Assembly: GCA_021811185.1 (NCBI GenBank)
Contig: JAJZPL010000021.1
Location: 1-53,580 of the forward strand
DNA: 53,580 bases
Direction: 5' to 3'
Source: a bacterium
GTDB lineage: Bacteria; Elusimicrobiota; Elusimicrobia; Elusimicrobiales; UBA9959
Under the pieces are notes generated by a model. That model saw nothing but the letters and a program-made list of their open reading frames with translations, did not search any database and was not told the DNA's origin. Shown one piece after another: positions 1-53,580 of this stretch. The position numbers and the translations under genes are program-made. Within the stretch, counting starts at the first letter, position 1, and each line of letters opens with the position of its first letter.

Positions 1-125
1 CCCATGGACCAGAGCATGGCCGGTTTCCTGAACTTCTTGTACGCCTCGCGCACCATGTAGACGGCTTCGTTCTCGAGTTCCAGGAGCCGGTTCTCGTCAG
101 AGGTTGAGCTGGAAATTTTTTTCAT
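1..125 (-). CDS. cysD: sulfate adenylyltransferase subunit 2-like protein, N-terminal fragment
   Basis: Only the first 41 codons lie in the window; the gene runs off the left edge. The ATG at 125 is preceded on the minus strand by AGGGAT, a plausible ribosome binding site. The peptide contains LLELENEAVYMVREAYKKF followed by a stretch ending in PAMLWSMG. This resembles the start of CysD, where a LExESIxIIRE segment precedes VMLYSIGKDS, the beginning of the PP-loop. CysD makes adenosine phosphosulfate with the GTPase CysN in sulfate assimilation. The PP-loop lies outside the window, so a related PAPS-reductase-family enzyme remains possible. The gene heads away from everything else here, so its partner cysN would be to the left. 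Confidence 0.6.
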   Translation of the reverse strand, partial: MKKISSSTSDENRLLELENEAVYMVREAYKKFRKPAMLWSM

Positions 126-347
126 AAATCCCTAACGCGCAGTCCCGCTTTGGCAAAAGCCGGAGAGCTATTCTTTCCGGAAGCCGGCACCAGCGTCAAG
201 ATCCGCAAGCCGGACCCGCGCCGGCTCCCATAATACCAGTTTACATTATCGCGAACCCACAGGAAAGACAGGCGAGCCCTTAAGATGGCCGCCAAAACAT
301 GGCAAAAGATTTCCCCCTCCCGTCAGGCGGAAAAGTCCAGGGCCGGC

Positions 348-1778
348 TTAGTTGGGCGTCCTGGGATTATCCTCGTCGCCGTTGATGTGGGAAAGGGCGG
401 TGTCCGCGCCCTCGGCCGCGCCCACGCGGTCTATAACCGTCTGCCAGGAAGGGCGCTGCCCCATGGCCAGGCTGGTCAGCAGGGAAACGTCCACCTTGGC
501 GCCCACTTCGAAAGCCGCGCCGATGCCGGTGGTGAAGATGTCGAGGTTCCTGGTGCCCTTGGGATCGGAAGGGTTGCGCTTAAGTTTGAAGAAGGGCGTG
601 TTGTAGTAGGCGTAGGTGGAGCAGCCCTGGAAGATGAAGATCTGGTACTTCTTCTGCGGCAGCGCCAGCGTTTCGCCGGAGTCGGATTCCAGCCGATCGG
701 GGCTCAGGTACCCGCCCAGGCCGGAATGCCCGTCGTACAGGAAGATGTCGGCGGTCTTCATGCCGCGCACGGCTTCCCTGGCGAACTCGGCGCTGTCCGG
801 GTCCAGCAGCAGCATTTCCACCGCGGCGCGCTTGGAGCCGAAGTGGAAGGAAAGCCTTTTGCGGCGGGGCTCGTTCACTGTGGCGGTGAAACCAGCCGCC
901 TTAAGCTGGGCGAAGGCGTTGTTGAACGTGACCTTGCCGAGGTCCCCGCTCTGGAAACTCTCGTCGATGCCCACCAGGAAAGTCACCTTAAGCTCGTCGC
1001 CGGCGCCGTTGTCGCCGTAGAGTTTAGCGTACTCGGGGTAGGTGTTCTTCGTCATCTGCATGGGCGTAAGGTCGGTCTTCACGGCCACCAGGTCTTCCCC
1101 GCCTATGGGGCAGCCTTCCTGGTAGGGGTTCCAGAAGTACCAGAAATCGCCTTCGGAATTGTAATGTTCGTCGGTGCAGAGGTTCTTCCGGGAGCCGGGG
1201 CTGGCGAAGCCTTTCTTGTATATGGTGACCGGGTCCTTGGGCAGCACAAAGTTCACGCGGGTGGCCCCGCCGCCGCGGAACAGTTTTTTGGAGAACACCA
1301 CGATATCGTCGTAGGTGTAGAAGATCTTCGCGTAGTTCTCGTTCGCGATTTTTTCCGCGCCGGTGATGTTGACCTTGTAGTCTCCGGACGGGATGCCGGG
1401 GTTATCCACGAAGCCGGGGTGCGTGGTGAAGGCGCCGTACATATGCTGCAGCTGCAGGTCTATCAGTTCGGAGATCTTCTCTTTCTGAGAGGGATCGGAA
1501 AGGATCTGCGAGACCGGGCCGGTATACTTGGCCGGGACTTTGTAAAGCATGTAGGCGCTGAACTGCATGCGCGCCTGGCGTGAATCGGAGCCGTACCACC
1601 GTGAAGGCGCCTGGTTAAGGGAAGCGAAAGCCGGGGGAAGGCCGGGGGTAATGGAAACGTCCTGGGCTTCCGCCGAGGCCTTGAGGCTGGAAACGCTCAC
1701 CGCGAGGTCGTTGAAATCGGCGGCATAAGCGCCGCCCGCGAGAACGAAGATGATAGCGGTAAAGAGATTTTTTTTCAT
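348..1778 (-). CDS. secreted protein with clan CD (caspase/gingipain-like) His/Cys motif pair
   Basis: 476 residues with a signal peptide (KKN, then a hydrophobic core, AYA cleavage near residue 19), so exported. I do not recognise a named family. Near the C-terminus a hydrophobic strand ends in YDGHSG (His351), and 35 residues later a second strand ends in QGCST (Cys386). This is the layout of clan CD cysteine peptidases (caspase, gingipain C25, clostripain), in which strand-His-Gly and strand-Cys form the dyad; a spacing near 33-35 is gingipain-like. The N-terminal 340 residues have no domain I can name. The start is supported by TAAGGAAG 5 bases upstream and an AT-rich -10-like TATTAT at 1821-1816. 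Peptidase activity is inference from the motif pair only. Confidence 0.6.
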   Translation of the reverse strand: MKKNLFTAIIFVLAGGAYAADFNDLAVSVSSLKASAEAQDVSITPGLPPAFASLNQAPSRWYGSDSRQARMQFSAYMLYKVPAKYTGPVSQILSDPSQKEKISELIDLQLQHMYGAFTTHPGFVDNPGIPSGDYKVNITGAEKIANENYAKIFYTYDDIVVFSKKLFRGGGATRVNFVLPKDPVTIYKKGFASPGSRKNLCTDEHYNSEGDFWYFWNPYQEGCPIGGEDLVAVKTDLTPMQMTKNTYPEYAKLYGDNGAGDELKVTFLVGIDESFQSGDLGKVTFNNAFAQLKAAGFTATVNEPRRKRLSFHFGSKRAAVEMLLLDPDSAEFAREAVRGMKTADIFLYDGHSGLGGYLSPDRLESDSGETLALPQKKYQIFIFQGCSTYAYYNTPFFKLKRNPSDPKGTRNLDIFTTGIGAAFEVGAKVDVSLLTSLAMGQRPSWQTVIDRVGAAEGADTALSHINGDEDNPRTPN

Positions 1779-1952
1779 GTTCTTCCTTAACTATTAGCAA
1801 GCCCGCGCGGCCTTGATAATATTATGGAGGATTTACATGGAAAGCGGCTGAGCCAAAAGCCTGTTCCGGCGCGGTAAAATGGCGGCGCATTCTTAGGCCT
1901 TTAGACCCGGTGCGGAATATCCGAGTATGGGAAGGACCGACCGGAACCGGGG

Positions 1953-2936
1953 TTACAACTGAATCTCTTTGGAGCGCCCGCCCTCGGAACGGGCGCAGCG
2001 GAAACCGATATCGTCGTTGGGGCTGTCCGTGCTGGCCCGGTTCCCGGACCGCCCCGAATCAGCGTCGAAACCCCAGGAGCCGCCGCGTATCACGTGCTCC
2101 GTACCCTTTTCCGGTCCCTGGGGATCCGTGGCCGGGCGCCGCGCATAATAGTCCTTATCGTAGAAGTCGTACACCCATTCCCAGACGTTGCCGTGCATGT
2201 CGCTGAGGCCGTACTTGTTCGGCTTCATGGTCCCCACCGGGTGCGGGGTTCCCCCGGAATTAGTTTCCAGCCAGGCATAAGACTCGGCCCTGGCGTCCGA
2301 ATTCCCGAAAGAAAATTTATCCGCCGAGCCGGCCCGCGCGGCCGCCTCCCATTCCGCCTCGGTAGGCAGCCGCTCGTTCTTCCAAAGGCAGTAGGCGGAG
2401 GCGTCTTCCCAGGACACGCCGAACACCGGGCAATTGGGGCAGGCCATGATCACGCCCTCGAGGTGCCGGTAGTATTTATCCTTGCCGGTATCGATATTAT
2501 ATTTTCCCCCGGGCTTAAGCCACTCCGGATAATGCCCGGCAGCGGCGCTGGAGAACTTTAAATATTCCCCTATGGTCACCTCGGTTTTGTCCATGTAGAA
2601 GGGGGCCAGCTTGATGTCCGCCGCGGGCTTCTCGTCCGGGTCGCCGGTACCAGCCGGGGAACCCAGGCGGTGAACCCCGCCGGGAACAAGTTCCATGCCG
2701 GGATACTTTTCAGCCGGTTTAGCCTCGGAAGGTTTAGCGCGCTCCGGTTCCGTTTGCGCGCTGCTGGTGGTGTATTTACGGGCGGAGTTCAGGCAGACCC
2801 CGCATGAAGGATCGGCGCTGCCGCCTCGGATATATTTAAGCAGTTCGGAATCCCGGGAAGAACGCGGCGCGTTCTGCGCTGCGAGGGGCACGCAGGAAAA
2901 CAGGACAAGAGCGGTTCGCATTAGCAGGCCTGACAT
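1953..2936 (-). CDS. exported FGE-sulfatase/SUMF1-fold protein lacking the FGE cysteines
   Basis: 327 residues from the ATG at 2936, chosen because GGAGATC lies just upstream and the protein then begins with a good signal peptide ending LAAQ. The ORF extends 43 codons further but that part reads as shadow sequence. The FGE-sulfatase domain fills residues about 80-320: MDKTEVTIGEYLKF, GVSWEDASAYCLW with RLPTEAEWEAAARAG, MHGNVWEWVYDFYD, RGGSWGFDADSGRSGNRAS and IGFRCAR. In true formylglycine-generating enzymes the segment after RGGS(Y/W) carries two catalytic cysteines; neither is present here, so sulfatase activation is unlikely. Members with this fold also act in other oxidations or as surface proteins; the specific role is unknown. 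It lies 62 bases from the deaminase stop codon, on the same strand. Confidence 0.8.
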   Translation of the reverse strand: MSGLLMRTALVLFSCVPLAAQNAPRSSRDSELLKYIRGGSADPSCGVCLNSARKYTTSSAQTEPERAKPSEAKPAEKYPGMELVPGGVHRLGSPAGTGDPDEKPAADIKLAPFYMDKTEVTIGEYLKFSSAAAGHYPEWLKPGGKYNIDTGKDKYYRHLEGVIMACPNCPVFGVSWEDASAYCLWKNERLPTEAEWEAAARAGSADKFSFGNSDARAESYAWLETNSGGTPHPVGTMKPNKYGLSDMHGNVWEWVYDFYDKDYYARRPATDPQGPEKGTEHVIRGGSWGFDADSGRSGNRASTDSPNDDIGFRCARSEGGRSKEIQL

Positions 2937-2997
2937 GGATGATCTCCGTTTTGATCTGCCGCCCACTGTACGGAAAGAGAGCGGCAGGCGGCTTTTC

Positions 2998-4374
2998 TCA
3001 GCAGCCGGCTTTCTTATAAAGCGAGGCGGCGGCCTTGTTGGCGCGCTCGGCCAGTTTGAATTCATCGACGTTCACCAACCGGCCGTTCTTAACGACCACC
3101 TTGCCGTTGACGACGGTGTACTTGGTCCGGTGCGAGGCGCCGCAGAACAGCAGCGAGGCCAGCGGGTCGGACTTGGAACCCGCGAAGTCCAGCCCGCTCA
3201 CGTCGAAGATGGCGAGGTCGGCGGCCTTGCCCGGCTCGATGGAGCCTATATCGGTGCGGCCAAGCACCGCCGCGCCGCCGAGGGTGGCCAGCTTGAAAGC
3301 GTCGCGCGCGGGCATGGCTTCCACGCCGGCCTTCACGCGCTGCACCAGCATGGTCTGGCGGATCTCGCCCAGCATGTCGGAGGAATCGTTGGAGGCGGAG
3401 CCGTCCACGGCTATGCCCACCGGCACCTTGTTATCCATGAACATCCTGATCGGCGCTATGCCGGAGCCCAGGCGCAGGTTGGAGCAGGGGCAATGCGCCG
3501 CGCCGGTGCGGGTCTTGCCCATCTTTTTGGCTTCGGCCTCGTTGATGTAGACGCAGTGGGCGAACCAGGCGTTGCCCTCGCTCACCCAGCCCACGGATTC
3601 CATGTACTCCAGCGGGCGCATCCTGAACAGCTTCTTGCAGAAAGCTTCCTCGTCGATGGTCTCGGCCAGGTGGGTGTGCATGCGCACGCCCCATTTCTTC
3701 GCCATCACCGCGGTGAGCTTGAGCAGCTCGGTGGTAACGGAGAAAGGCGAGCACGGCGCCAGCGCCACGCGCGTCATGGCGAAATCCTTCTCGTCGTGGT
3801 ACTTGTGCACCAGGCGCTCGCAGTCCTTCATGATGAAATCTTCGGTCTGCACCACGCTGTCCGGCGGCAGGCCGCCCTTGGAGCGCCCGCGGGACATGGA
3901 GCCGCGCGTCGGGTGGAAGCGCATGCCCAGTTCCTTCGCCGCCTCGATCTGCGTGTCGATGAACAGGCCGCTGTTCTGCTTAGGGAACAGGTAAAGGTGG
4001 TCGGTGCTGGTGGTGCAGCCGGTAAGCAGCAGCTCGCCCAGGCCCACCTGCGTGCTGGCGTAGACGGCCTCGGGGTTGATGTGCTTCCAGATGTCGTAGA
4101 GGTAGACCAGCCAGTCGAAAAGCTTGGAGTCCTGCGCCTTGGGCAGGTTGCGCGTCAGCGTCTGATACAGGTGATGGTGGGTGTTCACGAAGCCGGGCAG
4201 CACCACGCAGCCTTTGGCGTCGATAACGGTATCGGCCTTAACCTTGAGCCCCTTGCCGACTTTCTTTATTTCTGGGCCTTCGATGTAAACATCGCCGCCA
4301 TTTATTTCGCGGCCGGCCCCGTCCATGGTGGCCAGCACCAGCGCGTTCTTTATTAAAAGGGTTTTATGTTCCAT
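2998..4374 (-). CDS. 8-oxoguanine deaminase (amidohydrolase superfamily)
   Basis: 458 residues. The family deaminates 8-oxoguanine to urate and ammonia with a metal in a TIM barrel. Visible marks: [20 protein letters not shown] (metal-binding HxH), [40 protein letters not shown] (third His plus Glu), WFAHCVYIN (fourth His) and [16 protein letters not shown] (metal Asp). This set matches 8-oxoguanine deaminases rather than generic atrazine-chlorohydrolase relatives. The ATG at 4374 has no Shine-Dalgarno but a perfect TATAAT (4387-4382) exactly 7 bases upstream, so the message is probably leaderless. It is divergent from the kinase, DPYD-type fusion and SsnA genes, together suggesting purine or oxidised-purine catabolism. 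Relatives such as SsnA or hydroxyatrazine hydrolase are less likely alternatives. Confidence 0.85.
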
Positions 4375-4419
4375 AACTTGTATTATAGTAAAATCGAAAT
4401 ACAGGTTTGGGACCTCGCT
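4375..4419. promoter_or_regulatory. 45-bp divergent promoter between deaminase and kinase genes
   Basis: On the minus strand TATAAT at 4387-4382 sits 7 bases before the deaminase ATG. On the plus strand TAAAAT at 4389-4394 is a -10 candidate for the kinase gene, about 25 bases before its ATG. The two overlap almost back to back, so polymerase should bind in only one direction at a time. No clear -35 is visible for either. Confidence 0.5.
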
Positions 4420-6987
4420 ATGATAGAGAAAGGCACGGTAATAAACGGACACACGATAACCGGGGAACTCGGCCGCGGCGGCATGGGCGTGGTATACCGC
4501 GCCCACGACAAGGCGCTGCAGCGCGACGCGGCGATCAAGATGGTGCTGCCCGAGCAGGTCACGGCCCACGGCAAGCGGCGCTTCCTGCGGGAGGCGGCGG
4601 CCGTAGCCCGCTGCGACCACCCGGGCATAATCAAGGTCTACTCTTTCGGCGAATACGAGGGCCTGCCGTACATGGCCATGGAATACGTGGACGGAAAAAC
4701 CCTTCTGGCCTTCCTGGAACTGGCCCGCGCGGTCAGCGGCGCCGGCGACCTGGAGGACCTGAAGCGCTACGGATACATCCAGGACCCGTCCCCCGAGTAC
4801 GAGGAGCTGCCTTATTTCCTGCGGCCGCTTTCCGGCGCGCCGCTGTCCGACCCCGACTACGAGAACCACGCCGCCGCGCTGGTCGCCGGCGTGGCCGACG
4901 CGCTTTTCGAGGCGCATTCCCTGGGGATCCTGCACCGGGACATAAAGCCGTCCAACATCCTGATAGGCCGGAAAGGCCCGGCGAAACTGGCCGACTTCGG
5001 CCTGGCCAAGTTCTCGGATTCCTCCGACATCACTACCGGCCAGCCCATGCTGGGCACGCTACGGTACCTGGCGCCGGAAACCTTCTCCGGCGGAGAGGCC
5101 GCGCCGGCCTCGGACATCTACAGCCTCGGCACCGTGCTCTACGAGCTGCTCACACTGGAGCCCCCGTTCAAAGGCGACAGTCCCGCCGCCTTCGTCAAAG
5201 CCGTAACCCAGGACCAGTGCCCGCCGCCGTCCCGCCTGAACCCTTACCTCTCCCCGGCGCTCGGCCTCGTCATTCTTAAATGCCTCGAGAAGTCCCCCTC
5301 CCGGCGCTTCAAGGACGCGCGCGAACTGGCCGACGCCATCCGCCTGGCGGCGCGGCCGAAAGGGTTCAAGACCCAGATCGTGGACGGCATACGCGGCCTG
5401 ATGCGGACCGCCGACCCCGCCGAGGAGAAAAAAGCGCCGCCAGCCCAGGTCACGCAGGAGCAGCGGCAGGAAGCCGCCCGGCTAGCCGGCGAAGCGGCGC
5501 TGGCCTACTTCGGGGATTTTTCGGTGGACCAGGCCAACGCTCTGGTGCGCGAAGCCATAAAACTGGACCCGCTGTCGGTGGACGCCAACGCCATGGTGGC
5601 CGTGCTGCGCTCCCACCAGGAAGAGTCGCTGCTTGTCCGCAAAGCCGGGGCGCGCATGCGCCAGGTGGCCAAGACCGGCGGCAGCGCGGAAGAGCGCCTG
5701 CACGCCGGGCTGCTGGCCGAGTATTTCTCCGGCGACAAGGATTGGCAGCGGAACATGGAGTACTACCTGCGCGGCGGCTCCGAGGACCCGGCGCTGCTGG
5801 CCCTCTGCGCGCGGGCCAGAATGAACGCCGGCGACCACGAGAAGGCCAGGGAATATGCCGGGCGGATAGACGCGTCCCTGCCGGCGCGCTCGCTCTTCAC
5901 CTGGTTCGTGGAGGCCTACCACAACGCCTGGCTGGGCCGGTTCGACGAATGGTACAAGCTGACCGCCGAGGAGATCCGCCACCACCCCGGCAACATCACG
6001 CTCCGCTTCGCGCTGACCGAGGGCCTGCTCCACGCCGGCAGGCTCCAAGAAGCCGAAACCGCCATAGCGGAAGCGGCCGACCTGGCCAGCAACCACGACT
6101 TCCTGCCGGTGATGCGCGCCGACCTGGCCGTCCTGCGCGACGACTACAAGACCGCCTGCGTGGAGCTGCGCAAGACCATCGGCGGCAGGCAGGAAGAGGA
6201 CATCTCCGGCCTGTACTACCGGCTAAGCAAACTTTACTCCCTGCGCGGGGACAGGAAGGAAGCCCTGCGCCACCTGGCGATCGCGCGCAACCTGGCTCCG
6301 GAGCACGGGTACAAGACCGCGGACGAGCTCAAGGCGCTGGCCGGAGACCGGATGGAATACCGGCCTGCTTTCTCCGACCTGCCGGAAGCCTGCCTCCAGT
6401 TGAACAATGAAAAAGGCCGGCAGATCCTGCTCGACAGCGTCCTTTCCTGCCGCCACGGCCTGGGGCAGCCGTCGTCGACCGTCTACATTTTTTCTCCGGA
6501 GACCGGGCCGGCCGCCGTCCGCGCCTGGCTGTTCTTCAATGAAACCCGCATGGCCGCGCCCGCCTCGGCCAGGATCTTCCTGCCGGCCCTGCCGCTGTCC
6601 TCGTTCGTCGACGCCAGGGGAACCGCGCTGAGGGCCGATTTCGCCAGGGTCCAGTCCGGGTACGGCAGGTACAGCGCCTCCGTAACCTACCCTTCCCCGC
6701 TCAAGCTGCTCTCGTCGGCCCAGGTGGAAGCCCGGCTCAACCTGGAAGGCCTCTGGTCCAGGCGGCAAGGCGGCGTAATAGACCTGCGCCTGGACGAGGT
6801 TTGCCACCGCCCCGGCTGGCGCGCCAATATCCTGGCCCTGCCGCAGGACTCGGAGCTCTCGGAACTTTCCGCCCGCGCCGACGAGGAGATAAAGAAGGAC
6901 GGCTGGCGCTTCCTGGTCTTCCGACGCTTCTACTACGACTGCGAACATTTCAGGCTGAAAGCCAAGATCCGCCACAAGCGCCTATAA
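4420..6987 (+). CDS. cytoplasmic Ser/Thr protein kinase with TPR-rich C-terminal half
   Basis: 855 residues from the ATG at 4420; an in-frame ATG 54 bases upstream lies within the deaminase 5' end and ahead of the promoter, so it was rejected. The N-terminal Hanks-type kinase has the Gly-rich loop [12 protein letters not shown] (16-26), catalytic Lys40 in [11 protein letters not shown] (His172-Asp174), DFGLAK (Asp192) and an APE motif, so it looks active. About 50 extra residues lie between the hinge and the HRD loop. There is no membrane segment or PASTA domain. Residues about 350-650 look like helical TPRs; the last 200 form an unrecognised domain. It precedes the DPYD-type gene by 37 bases on the same strand, so it may report on or control purine catabolism; substrates are unknown. 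Confidence 0.88.
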
Positions 6988-7024
6988 AATTATAAAATCT
7001 ATATATCTTTGGAAGAGGTGCAAC

Positions 7025-9583
7025 ATGAAGAACAAGATCACGTTCCTTTCGGACGCCCAGCTTAAAGCCGAGGCCGACCGCTGCCTGTACTGCGAGGAGA
7101 AGCCCTGTAAGACGGCCTGCCCCGCGGACTGCTCGCCGGCGGACTTCCTGATGGCCGCGCGCCAGATGGGCAAATCCGATATCAAACGTTCGGCCGCGCT
7201 GATCATGGGCCACAACACCTTCGGCGGCGTCTGCGGCGCGGTCTGCCCCGACTGGTTCTGCGTAAAAGCCTGCTCCCGCAAAATTTTCGACAACCCCATC
7301 AACATCCCGGCCGCGCAGGCGACCATAGTACAGAAGGCCAAAGAACTCGGCGTGATGCCCAAGTTCAAAACAGCCAAGCCCAACGGCAAGAAAGCCGCCG
7401 TGATCGGCGCGGGCCCCGCCGGCTTAGCCGCCGCCGGCACGCTGGCGCAGCTCGGCTACAAGGTGGACGTCTTCGAGAAGGACAAGAAGACCGGCGGCGC
7501 GTCCAACCTGATCCCCGAAAAACGCTTCCCGAAGGAAGTTCTGCGCACCGAGGTGGAATGGGTTAAGACCCTCGGCGACATTTCCATAAAGACCGGCTCC
7601 GCGGTGAAGGACCCGGCCGCGCTGCTTAAAAAGTACGGCGCCGTGATAGTGACCGCCGGCGTGGCGGACCAGATCAAGCTGAACATCCCCAACGAGAACC
7701 TGGGCGTGGAAGGCCTGGAGTTCCTGGCCAACGTTAAAAAATATTCCCTGAAAGGCAAGAACGTGGCCGTGATCGGCGGCGGCGCCGTGGCCGCCGACTG
7801 CGCCGTGATAGCGCTGGAAGCCGGCGCGCACAAAGCAGAGATCTTCACCCGCAAGAACATCGGGCACATCCAGCTGCCCGCGAAGGAACTCCGCGACATT
7901 CTCAATTCCGGCATCAACATCAACGCCAAGTCCCGCATTACCGGCATCCTGGCCGAAGGCAAGAAAGTGAAAGGTATCACCGTGGTCCGCCTGGACGAGA
8001 ACGCCGACGACATCAAGGGCTCCTGCCAGGTCCGCTCCGACATCGACTCCGTGGTGCTGGCCATCAAGAACGTCCCGGTCTTCAAGGACCCCAAGGTAAA
8101 GGGCGTGTTCCTGGCCGGCGACTGCCGCAACGGCGCGTCCACCGTAGTGGAATCCGTAGCCTCCGCCAAGAACGCCGCGCTGGCCGCGCACGCTTACATG
8201 GGCGGCAAAGGGCCTCGCGCCGAACTCTTCCCGGCAGCCGTCAGCGCCTACGAGCGGGAGATCATCGACGGAGAGCTCACCTACACTAAAAAAGTGTGCG
8301 GGCTCACCGACGCCTGGTCCACCGACAAGAAGAGCGCGGTGATCCTGAAAGGCAGGAACATGCTGCCGGTAGACCTCACCACCGACTTCTTCGGCCGCAA
8401 GCTTAGCTCTCCCTTCATCATTTCGGCCTCCCCCCACTCCGACGGCTACGAGCAGGTGAAGAAAGCCTATGAGGCCGGCTGGCCGGGCGTGGTGATGAAG
8501 ACCGCCTTCGACGGGCTGGACATCCACATTCCCGCCGAGTACATGGTGACCTTCAACCAGGACACCTACGGCAACTCCGACAACGTCTCCGGCCACCCGC
8601 TGGACCGCGTGTGCCGCGAAGTGGCGAAGCTGGTGAAGGAATACCCCGACCGCCTGACCGCGGCCTCCACCGGCGGCCCGGTGACCGGCGACGACGAGGC
8701 CGACAAGAAGGCCTGGCAGAGCAACACCCTGAAGCTCGAGAAGGCCGGCGCGATGGCCATCGAGTACTCGCTCTCCTGCCCGCAGGGCGGCGACGGCACC
8801 AAAGGCGACATCGTCTCGCAGGACCCGGAACTGTCGGCCAAGATCATCGGCTGGGTGATGGAAGTTTCCAACCCCGGGATCCCGAAGCTGTTCAAGCTGA
8901 CCGGCGCCGTCACGGCGATCTGGCAGGTGGTGAACGCGATAAAGCAGGTTTACGCGAAGTACCCGAACAAGAAAGCCGGCATCACGCTGGCGAACTCCTT
9001 CCCCGCGCTGGCCTTCCGCGAAAGGATCTCAGGCAAAGGCAACTGGGAGGAAGGGATGATCGTAGGCATGAGCGGCGAAGGCGTGGCCCCGATCAGCAAC
9101 CTGACCATTTCCAAGGCCGTGAACCTGGGCGTGCCGATCTCCGGCAACGGCGGGCCGATGGACTACAAGGCCGCGGCGCATTTCCTGGCGCTGGGCGCCA
9201 GGTCCGTGCAGTTCTGCACCGTGGTCATGAAGTACGGCTACGGCGTGATCGACGAGCTGAACTGGGGCCTGAGCGGCATGCTCGAAGAGAAGGGCTACAA
9301 GTCGGTGAAGGACTTCATCGGCTGCGCGCTCCCGAACCCAGTGACCGGGTTCATCGAGCTCACCCCGGTAAAGGGCATCCCCTCCGTGGACGCGGAGCTG
9401 TGCCGCCACTGCGGCAACTGCGAACGCTGCGGCTACCTGGCCGTGAAGCTCGACGGGAACAAGGTCCCCACCTTCGACGCTTCCAAGTGCGTGGGCTGCT
9501 CGCTGTGCGCAAAGAAGTGCTTCGCCGGCGCGATCAAGATGCGCAAGCGCACCCCGGCCGAACTTAAGGCCTGCCCGGAATAG
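7025..9583 (+). CDS. DPYD-type dihydropyrimidine dehydrogenase-like fusion (PreT-PreA)
   Basis: 852 residues; GGAAGAGGTG upstream sets the start. Order: N-terminal 4Fe-4S region (Cys20/23/28/32 and Cys70/74/79/83), FAD-binding Rossmann fold (GAGPAGLAAAG near 125), NAD(P)H-binding fold (VIGGGAVAADCA near 245), a DHODH/PreA TIM barrel from about 455, and a C-terminal ferredoxin with CRHCGNCERC and CVGCSLCAKKC. This is the architecture of eukaryotic DPYD in one chain, whereas Escherichia coli has separate PreT and PreA. In the barrel, LSCPQGGDGTKGDIVSQDPE replaces the mammalian segment carrying the catalytic Cys (GLACGQDPE); no Cys is present there and Ser lies close by. Reduction of uracil/thymine is therefore uncertain. 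It is followed 12 bases later by ssnA, recalling the ygfK-ssnA pairing in purine clusters. Confidence 0.85.
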   Translation: MKNKITFLSDAQLKAEADRCLYCEEKPCKTACPADCSPADFLMAARQMGKSDIKRSAALIMGHNTFGGVCGAVCPDWFCVKACSRKIFDNPINIPAAQATIVQKAKELGVMPKFKTAKPNGKKAAVIGAGPAGLAAAGTLAQLGYKVDVFEKDKKTGGASNLIPEKRFPKEVLRTEVEWVKTLGDISIKTGSAVKDPAALLKKYGAVIVTAGVADQIKLNIPNENLGVEGLEFLANVKKYSLKGKNVAVIGGGAVAADCAVIALEAGAHKAEIFTRKNIGHIQLPAKELRDILNSGININAKSRITGILAEGKKVKGITVVRLDENADDIKGSCQVRSDIDSVVLAIKNVPVFKDPKVKGVFLAGDCRNGASTVVESVASAKNAALAAHAYMGGKGPRAELFPAAVSAYEREIIDGELTYTKKVCGLTDAWSTDKKSAVILKGRNMLPVDLTTDFFGRKLSSPFIISASPHSDGYEQVKKAYEAGWPGVVMKTAFDGLDIHIPAEYMVTFNQDTYGNSDNVSGHPLDRVCREVAKLVKEYPDRLTAASTGGPVTGDDEADKKAWQSNTLKLEKAGAMAIEYSLSCPQGGDGTKGDIVSQDPELSAKIIGWVMEVSNPGIPKLFKLTGAVTAIWQVVNAIKQVYAKYPNKKAGITLANSFPALAFRERISGKGNWEEGMIVGMSGEGVAPISNLTISKAVNLGVPISGNGGPMDYKAAAHFLALGARSVQFCTVVMKYGYGVIDELNWGLSGMLEEKGYKSVKDFIGCALPNPVTGFIELTPVKGIPSVDAELCRHCGNCERCGYLAVKLDGNKVPTFDASKCVGCSLCAKKCFAGAIKMRKRTPAELKACPE

Positions 9584-9595
9584 CGAGAGGACACC

Positions 9596-10918
9596 ATGAA
9601 AACCATACTTATCAAGAACGGCATTATCGCCACCCTGGGCCCGAAGAACAAGGTGCTGTACGGCCACGCGCTGCTGATAGAGGGCGGGCTGATCAAGAAG
9701 ATAGCCCCGCAGAAAACCTTCAAGGGCAAGTACAACAAGGTCATCGACGCTTCGGGCAAGATAGTGCTGCCGGGCTTCATCAACGCCCACATGCACTTCT
9801 ACAGCACGTTCGCGCGCGGCCTGGGCAAGGCCGCCCCGTCGAAGAACTTCGTGGAGATCCTGAACAACCTCTGGTGGAAGCTGGACAAGCAGCTCACCAA
9901 CGCCGACTCCTACTACAGCGCCGTGATCCCTCTGATCAACGCCATCCGCAAGGGCACCACCACCATCATCGACCACCACGCGAGCCCCTTCGCCATCACC
10001 GGCTCGCTCGCCGCCATCGAGAAGGGCGTGCGCGAGACCGGCCTGCGCGCCGCCCTCTGCTACGAGGTCTCCGACCGCGACGGCGAGGAGAAGGCGAAGG
10101 AAGGCATCGAGGAGAACGCGGCGTTCATAGCCGCGGCCCAGGCCAAGGACGACAACACCATAGCGGGCCTGTTCGGCCTGCACGCCTCGTTCACGCTTTC
10201 GGACAAGACCCTGGAAGAGGCCGCCTACCGCGGCCACAAGCTGGGCGCCGGCTTCCACGTGCACACGGCCGAATCCCAGGCCGACCAGCTGCACTGCGAA
10301 TCGCACCATAAACTGCGCGTGGTGGAACGCCTGCGCGATTACGGAGTGCTGGGCCGCAAGTCCATCGCCGCGCACTGTGTGCACGTCAATGAAAAAGAGA
10401 TAGAGATCCTTAGAGAGACCGGCACCGCGGTGGTGCACAACCCGCAGTCCAACGCCAACAACTCGGTGGGCATAGCCGACGTTACGGCCATGACCGCCAA
10501 GGGCGTGCTGGTGGGCCTCGGTACCGACGCGATGACGGTCAACATGCTGGAGGAAGTGCGCTGCGGGCTGTGGCTGCAGCACCTGAAGACCGATCCCTCG
10601 CAGGGCTTCATGGAAGAAGCTAACGCCCTGGTGGCCAACAACGCCGTGATCGCTAACCGCTACTTCAAGGGGCTGGGCGAACTGAAAGCGGGTTTCGCGG
10701 CCGACCTCGCGATCATCGACTATCTCCCCCCGACGCCCCTGGACGAAGGCTCTTTCCTCGGGCACCTGGTGTTCGGCATCAGCCAGAGCACGGTGGACAC
10801 CACCATCGCCGCAGGCAAGGTGCTGATGGAGAAAAAAGTGCTGAAACTGGACCTGGACGAGGAAGAGGTCTCCCGCAAGTCCCTGGAGCTGGCGAAGAAG
10901 CTCTGGAAGAAGTTCTAA
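9596..10918 (+). CDS. ssnA: SsnA-type aminohydrolase
   Basis: 440 residues, preceded by GAGAGGA and only 12 bases after the DPYD-type gene, so co-transcribed. The amidohydrolase fold is marked by LPGFINAHMHFYSTFARGLG (metal HxH), the SsnA-like LWWKLDKQL segment, FHVHTAESQAD, IAAHCVHVNEKE (fourth His), VVHNPQSNANN and GLGTDAMTVNM (metal Asp). These match SsnA, a putative aminohydrolase found in the E. coli ygfK-ssnA-xdhD purine cluster and in anaerobic urate-degrading clusters of gut bacteria. The exact substrate is not settled for the family. With 8-oxoguanine deaminase producing urate close by, a role in opening or deaminating a purine-derived intermediate is a reasonable inference. The gene ends at a strong terminator. 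Confidence 0.85.
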   Translation: MKTILIKNGIIATLGPKNKVLYGHALLIEGGLIKKIAPQKTFKGKYNKVIDASGKIVLPGFINAHMHFYSTFARGLGKAAPSKNFVEILNNLWWKLDKQLTNADSYYSAVIPLINAIRKGTTTIIDHHASPFAITGSLAAIEKGVRETGLRAALCYEVSDRDGEEKAKEGIEENAAFIAAAQAKDDNTIAGLFGLHASFTLSDKTLEEAAYRGHKLGAGFHVHTAESQADQLHCESHHKLRVVERLRDYGVLGRKSIAAHCVHVNEKEIEILRETGTAVVHNPQSNANNSVGIADVTAMTAKGVLVGLGTDAMTVNMLEEVRCGLWLQHLKTDPSQGFMEEANALVANNAVIANRYFKGLGELKAGFAADLAIIDYLPPTPLDEGSFLGHLVFGISQSTVDTTIAAGKVLMEKKVLKLDLDEEEVSRKSLELAKKLWKKF

Positions 10919-10931
10919 GCGCTTAGCCCGC

Positions 10932-10968
10932 AAAAAAAACGCGGCTCCCGGAGAGCCGCGTTTTTTTT
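10932..10968. terminator. bidirectional intrinsic terminator after ssnA
   Basis: An 8-bp GC-rich stem (10940-10947 with 10953-10960, loop CCGGA) is flanked by eight A on the left and eight T on the right. It serves ssnA on the plus strand and the L,D-transpeptidase gene on the minus strand. Confidence 0.92.
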
Positions 10969-10984
10969 ATGCCCCGGAAAAAGA

Positions 10985-11686
10985 TCACTTAGCCGGGGTC
11001 TTGCCTGTTACGCACACGCTGGTATTGGCCCGGCCGTGGGCCAGCACGGCCTCGAAGATGGTGCGCGAATCCGCCTTGGACAGGCGCACGCAGCCGTGGG
11101 AAGCGGGCTGTCCCAGCAACTTCACCGCCTCGGTGCCGTGCATGGCGATGTTCCCGTTAAAAAAAACAGAATTAGGCATTGGAGCCTTATTATACAGGCT
11201 GGAATAGTGCATGGACTCCATGAAGTCGGGCCTGAAGCACCTGCCGCTGCCCGGCGTGGCGTGCTCCGGGGCCAGGCCGGAGGAGATCTTGAAGACCTGC
11301 GACGACCCGTCCAACTCCAGGGTGAGGCGCTGGGCGGACAGGTCCACCTTTATGCGCACCTCGGCGGCCTGGGCCAAAGCGTTAGCGATAAGCGCGCGGG
11401 ACGGGAACAATTCCTCTTCCTGCGCCGGCAGGCCGAAAGCCATGCTCGCTTCTTCGGGCGTACGTTCGTCCAGGAATTTATCGGGGTCGGCGGCGGCTTC
11501 GGCGCGCAGGGCCTGCAGCCTTGAGTCGAGCGCCGTCATCCCCGCGTCCGCCGGACGAGGCAGGCTCACGTAAGGCAGGTCCGCGGGGTCCTGGGCCTTA
11601 TTCAGGCCGGGCAGGTCGAAAGCGAAACCGGTATTGCAGGTGAAAATCAGCAGCGCCGTTCCGGCGGCCAGATATCTTATTCTCAT
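10985..11686 (-). CDS. exported L,D-transpeptidase (YkuD domain)
   Basis: 233 residues with a signal peptide (AAGTALLIFTCNTGFAF) and a GGAGAACGC ribosome site. The YkuD catalytic domain occupies about 107-228: VDLSAQRLTLELDG at its start, then IAMHGTEAVKLLGQPASHGC, with Cys199 in the SHGCVRL motif as the nucleophile. Such enzymes make 3-3 cross-links in peptidoglycan or attach proteins to it, acting in the periplasm. There is no LysM or other wall-binding domain. The gene stands alone between the terminator at 10932 and the divergent SGNH gene. Other wall enzymes in the window are a PBP4-type carboxypeptidase, murQ and a dipeptide epimerase. Confidence 0.9.
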   Translation of the reverse strand: MRIRYLAAGTALLIFTCNTGFAFDLPGLNKAQDPADLPYVSLPRPADAGMTALDSRLQALRAEAAADPDKFLDERTPEEASMAFGLPAQEEELFPSRALIANALAQAAEVRIKVDLSAQRLTLELDGSSQVFKISSGLAPEHATPGSGRCFRPDFMESMHYSSLYNKAPMPNSVFFNGNIAMHGTEAVKLLGQPASHGCVRLSKADSRTIFEAVLAHGRANTSVCVTGKTPAK

Positions 11687-11854
11687 TTGCGTTCTCCAGG
11701 TATCCCGGCCTGGCGGGACACTAATCCTCCGTATCGGGGATATTCAATCAAAAATTCCGGCTTTACCGAATGAGGCTAAAGAACCACAGGACCGGGATCT
11801 TTTGGACCGCTTCGAATAGGCCTTTTAGCCCGCGCGGACCTTTGCCGGCCCGAA

Positions 11855-11884
11855 TTGACAGCCCTGAGCGGAGCCTGCTACACT
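11855..11884 (+). promoter_or_regulatory. sigma-70-type promoter of the SGNH hydrolase gene
   Basis: TTGACA at 11855-11860, an 18-base spacer, then TACACT at 11879-11884 preceded by TGC (extended -10). Transcription would begin near 11891, about 4 bases before the ATG at 11895, so the mRNA would be almost leaderless. Confidence 0.7.
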
Positions 11885-11894
11885 GGTATTGCAA

Positions 11895-13553
11895 ATGAAG
11901 AACTTCATCACAAAAGAACCCCGAACTCTTCCCGGAAAGATTTCCTTTAACCTGCCGCTTCTTGCTCTGCCCCTGTTTTTACTGTTGTGCGCTTTTCCTA
12001 GCGGCGCGAACGCCCAGGGAACGGACCAGACCCCGGTACTGTGCGATGACGTAAAAAAACCTTTCTTTTACGTTTCCTGCGGAGACAACGGCCTGTGTAT
12101 CGCGGAACGGGCCCGGAGGGAAAGCCAGGCAGCCAGTTTCTGGCTGACCAAACGCGATGGCGTTAAACGGGTCTTCGTAGTAGGCGAATCGGTGGCTAGC
12201 CTGCTTCGCGCCCCCGAAGACGCCGGCCTAAAGAACGGCAAACTTGAGGTCATAAACTGCGGGATGGGAGGCTACGATTCCTATCGTATAAAAGATGTTT
12301 TCAGACAGATTCTCAAATACAAGCCTGACCTGATCGTGGTGCTCAGCGGGAACAACGAAGGCAACGCCTACAATTGCCGCGGCCTGGCTTTCTCAATCCA
12401 GAACAGGATTAAACGGCTGTTGGAAAGATATTACTCCCTAAGCTCTGACCCGCTGCATGCCCGGATACAGGCTTCCATAAAGCTGCAGGAAATACGGCTA
12501 GAAGCCATGGCCGGCTACGCGCGCGCGAAGCGGATCCCCCTTATTTTCTGCGCGCTCCCCGCCAATCTTAGCGGCATGCCGCCTCCTGGGGCGCTACCGC
12601 TGCAGGACCCCGTCTTCGCCTCCGGGCTGGCGGCCTTCGAGAAAGGCCGGTTCAAGGAAGCCGAAAAACTTTTCAGTGAAAGCATGGCCAGGGACCCAGT
12701 TGGCTTGTTCCCCATTTTCTACCGCGCGAAAGCGCTGCAGGCCCTCGGCCGATTCCCAGAGGCCAGGCGGGCCTATCTGGACGTAATAGAACTGGATAAG
12801 AACCAGGACCGCACCTCGGTTAACAGGAACGCCATGATACGGGGCGCAGCCGCGAAAGGCGGAGCGGGACTCTGCGACCTGGAGGCCTCGTTCAGGGACG
12901 CTTCGGAGAACGGGATCCCCGGGCTGGCGCAATTCAGCGACGCTATGCACTGGCATCCGCAGTACAACGCGCTGGCGTGGAGCGAGATCGCCCGCACTGC
13001 CAGGGGCATGGGGCTCGGCTGGTTCGTCCTCCCCCGCCCCTCCCGGGATATGGGCGATTTACCACCTGAAGAACTGAGGAGATCTTTTTCCTACGCGGTC
13101 ACTTACATGGACGGCACGAACGAGGCGGAAAACGGGGCCCCGCTTGAAAGGGTAATAGCGGAAATGTCGTTCATCGAGACGAAGCGCCCAGGGCTGCTTG
13201 AGACGACCGCTCTATCGCCGGGGAAATTCAAGGATCTATTTATAAACAATTTCTGGTCACGTCAGACCGCCGGCAGGCTGGAAGCCCTGAGGCCCGTCTT
13301 CCTGGCGAACCTGGCTGAGATGGAAAGGCGCCGGGGAGATCCCGGCAAGGCGCTGGCCCTGCTTAAGAGCGCGGAAGCCGCGGCCCCCGCGAAGCCCTAT
13401 TACGGGCTTACGAAGGCCCTAGCCTTGTACGGGCTGGGCAGAGTGAAAGAAGCGAAGGAAGAGCTGGAGCGGTTGTACCGCCTGCCCTCCATGCGGCAGG
13501 CCGCCCTGGCCGCTGCCGGCGCCCGCGGGTTGGCTGCCGCCGGAGCCAGGTAA
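11895..13553 (+). CDS. exported SGNH/GDSL hydrolase with embedded TPRs
   Basis: 552 residues from the ATG at 11895; an in-frame TTG two codons earlier is less likely. There is no Shine-Dalgarno. The N-terminus has a signal or anchor segment (hydrophobic 20-35, ending ANAQG). SGNH blocks are visible: FVVGES with Ser99, INCGMGGYDSY, LSGNNEGN, and DAMHWHP with Asp349 and His352, giving a complete Ser-Asp-His set. Between the third and last blocks lie TPR-like helices (FEKGRFKEAEKLFSESMARD, ALGRFPEARRAYLDVIELD), with more repeats at the C-terminus. This hydrolase-plus-TPR design occurs in envelope-polysaccharide acyl hydrolases or transferases, but the substrate is unknown. It is monocistronic with its own promoter and converges on the SIS gene. 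Confidence 0.78.
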   Translation: MKNFITKEPRTLPGKISFNLPLLALPLFLLLCAFPSGANAQGTDQTPVLCDDVKKPFFYVSCGDNGLCIAERARRESQAASFWLTKRDGVKRVFVVGESVASLLRAPEDAGLKNGKLEVINCGMGGYDSYRIKDVFRQILKYKPDLIVVLSGNNEGNAYNCRGLAFSIQNRIKRLLERYYSLSSDPLHARIQASIKLQEIRLEAMAGYARAKRIPLIFCALPANLSGMPPPGALPLQDPVFASGLAAFEKGRFKEAEKLFSESMARDPVGLFPIFYRAKALQALGRFPEARRAYLDVIELDKNQDRTSVNRNAMIRGAAAKGGAGLCDLEASFRDASENGIPGLAQFSDAMHWHPQYNALAWSEIARTARGMGLGWFVLPRPSRDMGDLPPEELRRSFSYAVTYMDGTNEAENGAPLERVIAEMSFIETKRPGLLETTALSPGKFKDLFINNFWSRQTAGRLEALRPVFLANLAEMERRRGDPGKALALLKSAEAAAPAKPYYGLTKALALYGLGRVKEAKEELERLYRLPSMRQAALAAAGARGLAAAGAR

Positions 13554-13566
13554 ATTCCGAAAAGGA

Positions 13567-14565
13567 TCAGAAGGTCTGGGTGACTTTGTTCAGGCCTTTA
13601 GGGCTGTCGGGGTTGAGCCCTTTATGCAGCGCCAGCCTGAGCGCCAGGGTCTTCATGCGCATGTCCACCGGCAGGCAGTTGAACGGGAAACGGAGCGCGC
13701 CTGGCTTTACCACCAGGTAGGCCGTCCCGCGCTCGTCCAGCGCCTTTTTAACCTTAAGGATATCCTCGGGCACCGTGTCCGAAGGCGAGAACAGGAAAAC
13801 GAAGTCCTTCGAAGTGAAGGCGCCCACCGGCCCATGCAGGAATTCCGCCGCGGAATAACCCAGCGCGTGCGTGCGGGACATCTCGCGGAACTTCAGCGCG
13901 GAATCCTCCGCCACGGCGTTGTACGCGCCGCGGCCTACGAAACCTATCATCCCGGCCTTAGCCAGGATCCGGAGCAGTTTTTCGTCCGTCTGTTTCACCG
14001 CCAGTTCGGAGCGGGCGGCGGCCACTGCGGCCTTGAAGTCGGAGGGTTTGAAACAGCGGCTCCACACCTGCGCGGTCCACAGCACCGCCCAGAGCTGCAG
14101 CTCGAAGCTTTTGGTGGCGGCCACCGGCAGTTCCCTGGAATTAGAAAGCAGGATATGCCGCCCGGCCAGGCGGGCCAGCGGGTTGTTCTTCAGGTCCGGC
14201 TCGTTGGTGACGGCCACGCCTTTGGCCCCCCACTTAACAAGCCTCTCCAGGCAGGCGGTGATGTCCTGGCTGCGGCCAGACTGCGAGAAAGCCCAGGCGG
14301 CCTGCCCCTTGAAGTTGAGGGGCTTCCTGGCCTCGAAGATCGAGTGCGGGTGGATGAAGTTGGTAATGGTGCCGGCGTAGCCTTCCCAGATGTACTTGGC
14401 GAACAGAGTGGCCGTTCCGGAAGAGCCGCGGCCCACCAGGTAGACGCTTTTCTCCTTTGAGCGGGCGGCGAGCTTCTTAAGGGCCCCCGCACCGGCGGAG
14501 AATTTCTCGAGCAGGCCGGGGATCTCGGCTATATCTTTGTAGGTCAGGGTGTCTTCGATTTTCAT
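13567..14565 (-). CDS. SIS-domain sugar-phosphate isomerase/deaminase-like protein
   Basis: 332 residues with two SIS domains and no glutaminase domain, like the isomerase half of GlmS and AgaS/FrlB-type proteins. First SIS: VYLVGRGSSGTATLFAKYIWEG and WAFSQSGRSQDITACLERLV. Second: MIGFVGRGAYNAVAEDSALKFREMSRTHALGYSAAEFLHGPVGAF, with the EFLHGP motif typical of GlmS isomerase domains. It probably acts on an amino- or keto-sugar phosphate; substrate not determinable here. Its start overlaps the HAD gene stop by ATGA, so the two are translationally coupled, suggesting a sugar-phosphate isomerase plus phosphatase pair at the end of the long hut-containing gene run. Confidence 0.8.
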   Translation of the reverse strand: MKIEDTLTYKDIAEIPGLLEKFSAGAGALKKLAARSKEKSVYLVGRGSSGTATLFAKYIWEGYAGTITNFIHPHSIFEARKPLNFKGQAAWAFSQSGRSQDITACLERLVKWGAKGVAVTNEPDLKNNPLARLAGRHILLSNSRELPVAATKSFELQLWAVLWTAQVWSRCFKPSDFKAAVAAARSELAVKQTDEKLLRILAKAGMIGFVGRGAYNAVAEDSALKFREMSRTHALGYSAAEFLHGPVGAFTSKDFVFLFSPSDTVPEDILKVKKALDERGTAYLVVKPGALRFPFNCLPVDMRMKTLALRLALHKGLNPDSPKGLNKVTQTF

Positions 14566-15434
14566 TTTGCCTTTCCAGTCCGCGGCTTTTTACCGCCGGT
14601 GATCTTGTTCTTTTCCGCGCGCAGGCGCTGTATGCCTGTCTCGATATCGTTCAGGTCCATGCCGGTCCTTCCGTAATGGGCGTGCTCTATGGGCGAATCA
14701 GGGCAGATGTAGGTGCCGCGGCTCACCCCGCGCGGGTCCTTCTCCAGTCCCAGCCAGATCAGCCAGGGCCTCAAGTCGGAAAAGTCCTTGGCCATCAACT
14801 CCGGGTTGGAACGCATCAGGGCCCTGGGCTCGCCGAACCCGTCCAGCACCACCCCCGAATGGTAGCCCGCCTCTTTGGCCGCTTCCACGTCGCGGTGCGT
14901 GTCGCCTATCACAAAAACCTCCCCGGGCTTTATCCCGGCCTTAGCCAGTTCCGAGGCACGCTCAACGGCCTTCTCCAGCACCTCGCTCCGGTGATGCGAA
15001 TCGCAGCCGTAGCCGCCGAAGGCGAAATGCTTCATCAGGCCGGAGGGTTCCAGCTTTATGAAGGCGCCGTCCTTAAGGTTCCCCGTCCCCAGGCCGATCA
15101 TGACCCCCGGGAGGGCGGATAGTTTTACAAGGAACTTCTCCACGCCTTTAACCTTGAAATATTTCCCGGCCTTCACCGACGCTTCCACCTCAGCCGGCAG
15201 GCGGGCCACGTACTTATCGGTAAGTTCGGCCAGTTCCTTCTTAGTGGGCTTGCGGCCCTTGCCGACTTTGAAGGCGTTCTCGAAGTTGGATTTGTCGGTG
15301 GCGCCCTGGATCTGGACCGAATCGCAGGCGTTAGGGCGGCCGGTCATGGCCTTGACGGCGTGGTCCAGCGCGCGCACGCCCGCTCCCCCCGCCTTGACCA
15401 GGGTGCCGTCTATGTCGAAAAGTATTATCTTCAT
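14562..15434 (-). CDS. HAD-superfamily phosphatase (phosphoglycolate phosphatase-like)
   Basis: 290 residues with GGAGAAG upstream. HAD motifs: ILFDIDGTLV (nucleophile Asp and acid-base Asp), IGLGTGN (motif II Thr), a Lys in the KAVERASELAKAGI region, and VFVIGDTHRDVEAAKEAG (motif IV). A helical cap lies between motifs I and II, as in Gph-like enzymes. The C-terminal 70 residues (with GVSRGTYICPDSPIEHAHYG) are an extension beyond the usual 220-residue enzyme and end Lys-rich; I do not recognise it. It is coupled by ATGA overlap to the SIS protein, so a phosphosugar substrate is as likely as phosphoglycolate. Confidence 0.8.
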   Translation of the reverse strand: MKIILFDIDGTLVKAGGAGVRALDHAVKAMTGRPNACDSVQIQGATDKSNFENAFKVGKGRKPTKKELAELTDKYVARLPAEVEASVKAGKYFKVKGVEKFLVKLSALPGVMIGLGTGNLKDGAFIKLEPSGLMKHFAFGGYGCDSHHRSEVLEKAVERASELAKAGIKPGEVFVIGDTHRDVEAAKEAGYHSGVVLDGFGEPRALMRSNPELMAKDFSDLRPWLIWLGLEKDPRGVSRGTYICPDSPIEHAHYGRTGMDLNDIETGIQRLRAEKNKITGGKKPRTGKAK

Positions 15435-15446
15435 GAGTCTTCTCCG

Positions 15447-16697
15447 CTAAAATATCGGGTAGACGATATTCCCTTTCTTTACCGTCAGCAAATTCTGGTT
15501 GCCGCCGAAATAATAGGCGAGCTCGCGGTAATCGTCGGCGGCGAAGAAGGCCAGGTCGGCCTGCATGCCGGGGACTATCCTGCCGACCCTGTCGCCGATA
15601 CCGAGCGCGCACGCCCCATTCACCGTGGCCGCGCAGATCGCCTCCTCCGGGGTCATGCCGCAGTGCGTGCAGGCCACGGACAGCACGAACTGCATGTTCC
15701 AGCAGGGGCAGGTGCCGGGGTTGAAGTCGGTAGCCAGCGCCACCGGCACACCCTCGGCGATGAGCTCCCTGGCGGGCGGGTACTTGGCCAGCCCGAGGTA
15801 ATAATTGGAGGCCGGCAGCAGCGTGGCGATGGTCCCGGCGTCGCGCATGGCGGCTATATCCTCGGCGTAAACGTGGTCGGCATGGTCGGCGCTTACCGCC
15901 CCGGCCGCCGCGCCGGCGCGCGTGCCGCCGTAGTTGGAAAGCTGCTCCGAGTGCACCTTGGCCTTCAGCCCGTAACGGGCTGCCTCCTTAAGGTAGGCCG
16001 TGGTCTGTTCCGGCGTAAAGTAGCCCTTCTCGCAAAAGATATCGGCGAACACGGCCAACTTCTCCGCCGCTACTTTAGGCAGGATGACGGAAGTGACGTG
16101 GTCCAGGTAGGCCTGGGCGTCGCCCTTGAATTCCGGCGGGACGCTGTGGGCGGCCAGCAGGGTAGGGAGCATCTCCAGCGGCGTGAACGCCTGCGCGTCG
16201 CGCACGGCCCGGAGCATTTTGAGCTCCGACTCCAGGCTCAGGCCGTAGCCGCTCTTTACTTCGGCGGTGGTGGTGCCGCATTCCAGGAACCGGACGGCCC
16301 GCGCGGCCAGCTGCGCCGCCATGCTTTTGTGCCCCTGGGCGCGCACGGCGCCGATGCTGGAGATTATCCCCCCGCCGGCGGCCTTGATGTCCTGGTAGGA
16401 GGCCCCGGCGGTCCGCATCGAAAAATCCTTCAGGCGCGGCTCGGCGAACACCGAGTGCGTATGGCTGTCCACGAAACCCGGCAGGCAGATCCCGTTCACC
16501 TCCACGGTCCGGGCTTTCTTGGCCAGGCGGTGGCGGGAGACGGCGGCCCGGGTTCCCGCGGCTTCTACAATTCCGTCGTTCACCAGCACGGCGGCGTTCT
16601 TGACCAGCCCGGTCTCGCGCATGGCCGCGCCCGCGCGCGGCCCCGCGTCTCCCGCGAAGGTAATGAGCTGCTTTATGCCGGTGAACAGTATCGCCAT
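15447..16697 (-). CDS. hutI: imidazolonepropionase
   Basis: 416 residues. HutI hydrolyses 4-imidazolone-5-propanoate to N-formimino-L-glutamate, the third step of histidine breakdown. Marks: LPGFVDSHTHSVFAEPR (metal HxH), the ECGTTTAEVKSGYGLSLESE segment characteristic of HutI, KVHSEQLSNYGG, SADHADHV and ALATDFNPGTCPCWNMQ. The ATG at 16697 has no obvious Shine-Dalgarno; the gene lies 31 bases after yajQ, so it probably relies on read-through from hutH-hutU-yajQ. Its product is the substrate of FtcD, encoded at 29789 on the same strand. Confidence 0.95.
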   Translation of the reverse strand: MAILFTGIKQLITFAGDAGPRAGAAMRETGLVKNAAVLVNDGIVEAAGTRAAVSRHRLAKKARTVEVNGICLPGFVDSHTHSVFAEPRLKDFSMRTAGASYQDIKAAGGGIISSIGAVRAQGHKSMAAQLAARAVRFLECGTTTAEVKSGYGLSLESELKMLRAVRDAQAFTPLEMLPTLLAAHSVPPEFKGDAQAYLDHVTSVILPKVAAEKLAVFADIFCEKGYFTPEQTTAYLKEAARYGLKAKVHSEQLSNYGGTRAGAAAGAVSADHADHVYAEDIAAMRDAGTIATLLPASNYYLGLAKYPPARELIAEGVPVALATDFNPGTCPCWNMQFVLSVACTHCGMTPEEAICAATVNGACALGIGDRVGRIVPGMQADLAFFAADDYRELAYYFGGNQNLLTVKKGNIVYPIF

Positions 16698-16728
16698 AGT
16701 TTTTTCACGGACCGGAGGTCCTGTCCTC

Positions 16729-17226
16729 TTACCTGAAGTTCTCGAACTGCAGCGTGATGCCGTAATCGCCGCCGCGCAGCAGCGCCATCACGTTCTGCAG
16801 CTCGTCCTTGGACTTGGAGGTGATGCGCAGCGTGTCGCCCTGAATGGAGGCGTTGGCCTTCAGCTTCTGGTCCTTAATGGCCCTGCTTATCTCCTTGGCC
16901 TTTTCCTGCGGAATGCCCTGCTGCACCTTGACCACCATCTTGGCGGTGCCGCCCAGGGCGCTCTGCACTTTCTCGCCGGAGAAATTCTTCACCGGCAGGC
17001 CGCGCTTGGAGATCTTGGTCAGCAGCACGTCGTAGAGGGCCTTCACCTTGTAATCGTCGGAGGACTGCAGCATGATGGTGTTGGCCTTCTTGTCGAAGTT
17101 GATCTCGGACTTGGAGTCCTTGAAGTCGTAGCGGTTGATAATTTCCTTCATCGCGATGGCGATAGCCTCGTCCACAACGGTATACTCCACTTTGGAAACC
17201 ACGTCGAAACTGAAGTCTGAAGCCAT
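16729..17226 (-). CDS. yajQ: YajQ-family nucleotide-binding protein
   Basis: 165 residues, the usual length, with a strong AAGGAGA site. Starts with MASDFSFDVVSKVEYTVVDE, and carries NRYDFKDSKSEI, VQQGIPQEKAKEISRAIKDQ and KSKDELQNVMALLR, all hallmarks of YajQ (DUF520). The family has two ferredoxin-like folds, binds nucleotides, and in Xanthomonas binds cyclic di-GMP. Here it sits between hutU and hutI, interrupting an otherwise continuous histidine-degradation order, 27 bases from hutU and 31 from hutI. Whether it regulates hut expression or simply shares the transcript cannot be told from sequence. Confidence 0.95.
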   Translation of the reverse strand: MASDFSFDVVSKVEYTVVDEAIAIAMKEIINRYDFKDSKSEINFDKKANTIMLQSSDDYKVKALYDVLLTKISKRGLPVKNFSGEKVQSALGGTAKMVVKVQQGIPQEKAKEISRAIKDQKLKANASIQGDTLRITSKSKDELQNVMALLRGGDYGITLQFENFR

Positions 17227-17253
17227 ATTTTTCTCCTTCCTTTTAAAGGCTGA

Positions 17254-18915
17254 TTATTTTTTACCCAGCATCGGGATCTTCACCCCGGTCTTCCTGGCAA
17301 AATCCTGCGCGAGTTTGTAGCCGGCGTCGGCATGCCGCAGCACGCCCATGGCCGGGTCGTTGGAGAGCACCCGCTCGAGGCGCAGCGCCATTTCTTTGGT
17401 ACCGTCGGCCACGGTAACCTGCCCGGCGTGCAGCGAGTAGCCCATGCCCACCCCGCCGCCGTGGTGGAACGACACCCAGCTGGCCCCGGAGGCCGTGTTG
17501 ATCAGCGCGTTAAGGATAGGCCAGTCGGCGATAGCGTCGGAACCGTCCTTCATGGCCTCGGTCTCGCGGAAAGGGCTAGCCACCGAACCCGAATCCAGAT
17601 GGTCGCGGCCTATCACGATCGGCGCGGAGATCTTCCCCTTCTTCACCAGGTCGTTAAAGCGCAATCCGGCCAGATGCCGCTCGCCGTAGCCGAGCCAGCA
17701 GATCCTGGACGGCAGGCCCTGGAAGGCCACCTTCTTGGCGGCCATGTCCAGCCAGCGGTTCAGGTGAGCGTCCCCGGGGAACATTTCCTTTATGGCCGAG
17801 TCGGTCACGGCGATATCCTTGGGGTCGCCGGAAAGCGCGGCCCAGCGGAACGGGCCCTTGCCGGTGCAGAACAGCGGGCGGATGTAGGCCGGCACGAAGC
17901 CGGGGAAGTCGTAAGCGTGCTTTACGCCCTGCTTGAAGGCCATAGTGCGGATATTGTTGCCGTAGTCGAACGTGGCGGCGCCGGCCTTCTGCAGTTTCAG
18001 CATGGCCTCCACGTGGATAGCGATGGATTCCATCGCCAGCTTCACGTACTTTTTGGGGTCCCTGCGGCGCAGCTCGTCGGCCGCCTTTATCGTGTAGCCC
18101 TTGGGGATGTAGCCGCGCAGCGGGTCGTGCGCCGAGGTCTGGTCGGTCAGCACGTCCACCTTTACGCCGCGACGCACCATTTCCGGCAGCACTTCGGCGC
18201 AGTTGCCGTGCAGCGCTATGGAAAGCGGCTGTTTGGCCTTCATGGCTTTTCCGGCCAGTACCAGCGCCTCGTCCAGGCTCCTGGTCATCACGTCAACATA
18301 GCGGGTCTTGAGGCGCATCTGAATGCGCGTCTCGTCGGCTTCCACCACTATGGCCACGCCGCCGTTCATCGTAACGGCCAGCGGCTGAGCGCCGCTCATG
18401 CCGCCGAGGCCGCCGGTGACAGTGAGCTTACCGGACAGGTCGCCGCCCTTGAAGTGCTTCCTGGCGCATTCCGCGAAGGTTTCGTAGGTCCCCTGCAGGA
18501 TGCCCTGCGTGCCGATGTAGATCCACGAGCCGGCCGTCATCTGGCCGTACATCATCAGACCTTTCTTCTCAAGCTCGTCGAAAGTCTCCCAGTTGGCCCA
18601 ATTGCCGACCAGGTTGGAATTGGCGAGGATCACGCGCGGGGAGTACTCGTGCGTCCGGAGCACGCCTACGGCCTTGCCGGACTGCACCAGCAGCGTCTCG
18701 TCGTTCTCCAGGTTCCGGAGAGAGTTCACTATCGCGTCGTAGCATTCCCAGTTGCGGGCGGCCTTGCCGCGCCCGCCGTAAACCACCAGGTCCTCCGGGC
18801 GCTCGGCCACCTCGGGGTCCAGGTTGTTCATCAGCATGCGCAAGGCCGCTTCCTGCTGCCAGCCCTTGCACGAGAGTTTGTTGCCGCGCGCGGCGCGTAT
18901 GTTCTTATGGTTCAT
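17254..18915 (-). CDS. hutU: urocanate hydratase
   Basis: 553 residues from the ATG at 18915, which has GGAGGTAG 7 bases upstream; a TTG five codons earlier overlaps that site and was rejected. HutU hydrates urocanate to imidazolonepropionate using tightly bound NAD. The sequence is family-typical throughout: [50 protein letters not shown] (NAD region), [41 protein letters not shown], and near the end [20 protein letters not shown]. It follows hutH by 22 bases and clearly belongs to the same transcript. Confidence 0.97.
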
Positions 18916-18937
18916 TTTAACTACCTCCAAAAACAGT

Positions 18938-20458
18938 CTAGTCCACGAAGTAGCCGCTCAGGATGGCGTCCGCCACTGCCTCGATGCGGCCGGAGAACAC
19001 CTCGTCGCCCTTGAACGCGGGTGAGATCTCGCGGAGCTTGGCCAGGGCGGCTTCCATCCTGGCGCTGGACTTCAGCGGGCGGTGGAATTCCACGCCTTCG
19101 GCCGCGGCCATCATCTCGATGGCGGTGATGCAGGCGACGTTCCGCACCACGGTCTTGAACTTGAGCGCGGCGTTCATGCCCATGCTCACGAAGTCCTCCT
19201 TGTTGGCGGAGGTGGAGATGGAATCGGCGCTGGCCGGGTGGCTGAGCACCTTGTTCTCGTTGCAGAGCGCGGCGGCGGTCACGTGCGCGATCATGAAGCC
19301 GGACTCGAGGCCCGGGTTCCGGGCCAGGAAAGGCGGCAGTATCTTGAAGTCGCTCACCAGCTGCGCGATGCGGCGCTCCGAAATATTCCCGAGCGCGGTG
19401 ATCGCGATGGCGGCGAAATCCGAAGCGAAGGCCACGGCCTGGCCGTGGAAGTTGCCTCCGGACAGCACGTCGATCGTGCCGCGGCTCTTCCCCTCCACCA
19501 CCAGCGGGTTGTCGGTCACGCTGCCGAACTCGGTCTCGAAGACGTTCAGCGCGTACTCGATGGCGTCGCGCGCGGCGCCCATGGCCTGCGGCATGCAGCG
19601 CAGGGAATACGGGTCCTGCACGCGCTTGTCGTTGGCGGAATGCGAGGCGCGGATCTTGCTGCCTTTAAGGATGGCCTCCAGCATCTCGGCCACTTCCAGC
19701 TGGCCGGCGTGCGGCTTCAGCGCGTGGATGCGGGGATCAAAGGCCACCGGGGTGCCCTTCAGGGCCTCCAGGCTCATCGCGCCGGTGAGCACGGCGGAGT
19801 AGAACAGGTTCATGGCCTCGAACAGCGCCAGGCCGCCCACGGCCTTCATGGCCTGCGTGCCGTTGATCAGGGCCAAGCCCTCTTTCTCGGCCAGTTCTAT
19901 GGGCTTGATCTTGGCTTTCTTAAGCACGGTCTCGGCCGGCTGCCAGTCGCGTTCGCCCGCGAACTTGGCCAGGCCCTCGCCTATCAGCACCAGCGCCATG
20001 TGGGCGGAAGGGGCCAGGTCGCCGCTGGCGCCCACGGAGCCCTTGGAAGGGATGAACGGGATGACGTTCTTGTTTATCAGCTCGGCGAGCCTTTTCACCA
20101 GCACGGGCCGCACGCCGGAATTGCCCATAGCGAGTTCGTTCACGCGGGCGAACATCAGCGCCGTGGCTTCCGCGTCGTCCAGCGGGTCGCCCACGCCGCA
20201 GGCGTGGCTGCGGATCAGGTTCACCTGCAGGCTTTTGAGGCTCTCGCGGGAAACGCGCTGGCTGGCCAGTTCCCCGAAGCCGGTGTTGATGCCGTACATC
20301 ACCTTGTCCTCGGCGAGCATTCCCTCGAGGAGGGCCCGGCGGGATTCTATGAGTTTGAGCGCCTTCGGCGGGATGACGACTTTCCTGAAGCCGTGCGCCA
20401 CTTCCGCGAAATCCACGATGTCCGGGGCCGTGCCCAGGGTAAAAGGTCTGCTTTTCAT
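18938..20458 (-). CDS. hutH: histidine ammonia-lyase
   Basis: 506 residues. HutH removes ammonia from L-histidine to give trans-urocanate, the first step of the pathway. It carries [17 protein letters not shown], in which Ala-Ser-Gly cyclises to the MIO cofactor, plus [11 protein letters not shown] near residue 55, [13 protein letters not shown], and [14 protein letters not shown]. The start codon overlaps the stop of the upstream exonuclease (TAATG), and GGAGGAAAA lies inside that gene's end, so translation is coupled. No dedicated hut promoter, CRP-like or HutC-like operator is visible in front of it. Confidence 0.97.
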
Positions 20459-21042
20459 TATTTTCCTCCGCTTTTCTTGATTAGGTCGGCAACCGTCACC
20501 GCGCCGGCAGCCCGGAAGGCGGTGATGAAATGCACGAAGATCTTCCTGGTCATCTCCACGTCGCTCAGCGCGCGGTGCCAGCCCTCGTTGGAAAAGTTCA
20601 GCTCGGCGGCTATGCTGCCCAGCCTGTTGCTTTTGAACTTCCAGTGCTTGCGGGCCAGTGAGAGCGTGTCCACCACGGGCAGCGCCGGGAACTTAAGCCC
20701 CACGCGTTCGAACTCCGCCGATAAAAACCCGATGTCGAACTCGGCGTTATGCGCCACGATCACGGCGCCTTCCAGCATGGCCAGCAGCCCGGGAGCCACC
20801 GCGCCGAAAGCGGGGCTGTCCTTCACCATTTCGTCGGTGATGCCGTGGATCTTCGAGACTTCCGGCGGGATCGGCAGGCCGGGGTTGACCAGCTCCGCCA
20901 GCGTCCCCACGCGCTCTTCGCCGCGGAAACTGACCGCGGCCACTTCGCAGACGCGGGCCGCCCTGGGGGAAAGCCCCGTGGTCTCCACGTCTATGAAGAT
21001 AAACACCGCGTCCTCTATTTTAAGCGTCCCGGTCCGTTCCAT
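20458..21042 (-). CDS. DnaQ-family 3'-5' exonuclease
   Basis: 194 residues from the ATG at 21042; the longer frame to 21099 would overlap the DUF3307 gene and lacks a better site. DEDDh exonuclease motifs are clear: FIFIDVETTG (ExoI, Asp and Glu), VIVAHNAEFDIGFL (ExoII) and HRALSDVEMT (ExoIII, His and Asp). Size and motif spacing match stand-alone PolC/DnaQ epsilon-like exonucleases, which act in proofreading, repair or RNA trimming. It has no obvious link to histidine use, yet its stop codon overlaps the hutH start by one base. Confidence 0.9.
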   Translation of the reverse strand: MERTGTLKIEDAVFIFIDVETTGLSPRAARVCEVAAVSFRGEERVGTLAELVNPGLPIPPEVSKIHGITDEMVKDSPAFGAVAPGLLAMLEGAVIVAHNAEFDIGFLSAEFERVGLKFPALPVVDTLSLARKHWKFKSNRLGSIAAELNFSNEGWHRALSDVEMTRKIFVHFITAFRAAGAVTVADLIKKSGGK

Positions 21043-21065
21043 TCGATGCCTTAAAGCCCGCCGCG

Positions 21066-21779
21066 CTACAAAAAGCCGTAGTACATGAAGCGCGTCCACA
21101 GCCCGAACGTGACGGTGAGCGCCACGCTCAGCACCACGTTAAGCAGGGACATATCTATCACGCGCTTGTGCCGCACGTAGAAGATCTGGTAGATCCAGGC
21201 CGCGGCGAAGAGCAGCCACCAGTAGCCCGAAGTCAGGAAGAAAGCCCACAGTACCACGCGCTCGAAGATCAGGAAGTACTTCTCGTCGAAGTGCGGGAAA
21301 GGCTTGCCGAAAAGATCCTTCTCGATGAAGTAGACCAGAACGGTGGTGAAATGGGTAACCAGGACCAGCATACAGGCGATCCCGATCCATTTCTGCGCCA
21401 GGAAAAAGTTCCGGTCCGGGATCGCTATGGGCGAGATCATGAACAGCACGTAAAAGTGCACGAACTGGTCCGCCAGGAAACTCACTGTCCCGTCGCGGTA
21501 GCCCATGGTCTTCATGCTGTAAATACGCAGTTCGTCCACCCCGAAATGCAGCGCGAACATCAGCGCCAGCGACCACCAGCCGGTGATCCCCGCCGGGCCG
21601 ACCCGCACCCAGACCTGGCCCAGGTAAGGCCAGGTAAAGGCCGCGGACACGACGAAATGCGTCAGGCAGTGCAGCAGCATCCCCCAGACGTGCTGCCGCT
21701 TCAGCCGGTTGACCACGTCGAACTGCAGCGTGAAGTCCGAGAGCAGGTGAGCGAGCAGAAGGCGCCAGAATATTATCAT
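21066..21779 (-). CDS. DUF3307 integral membrane protein
   Basis: 237 residues, mostly hydrophobic. LLLAHLLSDFTLQ at the start is the DUF3307 signature (His and Asp in the first helix), followed by H-rich helices (LLHCLTHFVVS), FALHFGVDELR, FLADQFVHFY, and four or more further membrane segments. The family is widespread and uncharacterised; conserved His/Asp in the membrane hint at metal binding but that is speculation. The ATG is one base after the stop of the CHASE2 cyclase gene and lacks a Shine-Dalgarno, so it depends on translational coupling with the cyclase. Confidence 0.8.
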   Translation of the reverse strand: MIIFWRLLLAHLLSDFTLQFDVVNRLKRQHVWGMLLHCLTHFVVSAAFTWPYLGQVWVRVGPAGITGWWSLALMFALHFGVDELRIYSMKTMGYRDGTVSFLADQFVHFYVLFMISPIAIPDRNFFLAQKWIGIACMLVLVTHFTTVLVYFIEKDLFGKPFPHFDEKYFLIFERVVLWAFFLTSGYWWLLFAAAWIYQIFYVRHKRVIDMSLLNVVLSVALTVTFGLWTRFMYYGFL

Positions 21780-21780
21780 G

Positions 21781-23961
21781 TTATTTAGAGGTCAGGTTGA
21801 ACGACCCGTCCCAGTCCTTCGGCGTCCCCTTGGCGTATTGTTCCGCCAGCTCCAGGTAGAACTGGGAGGGGCCGTCCCCGGGCCTTGCCCCGAGCGCGGC
21901 CTTGAAGTCCTTTTCGGCCTCTTTGTATTTCCCGGCGTAGAAGTTCTCGATGCCCGCGCCGTAAAGCTGCAGCATTTTTACCGTCTCCGGCGAGGCCCCG
22001 CCTTTGCGGGCCAGGGGCTCGTAGACCTTCACCGGGATGGCCTTGCCGACCACGCGGATCTGGCCCAGGTAGCGGGCTTCCAGCTGGTCCTTGGCCTCCG
22101 CGAAGACGTCCTCGCTGGCCATGATGCGCGAATGGAAGAATTTGTTGGCCCCCTCCAGCCGCGAGGCCAGGTTCACCGCGTCGCCGATCACGGTATAAGA
22201 GAAGCGGTTATTGGAACCCATGTTGCCCACGGTCATCGGCCCGGAGTTCAGGCCTATGCGGAAGCACGGTTTCACGATCATGTCCCTGGCCTCTTCGTTC
22301 AGCCTGTTGTTCACCGCCAGGCAGTCCACGGCGGCCAGCAGGGCGCTGGTCCGGTGGTTCTTCAAGTCCACAGGCGCGTTCCAGAAGGCCATGATGCAGT
22401 CGCCTATGAACTTGTCCACCACGCCGTCGTGCTGCAGGATCACGTCGGTCAGGCCGGACAGGTAGTTGTTCAGCATGGCGGTAAGCTGCTCTGGGGTAAG
22501 CTTCTCCGAGATGGTGGTGAAGCCCGCGATATCGCAGAACATGGCCGTCATGTCGCGCTTCTCCCCGCCCAGCGAAAGCTTGGACGGGTCTTTGGTGATG
22601 ATCTCCACAACCTTCGGCGATAGATACTGGCCGAAAGTGTTCTTGATCCACTTCTTCTCGCGGCCTTCCATCACCGCTTTATGCACGGTAACGAAAACGA
22701 ACGGGAAGATCATGGCGACGGCGATGTTCGCGAACATGAAGCTATAGACCTTATGCAGCATGTAGTAGTCGAGTATCACCGCCGTCAGCAGGATAAGGCC
22801 GACCACGGAAGAGATCAGCAGCACCGAATAATTGCGCAGGTAGATAGGCAGCCAGATAAGGATCAGCACGAAGAGCGCCACCAGCCAGGCGTTCACAGGC
22901 CGGAGGAAGTCGTTGTTCAGCATGTTGTCCAGCACGTTCGCGTGGACCTCTACCCCGGGCAGGTTGGGCATGAAAGGCGAAGGGTAATGGTCATACGCCC
23001 CGATGGCCGTGGAACCCACGAAAACGACGGCGCCTTTAAGCGCCTGCTTCTCATCCTCGGTAAGTTTCCCCTCGATGATATCGAAGACGGATATCCACCT
23101 GTAAACGGAGAACTCGGTAAGGTTCTCCTTGGACCAGGCCTCGTGGACCTTCCGGACCACGGGATAGCGGAAATTGAGCGCGTAGGGTTCCACGCCGTAC
23201 CTGGCGTAAACCCCGGACAGCGGCACGTTTTCGTAGATGGCATAGGCGGCTGGAGCGAGCCCGGCCAGGTTAACATTCTCAAGTTCCCCGGCCCGGCCGC
23301 CCAGCCCGAGGTCTTTAGCGTCCTTATACATCCCGTCGGGATCGAAAAGGAAAACGTTCCGGACCTTATTATCAGAGCTCAGGCCCTTGTCCATGTTAGG
23401 AATGGCCACGTACCGGCTCGCGGCCCCAAGTCCTTTTATAGGCAGTTGGAAAGTCTTGTTCCACCGGTCGTAGGCCATGGAGCTTACCACGTTGCCGGCA
23501 TTCTTAACGTCCCTGATATACGCGGCGTCGCTTTCGGGCCGGGATTTATCAGGGTCCACGGTGAACACATCCATGACTATGGCTTTAGCCCCCAGTTTAT
23601 TCAGCTTCCCTATCATGTCCCCGTAGTACTTGCGCGGGAAAGGGTACCCGAGATTGTTAAGGGTATGGTTATCGATCGCCGCGATCACGATGCGCTTGTC
23701 CCCGGGCTTGTTGATCAGGGCGCCGAACGAAAAAGTGAAAGGGTTTTCGTCCTTATGGCTGAAGATGCCATACGCGAAGAACGGGGAATTTACGCGGAAA
23801 TCCGACCATGCGTCGTTCAGGGACCGCAGCCAGCCGCCTTTGGGCATAAAACTTTCGAAGATCATGCTTAACATCATCAGTATTGAAAGCGAGATGCCGA
23901 ACAGATACAGGACCTTCTTATTTTCGTGCGATTTTATATTCATAAAGTTATCCCGACCCAT
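21781..23961 (-). CDS. CHASE2-domain class III adenylate/guanylate cyclase
   Basis: 726 residues. One N-terminal membrane segment (about 17-38), an extracytoplasmic CHASE2 sensor (about 40-345, with IVIAAIDNHTLNNLGYPFPR and VFVGSTAIGAYDHYPSPF), three more membrane helices, then the cyclase domain (about 455-640). Cyclase residues look intact: metal Asp in MFCDIAGFTTI, substrate Lys and second metal Asp in DKFIGDCIMAFWN, and Asp, Asn, Arg in IGDAVNLASRLEG. A short TPR-like tail follows. An alternative ATG six codons in (23943) is about as well placed. It converts ATP (or GTP) to the cyclic nucleotide in response to an unknown external cue and lies 42 bases after the histidine kinase gene. Confidence 0.92.
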   Translation of the reverse strand: MGRDNFMNIKSHENKKVLYLFGISLSILMMLSMIFESFMPKGGWLRSLNDAWSDFRVNSPFFAYGIFSHKDENPFTFSFGALINKPGDKRIVIAAIDNHTLNNLGYPFPRKYYGDMIGKLNKLGAKAIVMDVFTVDPDKSRPESDAAYIRDVKNAGNVVSSMAYDRWNKTFQLPIKGLGAASRYVAIPNMDKGLSSDNKVRNVFLFDPDGMYKDAKDLGLGGRAGELENVNLAGLAPAAYAIYENVPLSGVYARYGVEPYALNFRYPVVRKVHEAWSKENLTEFSVYRWISVFDIIEGKLTEDEKQALKGAVVFVGSTAIGAYDHYPSPFMPNLPGVEVHANVLDNMLNNDFLRPVNAWLVALFVLILIWLPIYLRNYSVLLISSVVGLILLTAVILDYYMLHKVYSFMFANIAVAMIFPFVFVTVHKAVMEGREKKWIKNTFGQYLSPKVVEIITKDPSKLSLGGEKRDMTAMFCDIAGFTTISEKLTPEQLTAMLNNYLSGLTDVILQHDGVVDKFIGDCIMAFWNAPVDLKNHRTSALLAAVDCLAVNNRLNEEARDMIVKPCFRIGLNSGPMTVGNMGSNNRFSYTVIGDAVNLASRLEGANKFFHSRIMASEDVFAEAKDQLEARYLGQIRVVGKAIPVKVYEPLARKGGASPETVKMLQLYGAGIENFYAGKYKEAEKDFKAALGARPGDGPSQFYLELAEQYAKGTPKDWDGSFNLTSK

Positions 23962-24003
23962 GATCCCTGCCCGGATCCCCGGCGCGGAACCGCGCCAGGC
24001 AGC

Positions 24004-26031
24004 TTACGGTTTCAGCGTCACCAAGAAACGCGCGCCGCCGCCGGGCGCGCCTTCCGCCCGGATCGTACCGCCGTGCAGTTCCACTATCTTGCGGGCGATG
24101 GCCAGGCCCAGGCCGAAGCCGTCCCCGCCCTCGCCGGCCTTAAGCCGCTTGTACCTCTCGAAAATCGTTTCCAGCTGGTCCGCCGGTATGCCGGGGCCGG
24201 TATCGGCCACCGAGAAGACCAGCCCGGCCTTTCCGGCCGTTACGGAAGCCGTGACCTTTCCGCCCTCCGGCGTGAACTTCCAGGCGTTGGACAGCAGATT
24301 TTCCATCACCCGGCGCAGCAGCGAGGAGTCGGCCGTGAATTCGGTCTTTTCCGCGCCGGCGGTTTCTACGGCAAGCGCGATCCTTTTCCCCTCGAACAAA
24401 GCCCTGAAACTTTCAGCCGAGGAGGACAAAAACTCCGCCGCGTTGACCGGCCTGAGGTCCGGCTTCAGCTGGCCCGCCTCCATGCGCGAAATATCCAGGA
24501 TATTCTCCAGCAGCTTGAACAGCCGGTCGCTGGACTCCTTGACGTTCCTGACATAGCCCGCCTGTTTCGCCTCGGGCTGGAATTCTTTCTCGAGCAGCTT
24601 GATGTAGCCCTGCATGGTCAGCAGCGGGGCGCGCAGGTCGTGCGCCACGGAGTGAAAGAACTCCTCTTTCATCTGCTGCATCTTCCGCTCCAGCGTGATA
24701 TCGCGCAGCACCATGAAGACGGCCGGGTTCTGGGTCCTGGCCGAAAGGGTCTGTACGCTGGCCCGGTAATATTTCTTCTCGCCCGCCGCGTCCAGTTCCA
24801 CCACCCCGCCTTTCGAAAGCGCCCTCTTCTGCACCAGCCCGGCGATGCGGCGGCGCAGCGGCTCGTTCTCCTCGCCCGGCGCCCCGTTCTCCACTCCTAG
24901 TATGGCCCTGGCGGCGGCGTTGGCGTACAGCAGTTCGCCGCGCAGGTCGCAGAGGATGATGGCGTCGTGGATCAGGCTCACCAGCAATTCCAGCTTCTGC
25001 TTTTCCTCGAACACCTTTTCAACCTGGATCCCGTGGTAGCGGTCCACTTCGCGCATCATGGCGTTGAAGGAGCGCAGCAGCGCGGACAGTTCCGCGAACT
25101 CGGTCTCCTCGCTCACCGGCGTCTTGAAATCCCCTCCGGAAACCCGGGCCGCGCCCTTCATCAGCGCGTCTACCGGCACGCCCAGCCTGCGGGTGAACAG
25201 CAGGGCCGAGAAATAGAAAGCCGTGGCGAAGGCTAACAGGAAGAAAGCCATCAGCCAGGTGATGCGGTTGATGCCTGAGAACGCTTCGGCCCTGTTCTCC
25301 AGCGCCACCACGAACAGGTCGAACCCGCGCACCCTGGCGGCGACGCCTATATATTCCCCGTTCTTCCCCTCTATTTCAAAGGCCCTCCCGCTCTTGAGCA
25401 TGCCGCGCACCGCGCTGCCGTCGAACTTTTCGAAGGCGCCGGAAAGCGGCAGCGCGTTGCCCTCGGAGTCGGTCAGCAGCAGGCCGCCGGTGGCGCCGAG
25501 GCGCTGGGCGCGCAGTTTCTCGAACAGGTCGCGCAGGTTCACGGCGGCGAAAGCGTAGTAACCTCCGCCCACCGGGTAGACGAGCCGGCACACCGGCATA
25601 TCGTAGATCATCTCAAACTGCCCCAGCGCGGCGCGGCCCTCCCGCGAGGCCTTGAGGAACAGCGGGTCGCCGCCCAGGTCCAGGTAGCCGAACCGGCGCT
25701 TGAGTTCAGGCGCCCCGCCGCTAAGTATATAGCGCCCGTCGGGGCCGGTAAAAGCGATGTAGAGGAATTCGGGGTTGCGCTTGAGCGCCCTTTCCAGGGC
25801 CGCGCTGTTAACGTAAGAAGCGTCGGTATCCCACATCCTCTCGAAGCGGCGGGACAGGTCCTGCGCCTCCCGCTCCATCATCAGCGACCCCATCTGCGAA
25901 ACGTTCCGCTGCAGGCTGGAGATGTCGTCCTTGGCGCGGGACTGGAAATAGAACAAAAATACCCCGGCAGGGACTATGGGGATGAGCCCGGCCCCGAAGA
26001 CGATAAGGAGTAGTCTGTTCAGTAAGGTCAT
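24004..26031 (-). CDS. membrane sensor histidine kinase (extracytoplasmic sensor-HAMP-PAS-HisKA-HATPase)
   Basis: 675 residues. Membrane helix 1 at about 8-29, a large extracytoplasmic sensor (about 30-245, Cache-like by layout), helix 2 near 250-275, HAMP (GVPVDALMKGAARVSGGDFKT), a PAS domain about 335-440 (IHDAIILCDLRGELLYANAA), then FFHSVAHDLRAPLL with phosphoacceptor His464, N-box NLLSNAWKFTP, G1 DTGPGIP and G2 GFGLGLAIA. All kinase motifs are present. No response regulator gene is adjacent; the only receiver in the window (42416) is 16 kb away. It sits 63 bases downstream of etfA and 42 upstream of the cyclase gene, suggesting that an external signal feeds both two-component and cyclic-nucleotide output. 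Confidence 0.92.
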   Translation of the reverse strand: MTLLNRLLLIVFGAGLIPIVPAGVFLFYFQSRAKDDISSLQRNVSQMGSLMMEREAQDLSRRFERMWDTDASYVNSAALERALKRNPEFLYIAFTGPDGRYILSGGAPELKRRFGYLDLGGDPLFLKASREGRAALGQFEMIYDMPVCRLVYPVGGGYYAFAAVNLRDLFEKLRAQRLGATGGLLLTDSEGNALPLSGAFEKFDGSAVRGMLKSGRAFEIEGKNGEYIGVAARVRGFDLFVVALENRAEAFSGINRITWLMAFFLLAFATAFYFSALLFTRRLGVPVDALMKGAARVSGGDFKTPVSEETEFAELSALLRSFNAMMREVDRYHGIQVEKVFEEKQKLELLVSLIHDAIILCDLRGELLYANAAARAILGVENGAPGEENEPLRRRIAGLVQKRALSKGGVVELDAAGEKKYYRASVQTLSARTQNPAVFMVLRDITLERKMQQMKEEFFHSVAHDLRAPLLTMQGYIKLLEKEFQPEAKQAGYVRNVKESSDRLFKLLENILDISRMEAGQLKPDLRPVNAAEFLSSSAESFRALFEGKRIALAVETAGAEKTEFTADSSLLRRVMENLLSNAWKFTPEGGKVTASVTAGKAGLVFSVADTGPGIPADQLETIFERYKRLKAGEGGDGFGLGLAIARKIVELHGGTIRAEGAPGGGARFLVTLKP

Positions 26032-26094
26032 TAAATCCGCGTTCCGCCCCGCGGGGACCAGGGGCGCCCCCGCCTGCCGGCTGTCACCGCCCGG

Positions 26095-27288
26095 TTATTT
26101 TTTCAGCGCCTCTATCAGCTTGGGCACGATCTCGTGCGCGTCCCCGACGATGCCGTACTTGGCCACGTTGAAGATGGGGGCGTTCGGGTCCTTGTTGACC
26201 GCGATGATCACGTCGGAGGCCTTCATGCCCACGATATGCTGCACCGCGCCGGAGATGCCGAAAGAGAGGTACAGCTTGGGCGATACGGTAGCGCCGCTCT
26301 GGCCTACCTGGTGCGTCTTTTCCTTGAAGCCAAGGTCCACCGCCGCGCGCGACGCGCCCACCACGCCGCCGAGCAGGCCTGAGAGCTCCTCGAGCTGCTT
26401 GAACTTGTCCTTGGTCTTCATGCCGCGCCCGCCGGAAACTATCACGCCGGCGCTCTCTATCCTGGCCGCGCCGGAATCGCGGGTGATCTTCCGCTCGAGC
26501 ACTTTCACGCGGCGCAGGCTCTTGTCTAGCTTGGCGGCCTCGCGCACCACCACCGCGGCGCGGCCGAGCTGCGGCTCGGCCAGCTTCATCACGTTGGGAC
26601 GCACGGTGGCCAGCTGGGGCCTGGAATTGGGGCTGAGGATGTCGGCCATGATATTGCCGCCGAAGGCGGGGCGGCTCTGCAGCAGCAGGCCGTCCTTGAC
26701 GGCGAGCGCGGTGCAGTCGGCCGTCAGGCCCACGTACAGCGTGGAGGCCACCCGCGGGGCCAGGTCGCGGCCCTGGATGCTGGCGCCGTAGAGCATGGCG
26801 GAGGGCTTGTGGCGGTTCACCAGCGAGACGATCACGGTGGAGAAGATGTCCGTGTTGTACTCGAACAGCTCATCGTGCTCGACCATGTACACCTTGTCCG
26901 CCCCGTAAGCGCCCAGTTCTTTCTCGTAGTTATGGTTCTTGTCCGTCAGCAGCACGGCGCAGAGGTCTTCCTTCAGCTCGTCGGCGAGCTTGCGGCCCTC
27001 GGAAAGCAGTTCGAAAGTGACGGGCTTGATCTTCTTCGGGTGCGTCTTGTCGCCGGTCTCGGCGAGCTCGACGTAGACCCAGACGCCCTTGAAGCCCGAG
27101 AAATCGCGCGCTGAGGCTTCCTCGCGGGTGATGGTGATGGCCTTCACCGGGCAGATCTGCACGCAGACGCCGCAGAGCGTGCAGGCCTCGTTCATCGTGG
27201 CCTTCTTGTCTATCATGTTGATGGCGGCGAAAGGGCAGACCGGCACGCACTTGGTGCAGCCTATGCATTTGTTCGAAACTTCTATCAT
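26095..27288 (-). CDS. etfA: electron transfer flavoprotein alpha subunit with N-terminal ferredoxin domain
   Basis: 397 residues from the ATG at 27288, which follows CAGGAG; the frame's earlier codons are shadow of etfB. Residues 1-55 are a 2x[4Fe-4S] ferredoxin (CIGCTKCVPVCP and CTLCGVCVQICP). The rest is EtfA: adenine-nucleotide-type fold, then the FAD-binding C-terminal domain with IVSGGRGM, GASRAAVDLGF, HQVGQSGATVSPKLYLSFGISGAVQHIVGM and AVNKDPNAPIF. Ferredoxin-fused EtfA occurs in anaerobes, for example in the caffeyl-CoA reductase-Etf complex, and suggests electron bifurcation or direct ferredoxin contact. With EtfB and the acyl-CoA dehydrogenase just upstream it forms a complete enoyl-CoA reducing or acyl-CoA oxidising unit. 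Confidence 0.93.
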   Translation of the reverse strand: MIEVSNKCIGCTKCVPVCPFAAINMIDKKATMNEACTLCGVCVQICPVKAITITREEASARDFSGFKGVWVYVELAETGDKTHPKKIKPVTFELLSEGRKLADELKEDLCAVLLTDKNHNYEKELGAYGADKVYMVEHDELFEYNTDIFSTVIVSLVNRHKPSAMLYGASIQGRDLAPRVASTLYVGLTADCTALAVKDGLLLQSRPAFGGNIMADILSPNSRPQLATVRPNVMKLAEPQLGRAAVVVREAAKLDKSLRRVKVLERKITRDSGAARIESAGVIVSGGRGMKTKDKFKQLEELSGLLGGVVGASRAAVDLGFKEKTHQVGQSGATVSPKLYLSFGISGAVQHIVGMKASDVIIAVNKDPNAPIFNVAKYGIVGDAHEIVPKLIEALKK

Positions 27289-27329
27289 CGTATTCTCCTG
27301 GAGTAAAATTAAAACCTGGGACCGCGCCG

Positions 27330-28121
27330 TTATTCCCCTAAGAAATGCTCCCGGCGCATCAGCTCGAGGATCTTTTCCGCGTTCTCCTGGCCCGAGCCGG
27401 CGAACATGGCGGCCTTCTCCCTCTGGGGCGGCGGGTAGATCTTGTTCACCTGGGTGGGCGAGCCCTTGAGGCCGAGGTACTGCGCCTCGGCTCCCACGTC
27501 GGCGGCGCTCCACACGTGGAAAGGCTTCTTGAGCGAAGCGTGCACGTCCATGAAGGAAGGGTACCTGGGCGTGTAATCCTTGGTCATCACCATCGTGATC
27601 AGCACCGGGGGCCTGGCCTCCAGCACCTCGTAGCCGCCGTCTATCTGCTTGCGGGCGATCACGCGCCTGCCGTCCACGTCGACGTGTTCGCAGAAAGTGA
27701 TCTGGGGCATGCCCAACTGCTGCGCCACGCCGGGGCCGGTCTGGGCGGTGTCGCCGTCGATGGCCTGCATGCCGGCCAGGATGATGTCGGCCTTGCCGAC
27801 CTTCTTGACGCCCTGCGCCAGCGCGTAGGCGGTGGCCCAGGTGTCGGAACCGGCGAAAGCCATGTCGGAGAGCAGCACGCCTTCGTCCGCGCCCAGCGCC
27901 ATGGCCATCTGCACCACGCTCTTGGCCTGCGGGGGCCCCATCGAGACGATGGTCACCTTGAAGTCGTGCTTCTTCTTGAGCTCCAGGGCGGCATCGAGGG
28001 CGAAATGGTCGTAAGGGTTGATGATGCTGGGCACCCCGGCGCGGATCAGCGTGCCGGTCTCGGGGTTTATCTTCACCTCGGTGGTGTCGGGAACCTGTTT
28101 TACGAGTACTACGATGTTCAT
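27330..28121 (-). CDS. etfB: electron transfer flavoprotein beta subunit
   Basis: 263 residues with AAGGAGA upstream. EtfB marks: MNIVVLVKQVPDT at the start, NPYDHFALDAALELKK, VTIVSMGPPQAKSV, DVILAGMQAIDGDTAQTGPGVAQQLGMPQ-type segment (here beginning KADIILAG), and a C-terminal arm. The DGDTAQTGP loop is the phosphate-binding loop that in bifurcating Etf binds FAD and in housekeeping Etf binds AMP. It is followed 41 bases later by etfA and preceded 16 bases by the acyl-CoA dehydrogenase gene, so all three are one unit. Confidence 0.95.
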   Translation of the reverse strand: MNIVVLVKQVPDTTEVKINPETGTLIRAGVPSIINPYDHFALDAALELKKKHDFKVTIVSMGPPQAKSVVQMAMALGADEGVLLSDMAFAGSDTWATAYALAQGVKKVGKADIILAGMQAIDGDTAQTGPGVAQQLGMPQITFCEHVDVDGRRVIARKQIDGGYEVLEARPPVLITMVMTKDYTPRYPSFMDVHASLKKPFHVWSAADVGAEAQYLGLKGSPTQVNKIYPPPQREKAAMFAGSGQENAEKILELMRREHFLGE

Positions 28122-28137
28122 TGAATTCTCCTTAAGA

Positions 28138-29778
28138 TCACTTGGCCTTGAACGTCTGCTTCAGCTTGAGCGCGACGAGGTCCATGTCGGCGACAAGGCC
28201 TTTCTGTTCAGCCTGCACCGCGTCCAGGTTCATGGCGTCGGCCAGCGTGCCGGCCTGCTCGGCGGCGCCCAGCACCAGCGCGAGCCCTTCCGTGGCCACG
28301 CTGAGGGCGGTCTCGCGGGCGAAAATACGGGCCATGGCCTGCCAGCCGGCTTTGTCGAAGCGCACCGATTCGCTGTACCTGTCCGCCGCGGCGGCGCGGG
28401 AGAAGCAGGCGGCGCATTCGGCCGCCGCGATCAACTTGCCCAGTTTGAAAGTGACGTGCTGGTGGCGGGTCAGCTTCTGCACGCGGCACTCTTCCATGAT
28501 CGCGCCCAGCGCGCGCAGCGCCAGCGCCGAGGCGTGCGCCCCGACGGTCGGGTTCTTGGCGTGCAGCTCGTCGAGCCTGTCGGCCTGGTCCAGGTAGTAG
28601 CGGCCGCGGCTCTTCAGGTGCTCCTGCCAGCGCCCGCGGTAAATGGTCATCTCCATGATCTCGCTGGTGCCCTCGTAAATGAGGCAGATCTTCACGTCGC
28701 GCTTGATCTTCTCGACGGGGAAATCCTTGGTGTAGCCGTAGCCGCCCAGCGCCTGGATGGCGTCCTCTGCCATCTTGTTGCCGGCCTCGGTGGCGGAGTA
28801 CTTGGCTATGGCGCCCTCGGTCTGCAGGCCGTGGTCGCCGGCGTCCAGCTTATTGGCGGTCTCCTCGATATAGGCGCGCGAAGCCTCGAGCTTCACGGCG
28901 TTGGGAACGATGAGCTTATGGGTGTAGCCCTGCTTCTCGGAGAGCGGGGTGCCGCCCTGGATGCGCTGCTGGCTGTAGCGCACGGCCTGTTCCAGCGCCT
29001 CGGTGCCGCAGCCAAGGCCGAAAGCGGCCACCATCACGCGGGTATAGCCGAACACGGCCTGGGCCTGCAGCAGGCCTTTGCCTTCCTCGAGCCCGATCAG
29101 GTTCTCGGCGGGGACGTAAACGTTGTCCAGCGACAGGCCGGCGGTGTTGGAAAGCCGGATGCCGTGCTTGTCCTCGTGCTTGTTGGGCGAGAAGCCCTCC
29201 ATGTTCCTCTCCACGAGGAACCACGACGGGCCGCCGGGCGCCAGCGCGAGGATCGTGTACAGGTCGGCCACGCCGCCGTTGGAGATCCACTGCTTATTGC
29301 CGGAGATGTTGTAGCCCACGATCTTGCCGTTCTTCACCACGTGCTCGGCGCGGGTGCGCAGGTTAACCAGGTCGGAGCCGGCGTCGGCCTCGGTGGCGCC
29401 GTAGGCCACCAGCAGCTTTTCCTTGGCGATGCGGCTGAGCCACTTGGCCTTCTGCTCCTCGGTGCCCCCCTGGTTGAGCGGGTCGGTGCCCAGGAACGTG
29501 GCGAACACGCCGGTGGCTATCCCCAGGTCTATCCGGGCCAGCAGTTCGCAGACCCTGTAGATGTCGAAGCTGCCGCCCGCGACGCCGCCGTACTCGGTCG
29601 GGATCATCAGCAGGTGCACGCCGAGTATAGCAGGATCGTACATCTCTTTCAGGATGTCGGCCGGGAACTCGTTCTTCTCGTCCAGCTCGCGGATCAGGTC
29701 GAAGGGGATGCGCCGCTTGGCGTACTCCCTAAGACTGTCCAGCATTAAACCACGTGAAATCGCGTCGATGCTTGCCAT
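28138..29778 (-). CDS. acyl-CoA dehydrogenase family protein, long form
   Basis: 546 residues with AAGGAGC upstream. The core (about 20-420) is a standard acyl-CoA dehydrogenase: GATEADAGSD (flavin/substrate loop), GNKQWISNG, LGGYGYTKDFPVEKIKRDVK and the IYEGTSEI motif carrying the likely catalytic Glu. An additional helical domain of about 120 residues follows, making it longer than the usual 380-residue enzyme; similar extensions occur in some long-chain or anaerobic members. Chain-length preference cannot be read. The EtfB and ferredoxin-EtfA genes directly follow, so it likely exchanges electrons with them. It is preceded by ftcD, 10 bases away, tying it to histidine/glutamate metabolism. 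Confidence 0.92.
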   Translation of the reverse strand: MASIDAISRGLMLDSLREYAKRRIPFDLIRELDEKNEFPADILKEMYDPAILGVHLLMIPTEYGGVAGGSFDIYRVCELLARIDLGIATGVFATFLGTDPLNQGGTEEQKAKWLSRIAKEKLLVAYGATEADAGSDLVNLRTRAEHVVKNGKIVGYNISGNKQWISNGGVADLYTILALAPGGPSWFLVERNMEGFSPNKHEDKHGIRLSNTAGLSLDNVYVPAENLIGLEEGKGLLQAQAVFGYTRVMVAAFGLGCGTEALEQAVRYSQQRIQGGTPLSEKQGYTHKLIVPNAVKLEASRAYIEETANKLDAGDHGLQTEGAIAKYSATEAGNKMAEDAIQALGGYGYTKDFPVEKIKRDVKICLIYEGTSEIMEMTIYRGRWQEHLKSRGRYYLDQADRLDELHAKNPTVGAHASALALRALGAIMEECRVQKLTRHQHVTFKLGKLIAAAECAACFSRAAAADRYSESVRFDKAGWQAMARIFARETALSVATEGLALVLGAAEQAGTLADAMNLDAVQAEQKGLVADMDLVALKLKQTFKAK

Positions 29779-29788
29779 CCGGTGCTCC

Positions 29789-31279
29789 TTATGCCTTTAC
29801 CGCTTCCGAAGAGGGCAGGTAGCCCTTAACCTCGGAGACTATCTTTTCCGCGTAAGCCTTGTCCTCAAGACCTTCCGCGTTAATGAAAACGTTCTCGGCC
29901 GCGCAGCGTATGGCCGTCTCCAGCTGGTAGCCGGCGCTGCGGTAATCCGAGACCACCTGGGGCGAAACGTAGGCGGCGCAGACCTGCAGCCCGGCCAGGG
30001 CCTCGGAGGCCAGCCTGGCGGTCTTCAGGGGCACCTCGGCGGCGTGCTTCAGCGCGGCCTGCATCTTCACCTTGCGCTCCGGGTTATCCTTGGGTATCTT
30101 CATGGCTTCCATGAAGCCGTCGAAAGAAGCCGAGTCCTCGGCCACGCAGTTCTGCAGCGCCACCTTGTGGGAACCGAGCCGTTCCGAGAGGTCGCGCATG
30201 GCGGGCTTCTTGGCCTCGTCGAGCTTCTTGCTCCGGAGGCTGATGCCCAGGGCCATCTGCCCGAGGGCGCAGCCCATGGCGCCGTTCACCGCGCCGGCGG
30301 AACCGCCGCCGGGCGTGGGGTCGGTATTGGCGAGCGCGTCCACGAACAGGTTGGCCGCGGCCTGCCAGGAGCTCAGCAGTTTCAGGAGTTTCGTCTCCAG
30401 CACCTGCTCGTCTTTCTTGAAATCCTGCACTTTCAGCGCCTCCACCGCGTAGTCGGTGATGGCGTCCTGCGTGGTGAGGCCGATCAGCTCGGTGCCGGTG
30501 ACGGCGATGTTCTTGGGGGCCAGCTCTTTGGCCAGCTCGTCCATCACGCGCTTGATCGAAGTGGTGTGGTAGTCGGTCAGCACGGTGGACATCTGCACCT
30601 GGCCCTTGGACTCGAGGAAGATCTCCTTGGCGCGCAGGGCCGGCAGGCCGCCGCCGGAGGTGCGGATCTTCTTGGCCAGGCCCTTGGCGAATTCCATGTC
30701 GGTGGTGGCCAGGTTCACGTTGAAGTTCACGATCTGGTTGCGGGCGCCCACGGCCATGGCGCCGGCGGTGGGGTGGATATGGTTGGGCCCGAAATCCGGC
30801 ACGCGCTCGGGGTTGGTGCCGATCTCGGCGCGCAGCCCTTCGAACTGGCCCTTGCGCACCTTGGCGAGGTCCTTGCGGTGCTCGAACTTGGCGGCGCGGT
30901 CGTACAGGTAGACCGGGATATTCAGCTCACGGCCGATCCGCTCGCCGGCGATCTCGGCCAGCTTTATGCAGTCCTCGATCGTGGATTCCATCACGGGGAT
31001 GAAAGGGGCCACGTCGGTGGCGCCCATGCGGGGATGCTCGCCCTTGTGGTGGTTCAGGTCTATCAGCTGGGAAGCTTTCTTGGTGACGGCGAACATCGCG
31101 TCGGCGGCGGTCTCCACCGGGGCGATGAAAGTGAGCACGGTGCGGTTGTGATCGGCGTCCTTTTCGACGTCCAGCACCAGCACCCCGGGCACGGACCGGG
31201 CCGCGTCCACTATGGCGTTTATCTTGGCGACATCGCGCCCTTCGCTGAAATTCGGCACGCATTCCACAAATTTTCCCAT
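29789..31279 (-). CDS. ftcD: bifunctional glutamate formiminotransferase / formimino-THF cyclodeaminase
   Basis: 496 residues with GGAGG at the right distance. N-terminal formiminotransferase (about 1-300): VECVPNFSEGRD, HNRTVLTF, NHHKGEHPRMGATDVAPFIP, and GARNQIVNFNVNL. C-terminal cyclodeaminase (about 310-490): DALANTDPTPGGGSAGAVNGAMGCAL, the glycine-rich FTCD_C signature. Mammals use the same fusion (541 aa). It transfers the formimino group of formiminoglutamate to tetrahydrofolate and then releases ammonia, giving glutamate and methenyl-THF. This completes the Hut pathway whose other genes begin 9.3 kb downstream on the same strand. A promoter at 31333-31328 makes it the likely first gene of that long run. 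Confidence 0.96.
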   Translation of the reverse strand: MGKFVECVPNFSEGRDVAKINAIVDAARSVPGVLVLDVEKDADHNRTVLTFIAPVETAADAMFAVTKKASQLIDLNHHKGEHPRMGATDVAPFIPVMESTIEDCIKLAEIAGERIGRELNIPVYLYDRAAKFEHRKDLAKVRKGQFEGLRAEIGTNPERVPDFGPNHIHPTAGAMAVGARNQIVNFNVNLATTDMEFAKGLAKKIRTSGGGLPALRAKEIFLESKGQVQMSTVLTDYHTTSIKRVMDELAKELAPKNIAVTGTELIGLTTQDAITDYAVEALKVQDFKKDEQVLETKLLKLLSSWQAAANLFVDALANTDPTPGGGSAGAVNGAMGCALGQMALGISLRSKKLDEAKKPAMRDLSERLGSHKVALQNCVAEDSASFDGFMEAMKIPKDNPERKVKMQAALKHAAEVPLKTARLASEALAGLQVCAAYVSPQVVSDYRSAGYQLETAIRCAAENVFINAEGLEDKAYAEKIVSEVKGYLPSSEAVKA

Positions 31280-31300
31280 AGGTCCTCCAGCAAAAGAGTC

Positions 31301-31333
31301 AGGGCATACAGGCCCTTAATATAGATAATTATA
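31301..31333 (-). promoter_or_regulatory. promoter -10 and leader hairpin of ftcD operon
   Basis: TATAAT on the minus strand at 31333-31328 would start transcription near 31321, leaving a leader of about 41 bases. The leader contains an AGGGC/GCCCT hairpin (31316-31312 with 31305-31301) and then the GGAGG site. No good -35 is visible, so activation by a regulator is possible. Confidence 0.5.
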
Positions 31334-31384
31334 CTAATTAGGGGGTTGGACGGGAAGAACCGGGGCTAAAGGACCGCAAAAAGA

Positions 31385-31471
31385 CTATAAAATCGAAAAC
31401 CCGCTTTTGGCGGGTTTTCGCTTCCTCTATCTTCGAGGAGTTCACAGTTGGAGGCCATTTACTGGCGTCCA
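31385..31471 (-). ncRNA. candidate stand-alone small RNA, about 87 nt
   Basis: Reading the minus strand, a near-consensus promoter (31505-31477) would start transcription near 31470. The RNA would begin with hairpin 1 (TTGGA-GCCA at 31472-31463 pairing with TGGC-TCCAA at 31457-31448, one mismatch), then a 5-bp hairpin (TCCTC/GAGGA, 31440-31424 region), then an 11-bp perfect terminator stem (31420-31410 with 31404-31394, loop CAAAA) followed by a T-rich run. There is no ORF longer than a few codons. It lies between the end of the beta-barrel gene (31515) and the start of ftcD (31279). I do not recognise an RNA family. The alternative reading is simply a terminator for the upstream operon, but that would not explain the promoter. 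Confidence 0.5.
31394..31420 (-). terminator. intrinsic terminator
   Basis: An 11-bp perfect stem (CGAAAACCCGC with its complement) around a 5-base loop, followed on the minus strand by ATTTTATAG and, 7 bases later, TTTTT. It ends the candidate small RNA and probably any transcript reading through from the beta-barrel operon. It also separates that operon from ftcD. Confidence 0.8.
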
Positions 31472-31476
31472 ATGAT

Positions 31477-31505
31477 AGTATAGCAGACCGGCCTTGACTT
31501 GTCAA
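31477..31505 (-). promoter_or_regulatory. near-consensus sigma-70 promoter of the candidate small RNA
   Basis: On the minus strand TTGACA (31505-31500), a 17-base spacer, and TATACT (31482-31477) preceded by TGC. This is the best -35/-10 match I found in the window. The -35 lies within a perfect 7-bp palindrome (CCTTGAC-TT-GTCAAGG, 31492-31507) which could be an operator. Confidence 0.7.
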
Positions 31506-31514
31506 GGGGAGCGG

Positions 31515-32171
31515 TCATCTCGCGGGGGCGGCCGCCCGGTCCTTCCACACCCCGTAGTGCAGCGCCAGCATGAGGTTCAGGTTATCGGCGACGTTCAGGT
31601 TGAAATTATTGCCCTTCATGTTGAAGACATGGTGCCAGCGCAGATCCAACCCTATCCTTGTCCCCCACCAGAACGGGTATGAAACCCCGCCCCCCAGGTT
31701 GATCCCGGCGCTGGAGCCGGAATCGGAATCGTAACGAACTCCGGCAGCGGCATAGGCCGGCTGGTTCCACTGGTAAAGGCCCGCGCCAAGTATACCGTAA
31801 TAAACAGCATTCTCCTGGGGGAAGGACACCCTTACAAAAGGCGTAAGCGAGAAAAACCTCAACTCCATGGCCTTTACCGTGCGGTTCTGGTGTTTAAGGG
31901 AATAACCGGTTTCGAGGCCGTAACTCAGCACCTCGTCCACCCGCTTCGAGGCTGCCAGGCTGAAAGCCTGTGAAGGTTTGAAGCCGGCGTCCTTATCCCC
32001 CCAATGCCCGGAGAAAGGCACCGCCGCGCCGCCGGCGGCTGTAACGTACCCCGCCAGGTAGCGGGTGGGTTCGGGCAGGTCCTCAAGCCCCGGCAGGGCG
32101 GCAGTCTGCGCCGCGCCAGGGCGGCCCAGAGCGCAGATCAAGAAAAGGGCCAGCGCCCGGGCCAGCCTCAT
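31515..32171 (-). CDS. exported predicted outer-membrane beta-barrel protein
   Basis: 218 residues from the ATG at 32171 (GGGGAG upstream); the frame continues 81 codons further but overlaps the epimerase gene in shadow sequence. A signal peptide ends GAAQ. The remainder alternates polar and aromatic/hydrophobic residues in strands (YGLETGYSL, FFSLTPFVRVSF, YYGILGAGLYQW, SAGINLGGGVSYPF, IGLDLRWHHVF, LNLMLALHYGVW) and resembles OmpW/OmpA-type eight-stranded barrels. Function unknown. It starts 4 bases inside the epimerase gene end, so it is translationally coupled and belongs to the envelope gene run upstream. Confidence 0.7.
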   Translation of the reverse strand: MRLARALALFLICALGRPGAAQTAALPGLEDLPEPTRYLAGYVTAAGGAAVPFSGHWGDKDAGFKPSQAFSLAASKRVDEVLSYGLETGYSLKHQNRTVKAMELRFFSLTPFVRVSFPQENAVYYGILGAGLYQWNQPAYAAAGVRYDSDSGSSAGINLGGGVSYPFWWGTRIGLDLRWHHVFNMKGNNFNLNVADNLNLMLALHYGVWKDRAAAPAR

Positions 32172-33253
32172 TTTTCTCCCCGGGGCAGCACGCCTATGCC
32201 GGCTTTCACGCGGTCGAGGGAATACACCCCGTCCCTGGAAAGGAAACCGGCGCCGGTCATGCCGCTGTCCTTTATAAAGAACGGCGTATCCAGGTCCGTA
32301 AAGTCGAAACCGCCGAGCCCGCCGGCGAACTCCGCCGCCGCGGCCGAGGCCAGCTCGCTTTCCAGCATCTCGCCCATCATCAGCTTCACGCCTTTGGCGC
32401 GGGCCAGCGCCCACACCTCGCGCGCGCGCAGGAAGCCCAGTTTCGTCAGTTTAATGTTGACCGCGGTAACTGTCCCGGCGCGGATCATCCGGAAAACGTC
32501 GTCCAGGGAATAGGCCGACTCGTCGGCGCAGACCGGCATGGAGAGCTTGCGGGAAAGGTAGGCGAGGCCGTCCAGGTCGTCCTTGGCCACCGGCTGCTCC
32601 AGCACCGCGGGCCGGATGCCGCGGGCGGCCAGTTTGGCTATGAACTTCTCCGCCTCTTTAGCCCCGTAGGCGCAGTTGGCGTCGAGGTAGATGGCGCAGC
32701 CGGGCGCGGCCTTCTTCACGGCCTCGAGCCGCCTGAAATCTTCGTCCATGTCGGAGCCCGTCTTCACCTTGAAGATCCTGAAGCCGCGCGCGCGCATCTT
32801 TTTCGTAAAGCTCAAAGCGGCGTCCGCCCCGCCGATAACCACCGTGATGTCGGTCTTCAGCGCGGGGGTCCTGCCGCCGAAGAACTTCCACAGCGACACG
32901 CCCTGCAGGCGGCAGGCCAGGTCCAGCACGGCCATCTGCGCGGCGGCCAGCGCCGCCCTGTTGCCGTCGAGCGCCTCCTCCAGCTTGCAGAGCGCGCCCA
33001 AATAATTGTCCATGTTCAGGCCGGTCAGCAGTTCCCCCGCCCGGCGCAGGCTCTTGGCCGTCCGCCCGCGGGTCTCGCCGGTTATGTGCGTGGCGATGGC
33101 CGCCTCGCCGCAGCCTTTCACCCCGCCCGCCGCTTCCAGCGTGAACACCAGGTTCTCGAGGCTCCGGTGGCTGCCGGTGGAGATAGTGAACGGCGTGAAC
33201 AGCTCGGCGTCCAGCTCCTTGACCGAGAATTTCTTTATGATCGAGTCTTTCAT
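32168..33253 (-). CDS. enolase-superfamily dipeptide epimerase (L-Ala-D/L-Glu epimerase type)
   Basis: 361 residues. N-terminal capping domain, then the barrel: IFKVKTGSDMDEDF with the KxK catalytic pair, metal ligands Asp in YLDANCAYG, Glu in AVLEQPV, Asp in CADESAY, and the opposite Lys in VNIKLTKLGF. The KxK plus Lys set with DES is typical of dipeptide epimerases (YcjG/YkfB), which recycle the L-Ala-D-Glu of peptidoglycan. Muconate or o-succinylbenzoate enzymes are related alternatives. The start overlaps the WecA-type gene by ATGA and the stop overlaps the barrel gene, so the cassette is tightly coupled. Other wall-recycling genes nearby include murQ at 45230. Confidence 0.85.
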   Translation of the reverse strand: MKDSIIKKFSVKELDAELFTPFTISTGSHRSLENLVFTLEAAGGVKGCGEAAIATHITGETRGRTAKSLRRAGELLTGLNMDNYLGALCKLEEALDGNRAALAAAQMAVLDLACRLQGVSLWKFFGGRTPALKTDITVVIGGADAALSFTKKMRARGFRIFKVKTGSDMDEDFRRLEAVKKAAPGCAIYLDANCAYGAKEAEKFIAKLAARGIRPAVLEQPVAKDDLDGLAYLSRKLSMPVCADESAYSLDDVFRMIRAGTVTAVNIKLTKLGFLRAREVWALARAKGVKLMMGEMLESELASAAAAEFAGGLGGFDFTDLDTPFFIKDSGMTGAGFLSRDGVYSLDRVKAGIGVLPRGEK

Positions 33254-34395
33254 GTTGTCTCATCCTTTTGCCCGGTCATTTCGCGGCCGAGCAGCATTAA
33301 AATTACCACTATCAGGAAGATCAGCACGCTCTGCGTGAGCAGCAGCAGCGTGCCGAGCCTGGAGACCGTGTGGCGGATGGTCCAGGCGCCCAGTCCCAGG
33401 CAGATGTTCAGCAGCACTATGAAACCGACGGTCTGTTCAACGCCCAGCCCCAGCTTCATCAGCCGGTGGTGGAAGTGGTCCTTACCGGCGTATTCCAGCC
33501 ACTCCCTGACGTTCGTGACGCTGCCGTTGCGCACGCGCGACACCGTGGTGTAAATGATGTCGAAGATCGGGATGCCCAGCACCAGCAGCGGCGTGGACAG
33601 CGAGACGGCGGGGTTGTTGGTGGCCCAGCTGCCGTAAAGCGCCAGGCAGCCGAGGATGAAGCCGATGAAAGTGGAACCGGAATCCCCCAGAAAAACGCGC
33701 GCCGGGCGCCAGTTCATCCGCAGGAAACCGGCGCAGGAACCGGCCAGCGCCGCCGAAATGAACGAGAGCGGGTACTGGCTGGAGTTCCAGCCTATGCCGA
33801 GGAAGAGCAGCGCGCAGACCGCGCCCATGCTGGAGGCCAGCCCGTCGATGCCGTCCATGAAGTTGAAAGCGTTCACTATCCCAACCAGCCAGACCACCGA
33901 AAGAACGGTGGCGACCAGGACGCTGAACGGCACACATGACGGAAGGCTGAGCCGCAGGCCGAAAAAAGTGACCACAAGGGCCGCGACCACCTGCCAAAAA
34001 AGGCGCTTGCCCGCGGAAAGTCCTTTCCAGTCGTCCATGAAGCCCAGCGCGAAGATAATGGTGCCGCCGAGCATGATGCCGTAGATCTCGCGCGAGAACT
34101 GCTGGTTGCGGACCACGGCGGCCATGAAGGCCAGGTAAACCGCCGCTCCGCCGATGCGCGGCACCGGGGACGAGTGGACCTTCCTTGCGTTGGGGACGTC
34201 CATGGCCCCGATCCGCACGGCCAGCCAGGCACTGGCGGGCGCCAGCAGGAACACGGCGGACATCGCTATCAGGAAAAGGTAGACCCAGCGCAGGCCCTCG
34301 GTCCAGGTCCAGGCCGAAAACCCGCCGGGCGGCAGCAGCGCCAGCAGTACCGCCAGCACCGCAAAAGAAAAAAAACCGCCCTGCCTGTTTATCAT
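33250..34395 (-). CDS. WecA/TagO-type polyprenyl-phosphate sugar-1-phosphate transferase
   Basis: 381 residues, about ten membrane segments. Family motifs: DVPNARKVHSSPVPRIGGAA, FALGFMDDWKGLSAGKRL (DD metal site), NAFNFMDGIDGLASSMG, VFLGDSGSTFIGFILG and the HFHHRLMKLG loop that distinguishes WecA/TagO from MraY. It moves N-acetylglucosamine-1-phosphate (or a related sugar) from UDP to undecaprenyl phosphate at the inner membrane, starting synthesis of surface polysaccharide or teichoic-type polymer. ATGA overlaps with the PIG-L deacetylase upstream and the epimerase downstream put it in a coupled cassette. Confidence 0.92.
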   Translation of the reverse strand: MINRQGGFFSFAVLAVLLALLPPGGFSAWTWTEGLRWVYLFLIAMSAVFLLAPASAWLAVRIGAMDVPNARKVHSSPVPRIGGAAVYLAFMAAVVRNQQFSREIYGIMLGGTIIFALGFMDDWKGLSAGKRLFWQVVAALVVTFFGLRLSLPSCVPFSVLVATVLSVVWLVGIVNAFNFMDGIDGLASSMGAVCALLFLGIGWNSSQYPLSFISAALAGSCAGFLRMNWRPARVFLGDSGSTFIGFILGCLALYGSWATNNPAVSLSTPLLVLGIPIFDIIYTTVSRVRNGSVTNVREWLEYAGKDHFHHRLMKLGLGVEQTVGFIVLLNICLGLGAWTIRHTVSRLGTLLLLTQSVLIFLIVVILMLLGREMTGQKDETT

Positions 34396-35021
34396 TTTTT
34401 GGAGCCCAGCACCTGGTCCAGCAGCAGGCGGCGGGCTTCGAAACCCTCGGCGTACTTAACCCTGTCCTGGTAGCCGCGGAACATGGCCGCCGCCTTGGCG
34501 CTCTCGACGATGGAAAGGTTCTTCACGCGCGTCTTGTAGACCTGCGAGCGGTGGCACTTGAGCAGAGCCACTTTCCTGGTGATCACCGGTCCCACGTCCA
34601 CGAAGATGCAGGGGTCGAACCCCATCGTGGTGGGCACCTCGTAGAAGAGGAGGTTCTTCATGTAGCGGGCGGCGGTCTCTACGGCGCGGGAAACATTGCG
34701 GTGGTCCTGGTGGGTATCGTCGGCGTGGTTCACAAAGACCATGTCAGGCTGGATGGCGTCTATCCTGAGCTCTACGGCGCGGATCAGCTCCCGCGAGAGC
34801 GTCACGCAGGTGTCCTCGAACCCGCCCCAGTAAAGTTTAGCCTTCAGCAGGGCGGCGGACCGCTCCTGCTCGGCGAGGCGCAGCCGCGGGTCGCCGCCCA
34901 CGGAACCGCGCGTCATCACCAGCATATGCACTTTGTGCCCGGCGGCCGCCAGCTTCAGGAAAGTGCCGCCGCAGCCGAATTCCAGATCGTCAGGGTGCGC
35001 CCCGATGCCTAATATTTTCAT
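34392..35021 (-). CDS. PIG-L/LmbE-family deacetylase
   Basis: 209 residues. The start reads MKILGIGAHPDDLEFGCGGT with the AHPDDxE zinc-binding motif, and the third zinc ligand is in VNHADDTHQDHRN. The family deacetylates N-acetylglucosamine groups on lipids, glycosides or sugar precursors. Adjacency and ATGA overlap with a WecA-type transferase suggest it acts on lipid-linked or nucleotide N-acetylglucosamine in surface-polysaccharide synthesis; bacillithiol synthesis (BshB) is a possible alternative, but no bshA or bshC is here. The Shine-Dalgarno is weak. Confidence 0.88.
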   Translation of the reverse strand: MKILGIGAHPDDLEFGCGGTFLKLAAAGHKVHMLVMTRGSVGGDPRLRLAEQERSAALLKAKLYWGGFEDTCVTLSRELIRAVELRIDAIQPDMVFVNHADDTHQDHRNVSRAVETAARYMKNLLFYEVPTTMGFDPCIFVDVGPVITRKVALLKCHRSQVYKTRVKNLSIVESAKAAAMFRGYQDRVKYAEGFEARRLLLDQVLGSKK

Positions 35022-35047
35022 TATGATCGTCCGTTCAGCCCCAAGGC

Positions 35048-35845
35048 TTACCTGCTGCTCTCCACGCCTTCCTGCACCAGCGCCTCGTTTATGGTCTTCT
35101 CCCCCTTGGAGAAGGCGGCGAGCATGCTCATGTTGGCCAGGTTGTTGATCTGGCGCGGAATGCCGCCCGATCTTTCGAAGATCAGCGCCATGGCCTTTTC
35201 GTCGAAAATGTTCCCCGCCAGGCCGGCCACCTCGAGCCTGTGCTCCAGGTATTTAACGGTTTCAGCGTAGTCGAGGGGCTTCAGGTGGTAGCTCAGCGTG
35301 ACGCGCTGGCTGAACTGCTTATTGGAATCCAGTTTCTCCCGGAGCTCGGGCTGGCCGCTGAGGATCAGCGTGAGCAGGAACCTGGTCTCGGTCTGGAAAT
35401 TGAGCAGCAGGCGCAGCTCCTCGAAAACGTTCTCGTCGTTGATCAGTTGGGCCTCGTCGATGGCCACTACCACGTGCTTGCCGTCCTGGAAGGTGTCGCG
35501 CAGGAAGCGCTCGATGCCCATCAGCACGTCCTCCTTGGTCTTGGGGACGTTGTAGCCGGTAAAATTGTGCAGGATTATCTTCAGCAGCCCTAGGTCGTCG
35601 AGCCGCGGGTTCTGGACCGAGGAGAAAACGTAGCCTTTTTTCTTGAACTGGCGCTCGAGGGATTTCAGGATGAGGGTCTTGCCGGTGCCGTAGGCGCCGG
35701 TCAGCACGCCGCAGGCCTTTTTCTCGTCTATCACGTAGGAAAGCCTGGAGAAAGCTTCCTCGTGTTCTTCGGATTCAAAAAAGAATTCGGTATCCGGAGT
35801 GTTCTCGAAAGGCAGTTTCTTCAGGTTCCAGTGCTTCTGATACAT
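35048..35845 (-). CDS. ExeA/GspA-type AAA ATPase
   Basis: 265 residues starting MYQKHWNLKKLPFENTPD, the typical opening of ExeA-like and exosortase-locus ATPases. Walker A is GAYGTGKT, Walker B VVVAIDEAQ, followed by ELRLLLNFQ and SGQPELREKL, then GGIPRQINNLANMSM. There is no membrane or peptidoglycan-binding domain, unlike full-length ExeA, so it matches the shorter ATPase form found in polysaccharide-export and PEP-CTERM loci; no exosortase is in view. It precedes the PIG-L and WecA-type genes by 26 bases. No Shine-Dalgarno; TATAAT at 35863-35858 lies 12 bases before the ATG. Confidence 0.88.
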   Translation of the reverse strand: MYQKHWNLKKLPFENTPDTEFFFESEEHEEAFSRLSYVIDEKKACGVLTGAYGTGKTLILKSLERQFKKKGYVFSSVQNPRLDDLGLLKIILHNFTGYNVPKTKEDVLMGIERFLRDTFQDGKHVVVAIDEAQLINDENVFEELRLLLNFQTETRFLLTLILSGQPELREKLDSNKQFSQRVTLSYHLKPLDYAETVKYLEHRLEVAGLAGNIFDEKAMALIFERSGGIPRQINNLANMSMLAAFSKGEKTINEALVQEGVESSR

Positions 35846-35857
35846 GGCTACTATTTA

Positions 35858-35863
35858 ATTATA
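35858..35863 (-). promoter_or_regulatory. -10 element of the ExeA-type ATPase operon
   Basis: TATAAT on the minus strand, 12 bases before the ATG at 35845. Transcription would start about 5-6 bases before the start codon, leaving no room for a Shine-Dalgarno. No clear -35. Confidence 0.5.
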
Positions 35864-35904
35864 AATAGCGCGGGAATGCAACTGGGAACGGGAGGCCCTT
35901 TCAT

Positions 35905-37197
35905 TTATCTGGTCCAGACCGCGTAGCCAGGGCCCTCGGCGGCGGGCTTCCAGTCCGGGCCCGGGCCCCAGGCCTTGTCGCCGAGTTTCACGGCCACCTT
36001 GCCGTCCACCAGGGCCGCGTAAAGCCCCTGTTCGGCCTTAACTATGCTGACGCAGCTGGTGGAAGTAATGCCGGCTGCGCGGCGGATCTTTATCAGGGAG
36101 GAAATAGCGTCTTTCAGCCCGCCGCCGAAAAAATGCGGCCAGTACACGCAGGGAATGCCGGGGTGGGTAAGGATATACGCGTAGCCTGCGGCCAGCTTGT
36201 CGGAAGGGAAAGGCCAGGCCTCGGCCTTCACCTCGGACCGCGGGCCCGAGCCGGTATCATGGTTGTCCAGGAAAGTCACCGCGTCGGCGGGCCACCAGCC
36301 GAGCAGCCCGGAGGGGCGGCCGTCCTTGTCGGCCAGGCGCCAGTACTCGCCGGTCCTGACGGCCTGCTGCAGGATGCCCTTGGTGGTAAAATCGAAGACC
36401 TTGATCTCGCCGTTCACCGAATCCAGCCAGTCCACGGAAGCCTGCCGGTGGGCGTCGGTATTCGCCAGGTCCAGGTCGTCCCAGATCTCCGCCACCGCGA
36501 AGGACGGGGCCGTGGCCCGGTTATAGCCCAGTATGTAAGCCGGGGCGTACCCGCGGGCGAAATCGTAGCGCCAGCCGTCGTAGCCGACTTTGTCCTTAAG
36601 CCCGTTCAGCCAGGCTTTGAGGGAATTCTGCACGTAAGTCTTGGTGTGGTCTATATCCCTGGCGTAAGGCACTCCCTTGCCGGTGTCGGCGGCGCCCTTG
36701 CCCTGCCCCCATTCGTCGTCGGAACAGATGGAGTCCGGGCCCCAGGCGGGCTCGGTGAAATCCGCCCAGCCGGCAGTTCCCACCCTGTGGTTTATGACGA
36801 TGTCGGCTATCACCCTGATCCCGGCGGAATGCAGTTTTCTTACGGCGGCCGCGAGCTGAGCGGCGGTGCCGTAGCTGGAATCCTGTACGTTGAGCCTCCT
36901 CGGCAGGTAGCCCTCGGGGGAAGCGGAATCGGAAGAAGGAGGCAGCCAGACGAGGTCGATGCCGGCGCGGGAGATCTCCCCGGCCCTTGAGCCCACCTCC
37001 CCCCACCAGGGCGAGGTTTTCCAGGAAGTCCAGTAAAAACCCTGGAGCATAACGGTAGGGTCGCCGCCGCGCGCGCCGCCCCCGGAGCGGACGTACTGAG
37101 CGGTTCTTTCCCCCGCCGCAACGGCGCGCAGGGGCAGGCCCTGCCAACAGAGCAGGCCCGCGGAAAAAACAAGGACCGCAAGGAAGCGCTTTATCAT
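35905..37197 (-). CDS. exported alpha-amylase, GH13 (plant-like subfamily)
   Basis: 430 residues with a signal peptide (about 1-28). GH13 regions: VIADIVINHR (region I), GWRYDFARGYA with nucleophile Asp (II), FAVAEIWDDL with acid/base Glu (III) and TFLDNHDTGS (IV). The MLQGFYWTSWK start and GIPCVYWPHFF near the end resemble plant and archaeal-type amylases (GH13_6/7). It cuts alpha-1,4-glucans outside the cytoplasm. A promoter lies just upstream; no Shine-Dalgarno at normal spacing. It stands alone between the ExeA ATPase gene and mcsB. A C-terminal small domain ends AVWTR with no carbohydrate-binding module. Confidence 0.93.
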   Translation of the reverse strand: MIKRFLAVLVFSAGLLCWQGLPLRAVAAGERTAQYVRSGGGARGGDPTVMLQGFYWTSWKTSPWWGEVGSRAGEISRAGIDLVWLPPSSDSASPEGYLPRRLNVQDSSYGTAAQLAAAVRKLHSAGIRVIADIVINHRVGTAGWADFTEPAWGPDSICSDDEWGQGKGAADTGKGVPYARDIDHTKTYVQNSLKAWLNGLKDKVGYDGWRYDFARGYAPAYILGYNRATAPSFAVAEIWDDLDLANTDAHRQASVDWLDSVNGEIKVFDFTTKGILQQAVRTGEYWRLADKDGRPSGLLGWWPADAVTFLDNHDTGSGPRSEVKAEAWPFPSDKLAAGYAYILTHPGIPCVYWPHFFGGGLKDAISSLIKIRRAAGITSTSCVSIVKAEQGLYAALVDGKVAVKLGDKAWGPGPDWKPAAEGPGYAVWTR

Positions 37198-37207
37198 CCT
37201 TGCCTAT

Positions 37208-37235
37208 TTTTTAGCAGATTAAAAGATATTGTCAA
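37208..37235 (-). promoter_or_regulatory. promoter of the alpha-amylase gene
   Basis: On the minus strand TTGACA (37235-37230), 16-base spacer, TAAAAA (37213-37208) preceded by TGC. The ATG at 37197 is 10 bases after the -10, so the leader would be only about 4 bases. The -35 lies directly after the end of mcsB. Confidence 0.55.
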
Positions 37236-37246
37236 GGGCCCAAAGG

Positions 37247-38299
37247 TCAGGCCAGTTTTTTTCTCAGGTAGTCGGCGCGGAAGGCGTCGCGGGCTTCGGG
37301 AGGCAGCGGGCGCCCGGCGGCGGCCTGAAGGTGGGCCGGCTGCATCAGCAGCGTGATCTGGTTGAAGGTGCTGAAATCCACGCCGATATCCCAACCCATG
37401 GCCGCGCCCATGCGGGCCAGCGAGATGTTCTGCATGAACTCCTCGTAGGAGAGCGAGCGGGCGTGCCTCAGCAGCCCCAGCGCGCGGTACACCGCGTCCT
37501 CGGTCTTGAGCTTCATCGGCCCCTTCAGCATAAGTTCACGGGCGGCTATCTCCTGGCGGATCAGGTTGCGGATCACGCGGTCCATGTTCTGGCAGAAGTC
37601 CTCTTCGCTGCGGCCCAGGCAGGTGGCGTTGGAGATCTGGTAGAAGTCGCCCAGCACGTAAGTGCCCTCGCCGTAAATGCCGCGCGCGGTCACGCCCAGG
37701 TGCGACAGGCTTTCCAGCACCTGCGGCATCTGGCCCAGGCGCGAAAGCGCCGGCAGGTGCGCCAGGCAGGAGACCCGCATGCCGGTGCCGGTGTTGGTGG
37801 GGCAGGCGGTAAGGAAACCGAACTTGGCCCCGTAGGCGAAAGGCAGGGCCCTGCCCAGCGCCTCGTCCAGTTTGAGCGCGGCGCGGAAAGCTTCTTCAAT
37901 AGCGAAACCGGAGTTGAGGCATTGCAGGCGCAGGTGGTCCTCTTCGTTCACCATCACCGAAAGGTCCTCGTCGTTGGAGACCGCGGCGCCCGAGGGCAGC
38001 ACCGAGGCGGCCAGCGCGTGCGAGACGTGGTGCCGCTCCACCAGGAACCTTTTCTCCAGCTGGCCCAGCGCCTCGATCTTCAGAAAATGGCCGCGGGCGA
38101 AAAGCCCGCTCTCCCTGGCGGCGGCCAGGGCCAGGCGGCGGATCTCCGCCAGCTGGCGCGGTTCGGCGCGGTTGGGGAACGGAAAGCCTTCCAGGTTGCG
38201 GGCGAAACGTACCCGCGTGGAAAAGATCATGTCGGGCCAGGCGCCGCGCGCGTTGGCCCAGGTGACGTAGGGGCGGAAGGCTTTTACGAGGTCAGCCAT
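37247..38299 (-). CDS. mcsB: McsB-type protein arginine kinase
   Basis: 350 residues of the phosphagen-kinase fold without the creatine-kinase N-terminal domain. Marks: FSTRVRFARNLEGFPFPNRA (ATP/arginine region), SNDEDLSVMVNEEDHLRLQ, the ACPTNTGTGMRVSCLAHLP segment with the catalytic-loop Cys typical of the superfamily, and RGIYGEGTYVLGDFYQISN. In Bacillus McsB phosphorylates arginines to tag proteins for ClpCP. It overlaps the McsA-like gene by 8 bases, the usual pair. Neither ctsR nor clpC is adjacent, unlike the Firmicutes order ctsR-mcsA-mcsB-clpC; here the pair follows lolCD instead. Confidence 0.93.
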   Translation of the reverse strand: MADLVKAFRPYVTWANARGAWPDMIFSTRVRFARNLEGFPFPNRAEPRQLAEIRRLALAAARESGLFARGHFLKIEALGQLEKRFLVERHHVSHALAASVLPSGAAVSNDEDLSVMVNEEDHLRLQCLNSGFAIEEAFRAALKLDEALGRALPFAYGAKFGFLTACPTNTGTGMRVSCLAHLPALSRLGQMPQVLESLSHLGVTARGIYGEGTYVLGDFYQISNATCLGRSEEDFCQNMDRVIRNLIRQEIAARELMLKGPMKLKTEDAVYRALGLLRHARSLSYEEFMQNISLARMGAAMGWDIGVDFSTFNQITLLMQPAHLQAAAGRPLPPEARDAFRADYLRKKLA

Positions 38300-38810
38300 G
38301 GCGCGGGCCCAGCTCCTTCATCGCGTCGCGGATCCGCGCCGCGCCTTCAAAATCCTCTTTGGCCACCGCCGCCTTCAGGGCCGCTTCCAGCTCACCCAGC
38401 CGCCGGGCGGCTTCCGCCCTGGACAGCCTGAGCCTGGCGCCGCCGGCGTAGGCGCGGCCCGCGTGCTGCGCGGCGCCGTGGATGCGCGCCATCAGTTCCG
38501 TCAGCTGCGGCTCGAAGCTCTTGTAGCATTCCGGGCAGCCCAGCCGGCCGCTTTCCTTGAACTCGGAATACTTAAGCCCGCAGGCGCCGCAGCGCAGCGT
38601 CCGCTTCTCGGGCGGCAGGAAATCCTTGAAGTACCCGCTCATGTTGCCGACGATATCCGAGATGTTGAAAGCCCCGGTCTCCAGGCCCAGGCCCATGCCT
38701 TTCTTGGCGGCGCAGGCGGGGCAAAGATGGGTCTCCGTCACCTTGTTGTTGACGGCGAGTTTCAGGAAGACGGACGCGGCCGCCTTGTTGCATTCTTCGC
38801 AGAGTTTCAT
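38292..38810 (-). CDS. mcsA: McsA-type zinc-finger/UVR activator of McsB
   Basis: 172 residues with AGGATATC upstream. Two CxxC pairs at the N-terminus (MKLCEEC and HLCPAC), a second double CxxC set (LRCGACG and LGCPEC), then a C-terminal UVR-like helical motif (LGELEAALKAAVAKEDFEGAARIRD). This is the McsA architecture: zinc binding plus a UvrB/UvrC-type interaction helix that activates McsB. The stop overlaps the mcsB start by 8 bases. It lies 30 bases downstream of lolD on the same strand. Confidence 0.92.
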   Translation of the reverse strand: MKLCEECNKAAASVFLKLAVNNKVTETHLCPACAAKKGMGLGLETGAFNISDIVGNMSGYFKDFLPPEKRTLRCGACGLKYSEFKESGRLGCPECYKSFEPQLTELMARIHGAAQHAGRAYAGGARLRLSRAEAARRLGELEAALKAAVAKEDFEGAARIRDAMKELGPRHG

Positions 38811-38840
38811 GATATCCTAAAAGGTCCGGAAAATCAGCGC

Positions 38841-39515
38841 CTACACCGCGCCCAGTTTCTCCAGCCGCCCCCCCGCCATGCGCAGCATGCGGTCGGCGCG
38901 GCGCGCCGCCTCCTCGTTGTGCGTCACCATCAGCACGGCCGTGCCGGCGGCGGCGGCGCGCTTCAGGTCGTCCAGGATGATCCCGGAATTGTGGCGGTCC
39001 AGGTTCCCGGTAGGCTCGTCGGCTATCAGCAGCGCGGGAGTATTGCGCAGGGCGCGCAGCATGGCGGCCCGCTGTTTTTCCCCGCCGGAGATCTCCATGG
39101 GGAACTTGTGCGCGATGACCTCCAGCCCGAAACGCTTAAGCAGGTCCAGGCCGCTTCCGGGGACGCTGCCGCCGAGCACGCGCGCGGGCATTTCTATGTT
39201 CTCCAGCACGGTGAACTCCGGCAGCAGCGAGTCGAACTGGAACACGAAGCCGATGTTCCTGAGGCGCAGCACGGCCTTTTCGGCCTCGTCCAGGTCTTCC
39301 AGGCGCTTGCCGAAAAGTTTTATCTCGCCGCTGTACACGTCGTCCAGCAGGCCGATGATGTTGAGGAAAGTGGACTTGCCGGAACCGGACGGGCCGACGA
39401 TGGAAATGAACTCGCCTTTTGAAATGGAAAAATCCAGGTTCTCGAGCACGAGTATCTGTTCGTGCCCCTGCGTGTAGGCCTTGCTCAGCCCGGAGATCTC
39501 TACTATCTTATCCAT
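38841..39515 (-). CDS. lolD: LolD-type ABC transporter ATPase
   Basis: 224 residues. Walker A GPSGSGKS, Q-loop FVFQFDSLLPEFTVLENI, signature ISGGEKQRAAMLRAL, Walker B LLIADEPTGNLD and H-loop VTHNEEAA, with the LolD/MacB-family spacing. It powers release of lipoproteins from the inner membrane (Lol system) in diderm bacteria. The start overlaps the permease stop by 8 bases, fixing the pairing. A generic MacB/FtsE-type ATPase would look similar, but the partner permease is LolC/E-like. Confidence 0.88.
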   Translation of the reverse strand: MDKIVEISGLSKAYTQGHEQILVLENLDFSISKGEFISIVGPSGSGKSTFLNIIGLLDDVYSGEIKLFGKRLEDLDEAEKAVLRLRNIGFVFQFDSLLPEFTVLENIEMPARVLGGSVPGSGLDLLKRFGLEVIAHKFPMEISGGEKQRAAMLRALRNTPALLIADEPTGNLDRHNSGIILDDLKRAAAAGTAVLMVTHNEEAARRADRMLRMAGGRLEKLGAV

Positions 39516-40734
39516 AGCGTATCGCGTCCACCGGGCTCACCTTCGAGGCGCGCAGCGCCGGGTAAACGGCGCTCAGCATGCACAGCGCGTAGCTGACCAG
39601 CACGGTCCAGAAGATGTTCACCGCCTTAAGTTCCACCGGGACCTTGGTCACGTAATAAATATCGGCCGGCAGTTCCACCACCGGGTACACCGAGATAAAA
39701 ACGGAGATCCCCACGCCCAGCAGCACGCCCAGCGTTATGCCGGTCACCGCTATCAGGTTGCCTTCCCAGAAAAAAACCCGGCGGATGAACCCCGGCCCGG
39801 CCCCCATCGCGCGCAGGATGCCGATGTCGCGCAGCTTCTCCACGCTCATCATCAGCAGGTTGGAGGCTATGTTGAACGTGGCCACGAGGATGATCAGCGC
39901 CAGCACCAGCGACATCACGAACTTTTCCAGTTTCAGCGCGGCGAACAGGGTCTGGTTCATGTCGGCGTAGGTTTTCACCGTGTAGGAGAAGCCCAGCGCC
40001 TTGCGCAGGGCGGCGGCGGCGGGGCCGGCGTCGTCGATATCGTTAAGCCGCAGGCCGAACCCGTTGGCCCCTTCGCCCATACTGAAGAAATCCTCGGCGG
40101 CTTTTATGGAGCAGTAAGCCATGGTATTGTCGAATTCGTAATACCCGGTGCGCACCAGGCCGGCTACCCTGAACTTCCTCATTTTGGGCAGCAGGCCCAT
40201 GGCGGTGGAGGCGCCCTGCGGGGAGACCAGCACGGCGTCGTCTCCCACCCAGAGCCCGAGGTTCTTGGCCAGTTCCTCGCCCAGCACCACCGCGGGAGGG
40301 GCGTCCTTATCCGGTTTTTCCAGCGCGTCCCAGGAACCGCGGGTGAGGGATTTTTTAAGATTGTTGACCTTGAATTCGGCGGCGGGGTCGAAGCCTTTGA
40401 CCACGACCCCGGTGGAGCGGTTCTCGAAGGTCAGGATGCCCTGGCCCAGCACGAAAGGGGACTCCGCGGCGATGCGCGTGTCGCGCCCCAGTACGGCGCG
40501 GACCTTCTCCTCGTCGCGGGGCTGCATGCGCCCGTACACGGTTATATGCGCCTGCGCGTCCATGATCTTTTTCTTGATGTCGGACTGGAAGCCGTCCATG
40601 ATGGCCAGCGTCACGATCAGCGCGGCCACGCCCAGCGCCACGCCCGCCACGCCTATGAACGTGGTGATCATCGCGAAGAGGCCCTTCCTCTTGGCGAGCA
40701 AATAACGTCGGGCGATAAAGAATTCTGTGGACAT
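39508..40734 (-). CDS. LolC/LolE-family lipoprotein-releasing permease
   Basis: 408 residues from the ATG at 40734. It has the LolC/E opening (STEFFIARRYLLAKRK), a first membrane helix (FIGVAGVALGVAALIVTLAIMDGF), a large periplasmic MacB-PCD-like domain (about 45-265) and three C-terminal helices with the LRDIGILRAMGAG motif. Only one such permease is present, so it may work as a homodimer (LolF-like) with LolD instead of a LolC-LolE heterodimer. No Shine-Dalgarno precedes the ATG; a large inverted repeat ends 12 bases upstream of it, which may matter for expression. Confidence 0.88.
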   Translation of the reverse strand: MSTEFFIARRYLLAKRKGLFAMITTFIGVAGVALGVAALIVTLAIMDGFQSDIKKKIMDAQAHITVYGRMQPRDEEKVRAVLGRDTRIAAESPFVLGQGILTFENRSTGVVVKGFDPAAEFKVNNLKKSLTRGSWDALEKPDKDAPPAVVLGEELAKNLGLWVGDDAVLVSPQGASTAMGLLPKMRKFRVAGLVRTGYYEFDNTMAYCSIKAAEDFFSMGEGANGFGLRLNDIDDAGPAAAALRKALGFSYTVKTYADMNQTLFAALKLEKFVMSLVLALIILVATFNIASNLLMMSVEKLRDIGILRAMGAGPGFIRRVFFWEGNLIAVTGITLGVLLGVGISVFISVYPVVELPADIYYVTKVPVELKAVNIFWTVLVSYALCMLSAVYPALRASKVSPVDAIRYG

Positions 40735-40745
40735 TGATATTGTGA

Positions 40746-40881
40746 ACCAGGCTGCACTGGGACCGGAACGCAAAAACAGGGTCTCGCACACCGTGCTCGC
40801 CCTTCGCTGTCTCGGCCCTCGCGCTTACGTAAGCTCGGGCCTCCGACGCGTTTTGCTAACCCGGTCCCCGTGCAGCCTGGT
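40746..40881. repeat. 136-bp near-perfect inverted repeat (cruciform-capable) between lysS and lolC
   Basis: The 21-base outer arms 40746-40766 and 40861-40881 pair with a single mismatch (20 of 21). Inside, GCAAAA (40770-40775) pairs with TTTTGC (40851-40856). Two further hairpins lie within: 40786-40796 (GCAC/GTGC, loop ACC, with GGG/CCC outside) and 40814-40841 (GGCCC/GGGCC around the palindrome GCTTACGTAAGC). The whole folds into a branched structure. No ORF of note and no T-run. It could be a structured RNA in the lysS-lolC transcript, or a non-autonomous mobile or palindromic repeat unit; I cannot tell copy number from one window. Confidence 0.85.
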
Positions 40882-40919
40882 GACCCTTACAGCTAATCGT
40901 ACTGAGCCCTGCGGCAGAA

Positions 40920-42419
40920 CTACTTCGGAGTATCCGTATCGGGGCGCAGCAGCGGGAACAGCACGACTTCGCGGATGGACGGGTTGCCGGTAAGCAGCAT
41001 CGTAATGCGGTCTATCCCGATGCCGATCCCGCCCATCGGCGGCATGCCGTACTCCATGGCCTCTATGAAATCCTTGTCGAGGATGTCGGCTTCGCCGTTG
41101 TTCTCTTCCTTCTGCTGGCGCAGCTGCTCCACCAGGCGGCTCTTCTGGTCCTCGGGGTCGTTCAGCTCGGTGTAGGCGTTGGCTATCTCCTCGGTGCCGG
41201 CGAAGAACTCGAAGCGCTCCACCAGCGTTTCATCGCCGGGCTTGCACTTGGCCAGCGGCGTGATCGCCGTGGGATGGTCGAAAACGAAGGTAGGCTGCTG
41301 CAGGTCCGCCAGGATCTTGTCGTCCATGATGCGGTCGAAGATCTTGGCGGAGGTGGTGTCGGGGCCGCACTCGATATGCAGCTTCTTCGCGAGCGCCACC
41401 AGGTTCGGGCGGTTGAAGCGCTTGCCGTCGAGAATATTGTGGATGTCCTCGCCGGTCTTGACCTTCCACTCGTCGGGCAGCGACAGACGGCGGAACGGCG
41501 GCTTCAGGTTGATCTTCTGGCCGTTGTACTCCACGGTCTCGGAGCCGACGATCTGGATAAAGCGCTCGAAGAGCTTCTCCACCAGCTCGGCCATGCCGTG
41601 GTAGTCGGAGTAGGCTTTGTAAGCCTCCACCATCGTGAATTCCGGATTGTGGCGGGTGTCCACGCCCTCGTTGCGGAACACGCGGCCTATCTCGTAGGCG
41701 CCCTGGAAGCCGCCGATCAGCAGCTTCTTGAGGGGCAGCTCCAGCGCGATGCGCATGTACAGCTCGTAACGGTAGGCGTTATGGAAGGTGATGAAAGGGC
41801 GGGCGCTGGCGCCGCCGGCCTGCGAGCACAGCACCGGGGTCTCCACCTCGAGCATGCCCTCGCCGTTGAGCACCTCGCGCAGCGTGGCCACTATCCGGGC
41901 GCGCTTCACGAAGATATCCCGCACGTCGTCGTTGCAGATCAGGTCCAGGTAGCGGTCGCGGTAGCGGGCCTCGGCGTCGGTCAGCCCGTGGAACTTCTCG
42001 GGCAGCGGGCGCACGGCCTTGGACAGCACGGTGAGCTTCTCGGCGTTCACGGTCAGCTCGCCGGTATGCGTCAGGAAGAGTTTCCCCTCCACGCCCAGGA
42101 AGTCGCCCACGGCCATCTGCTTCTTGAACAGCTCGTAGGCCTCTTCGCCCACGGCGTCCTTCTTCACGTAGATCTGGATCCTGCCGGTGCCGTCCTTCAG
42201 GTGGGCGAAGGTGGCTTTGCCCATCACGCGCATAAGCATCATGCGGCCGGCGATGATCACGGAGGTATCGGCGGGCAGCTTGACGGCTTCGCCTATCTTG
42301 TGGGTCGGCTTGAAGCGGTGAGGGAAGGGATCTATGCCCTTTTCCCTGATGGCTTTTATCTTGGAATAATTGTTGGCGACTATTTCATTGATGCCGGAAT
42401 TAGGGGGAGTAGTAGTCAT
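40920..42419 (-). CDS. lysS: lysyl-tRNA synthetase, class II
   Basis: 499 residues, the usual length. N-terminal OB-fold anticodon-binding domain (VIIAGRMMLMRVMGKATFAHL), then class II motifs: motif 1 region VLNGEGMLEVETPVL, motif 2 FRNEGVDTRHNPEFTMVEAYKAY, and motif 3 GGIGIGIDRITMLLTG. It charges tRNA-Lys. The start overlaps the response-regulator stop by ATGA, an unusual partner. Downstream lies the large inverted repeat and then lolC. Confidence 0.97.
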   Translation of the reverse strand: MTTTPPNSGINEIVANNYSKIKAIREKGIDPFPHRFKPTHKIGEAVKLPADTSVIIAGRMMLMRVMGKATFAHLKDGTGRIQIYVKKDAVGEEAYELFKKQMAVGDFLGVEGKLFLTHTGELTVNAEKLTVLSKAVRPLPEKFHGLTDAEARYRDRYLDLICNDDVRDIFVKRARIVATLREVLNGEGMLEVETPVLCSQAGGASARPFITFHNAYRYELYMRIALELPLKKLLIGGFQGAYEIGRVFRNEGVDTRHNPEFTMVEAYKAYSDYHGMAELVEKLFERFIQIVGSETVEYNGQKINLKPPFRRLSLPDEWKVKTGEDIHNILDGKRFNRPNLVALAKKLHIECGPDTTSAKIFDRIMDDKILADLQQPTFVFDHPTAITPLAKCKPGDETLVERFEFFAGTEEIANAYTELNDPEDQKSRLVEQLRQQKEENNGEADILDKDFIEAMEYGMPPMGGIGIGIDRITMLLTGNPSIREVVLFPLLRPDTDTPK

Positions 42420-42799
42420 TTTTTTGAGGCTATGGCGTCCTTTACGATTTTTACGAGGTTCTTGGGCTCGAAGGGTTTCTCGACGAAAGCGAAAATATTC
42501 GAAGACAGCTCGAACAGGTCCTTCATCTGGCCTTTGGCGGTCAGGATCACTATGGGAATATGGCGCAGGTCGTCGATCTCCTGCAGCTTGGACTGGAAGG
42601 TGTAGCCGTCCATCTCCGGCATCATGATGTCCAGGATAATGGCGTCCGGAATGATCTTGCTGGGGTCCGCAGACGTGAGGCGGTTGTAGGCCTCGAGCCC
42701 GTTATAGGCTTCAAGGACCTCCAGTTTCTCCCGCTCCATCAGCACCTTTATCAGGTACACCACGTCTTTTTCGTCGTCAACTACCATTACTTTGGACAT
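42416..42799 (-). CDS. single-domain response regulator (receiver only)
   Basis: 127 residues with GGGGGACC upstream. A complete receiver: acidic pair in VVDDEKD, phosphoacceptor Asp in AIILDIMMPEMDGY, Thr in VILTAKGQ and Lys in FVEKPFEPKNLV. There is no output domain, so it acts by protein contact (CheY/Spo0F-like) or feeds a relay. It is translationally coupled to lysS. The orphan kinase at 24004 is the only sensor kinase in the window, but nothing shows they are partners. Confidence 0.93.
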   Translation of the reverse strand: MSKVMVVDDEKDVVYLIKVLMEREKLEVLEAYNGLEAYNRLTSADPSKIIPDAIILDIMMPEMDGYTFQSKLQEIDDLRHIPIVILTAKGQMKDLFELSSNIFAFVEKPFEPKNLVKIVKDAIASKK

Positions 42800-42970
42800 A
42801 GGTCCCCCGTAGCTTTACCTTTATTCAGGCTTTTCCGGAAACAAGCCGGGCACGGTCCGGAGCCGGCCACATTAAGAATACATTATTTTACAAGAAAGGC
42901 GGGAAAGAAAACAAGGCCGCCGGGCTCCGCCGCTTTCCGCGGGGTTAGCCGCGCGCCCGGGGCGGGGCTG

Positions 42971-43669
42971 CTAGCTGACCGCGCTTTTCGCCCTGGAGCC
43001 GCCCGGCGCGAACCGGCCGAGCATGAAGAGCCTGAGCCAGCCGATCATGTCCAGCACGTTGCGGCTGTTGATCTTGTCCGTGTAACAGAGCTCGGCCGTC
43101 CTGCGGAGGCCGATGCGCTGGGAGGTTTCGCTGTGCCAGGCGGCGTCGTAAACCCCGGCCTTAAACAGCTTGTCGTTCAGGGCTTCCAGCGTGACGTTCT
43201 CCGCGTAAAAGACGCCGTGCGCCTTGCAGAGCCGGCGCAGCACGTCCTCCAGAACGGTCCCGGCGAGCGTAGCGGCCGAAATATAGTGGCCCTTCGCCGC
43301 CATCCCTTCGGCCCGCACCAGAAAATCGTCCATGAGGTCGGACGCGTACTCCGGCCTGGCGGTTGGCGCCGGTACCCGGCGCAGGTCTTCCCCGGCCTTT
43401 TTAAGCGTGTCCATGAAAACTAAAAAAAGTGACCCGGGGACGAGCGGGGAATAGCCTTTCGCGGCAGTTACCAGCCTGGAATAATAGGCGCTCTTCTCGC
43501 CGAAGGAAGCCTTCACCAGCTCGAGGCAGTCCTTTTTCCAGCGCGTGTAGGCGGCGCTGCCCCCGGCGTACCTGTACCGGCGGTAGCCCTTCAGGAAATC
43601 TTCCCCGAGCGCCTTGCCTTCTTGCAGAAGTTTTTTAAACCTGTGGTCCATCTTTTCCCCGGCATCCAT
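42971..43669 (-). CDS. unrecognised protein, possibly DUF4145-like
   Basis: 232 residues from the ATG at 43669, which follows GGGGAA; a second ATG six codons in and a TTG upstream are alternatives. I do not recognise it with confidence. It is soluble and helix-rich, with no signal peptide. The segment GHYISAATLAGTVLEDVLRR LCKAHGV, about two thirds in, followed by LEALNDKLFKAGVYD and NSRNVLDMIGWLRL resembles DUF4145/HEPN-like helical proteins often linked to nucleic-acid or defence functions, but no catalytic Rx4-6H motif is evident. A TATAGT at 43737-43732 may be its -10. It stands alone, divergent from ndk. Confidence 0.6.
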   Translation of the reverse strand: MDAGEKMDHRFKKLLQEGKALGEDFLKGYRRYRYAGGSAAYTRWKKDCLELVKASFGEKSAYYSRLVTAAKGYSPLVPGSLFLVFMDTLKKAGEDLRRVPAPTARPEYASDLMDDFLVRAEGMAAKGHYISAATLAGTVLEDVLRRLCKAHGVFYAENVTLEALNDKLFKAGVYDAAWHSETSQRIGLRRTAELCYTDKINSRNVLDMIGWLRLFMLGRFAPGGSRAKSAVS

Positions 43670-43818
43670 GTCGGTTCCCCGAACCCGCCGCGTTTTTCGG
43701 CCTGACAAGATGCGCTAAGCCGCCAAAGCCGACTATAACATAATATGCGTTTTTTTGTCGTTGATTCGCGTCAAAGGGCGCTCCGCGCCGATTTTTCTCA
43801 TCCCGCGCCTAAAAAATG

Positions 43819-43847
43819 TAGAATGGATTCTTACAACTTCCTGGAGG
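43819..43847 (+). promoter_or_regulatory. -10 element and ribosome site of ndk
   Basis: TAGAAT at 43819-43824 as -10, probable start near 43831, and GGAGG at 43843-43847, 4 bases before the ATG. This transcript has a conventional short leader, in contrast to the leaderless-looking genes elsewhere in the window. Confidence 0.5.
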
Positions 43848-43851
43848 CACT

Positions 43852-44328
43852 ATGGCTATTGAAAGAACTCTGGTACTTATTAAACCCGACGGCATGCAGC
43901 GCCACCTGGCAGGTCTGTCCATAGACCGCCTTGAGAACACCCACCTGGACCTGGTCGGCTCCAAAATAGTCACCGTCACCGACAAGCTGGCCCGGGAGCA
44001 TTACGCGCTGCTCGAGGGCAAAGGGCCGTTCGTGGACAAGAAACTCTTCGAGCACCTGATCAATTTCATCAAGGGCGAATACCATGGCGACCCCAAGCGC
44101 CGGGTGCTGGCCCTCGTCTACCAGGGCGAGAACGCCGTGCAGCGCATCCGCACCGCCGTCGGCGTGACCAACCCCGAGGACGCCTCCCCCGACACCATCC
44201 GCGGCGCCTTCGGCCGCATCTGCCGCAAGCACGGCTATTACGAGAACGTAGTGCACGCCTCGGGGAACCTGGAAGAAGCCGAGCGCGAGCTCGCCCTCTG
44301 GTTCAGACCCGAGGAAATATTGCCGTAA
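43852..44328 (+). CDS. ndk: nucleoside diphosphate kinase, divergent
   Basis: 158 residues. MAIERTLVLIKPDGMQR is the classic opening; the phosphohistidine is His135 in NVVHASGNLEEAERELALWF. Two signature positions differ from usual NDPK: the consensus HxSD reads HASG here, and the consensus PGTIRGDF reads SPDTIRGAFG. It is also somewhat longer than the usual 140-150 residues. It should swap phosphate between NTPs and NDPs, but the substitutions warrant care. It is followed 21 bases later by the alpha/beta hydrolase on the same strand. Confidence 0.88.
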   Translation: MAIERTLVLIKPDGMQRHLAGLSIDRLENTHLDLVGSKIVTVTDKLAREHYALLEGKGPFVDKKLFEHLINFIKGEYHGDPKRRVLALVYQGENAVQRIRTAVGVTNPEDASPDTIRGAFGRICRKHGYYENVVHASGNLEEAERELALWFRPEEILP

Positions 44329-44349
44329 GAAAAAGGCGGAGGACTGGAA

Positions 44350-45225
44350 ATGAAGGCTGAAGTTACAATAGGCATCGCCGCGGCCGCGCTGGGATTCTGC
44401 CTGGCCGCTTCGTCGCCGGCCGGCGCGGAAGAGCGGCAGGAAGAACGCGTAACGCTCCACACCGAGGACGGCTGGAACCTGGACGCCCGCTACCTTAAAG
44501 CCGCCGACACGGCCCCCACCGTGGTCCTTATCCACACGCAGAAAAGCGATCATACCGAGTGGGCTCCCTGGCTCCCCCTGATGAAGCGCTACGGCTTCGG
44601 CTACCTGGCCTTCGACCTGCGGGGCCACGGCAACAGCTTCGTGACTCCGGATGGCTCCACCACCTCCTGGCGCGCCTTCAGCCTTAGCGGCCCCGACAAC
44701 GAATACAACCGGATGCTGCGCGACGTGGACGCGGCGCTGGCCTTTCTCTCCACCCACTCCGTCACCGGGGCGCAGACCGTGCTGGCCGGCTCGGTGCTGG
44801 GCGCCAACCTGGCCATAAAGTCCGCGGCCATCCACCCGGACATCTCCATGGCCATCGCCATTTCGCCGGCCCTCAACGTCAACGACGTGCTGACGGTCAA
44901 CCCGCTGCGCGCCTACGGCAAGCGGCCGCTGCTCCTGATAGCCGGGGCGGACCGCGCCAAACAGTATAAGGAGCTGCAGCTTCTGAACGACATCGCCAGG
45001 ATGGCCTGCGGCAAGAACAACGTGACCGTGATGGTGGAACCCTCGGGCATAGGCCCGGACCTCGTGACCAGGTACACCGCCCGCCGGGTGCTGGACTGGA
45101 TCAGGAATCCGCGCCTGCCGGAGCTGGTGGAGCCGTCCACCGCCGCCGCGGCCGGGCTGCCGCCGGAAACTACCGGCCAGGCAGAACCAGCCCAGGCGCC
45201 CGCCCAGGAGATGCCGGAATATTAA
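44350..45225 (+). CDS. exported alpha/beta-hydrolase-fold protein, catalytic His apparently lost
   Basis: 291 residues with a signal peptide (cleavage near AGAEE). The fold is clear: TVVLIHTQKSDHTEWAPW (oxyanion strand), YLAFDLRGHGNS, nucleophile elbow AGSVLGAN with Ser148, and LLLIAGADRAK. Where the catalytic His normally sits (SGHGTDL in dienelactone-hydrolase-like relatives) the sequence reads PSGIGPDLV, so His is replaced by Ile. The C-terminal 35 residues are a Pro/Ala/Glu-rich tail. It may be a non-enzymatic binding protein or use another residue. It lies between ndk and murQ, 4 bases before murQ. Confidence 0.78.
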   Translation: MKAEVTIGIAAAALGFCLAASSPAGAEERQEERVTLHTEDGWNLDARYLKAADTAPTVVLIHTQKSDHTEWAPWLPLMKRYGFGYLAFDLRGHGNSFVTPDGSTTSWRAFSLSGPDNEYNRMLRDVDAALAFLSTHSVTGAQTVLAGSVLGANLAIKSAAIHPDISMAIAISPALNVNDVLTVNPLRAYGKRPLLLIAGADRAKQYKELQLLNDIARMACGKNNVTVMVEPSGIGPDLVTRYTARRVLDWIRNPRLPELVEPSTAAAAGLPPETTGQAEPAQAPAQEMPEY

Positions 45226-45229
45226 GATC

Positions 45230-46135
45230 ATGAAAAACCAGGATATTTTCAGCAGGTACTCTAAACTTCCCACCGAACAGAACAACCCCCGCACCCGCGA
45301 CCTGGACCGCCTGCCGCTGCGCAAGGTGCTCGAGAAACTGAACTACGAGGACTCGCTGGTGCCCCGGGCCGTTGCCAAGGCCATCCCGCAGATAGAGAAA
45401 GCCGCGCGGGCCGTCTCAAAGAGCTACCTTTCCGGCCGCAAGATCTACTTCATCGGCGCCGGCACCAGCGGCCGCCTCGGCGTGCTGGAAGCGGCGGAGA
45501 TCCCCCCCACCTACGGCGTCGGCCAAGACGTTTTTACCGCGCTGATGGCCGGCGGCCAGCTCGCGGTGTTCCACTCCAGGGAAGGCGCGGAAGACGTTTT
45601 CGAGAACGGTAAAAAGGAAATCTCCAAACTGGCCAGGCGCGGCGACACCGTGATCGGCATCGCCGCCAGCGGCATCACTCCCTACGTGCAGGGCGGGCTG
45701 GCGGCGGGCAGGAAGGCCGGCGCGGTAACCGTGCTGGTCACCTGCAACCCGCGCGAGAAAGCGAAGGAAGCGGCCATCCGCATTTCCCTGGACGTGGGCC
45801 CCGAGCCGGTCTCCGGTTCCACCCGCATGAAGTCGGGCACCGCCACCAAGCTCGCGCTCAACATGCTTTCCACCTCGTCCATGATCATTTCCGGCAAGGT
45901 TTACCGCAACTGGATGGTGGACGTGAAGACCACCTCGAAAAAACTTGAACTCCGCGCCGCGCGCATCACCGCCACCCTCGGCGGCGTGGACCAGGCGGAG
46001 GCCCGGCGCCTGCTGGACCTCACCGGCGACGACGTGAAGACCGCCATCGTGATGGCCCGCCTGAAGATCAACAAGGCGCAGGCCGCCGCCCGGATCAGGA
46101 AAGCGCGGGGCTTTCTCAAGAACATCCTGGGGTAG
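45230..46135 (+). CDS. murQ: N-acetylmuramic acid 6-phosphate etherase
   Basis: 301 residues, the usual length. MurQ marks: LPTEQNNPRTRDLDRLP at the start (consensus TExxNPxxxxLD), FIGAGTSGRLGVLEAAEIPPTYG, catalytic Glu in HSREGAEDVFENG, GIAASGITPYVQGGL, and EPVSGSTRMKSGTATKLALNML. It cleaves the lactyl ether of MurNAc-6-phosphate to GlcNAc-6-phosphate in peptidoglycan recycling. With the dipeptide epimerase at 32168 it indicates active wall recycling. The gene ends at a strong terminator; no anhMurNAc kinase is adjacent. Confidence 0.95.
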   Translation: MKNQDIFSRYSKLPTEQNNPRTRDLDRLPLRKVLEKLNYEDSLVPRAVAKAIPQIEKAARAVSKSYLSGRKIYFIGAGTSGRLGVLEAAEIPPTYGVGQDVFTALMAGGQLAVFHSREGAEDVFENGKKEISKLARRGDTVIGIAASGITPYVQGGLAAGRKAGAVTVLVTCNPREKAKEAAIRISLDVGPEPVSGSTRMKSGTATKLALNMLSTSSMIISGKVYRNWMVDVKTTSKKLELRAARITATLGGVDQAEARRLLDLTGDDVKTAIVMARLKINKAQAAARIRKARGFLKNILG

Positions 46136-46146
46136 CCCGAAGGCGT

Positions 46147-46186
46147 AAAAAAAGCCCGCGTCCCTTCCGGTGCGCGGGCTTTTTTA
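46147..46186. terminator. bidirectional intrinsic terminator after murQ
   Basis: An 8-bp stem AGCCCGCG/CGCGGGCT (46153-46160 with 46173-46180), 12-base loop, flanked by A7 on the left and T6 on the right. It serves murQ and the convergent Lys-rich gene. Confidence 0.9.
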
Positions 46187-46198
46187 TCTCCGGCTGTC

Positions 46199-46630
46199 TT
46201 ACATCTTTGGTTCCGCGGTCTTAGGGCCTTTCTTCATCCCTTTCTCTTTCTTCATCGGGGGCTTTTCCACTTTTATCGATTTGACCAGGGGATTTCCCAT
46301 GGAGCCCTCGTAAATTACATGGACAGTCTCGCCCACCGTAATGTCGGCCAGCGCCGCAGGTTTGCCGGCTTTCATTATCCTGGTTTCCGCGGCTATGGGC
46401 ATGACCATCGACATGCCCTTCTTATCCTTGACCGTTATCCTGCCCAGCGCGGCGTCCACGGCCTCTACCGTGCCCTTGCAGACGTTCACCTTCTCTTTCT
46501 TTTCATGCTTCTTCCCGGCCTTCATTTCCTTCTTCGTTTCGGGCTTCTTGGCCGGCGCCATGGAGTCCTGGGCGTGGGCCAGGCCAAGGCCGAAACCGCC
46601 TGCCAGCAGCGCTATCATTATTCTTTTCAT
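46199..46630 (-). CDS. small exported Lys-rich protein, probable single beta domain
   Basis: 143 residues. The ATG at 46630 is preferred to one two codons earlier because a run of seven G lies at usable distance from it but directly abuts the other. The signal peptide ends AHAQ. It has a highly basic linker (PAKKPETKKEMKAGKKHEKK), then one domain of about 70 residues (GTVEAVDAALGRITVKDKKG, TVGETVHVIYEG) resembling DUF5666/OB-like periplasmic domains, and a second Lys-rich tail. I cannot assign a function; the clustered Lys and Met could bind polyanions or copper. Monocistronic, bounded by the terminator. Confidence 0.7.
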   Translation of the reverse strand: MKRIMIALLAGGFGLGLAHAQDSMAPAKKPETKKEMKAGKKHEKKEKVNVCKGTVEAVDAALGRITVKDKKGMSMVMPIAAETRIMKAGKPAALADITVGETVHVIYEGSMGNPLVKSIKVEKPPMKKEKGMKKGPKTAEPKM

Positions 46631-46816
46631 GTTCATCCCCCCCTATTGGTTTACGCCGCGGCCGATGCGTCCGACAAGACCTAAGCCTTATCGCTCCGCC
46701 GTTCGCCGCAACGCAGGAGAAGCGTCGTCCGTATACATAAGACCGCCCCCTGCGCCTATTTTAGGCGGAACCGCGGCGGAATGTCAAGTTAATATGGTCC
46801 CGGCTCCAAGTTATAG

Positions 46817-46822
46817 TAGAAT
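46817..46822 (+). promoter_or_regulatory. -10 element of the tolC-macAB-type operon
   Basis: TAGAAT, 6 bases before the ATG at 46829, so transcription would begin at or next to the start codon. No clear -35. A perfect 6-bp inverted repeat CGCCTA-TTT-TAGGCG at 46753-46767, about 50 bases further upstream, could be a regulator site. Confidence 0.4.
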
Positions 46823-46828
46823 TATATT

Positions 46829-48064
46829 ATGCAGCCGCTACACGCTCTCGCCCTCATAACAGCCCTGGCAGTCAACACAGCCGCGCAGAACGCCCTGACG
46901 CTCGAAGAAGCCCGCAAGGCCATGCTGGAGGCCAACCCGCAGGCTGCCGCCGCCGCGGCCGGCCTGGATGCCGCCAGGTCCCGCGTGACCTCCGCCCGCG
47001 CAGGCCTCTATCCCAGCGTCTCGGCCAGCGCCGCTTATACCCGCGCCGGAGAGCAGGGCTTCGACCCGGACAATTCCTACTCGTACGGCTTTAGCGGCAC
47101 CCAGCCCCTTTTCGCGCCCGCGGTAACCGCCGGCCTGCGTTCCGCCAAAGCCTCCCTGAACAGCTCGGAGGCTTCTTATGACCGTGTGGCGGCCGGGCTC
47201 AGCTACCAGCTAAAAGCCGCTTTCGCGGACATTCTTAACTCCCGCGAAACCATAAAGCTCTCGCGGGAAACCCTGAAACGCCGCGCCGAGAACCTGGAAC
47301 TGATCCGCCTTAAATACCAGGCCGGCCGCGAGAACAAGGCCGCCCTGATGGAAACCGGAGCCGTACTTAAGACGGCGCAATGGCAGCACGAAGTCTACCT
47401 TAAGAACCTGCGCCTCCTGGAGCGCAAGCTGAACCGGTTGCTGGGCCGGAGCGCGCAGGCGGAGGTACCTGAGCTGGTGCTGCCGCTGCCGCCGGAACCC
47501 CCGGCGGACCTCTCCGCTTTTTCCGCGCGGCTCGACAACCACTATACCCTGCGCGCTGCCCGCGCCTCGCTGGCGGTCTCCCGCGCCTCGGTGGACTCTT
47601 CCAAAAGCGCGATCCTCCCCACGGCCTCGGCCAGCGGCAATTACGCCTGGGGCGGCACGGAGCTGCCGAACTCTTCCAACAGCTGGTCGCTGGGCGCCAG
47701 CCTGAGCCTGCCGCTTTTCGAAGGGGGCCGGCTCCGGTCCGACCTGGCCGCGGCCAGGTCCTCGCTGCGCTCCTCCGAAGCCTCGCTGAAGGACGCCGAC
47801 GACGAAGTCTCGCTTAACGCCGAGGACGCCCTTCTCTCCTGGCGCGAGGCCCGCTCCTACCTGGACGCGGCAAAAAGCTCCCTGGACGCTTCCGAAGCGC
47901 GCGCCTGGCTTGTGCGCAAGCAGTACCTGGCCGGCCAGTCCTCCTATTTCGAGTGGCGCAACGTCGAAGAACAGCTTATCAGCGAGCAGAACCAGTACCT
48001 GGCCGCGGGCCGCGGCCTTTCGGTGAGCTACGCCGCCTTCACGCAGGCTCTCGGGGAACAATAA
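46829..48064 (+). CDS. TolC-family outer-membrane efflux protein
   Basis: 411 residues with a short signal peptide (ALITALAVNTAAQ). Two OEP repeats of long amphipathic helices: ALTLEEARKAMLEANPQAAAA opens the first, with beta strands GLYPSVSASAAYTRAGEQ; the second has ILPTASASGNYAWGG and LGASLSLPLFEGGRLRSDLA. It forms the outer-membrane channel of a tripartite exporter with the next two genes: its stop overlaps the adaptor start (TAATG). No Shine-Dalgarno precedes the ATG; TAGAAT at 46817-46822 lies 6 bases upstream. Confidence 0.9.
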   Translation: MQPLHALALITALAVNTAAQNALTLEEARKAMLEANPQAAAAAAGLDAARSRVTSARAGLYPSVSASAAYTRAGEQGFDPDNSYSYGFSGTQPLFAPAVTAGLRSAKASLNSSEASYDRVAAGLSYQLKAAFADILNSRETIKLSRETLKRRAENLELIRLKYQAGRENKAALMETGAVLKTAQWQHEVYLKNLRLLERKLNRLLGRSAQAEVPELVLPLPPEPPADLSAFSARLDNHYTLRAARASLAVSRASVDSSKSAILPTASASGNYAWGGTELPNSSNSWSLGASLSLPLFEGGRLRSDLAAARSSLRSSEASLKDADDEVSLNAEDALLSWREARSYLDAAKSSLDASEARAWLVRKQYLAGQSSYFEWRNVEEQLISEQNQYLAAGRGLSVSYAAFTQALGEQ

Positions 48065-49026
48065 TGAAAAGACCTTTCTACAAGACCAAGAAATTCATCT
48101 TCACGGTTATCGCGCTGGTCCTGGCGGGCGGCTGTACGGGTCTGGTAAAGCACGCCAGGGCGAAAGCCGAAGCCAGGCGCGTGGCCGAACTGGCCCCCGT
48201 AAAACCATCCCGCGGTCCACTCACCATAAAGGCCCAGGCCACCGGCAACGTGGAGCCGGAGAACCGCGTGCTGGTCACGCCTTCGGTTGGCGGCCGCGCC
48301 GAAGAAGTTCTGTTCACCGAGGGGCAGACCATGAAGAAAGGCCAGGTGATGGCCTGGATCAGTTCCAGCGAACGCACCGCGCTGCTGGATTCGCTCAAGA
48401 TGAGCGAGTCCACCCCCGAGGAAAAGAAGATGGTGGAGGAAGCCTATAACCTTACGCCGGTCGTGGCCCCGATAAGCGGCATGGTGGTCAAGCGCGCCGT
48501 GGAACCGGGCCAGTCCGTGAGCCCCGCCAAGGAACTGGCCGTGATCTCCGACAGGCTGATAGTCAGGACTTCCGTGGACGAGACCGACATCGGCGCGGTC
48601 AAGGAAGGCCAGCGCGCCGAGTTCTACCTGGACGCTTTCCCCAAGGACAAGTACGAAGGCCGGGTGCTGGCCATTTCCCACGAATCCTCCCTTAAGGACG
48701 GCGTCACGGTCTACGACGTGAAGATCCTCCCCTCAGGCAACACCTCGGCGCTGCGCTCCGGCATGACCGCCGACGTGCGGGTGATCACCGGCACCAAGCC
48801 CAACGCCCTCTCTATTCCCAAGAAGGCCGTTAAATACAAGGACGGCGACGCGCTGGTTTCCGTAAAGTCCTCCCCCGCCGGCAAGCTCACCGAGAAGAAG
48901 ATCACCGTCGGCGCCGCCAACGAGAGCACCATCGAGGTAATCTCCGGCATCGCCGATACCGATACCGTTTACTATTCCACGGGCATAGCCAGGGAGCGCT
49001 CCGGCTTCAACGTTTCCTCGAATTAA
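48064..49026 (+). CDS. MacA-type periplasmic adaptor (membrane fusion protein), short hairpin
   Basis: 320 residues. An N-terminal anchor (KKFIFTVIALVLAGGCTG, which could also be read as a lipobox, AGGC), then barrel-sandwich halves (VTPSVGGRAEEVLFTEGQTMKKGQVMA and VVAPISGMVVKRAVEPGQSV) separated by only about 35 residues, and a beta-barrel with DIGAVKEGQRAEFYLDAFP. MacA proteins usually have a helical hairpin of about 80 residues at this position to reach TolC; here it is nearly absent. It joins the MacB-type pump to the channel. Start overlaps the tolC-type stop. Confidence 0.88.
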   Translation: MKRPFYKTKKFIFTVIALVLAGGCTGLVKHARAKAEARRVAELAPVKPSRGPLTIKAQATGNVEPENRVLVTPSVGGRAEEVLFTEGQTMKKGQVMAWISSSERTALLDSLKMSESTPEEKKMVEEAYNLTPVVAPISGMVVKRAVEPGQSVSPAKELAVISDRLIVRTSVDETDIGAVKEGQRAEFYLDAFPKDKYEGRVLAISHESSLKDGVTVYDVKILPSGNTSALRSGMTADVRVITGTKPNALSIPKKAVKYKDGDALVSVKSSPAGKLTEKKITVGAANESTIEVISGIADTDTVYYSTGIARERSGFNVSSN

Positions 49027-50982
49027 ATGCCGCCCCTCATAGATATCAAAAAGATCTCCAAGACCTACACCACCGGTTCTTTCCGGGTGGAGGCCCTTAA
49101 AGAGGTCTCCATCCAGGTGAACTCGGGCGAGTTCGTCTCCCTGGTAGGCCCTTCGGGCTCGGGCAAATCCACGCTGCTGCACATCATGGGCTTCCTGGAC
49201 CGCCCCGATACCGGCGAGTATTTCTTCGCGGGGCACCCCACGGCGAGCCTCGGCGAGGGCCGCCTGGCCGCCATCCGCAGCCGCATGGTCGGGTTCATCT
49301 TCCAGTCCTTCCACCTTTTAAAACGCACCACCGCCAAAGACAACGTGATGCTGCCCATGGTCTACACAGGCCTCGGCGCCAGCTCGCAGAAAGCCCTGGA
49401 CTGCCTTAAACTGGTAGGCCTTTCCGACCGGGTGAAGCACAAGTCCAACGAACTTTCCGGCGGCCAATGCCAGCGCGTGGCCATAGCCCGCTCGCTGGTG
49501 AACGACCCGCTGGTGGTGATGGCCGACGAGCCCACCGGCAACCTCGACGCCGTCAGCCGCCAGGAAGTGATGCAGGTGATCAAAGATCTTAACGCGCGCG
49601 GGCTCACGGTCATAATCGTCACGCACGACGACGAAGTCTCGCAGATGACGAACCGCGTGGTGCGCATGAAGGACGGCGTGATAATCTCGGACGAAGTCAG
49701 GCGGCCTTCCGCCGCCTCCGAAACCGCCGTAACGCCGCTGCCTCCCGCCCGCCACAGCTTTTCCCCTTCGGAATTCCTAGAGCAGTTGAAAGTGGCCTTC
49801 AAGGCCATCTGGAGCCACAAGATGCGCAGCGCCCTCACCATCCTGGGCATCTTCATCGGCGTAGGCGCCATCATTTCGCTGATGACCATAAGCGAAGGCT
49901 TCATGAAGAGCCTGCTCTCCGGCGCCAGCGAGGACGACGCCAAGAAGATCTGGGTGACGCCGTATTACCAGCACGGCCGGGCGCCCCGCCGCTTTACCAT
50001 GAACGACGTGGAAGCCATCAAGTCCAGGGTGCCGCTGGCGGAGAAAGTTACGCCCATACTGGCCCGCAATCTCAAGATCTCCGTCGGGGACAAGCACGTG
50101 GACTCCAGCGTGCAGACCCGCGAAGGCTTCGCCCTGGAAGAGCAGAAGCCTCGGGACAAGTTCTTCGAGAACAGGAAACTTACCGGCCGTTTCTTCACCA
50201 AAGAAGAAAACCTTAACAAAGCCAAGGTGGCCGTGATCAACCAGACGCTGGCCAAGAAGCTCTTCGACTCGGGCAACGCGCTAAACAGCGACATCCGGAT
50301 AAACGGCATAAACTTCCTGGTGGTGGGCGTGGCCGAGGACCACAAGGCGGAGCAGATCTTCGGCGGCCAGCCCACGGCCTATATCCCGCTTAACACCGCG
50401 GCCAAGCGCGTGTTCGGCGCCAACAGGCTGGATTATATAGAAGTGGCGGCGCCAACCCCGGCCGACGCGCCGGAGGCCCGCCGGCAGATCATCATGGCCA
50501 TGCGGGCCGAGCGCGGCACGCGCGAGGACGCCGCGGACGATTTCGACGTGAAGACCTTCGAAGCGCAGATCGAGATGTTCAAGAGCACGATGGGCAAGCT
50601 GTCGCTGGTGGTCTACAGCATAGCGGGCATTTCGCTGCTGGTGGGCGGTATCGGCATCATGAACATCATGCTGGTAAGCGTGACCGAGCGCACGCGGGAG
50701 ATAGGCCTGAGAAAGGCCCTCGGGGCGCGTAACTCCGACATTTTAAGCCAGTTCCTGATCGAGGCGGTGGTGCTGTGCGTTATCGGCGGGGCGCTGGGGG
50801 TGGCGCTGGGCTTCGGCCTGGGCTGGGCCGCCTACTTCTTCATCAAGGTGCCGCCTACGCTGAGCGCGGGCACCATCTCTTTCGCCTTCGGTTTCTCCAC
50901 CCTTATCGGCGTGGGCTTCGGCTTCTGGCCGGCCCTGCGCGCCGCCATGCTGGACCCCATAGAAGCCCTGCGCTACGAATAA
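49027..50982 (+). CDS. MacB-type ABC transporter (ATPase-permease fusion)
   Basis: 651 residues; the ATG directly follows the adaptor stop. N-terminal ATPase (about 1-225): GPSGSGKS Walker A, ELSGGQCQRVAIARSL signature, VVMADEPTGNLD Walker B, IVTHDDEV H-loop. After a Pro-rich linker come membrane helix 1 (SALTILGIFIGVGAIISLMTI), a periplasmic domain (about 290-510) and three C-terminal helices with IGLRKALGARNSDIL. This is full MacB architecture, a mechanotransmission pump that drives export of periplasmic substrates such as peptides, macrolides or lipopeptides through TolC. Substrate unknown. Confidence 0.93.
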   Translation: MPPLIDIKKISKTYTTGSFRVEALKEVSIQVNSGEFVSLVGPSGSGKSTLLHIMGFLDRPDTGEYFFAGHPTASLGEGRLAAIRSRMVGFIFQSFHLLKRTTAKDNVMLPMVYTGLGASSQKALDCLKLVGLSDRVKHKSNELSGGQCQRVAIARSLVNDPLVVMADEPTGNLDAVSRQEVMQVIKDLNARGLTVIIVTHDDEVSQMTNRVVRMKDGVIISDEVRRPSAASETAVTPLPPARHSFSPSEFLEQLKVAFKAIWSHKMRSALTILGIFIGVGAIISLMTISEGFMKSLLSGASEDDAKKIWVTPYYQHGRAPRRFTMNDVEAIKSRVPLAEKVTPILARNLKISVGDKHVDSSVQTREGFALEEQKPRDKFFENRKLTGRFFTKEENLNKAKVAVINQTLAKKLFDSGNALNSDIRINGINFLVVGVAEDHKAEQIFGGQPTAYIPLNTAAKRVFGANRLDYIEVAAPTPADAPEARRQIIMAMRAERGTREDAADDFDVKTFEAQIEMFKSTMGKLSLVVYSIAGISLLVGGIGIMNIMLVSVTERTREIGLRKALGARNSDILSQFLIEAVVLCVIGGALGVALGFGLGWAAYFFIKVPPTLSAGTISFAFGFSTLIGVGFGFWPALRAAMLDPIEALRYE

Positions 50983-50998
50983 AGGCGCGGACGCGCCT
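50983..50998. terminator. compact hairpin between convergent macB-type and dacB-type genes
   Basis: AGGCGCG at 50983-50989 pairs perfectly with CGCGCCT at 50992-50998; it begins immediately after the macB-type stop codon and reaches the last base of the other gene. There is no T-run, so it may only slow or stabilise transcripts. Confidence 0.35.
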
Positions 50999-52428
50999 CA
51001 GTTGTTATTGTAAAGTTCCAGCAGCAGTCCCTCGTGCATTTTGTCCAGCGCCGAAGGAGCCGCCGAATATTCATTAACTATCGAAGTAAAGGCCAGCAGG
51101 CGGCCTTTCTTCGTCTTCAGGTAGCCCGTGTAAGCGCGCACGCCGTTGAGCGAACCGGATTTCAGGCGCAGGTTCTTCTCCAGCGGCGTACCTTTCCCCA
51201 GCGCGCGCAGGTGGCCCGTGGCGTCCGGGTCGCCGGGAAAAACCAGCGAATCGTAGAATTCCGGAAAATATTTTTTCTTATAAACGGCCCGGAGCAGATC
51301 GGTGAAGTTCTCCGCCTTCACGGTATCGCGCGTGGAAAGCCCGCAGCCGTCCACTATATCCAGCTCCGACACGTCGGTCCCCGTTCCGGCCAGGAAAGCT
51401 CTTACCGCCGCCAGCCCGGCGTCCGGGCTGCCGCCGCCCAGGTGCCGCAGCAGCAGTTCCGCGTAAAGGTTGAAGCTGCGTTTGTTGGTTACGCGCACCA
51501 CGTCCTTAAGCGGCCTTGAGGAGGTCCGCGCTATAGCTCTCAGTTCCGCGCCCGCAGCCGGAGCCCCCCTGAACGGTTTCTTGTTGGCATTAATGCCCGC
51601 CTTGGCCAGGTAAGCCGCAAAATCCCGGGCCGCGAAAAGCGCGGGATCGGGCAAGGCGCCCTTTATGGCGAACTCTGCGCTCCCCTGCGGGATGGACCCG
51701 CGCAGCACGGCCAGGGACTGGCCGGGGAAAGCGTAGATGTAGCCTTCGTCCCCGGAACCTGCGGGGCCGGTCTTAAGATGGTTCTCGAACTTCAGGCCGT
51801 CGAGGTACGGCTCGGTGCGCAGCACCGCGGGTTCCCCCCCTACCCAGTCGGAGGGTTTAAGGTAAAGTTTATAGAGCCCGTCGTTCACGGTCAGCGCGGA
51901 AGGCTGGGCCGCGTAGTAATTGCCGATATCCTCCCAGGCCCAGGACCCGGGCTGCACGCTTTCAAAAGCCGCATCATCGCCAACCACCGCGCCGTTGATC
52001 ACGTTGATGCCGGCGGCCTTTACCGCGGCCGCCCAGCCCTTGTAAACCTCGGCCAGCGGGGGCGCCCCTTTCACCAGCTGAGAACCAAGGGAAGGGTCCC
52101 CGCCGCCCACTATATAAAGATTCCCATTAAGAAAACCGTTGGAGACGGTCCCGTCGTAAAGGAGCTCCGTGGTGAAGGTCATTTCCGGCCCGAACTTATC
52201 CAGCGCCGCCGCCGTAGTAAAAACCTTGAGGATGCTGGCGGGCGCCAGGTTGCGCGCCGGTGCGCGCTCCGCCACGGTCTTGCCTGTAACCGCGTCCTTC
52301 ACGCTCAGCCCCCAGGAGGCGTTCTTTATGCCGGGCGCTCCGGCTATCTCCGCTATCTTCTTCTCGGCTCCGCCGGCGTTCAGACCGCAGGGCAGCAGCA
52401 GCAAAAGGGACATGAAGGCTGTTTTCAT
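50998..52428 (-). CDS. dacB: D-alanyl-D-alanine carboxypeptidase/endopeptidase (PBP4/DacB family)
   Basis: 476 residues with a signal peptide (cleavage near LNAGG). Peptidase S13 motifs: SxxK as APASILKVF with Ser65 and Lys68, SxN as RSFNLYAE, and KSGSLNGVRAYTGY replacing KTG. GNLYIVGGGDPSL and IVDGCGLSTRD are family-typical. It trims peptidoglycan peptides in the periplasm. No Shine-Dalgarno; TGC-TATACT (52444-52436) ends 7 bases before the ATG, as with the deaminase gene, suggesting a leaderless message. It is divergent from the exported barrel-like gene 38 bases away. Confidence 0.93.
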   Translation of the reverse strand: MKTAFMSLLLLLPCGLNAGGAEKKIAEIAGAPGIKNASWGLSVKDAVTGKTVAERAPARNLAPASILKVFTTAAALDKFGPEMTFTTELLYDGTVSNGFLNGNLYIVGGGDPSLGSQLVKGAPPLAEVYKGWAAAVKAAGINVINGAVVGDDAAFESVQPGSWAWEDIGNYYAAQPSALTVNDGLYKLYLKPSDWVGGEPAVLRTEPYLDGLKFENHLKTGPAGSGDEGYIYAFPGQSLAVLRGSIPQGSAEFAIKGALPDPALFAARDFAAYLAKAGINANKKPFRGAPAAGAELRAIARTSSRPLKDVVRVTNKRSFNLYAELLLRHLGGGSPDAGLAAVRAFLAGTGTDVSELDIVDGCGLSTRDTVKAENFTDLLRAVYKKKYFPEFYDSLVFPGDPDATGHLRALGKGTPLEKNLRLKSGSLNGVRAYTGYLKTKKGRLLAFTSIVNEYSAAPSALDKMHEGLLLELYNNN

Positions 52429-52435
52429 AGGGGAA

Positions 52436-52457
52436 AGTATAGCAAAAATGCTAAATT
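52436..52457. promoter_or_regulatory. divergent extended -10 promoters between dacB and the exported OMP gene
   Basis: Minus strand: TGC-TATACT at 52444-52436, 7 bases before the dacB ATG. Plus strand: TGC-TAAATT at 52449-52457, 9 bases before the ATG at 52467. Both would give transcripts beginning at or very near the start codon. No -35 hexamers are evident, consistent with extended -10 promoters. Confidence 0.45.
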
Positions 52458-52466
52458 ATGCTTCTG

Positions 52467-53390
52467 ATGAAACTCCTGCTCTGCGCGGCCCTGGCCCTGC
52501 TCCCCGCTTTTTCCTCCGCTGAAGAACCCCCGGAAAAGAAGAGCACTGTCGAAGTAGAACTGGACCCCTACTATTCCGCCGTGGGCGTGTATAACAGCCT
52601 TACCGGCAAGCCCATCCCCCACCTTAAAGTGGACTCGGAACTCGGGATCTACAAGGAGCTTGTAAAGAATTTCTACAAGCCGCGCACCCTGATAATAGAG
52701 GCGAGCCTGAACCCGCTGCCCTATGCCGGCACGCTGATACGGAAACACCAGCGGGACTTTTACGACGACGCGCAACTGACCAGCAACTTCAACGCGGTAC
52801 AGGCCGTAACGGCCGGCTTCGAGGAACCCTGGGCGCTTTCCTTCTTCCTCGGCAACGTGGTCTCTTTCGACACCATCAACAAGCCTTTCCAGGGCAAACG
52901 CAACGGCTATTCGGGCCTGCTCGTCAGCCTCGGCAATTACAACATAAAGGACAACGTCCTTATCCGCGACAACTGGATGGAGATGGAGGGAAAGCTGAAA
53001 GGCGAGCAGATCCTGGCGGACCGGAGCCTGCGCTGGAGCTTCCGCGGCGGCGCCAAGTTCCACGAGAACCGCTTCATCGCGGATTCGTTTTACGTCGGGT
53101 TCAGGCGCAGCCGGACCGACTTCAAGGAGCGCGGCGGCAGTTTCTGGCTGCACAACAGCGGCTTCGAATACGTGTCCGACTTCTCGCAGAAGAAGCTGGA
53201 ACCGATACGGCACTATTTAGTGGTGGATAAGAAGTTCCCGATGAAGAATTCGCGCGTGGCCTTCACGCTGGGCCTGGGGTTCGTCTGGACCGCCGATAAA
53301 AAATACTCGGGCCCGCTCTCTAATTCCGCCGCCGGAACCCGCACCCCTAACAGCTTCCAGTTCATTCTCAGGCCCAACCTGGAATTCTAA
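52467..53390 (+). CDS. exported predicted outer-membrane protein, unrecognised
   Basis: 307 residues from the ATG at 52467; another ATG three codons upstream directly abuts the proposed -10, so is less likely. The signal peptide ends SSAEE. The rest has alternating beta-strand character with many aromatic residues (LIIEASLNPLPYAGTLI, WALSFFLGNVVSF, GYSGLLVSLGNYNI, LRWSFRGGAKFHENRF, FYVGFRR, GFEYVSDF, VAFTLGLGFVWTA) and ends in NLEF, with the C-terminal Phe typical of barrels inserted by BAM. Family and function unknown. Confidence 0.65.
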   Translation: MKLLLCAALALLPAFSSAEEPPEKKSTVEVELDPYYSAVGVYNSLTGKPIPHLKVDSELGIYKELVKNFYKPRTLIIEASLNPLPYAGTLIRKHQRDFYDDAQLTSNFNAVQAVTAGFEEPWALSFFLGNVVSFDTINKPFQGKRNGYSGLLVSLGNYNIKDNVLIRDNWMEMEGKLKGEQILADRSLRWSFRGGAKFHENRFIADSFYVGFRRSRTDFKERGGSFWLHNSGFEYVSDFSQKKLEPIRHYLVVDKKFPMKNSRVAFTLGLGFVWTADKKYSGPLSNSAAGTRTPNSFQFILRPNLEF

Positions 53391-53395
53391 CCGCT

Positions 53396-53580
53396 TTAAT
53401 CGGCCACGTGCAGCACGTAGCGGTTCGCGGGGCCGGCGGCGGTAGCGGACATCACCGCGATCCCCCAGGCCTCGCCCGCCAGGGCGGCCTTGGCGGCCTT
53501 TAGCATCGGAATGGGGGCGAGTGCCATGATGAAAACCCCGGAGTGGAAAACCAGTTTGGCCGAGTAGGCCGCCTCAAAGC
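53396..53580 (-). CDS. unrecognised protein, C-terminal 60 residues
   Basis: The gene enters from the right edge and ends with TAA at 53396-53398, five bases from the stop of the convergent OMP gene. The visible peptide is Ala-rich, includes KLVFHSGVFIMALAPIPMLK and ends NRYVLHVAD. Codon use matches the neighbours. One hydrophobic stretch could be membrane or buried core. No family recognised. Confidence 0.55.
   Translation of the reverse strand, partial: FEAAYSAKLVFHSGVFIMALAPIPMLKAAKAALAGEAWGIAVMSATAAGPANRYVLHVAD

Follow-up and report, generated by a model that had tools for sequence, protein, structure and literature searches.

The locus between an outer-membrane beta-barrel protein gene and ftcD, on the minus strand of an Elusimicrobia contig, raises the question of whether a short intergenic stretch is a small-RNA gene in its own right and, if so, how its product might act. 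The window analyzed here is the whole stretch of DNA, 53,580 nucleotides long. A preliminary description made from the letters alone had reported TTGACA, a 17-base spacer and TGC-TATACT on this strand, and both the sequence and a promoter scan place this arrangement at 31505-31477, with a score of 11 out of 12; the scan of 6.5 kb returned 2 sites where 1.1 were expected. The three hairpins reported downstream, the last of them a perfect stem of 11 pairs, are recovered by folding; the fold energy is -38.7 kcal/mol, whereas shuffled sequences average -17.3 (sd 3.07; z -6.96), with 0 of 200 shuffles folding as well. ATTTTATAG stands directly behind the P3 stem on the minus strand, and the T-rich tail that had been described there is present but modest. 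Transcription would begin near 31470 and end near 31385, the start of the predicted RNA being taken from the promoter and its end from the terminator-like stem (Table 1). The predicted short intergenic RNA is framed by its own promoter and an intrinsic terminator, both predicted from sequence, as in trans-encoded sRNAs. The tRNA search of the window returned none.

Table 1. Features of the small-RNA locus, in coordinates of the window, and the basis of each assignment
Feature	Position	Strand	Basis
-35 hexamer TTGACA	31505-31500	minus	promoter scan; TTGACA in 47/48 copies
-10 hexamer TATACT, with TGC just before it as an extended -10	31482-31477	minus	sequence and promoter scan
Dyad CCTTGAC-AA-GTCAAGG over the -35, candidate operator	31507-31492	minus	inner dyad kept in 37/48 copies
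Predicted small RNA, about 85-87 nt	31471-31385	minus	fold, covariance model, covariation
Hairpin P1, conserved C-C mismatch in stem	31471-31449	minus	fold, covariation
P1-P2 linker, running into AACUCCCC (AACUCCUC in the window)	31448-31440	minus	fold
Hairpin P2, C-rich 5' arm as proposed pairing segment	31439-31423	minus	fold, covariation
Hairpin P3, intrinsic-terminator-like, 11 pairs, 5-nt loop	31420-31394	minus	fold, covariation
ftcD (formiminotransferase-cyclodeaminase), usual downstream neighbor	29789-31279	minus	
Outer-membrane beta-barrel protein gene upstream, ending just short of the -35	31515-32414	minus	

To survey relatives, we used a covariance model (R2) of the transcript only, made from 36 copies with the structure set by hand, since the RNAalifold structure lacked P2 as well as the outer portion of P1, and some rows have the P2 arm shifted by one base. 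The first R2 search gave 73 matches, 36 of which are the element; the rest were dropped, 36 of them as matches to the terminator stem read on the opposite strand (17.8-34.3 bits) and one, in L040, as a contig-edge fragment (16.2 bits). R2 matches were found in 45 of the 59 genomes of the host's family; the score is at least 64.7 bits in 42 of these and 38-46 bits in three, and the window itself matches at 31386-31474 (94.9 bits). The remaining 14 genomes gave no match at E <= 1e-5 under strict filters that lose weak matches. The 45 genomes hold 48 copies: each has a single one apart from three genomes of genus g12, which carry two each, one second copy (L176) scoring 38.4 bits. When 198 genomes from across the phylum were searched, 13 of them, all of the host's family, gave matches above 60 bits, and the best match outside it reached 34.4 bits. 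Seventeen weak loci (L075-L091, at most 34.4 bits; 16 in the sister family and L078 in the host's) were rejected as copies: TTGAC is absent from the 60 nt ahead of each, and they resemble ordinary terminators built of an A-tract, a GC stem and a T-tract. A nucleotide search with a 136 bp query matched 36 of 61 genomes including the host's own, 28 of them over at least 100 bases, and many further matches covered the promoter alone or the terminator alone.

Promoter and hairpins are thus retained together in relatives, which is the conservation that the preliminary description had proposed as a check. TTGACA precedes every copy except L176, the weak second copy of its genome. The -35 had been placed inside a palindrome with 7-bp arms; such a palindrome is present in the window, but only its inner 5 bp, TTGAC..GTCAA, are conserved, in 37 of the 48 copies. 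Three copies (L029, L042, L057) have lost the right half of the dyad and share an altered -10 region, TAAAACAT instead of TATAATAT, which may reflect a change in how the promoter is controlled; the usual -10 is retained in other copies that lack the dyad. Rfam 15 gave 0 matches at gathering score over the whole window, in agreement with the earlier failure to assign the RNA to a known family. At a lax threshold (E up to 5) the element drew 13 matches, each falling far short of its cut-off and 8 of them on the opposite strand, the best at 20.9 bits against a cut-off of 70. The predicted RNA is a new family of a known kind.

Covariation was counted over 39 copies at E <= 1e-8, in an alignment that was fitted to the model structure, so that the numbers lean towards that structure; in it, 94.4% of pair cells hold standard pairs. 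Changes on both sides of a pair affect 11 of the 24 pairs and 75 cells, where shuffling gives a mean of 21.2 and 0 of 500 shuffles reach as high. A weaker measure, the number of further pair types, stands at 22 against 19.4 when shuffled, a value reached by 25 of 500 shuffles. If the partner column is slid by one to three columns, pairing drops to 36-52% and 4-17 double-change cells remain. Compensatory changes are found in 6 of 8 pairs in P1, in 3 of 5 in P2 and in 2 of 11 in P3, where 7 pairs never vary and the covariation is of A-U/U-A and G-C/C-G type. Within P1, a C (31/39 copies) lies opposite a C (35/39) at a conserved mismatch. The compensatory changes in all three helices back a conserved RNA structure.

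A further question is whether the transcript might instead be a short protein-coding mRNA. It had been described as having no ORF, which does not hold, since it contains an ATG frame of 30 codons and a GTG frame of 35 codons, and a GTG at a similar place opens a frame of at least 22 codons in 22 of 46 copies. That GTG is missing or its frame is shorter than 20 codons in the other 24, loop lengths vary by one or two bases, no ribosome-binding site was seen before the GTG, and the changes that do occur preserve pairing. As neither frame is conserved among the 46 copies, we reject a coding role, which is now highly improbable. A divergent housekeeping RNA such as SRP RNA, which might be suspected because the small SRP model RF00169 found nothing in the host's own genome (93.57% complete), is scarcely credible. 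No SRP family is among the 13 lax Rfam matches at the element, which went unmatched in 14 of the 59 genomes of the family and occurs twice per genome in one genus. The loop of P2 also varies in length and sequence, whereas the SRP RNA tetraloop is not known to vary in this way. Regarding the SRP RNA of the host (genome G000) itself, the model matched 11 of 14 control genomes, and this RNA may be divergent, missing or unassembled there.

Another alternative makes the RNA a 5' leader of ftcD, with P3 serving as a conditional terminator, i.e. an attenuator or riboswitch. ftcD lies on the same strand within 300 nt downstream in 34 of 47 readable copies, its start about 73-282 nt away; the count covers 47 of the 48 copies, with L150 left out as its contig ends 154 nt downstream. 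In the other 13 copies, ftcD is not the next same-strand gene within 300 nt, and the element is thus not tied to one downstream gene. It is oriented away from ftcD at the weak but promoter-bearing L173 and L175, and is separated from ftcD by an opposite-strand gene at L031 (an M28 peptidase) and L049. A glycosyltransferase gene stands ahead of ftcD at L036 and L163 (two copies each) and at L177 (one). The next gene is acetate kinase at L165, a UPF0004/radical-SAM gene at L168 and an ArsR regulator at L174, and at L176 an FtcD match is absent from 6 kb. Moreover, of 42 regions upstream of ftcD, 33 carry a TATAAT belonging to ftcD itself (shuffle rate 2.6%), which is also present at L046 and L053, where the element search found nothing; in the window this hexamer lies between the RNA and the ftcD ATG. 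The consensus fold also showed no alternative pairing that could act as an antiterminator. The changes of neighbor and ftcD's own promoter largely refute a leader or riboswitch, which we consider very unlikely. Because the flanking genes change while promoter, helices and terminator-like stem stay together, the RNA is better placed in trans. The gene arrangement in the window also needs correction: ftcD is indeed downstream, but the run that it heads, previously read as histidine/Etf, continues with acyl-CoA dehydrogenase and two Etf subunits. An action on neighboring mRNAs, as had been suggested, is weakened by the variation of the neighbor between genera. Taken with conservation and covariation, this independence from neighbors supports the original reading of the locus, whose predicted anatomy is that of a stand-alone small-RNA gene, conserved and independently placed. 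Its product may be abundant and regulatory, as the preliminary description put it.

How a free-standing RNA of about 85 nt would act is suggested by its C-rich segment, AACUCCCC (AACUCCUC in the window), which lies where the linker meets the 5' arm of P2. Our tentative preference, held at somewhat under even chances, is for action in trans by base-pairing with mRNAs, the C-rich segment pairing with G-rich ribosome-binding sites. The RNA would be transcribed from its own promoter, terminated and released; the segment would then open onto G-rich ribosome-binding sites and block translation by pairing with them, and this pairing would need no Hfq, ProQ or CsrA. A dimeric regulator bound to TTGAC-NN-GTCAA over the -35 would keep the gene repressed and come off in response to a signal. 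Of the 39 copies, 27 have AACUCCCC without any change, and the window reads CUCCUC with a matching GAGGA arm; C occupies alignment columns 44-46 in 38, 39 and 38 of the 39 copies, and A40 is present in 39 of 39. In the predicted folds, the segment is mostly paired (mean unpaired 0.08-0.27 over columns 43-47), while the linker has a mean unpaired value of 0.63-0.85 across the 39 copies and is partly paired with the 3' tail in the window fold. The C-rich arm agrees with the consensus in 182 of 195 cells and its partner arm in 176 of 195. Conservation of the C-rich arm may accordingly be purely structural and is by itself no proof of a pairing role; we lowered our confidence in base-pairing because this arm is hardly more conserved than its partner.

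Targets were sought through GGGGAGTTC, which occurs up to 10 nt before an ATG at 127 places against 39 for the reversed control and is present in all 32 genomes of the genus, two of the 127 places being the small-RNA gene itself on the other strand. A frame is open for at least 30 codons upstream, as within a gene, at 21 of the 30 GGGGAGTTC loci that were read, and these G-rich sites are ordinary ribosome-binding sequence. For the best lead, smc, the start could be read in 20 genomes (27 loci tried), and the nine-base complement is intact there in 3; no conserved target mRNA emerged from the GGGGAGTTC search of the 32 genus genomes and this follow-up. Regarding helper proteins, Hfq, which an Hfq-dependent sRNA would require in its host, was found in 0 of 21 genomes by a search whose control matched in 5 of 14 known genomes. 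Neither CsrA (control matched in 3 of 14 known genomes) nor ProQ (1 of 14) was found in the host's own genome.

The failure to find a conserved mRNA target, together with the C-rich arm being little more conserved than its partner, would be expected if the RNA instead bound a protein. In such a scheme, the covarying P1 with its C-C mismatch would be a docking site, and the RNA would sequester or modulate its partner, either an RNA-binding protein or RNA polymerase, without pairing with any mRNA. The shape of P1 is kept by compensatory changes while its sequence varies, and the mismatch is conserved. Against this, CsrA was not found in the host's own genome, the GGA motifs sit in stems, and the RNA is far shorter than 6S RNA, whose model matched 0 of 21 genomes (a weak result, as the control matched in 5 of 14 known genomes). 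We regard protein binding as rather unlikely, and retain base-pairing as the working interpretation.

The dyad over the -35 leads beyond this gene. The exact 12-mer TTGACAAGTCAA occurs 7 times in the host's own genome and 0 times in reversed control. TTGACANGTCAA, one of whose four forms is its own reverse complement and is counted twice, has 457 matches against 13 for the control across 37 genomes of the host's family. In the sister family, 24 genomes gave 6 matches against 14 for the control, which is background. The -35 dyad recurs about ten times per genome in the host's family. A scripted check found a -10-like hexamer at 16-17 nt in 5 of the 7 own-genome sites; L092 has TATAAC at 17 nt, which the rule of the check excludes, and at L095 the dyad lies upstream of a second TTGACA-16-TATACT. 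This sharing of the -35 dyad suggests a shared regulon. The position following TTGACA is variable but GTCAA is retained, which makes a dimeric regulator likely; this protein is predicted to bind the dyad. The histidine regulator HisR was considered and rejected: its described operator is 20 bp long, with one site in Elusimicrobium minutum upstream of the hisR-his operon, and differs from the 12-bp dyad (PMC9413887).

What the dyad sites drive was read by eye. Of the seven TTGACAAGTCAA sites, one belongs to this RNA and one to another conserved short RNA, three go with copies of a G/U-rich transcript, and two with apparent protein-gene leaders. The second short RNA candidate, found at L135 and at L095 (C38 of the host's own genome, where it follows the dyad at 1501-1512 closely on the minus strand), consists of TTGACA-16-TATACT, a GGAGCGG...CCGCTCC hairpin, TTTGAGGGAGACAG and a GC-rich terminator-like stem; it occurs in two genomes (G000 and G009), folds with z -5.9 and has no Rfam match. 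For the G/U-rich transcripts of the host (L094, L096, L097), the dyad promoter is followed by TGTAGTCCTGATCTTT or a near form and then by a long and highly variable G/U/C-rich tract, about 390 nt in L096, that ends in a terminator-like stem. Relatives include L100, L102, L105, L106, L109, L110 and L112-L116, among others. One copy folds no better than shuffles (z 0.11), and the tested copies have no Rfam match. Frames stay open through the GC-rich tract, one of 257 codons overlapping it in L096, and the transcripts look non-coding as a prediction that these open frames keep short of proof. In five genomes (L099, L107, L108, L118, L129), the dyad promoter is followed by a candidate hairpin RNA of about 50 nt, GGGTCCGCAGCCCCTCTCAGTGGGTTTCTTGCGGGCCC-like, and then a T-rich stretch, one copy folding with z -4.9. 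At L092, L111, L122, L126, L128, L134, L136 and L137, it is followed by a conserved leader, AACTTTGCCTTGAACGCC...AAGGAAAGTT-like, ahead of a protein that starts with a QYVIGGTVAVVILGLWVSLPLM-like segment. A further leader after a dyad promoter, at L093 (C26 of the host's own genome), carries GAACTCCCC in the same sense as the conserved segment of the RNA, as a decoy or by chance. It is conceivable, if on balance doubtful, that TTGAC-NN-GTCAA over the -35 marks a family-wide regulon rich in non-coding RNAs, a layer of RNA control operating without Hfq, ProQ and CsrA.

Searches of the open-access literature, judged partly from titles, found no report of a small regulatory RNA in Elusimicrobia. 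With a covariance model for this family-wide RNA, it can be counted directly in existing metatranscriptomes. Should the base-pairing interpretation be true, it would represent natural sRNA control where Hfq, ProQ and CsrA are not detected, and the shared -35 dyad may offer an entry point to a regulon in a phylum that has received little study.

Several known RNAs offer points of comparison. The C-rich (UCCC) sRNAs of Firmicutes, such as RsaE/RoxS and RNAIII, are short RNAs that bring a C-rich segment, carried in C-rich loops, to ribosome-binding sites. The Elusimicrobia RNA resembles them in being short, in its C-rich segment and in the ribosome-binding site proposed as its target, but differs in phylum and architecture, in carrying the C-rich segment in a stem arm, and in having no Rfam match. 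CsrB and RsmZ are stand-alone, structured protein sponges with several hairpins, and the present RNA shares these general traits with them; unlike them, it has no GGA in the hairpin loops of the window fold, in a genome where CsrA was not found. With 6S RNA (RF00013) it shares a free-standing, structured form, but it has about half the length and three separate hairpins, and gives no RF00013 match. The closest parallel may be sX13 of Xanthomonas, which was compared in sequence via Rfam only and otherwise by description. According to its published account, sX13 is a conserved, Hfq-independent RNA of 115 nt with three stem-loops, and its C-rich motifs target G-rich ones located close to start codons (PMC3771888). 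The two RNAs have in common three hairpins, a C-rich motif, conservation and, as proposed here, action without Hfq. In sX13, as described there, the 4C/5C motifs lie in loops and the 5' region is unstructured, whereas here the CUCCCC positions are mostly paired and the C-rich segment occupies a stem arm and linker; sX13 resides at the polA locus, while the Elusimicrobia RNA is mostly found beside ftcD (PMC3771888).
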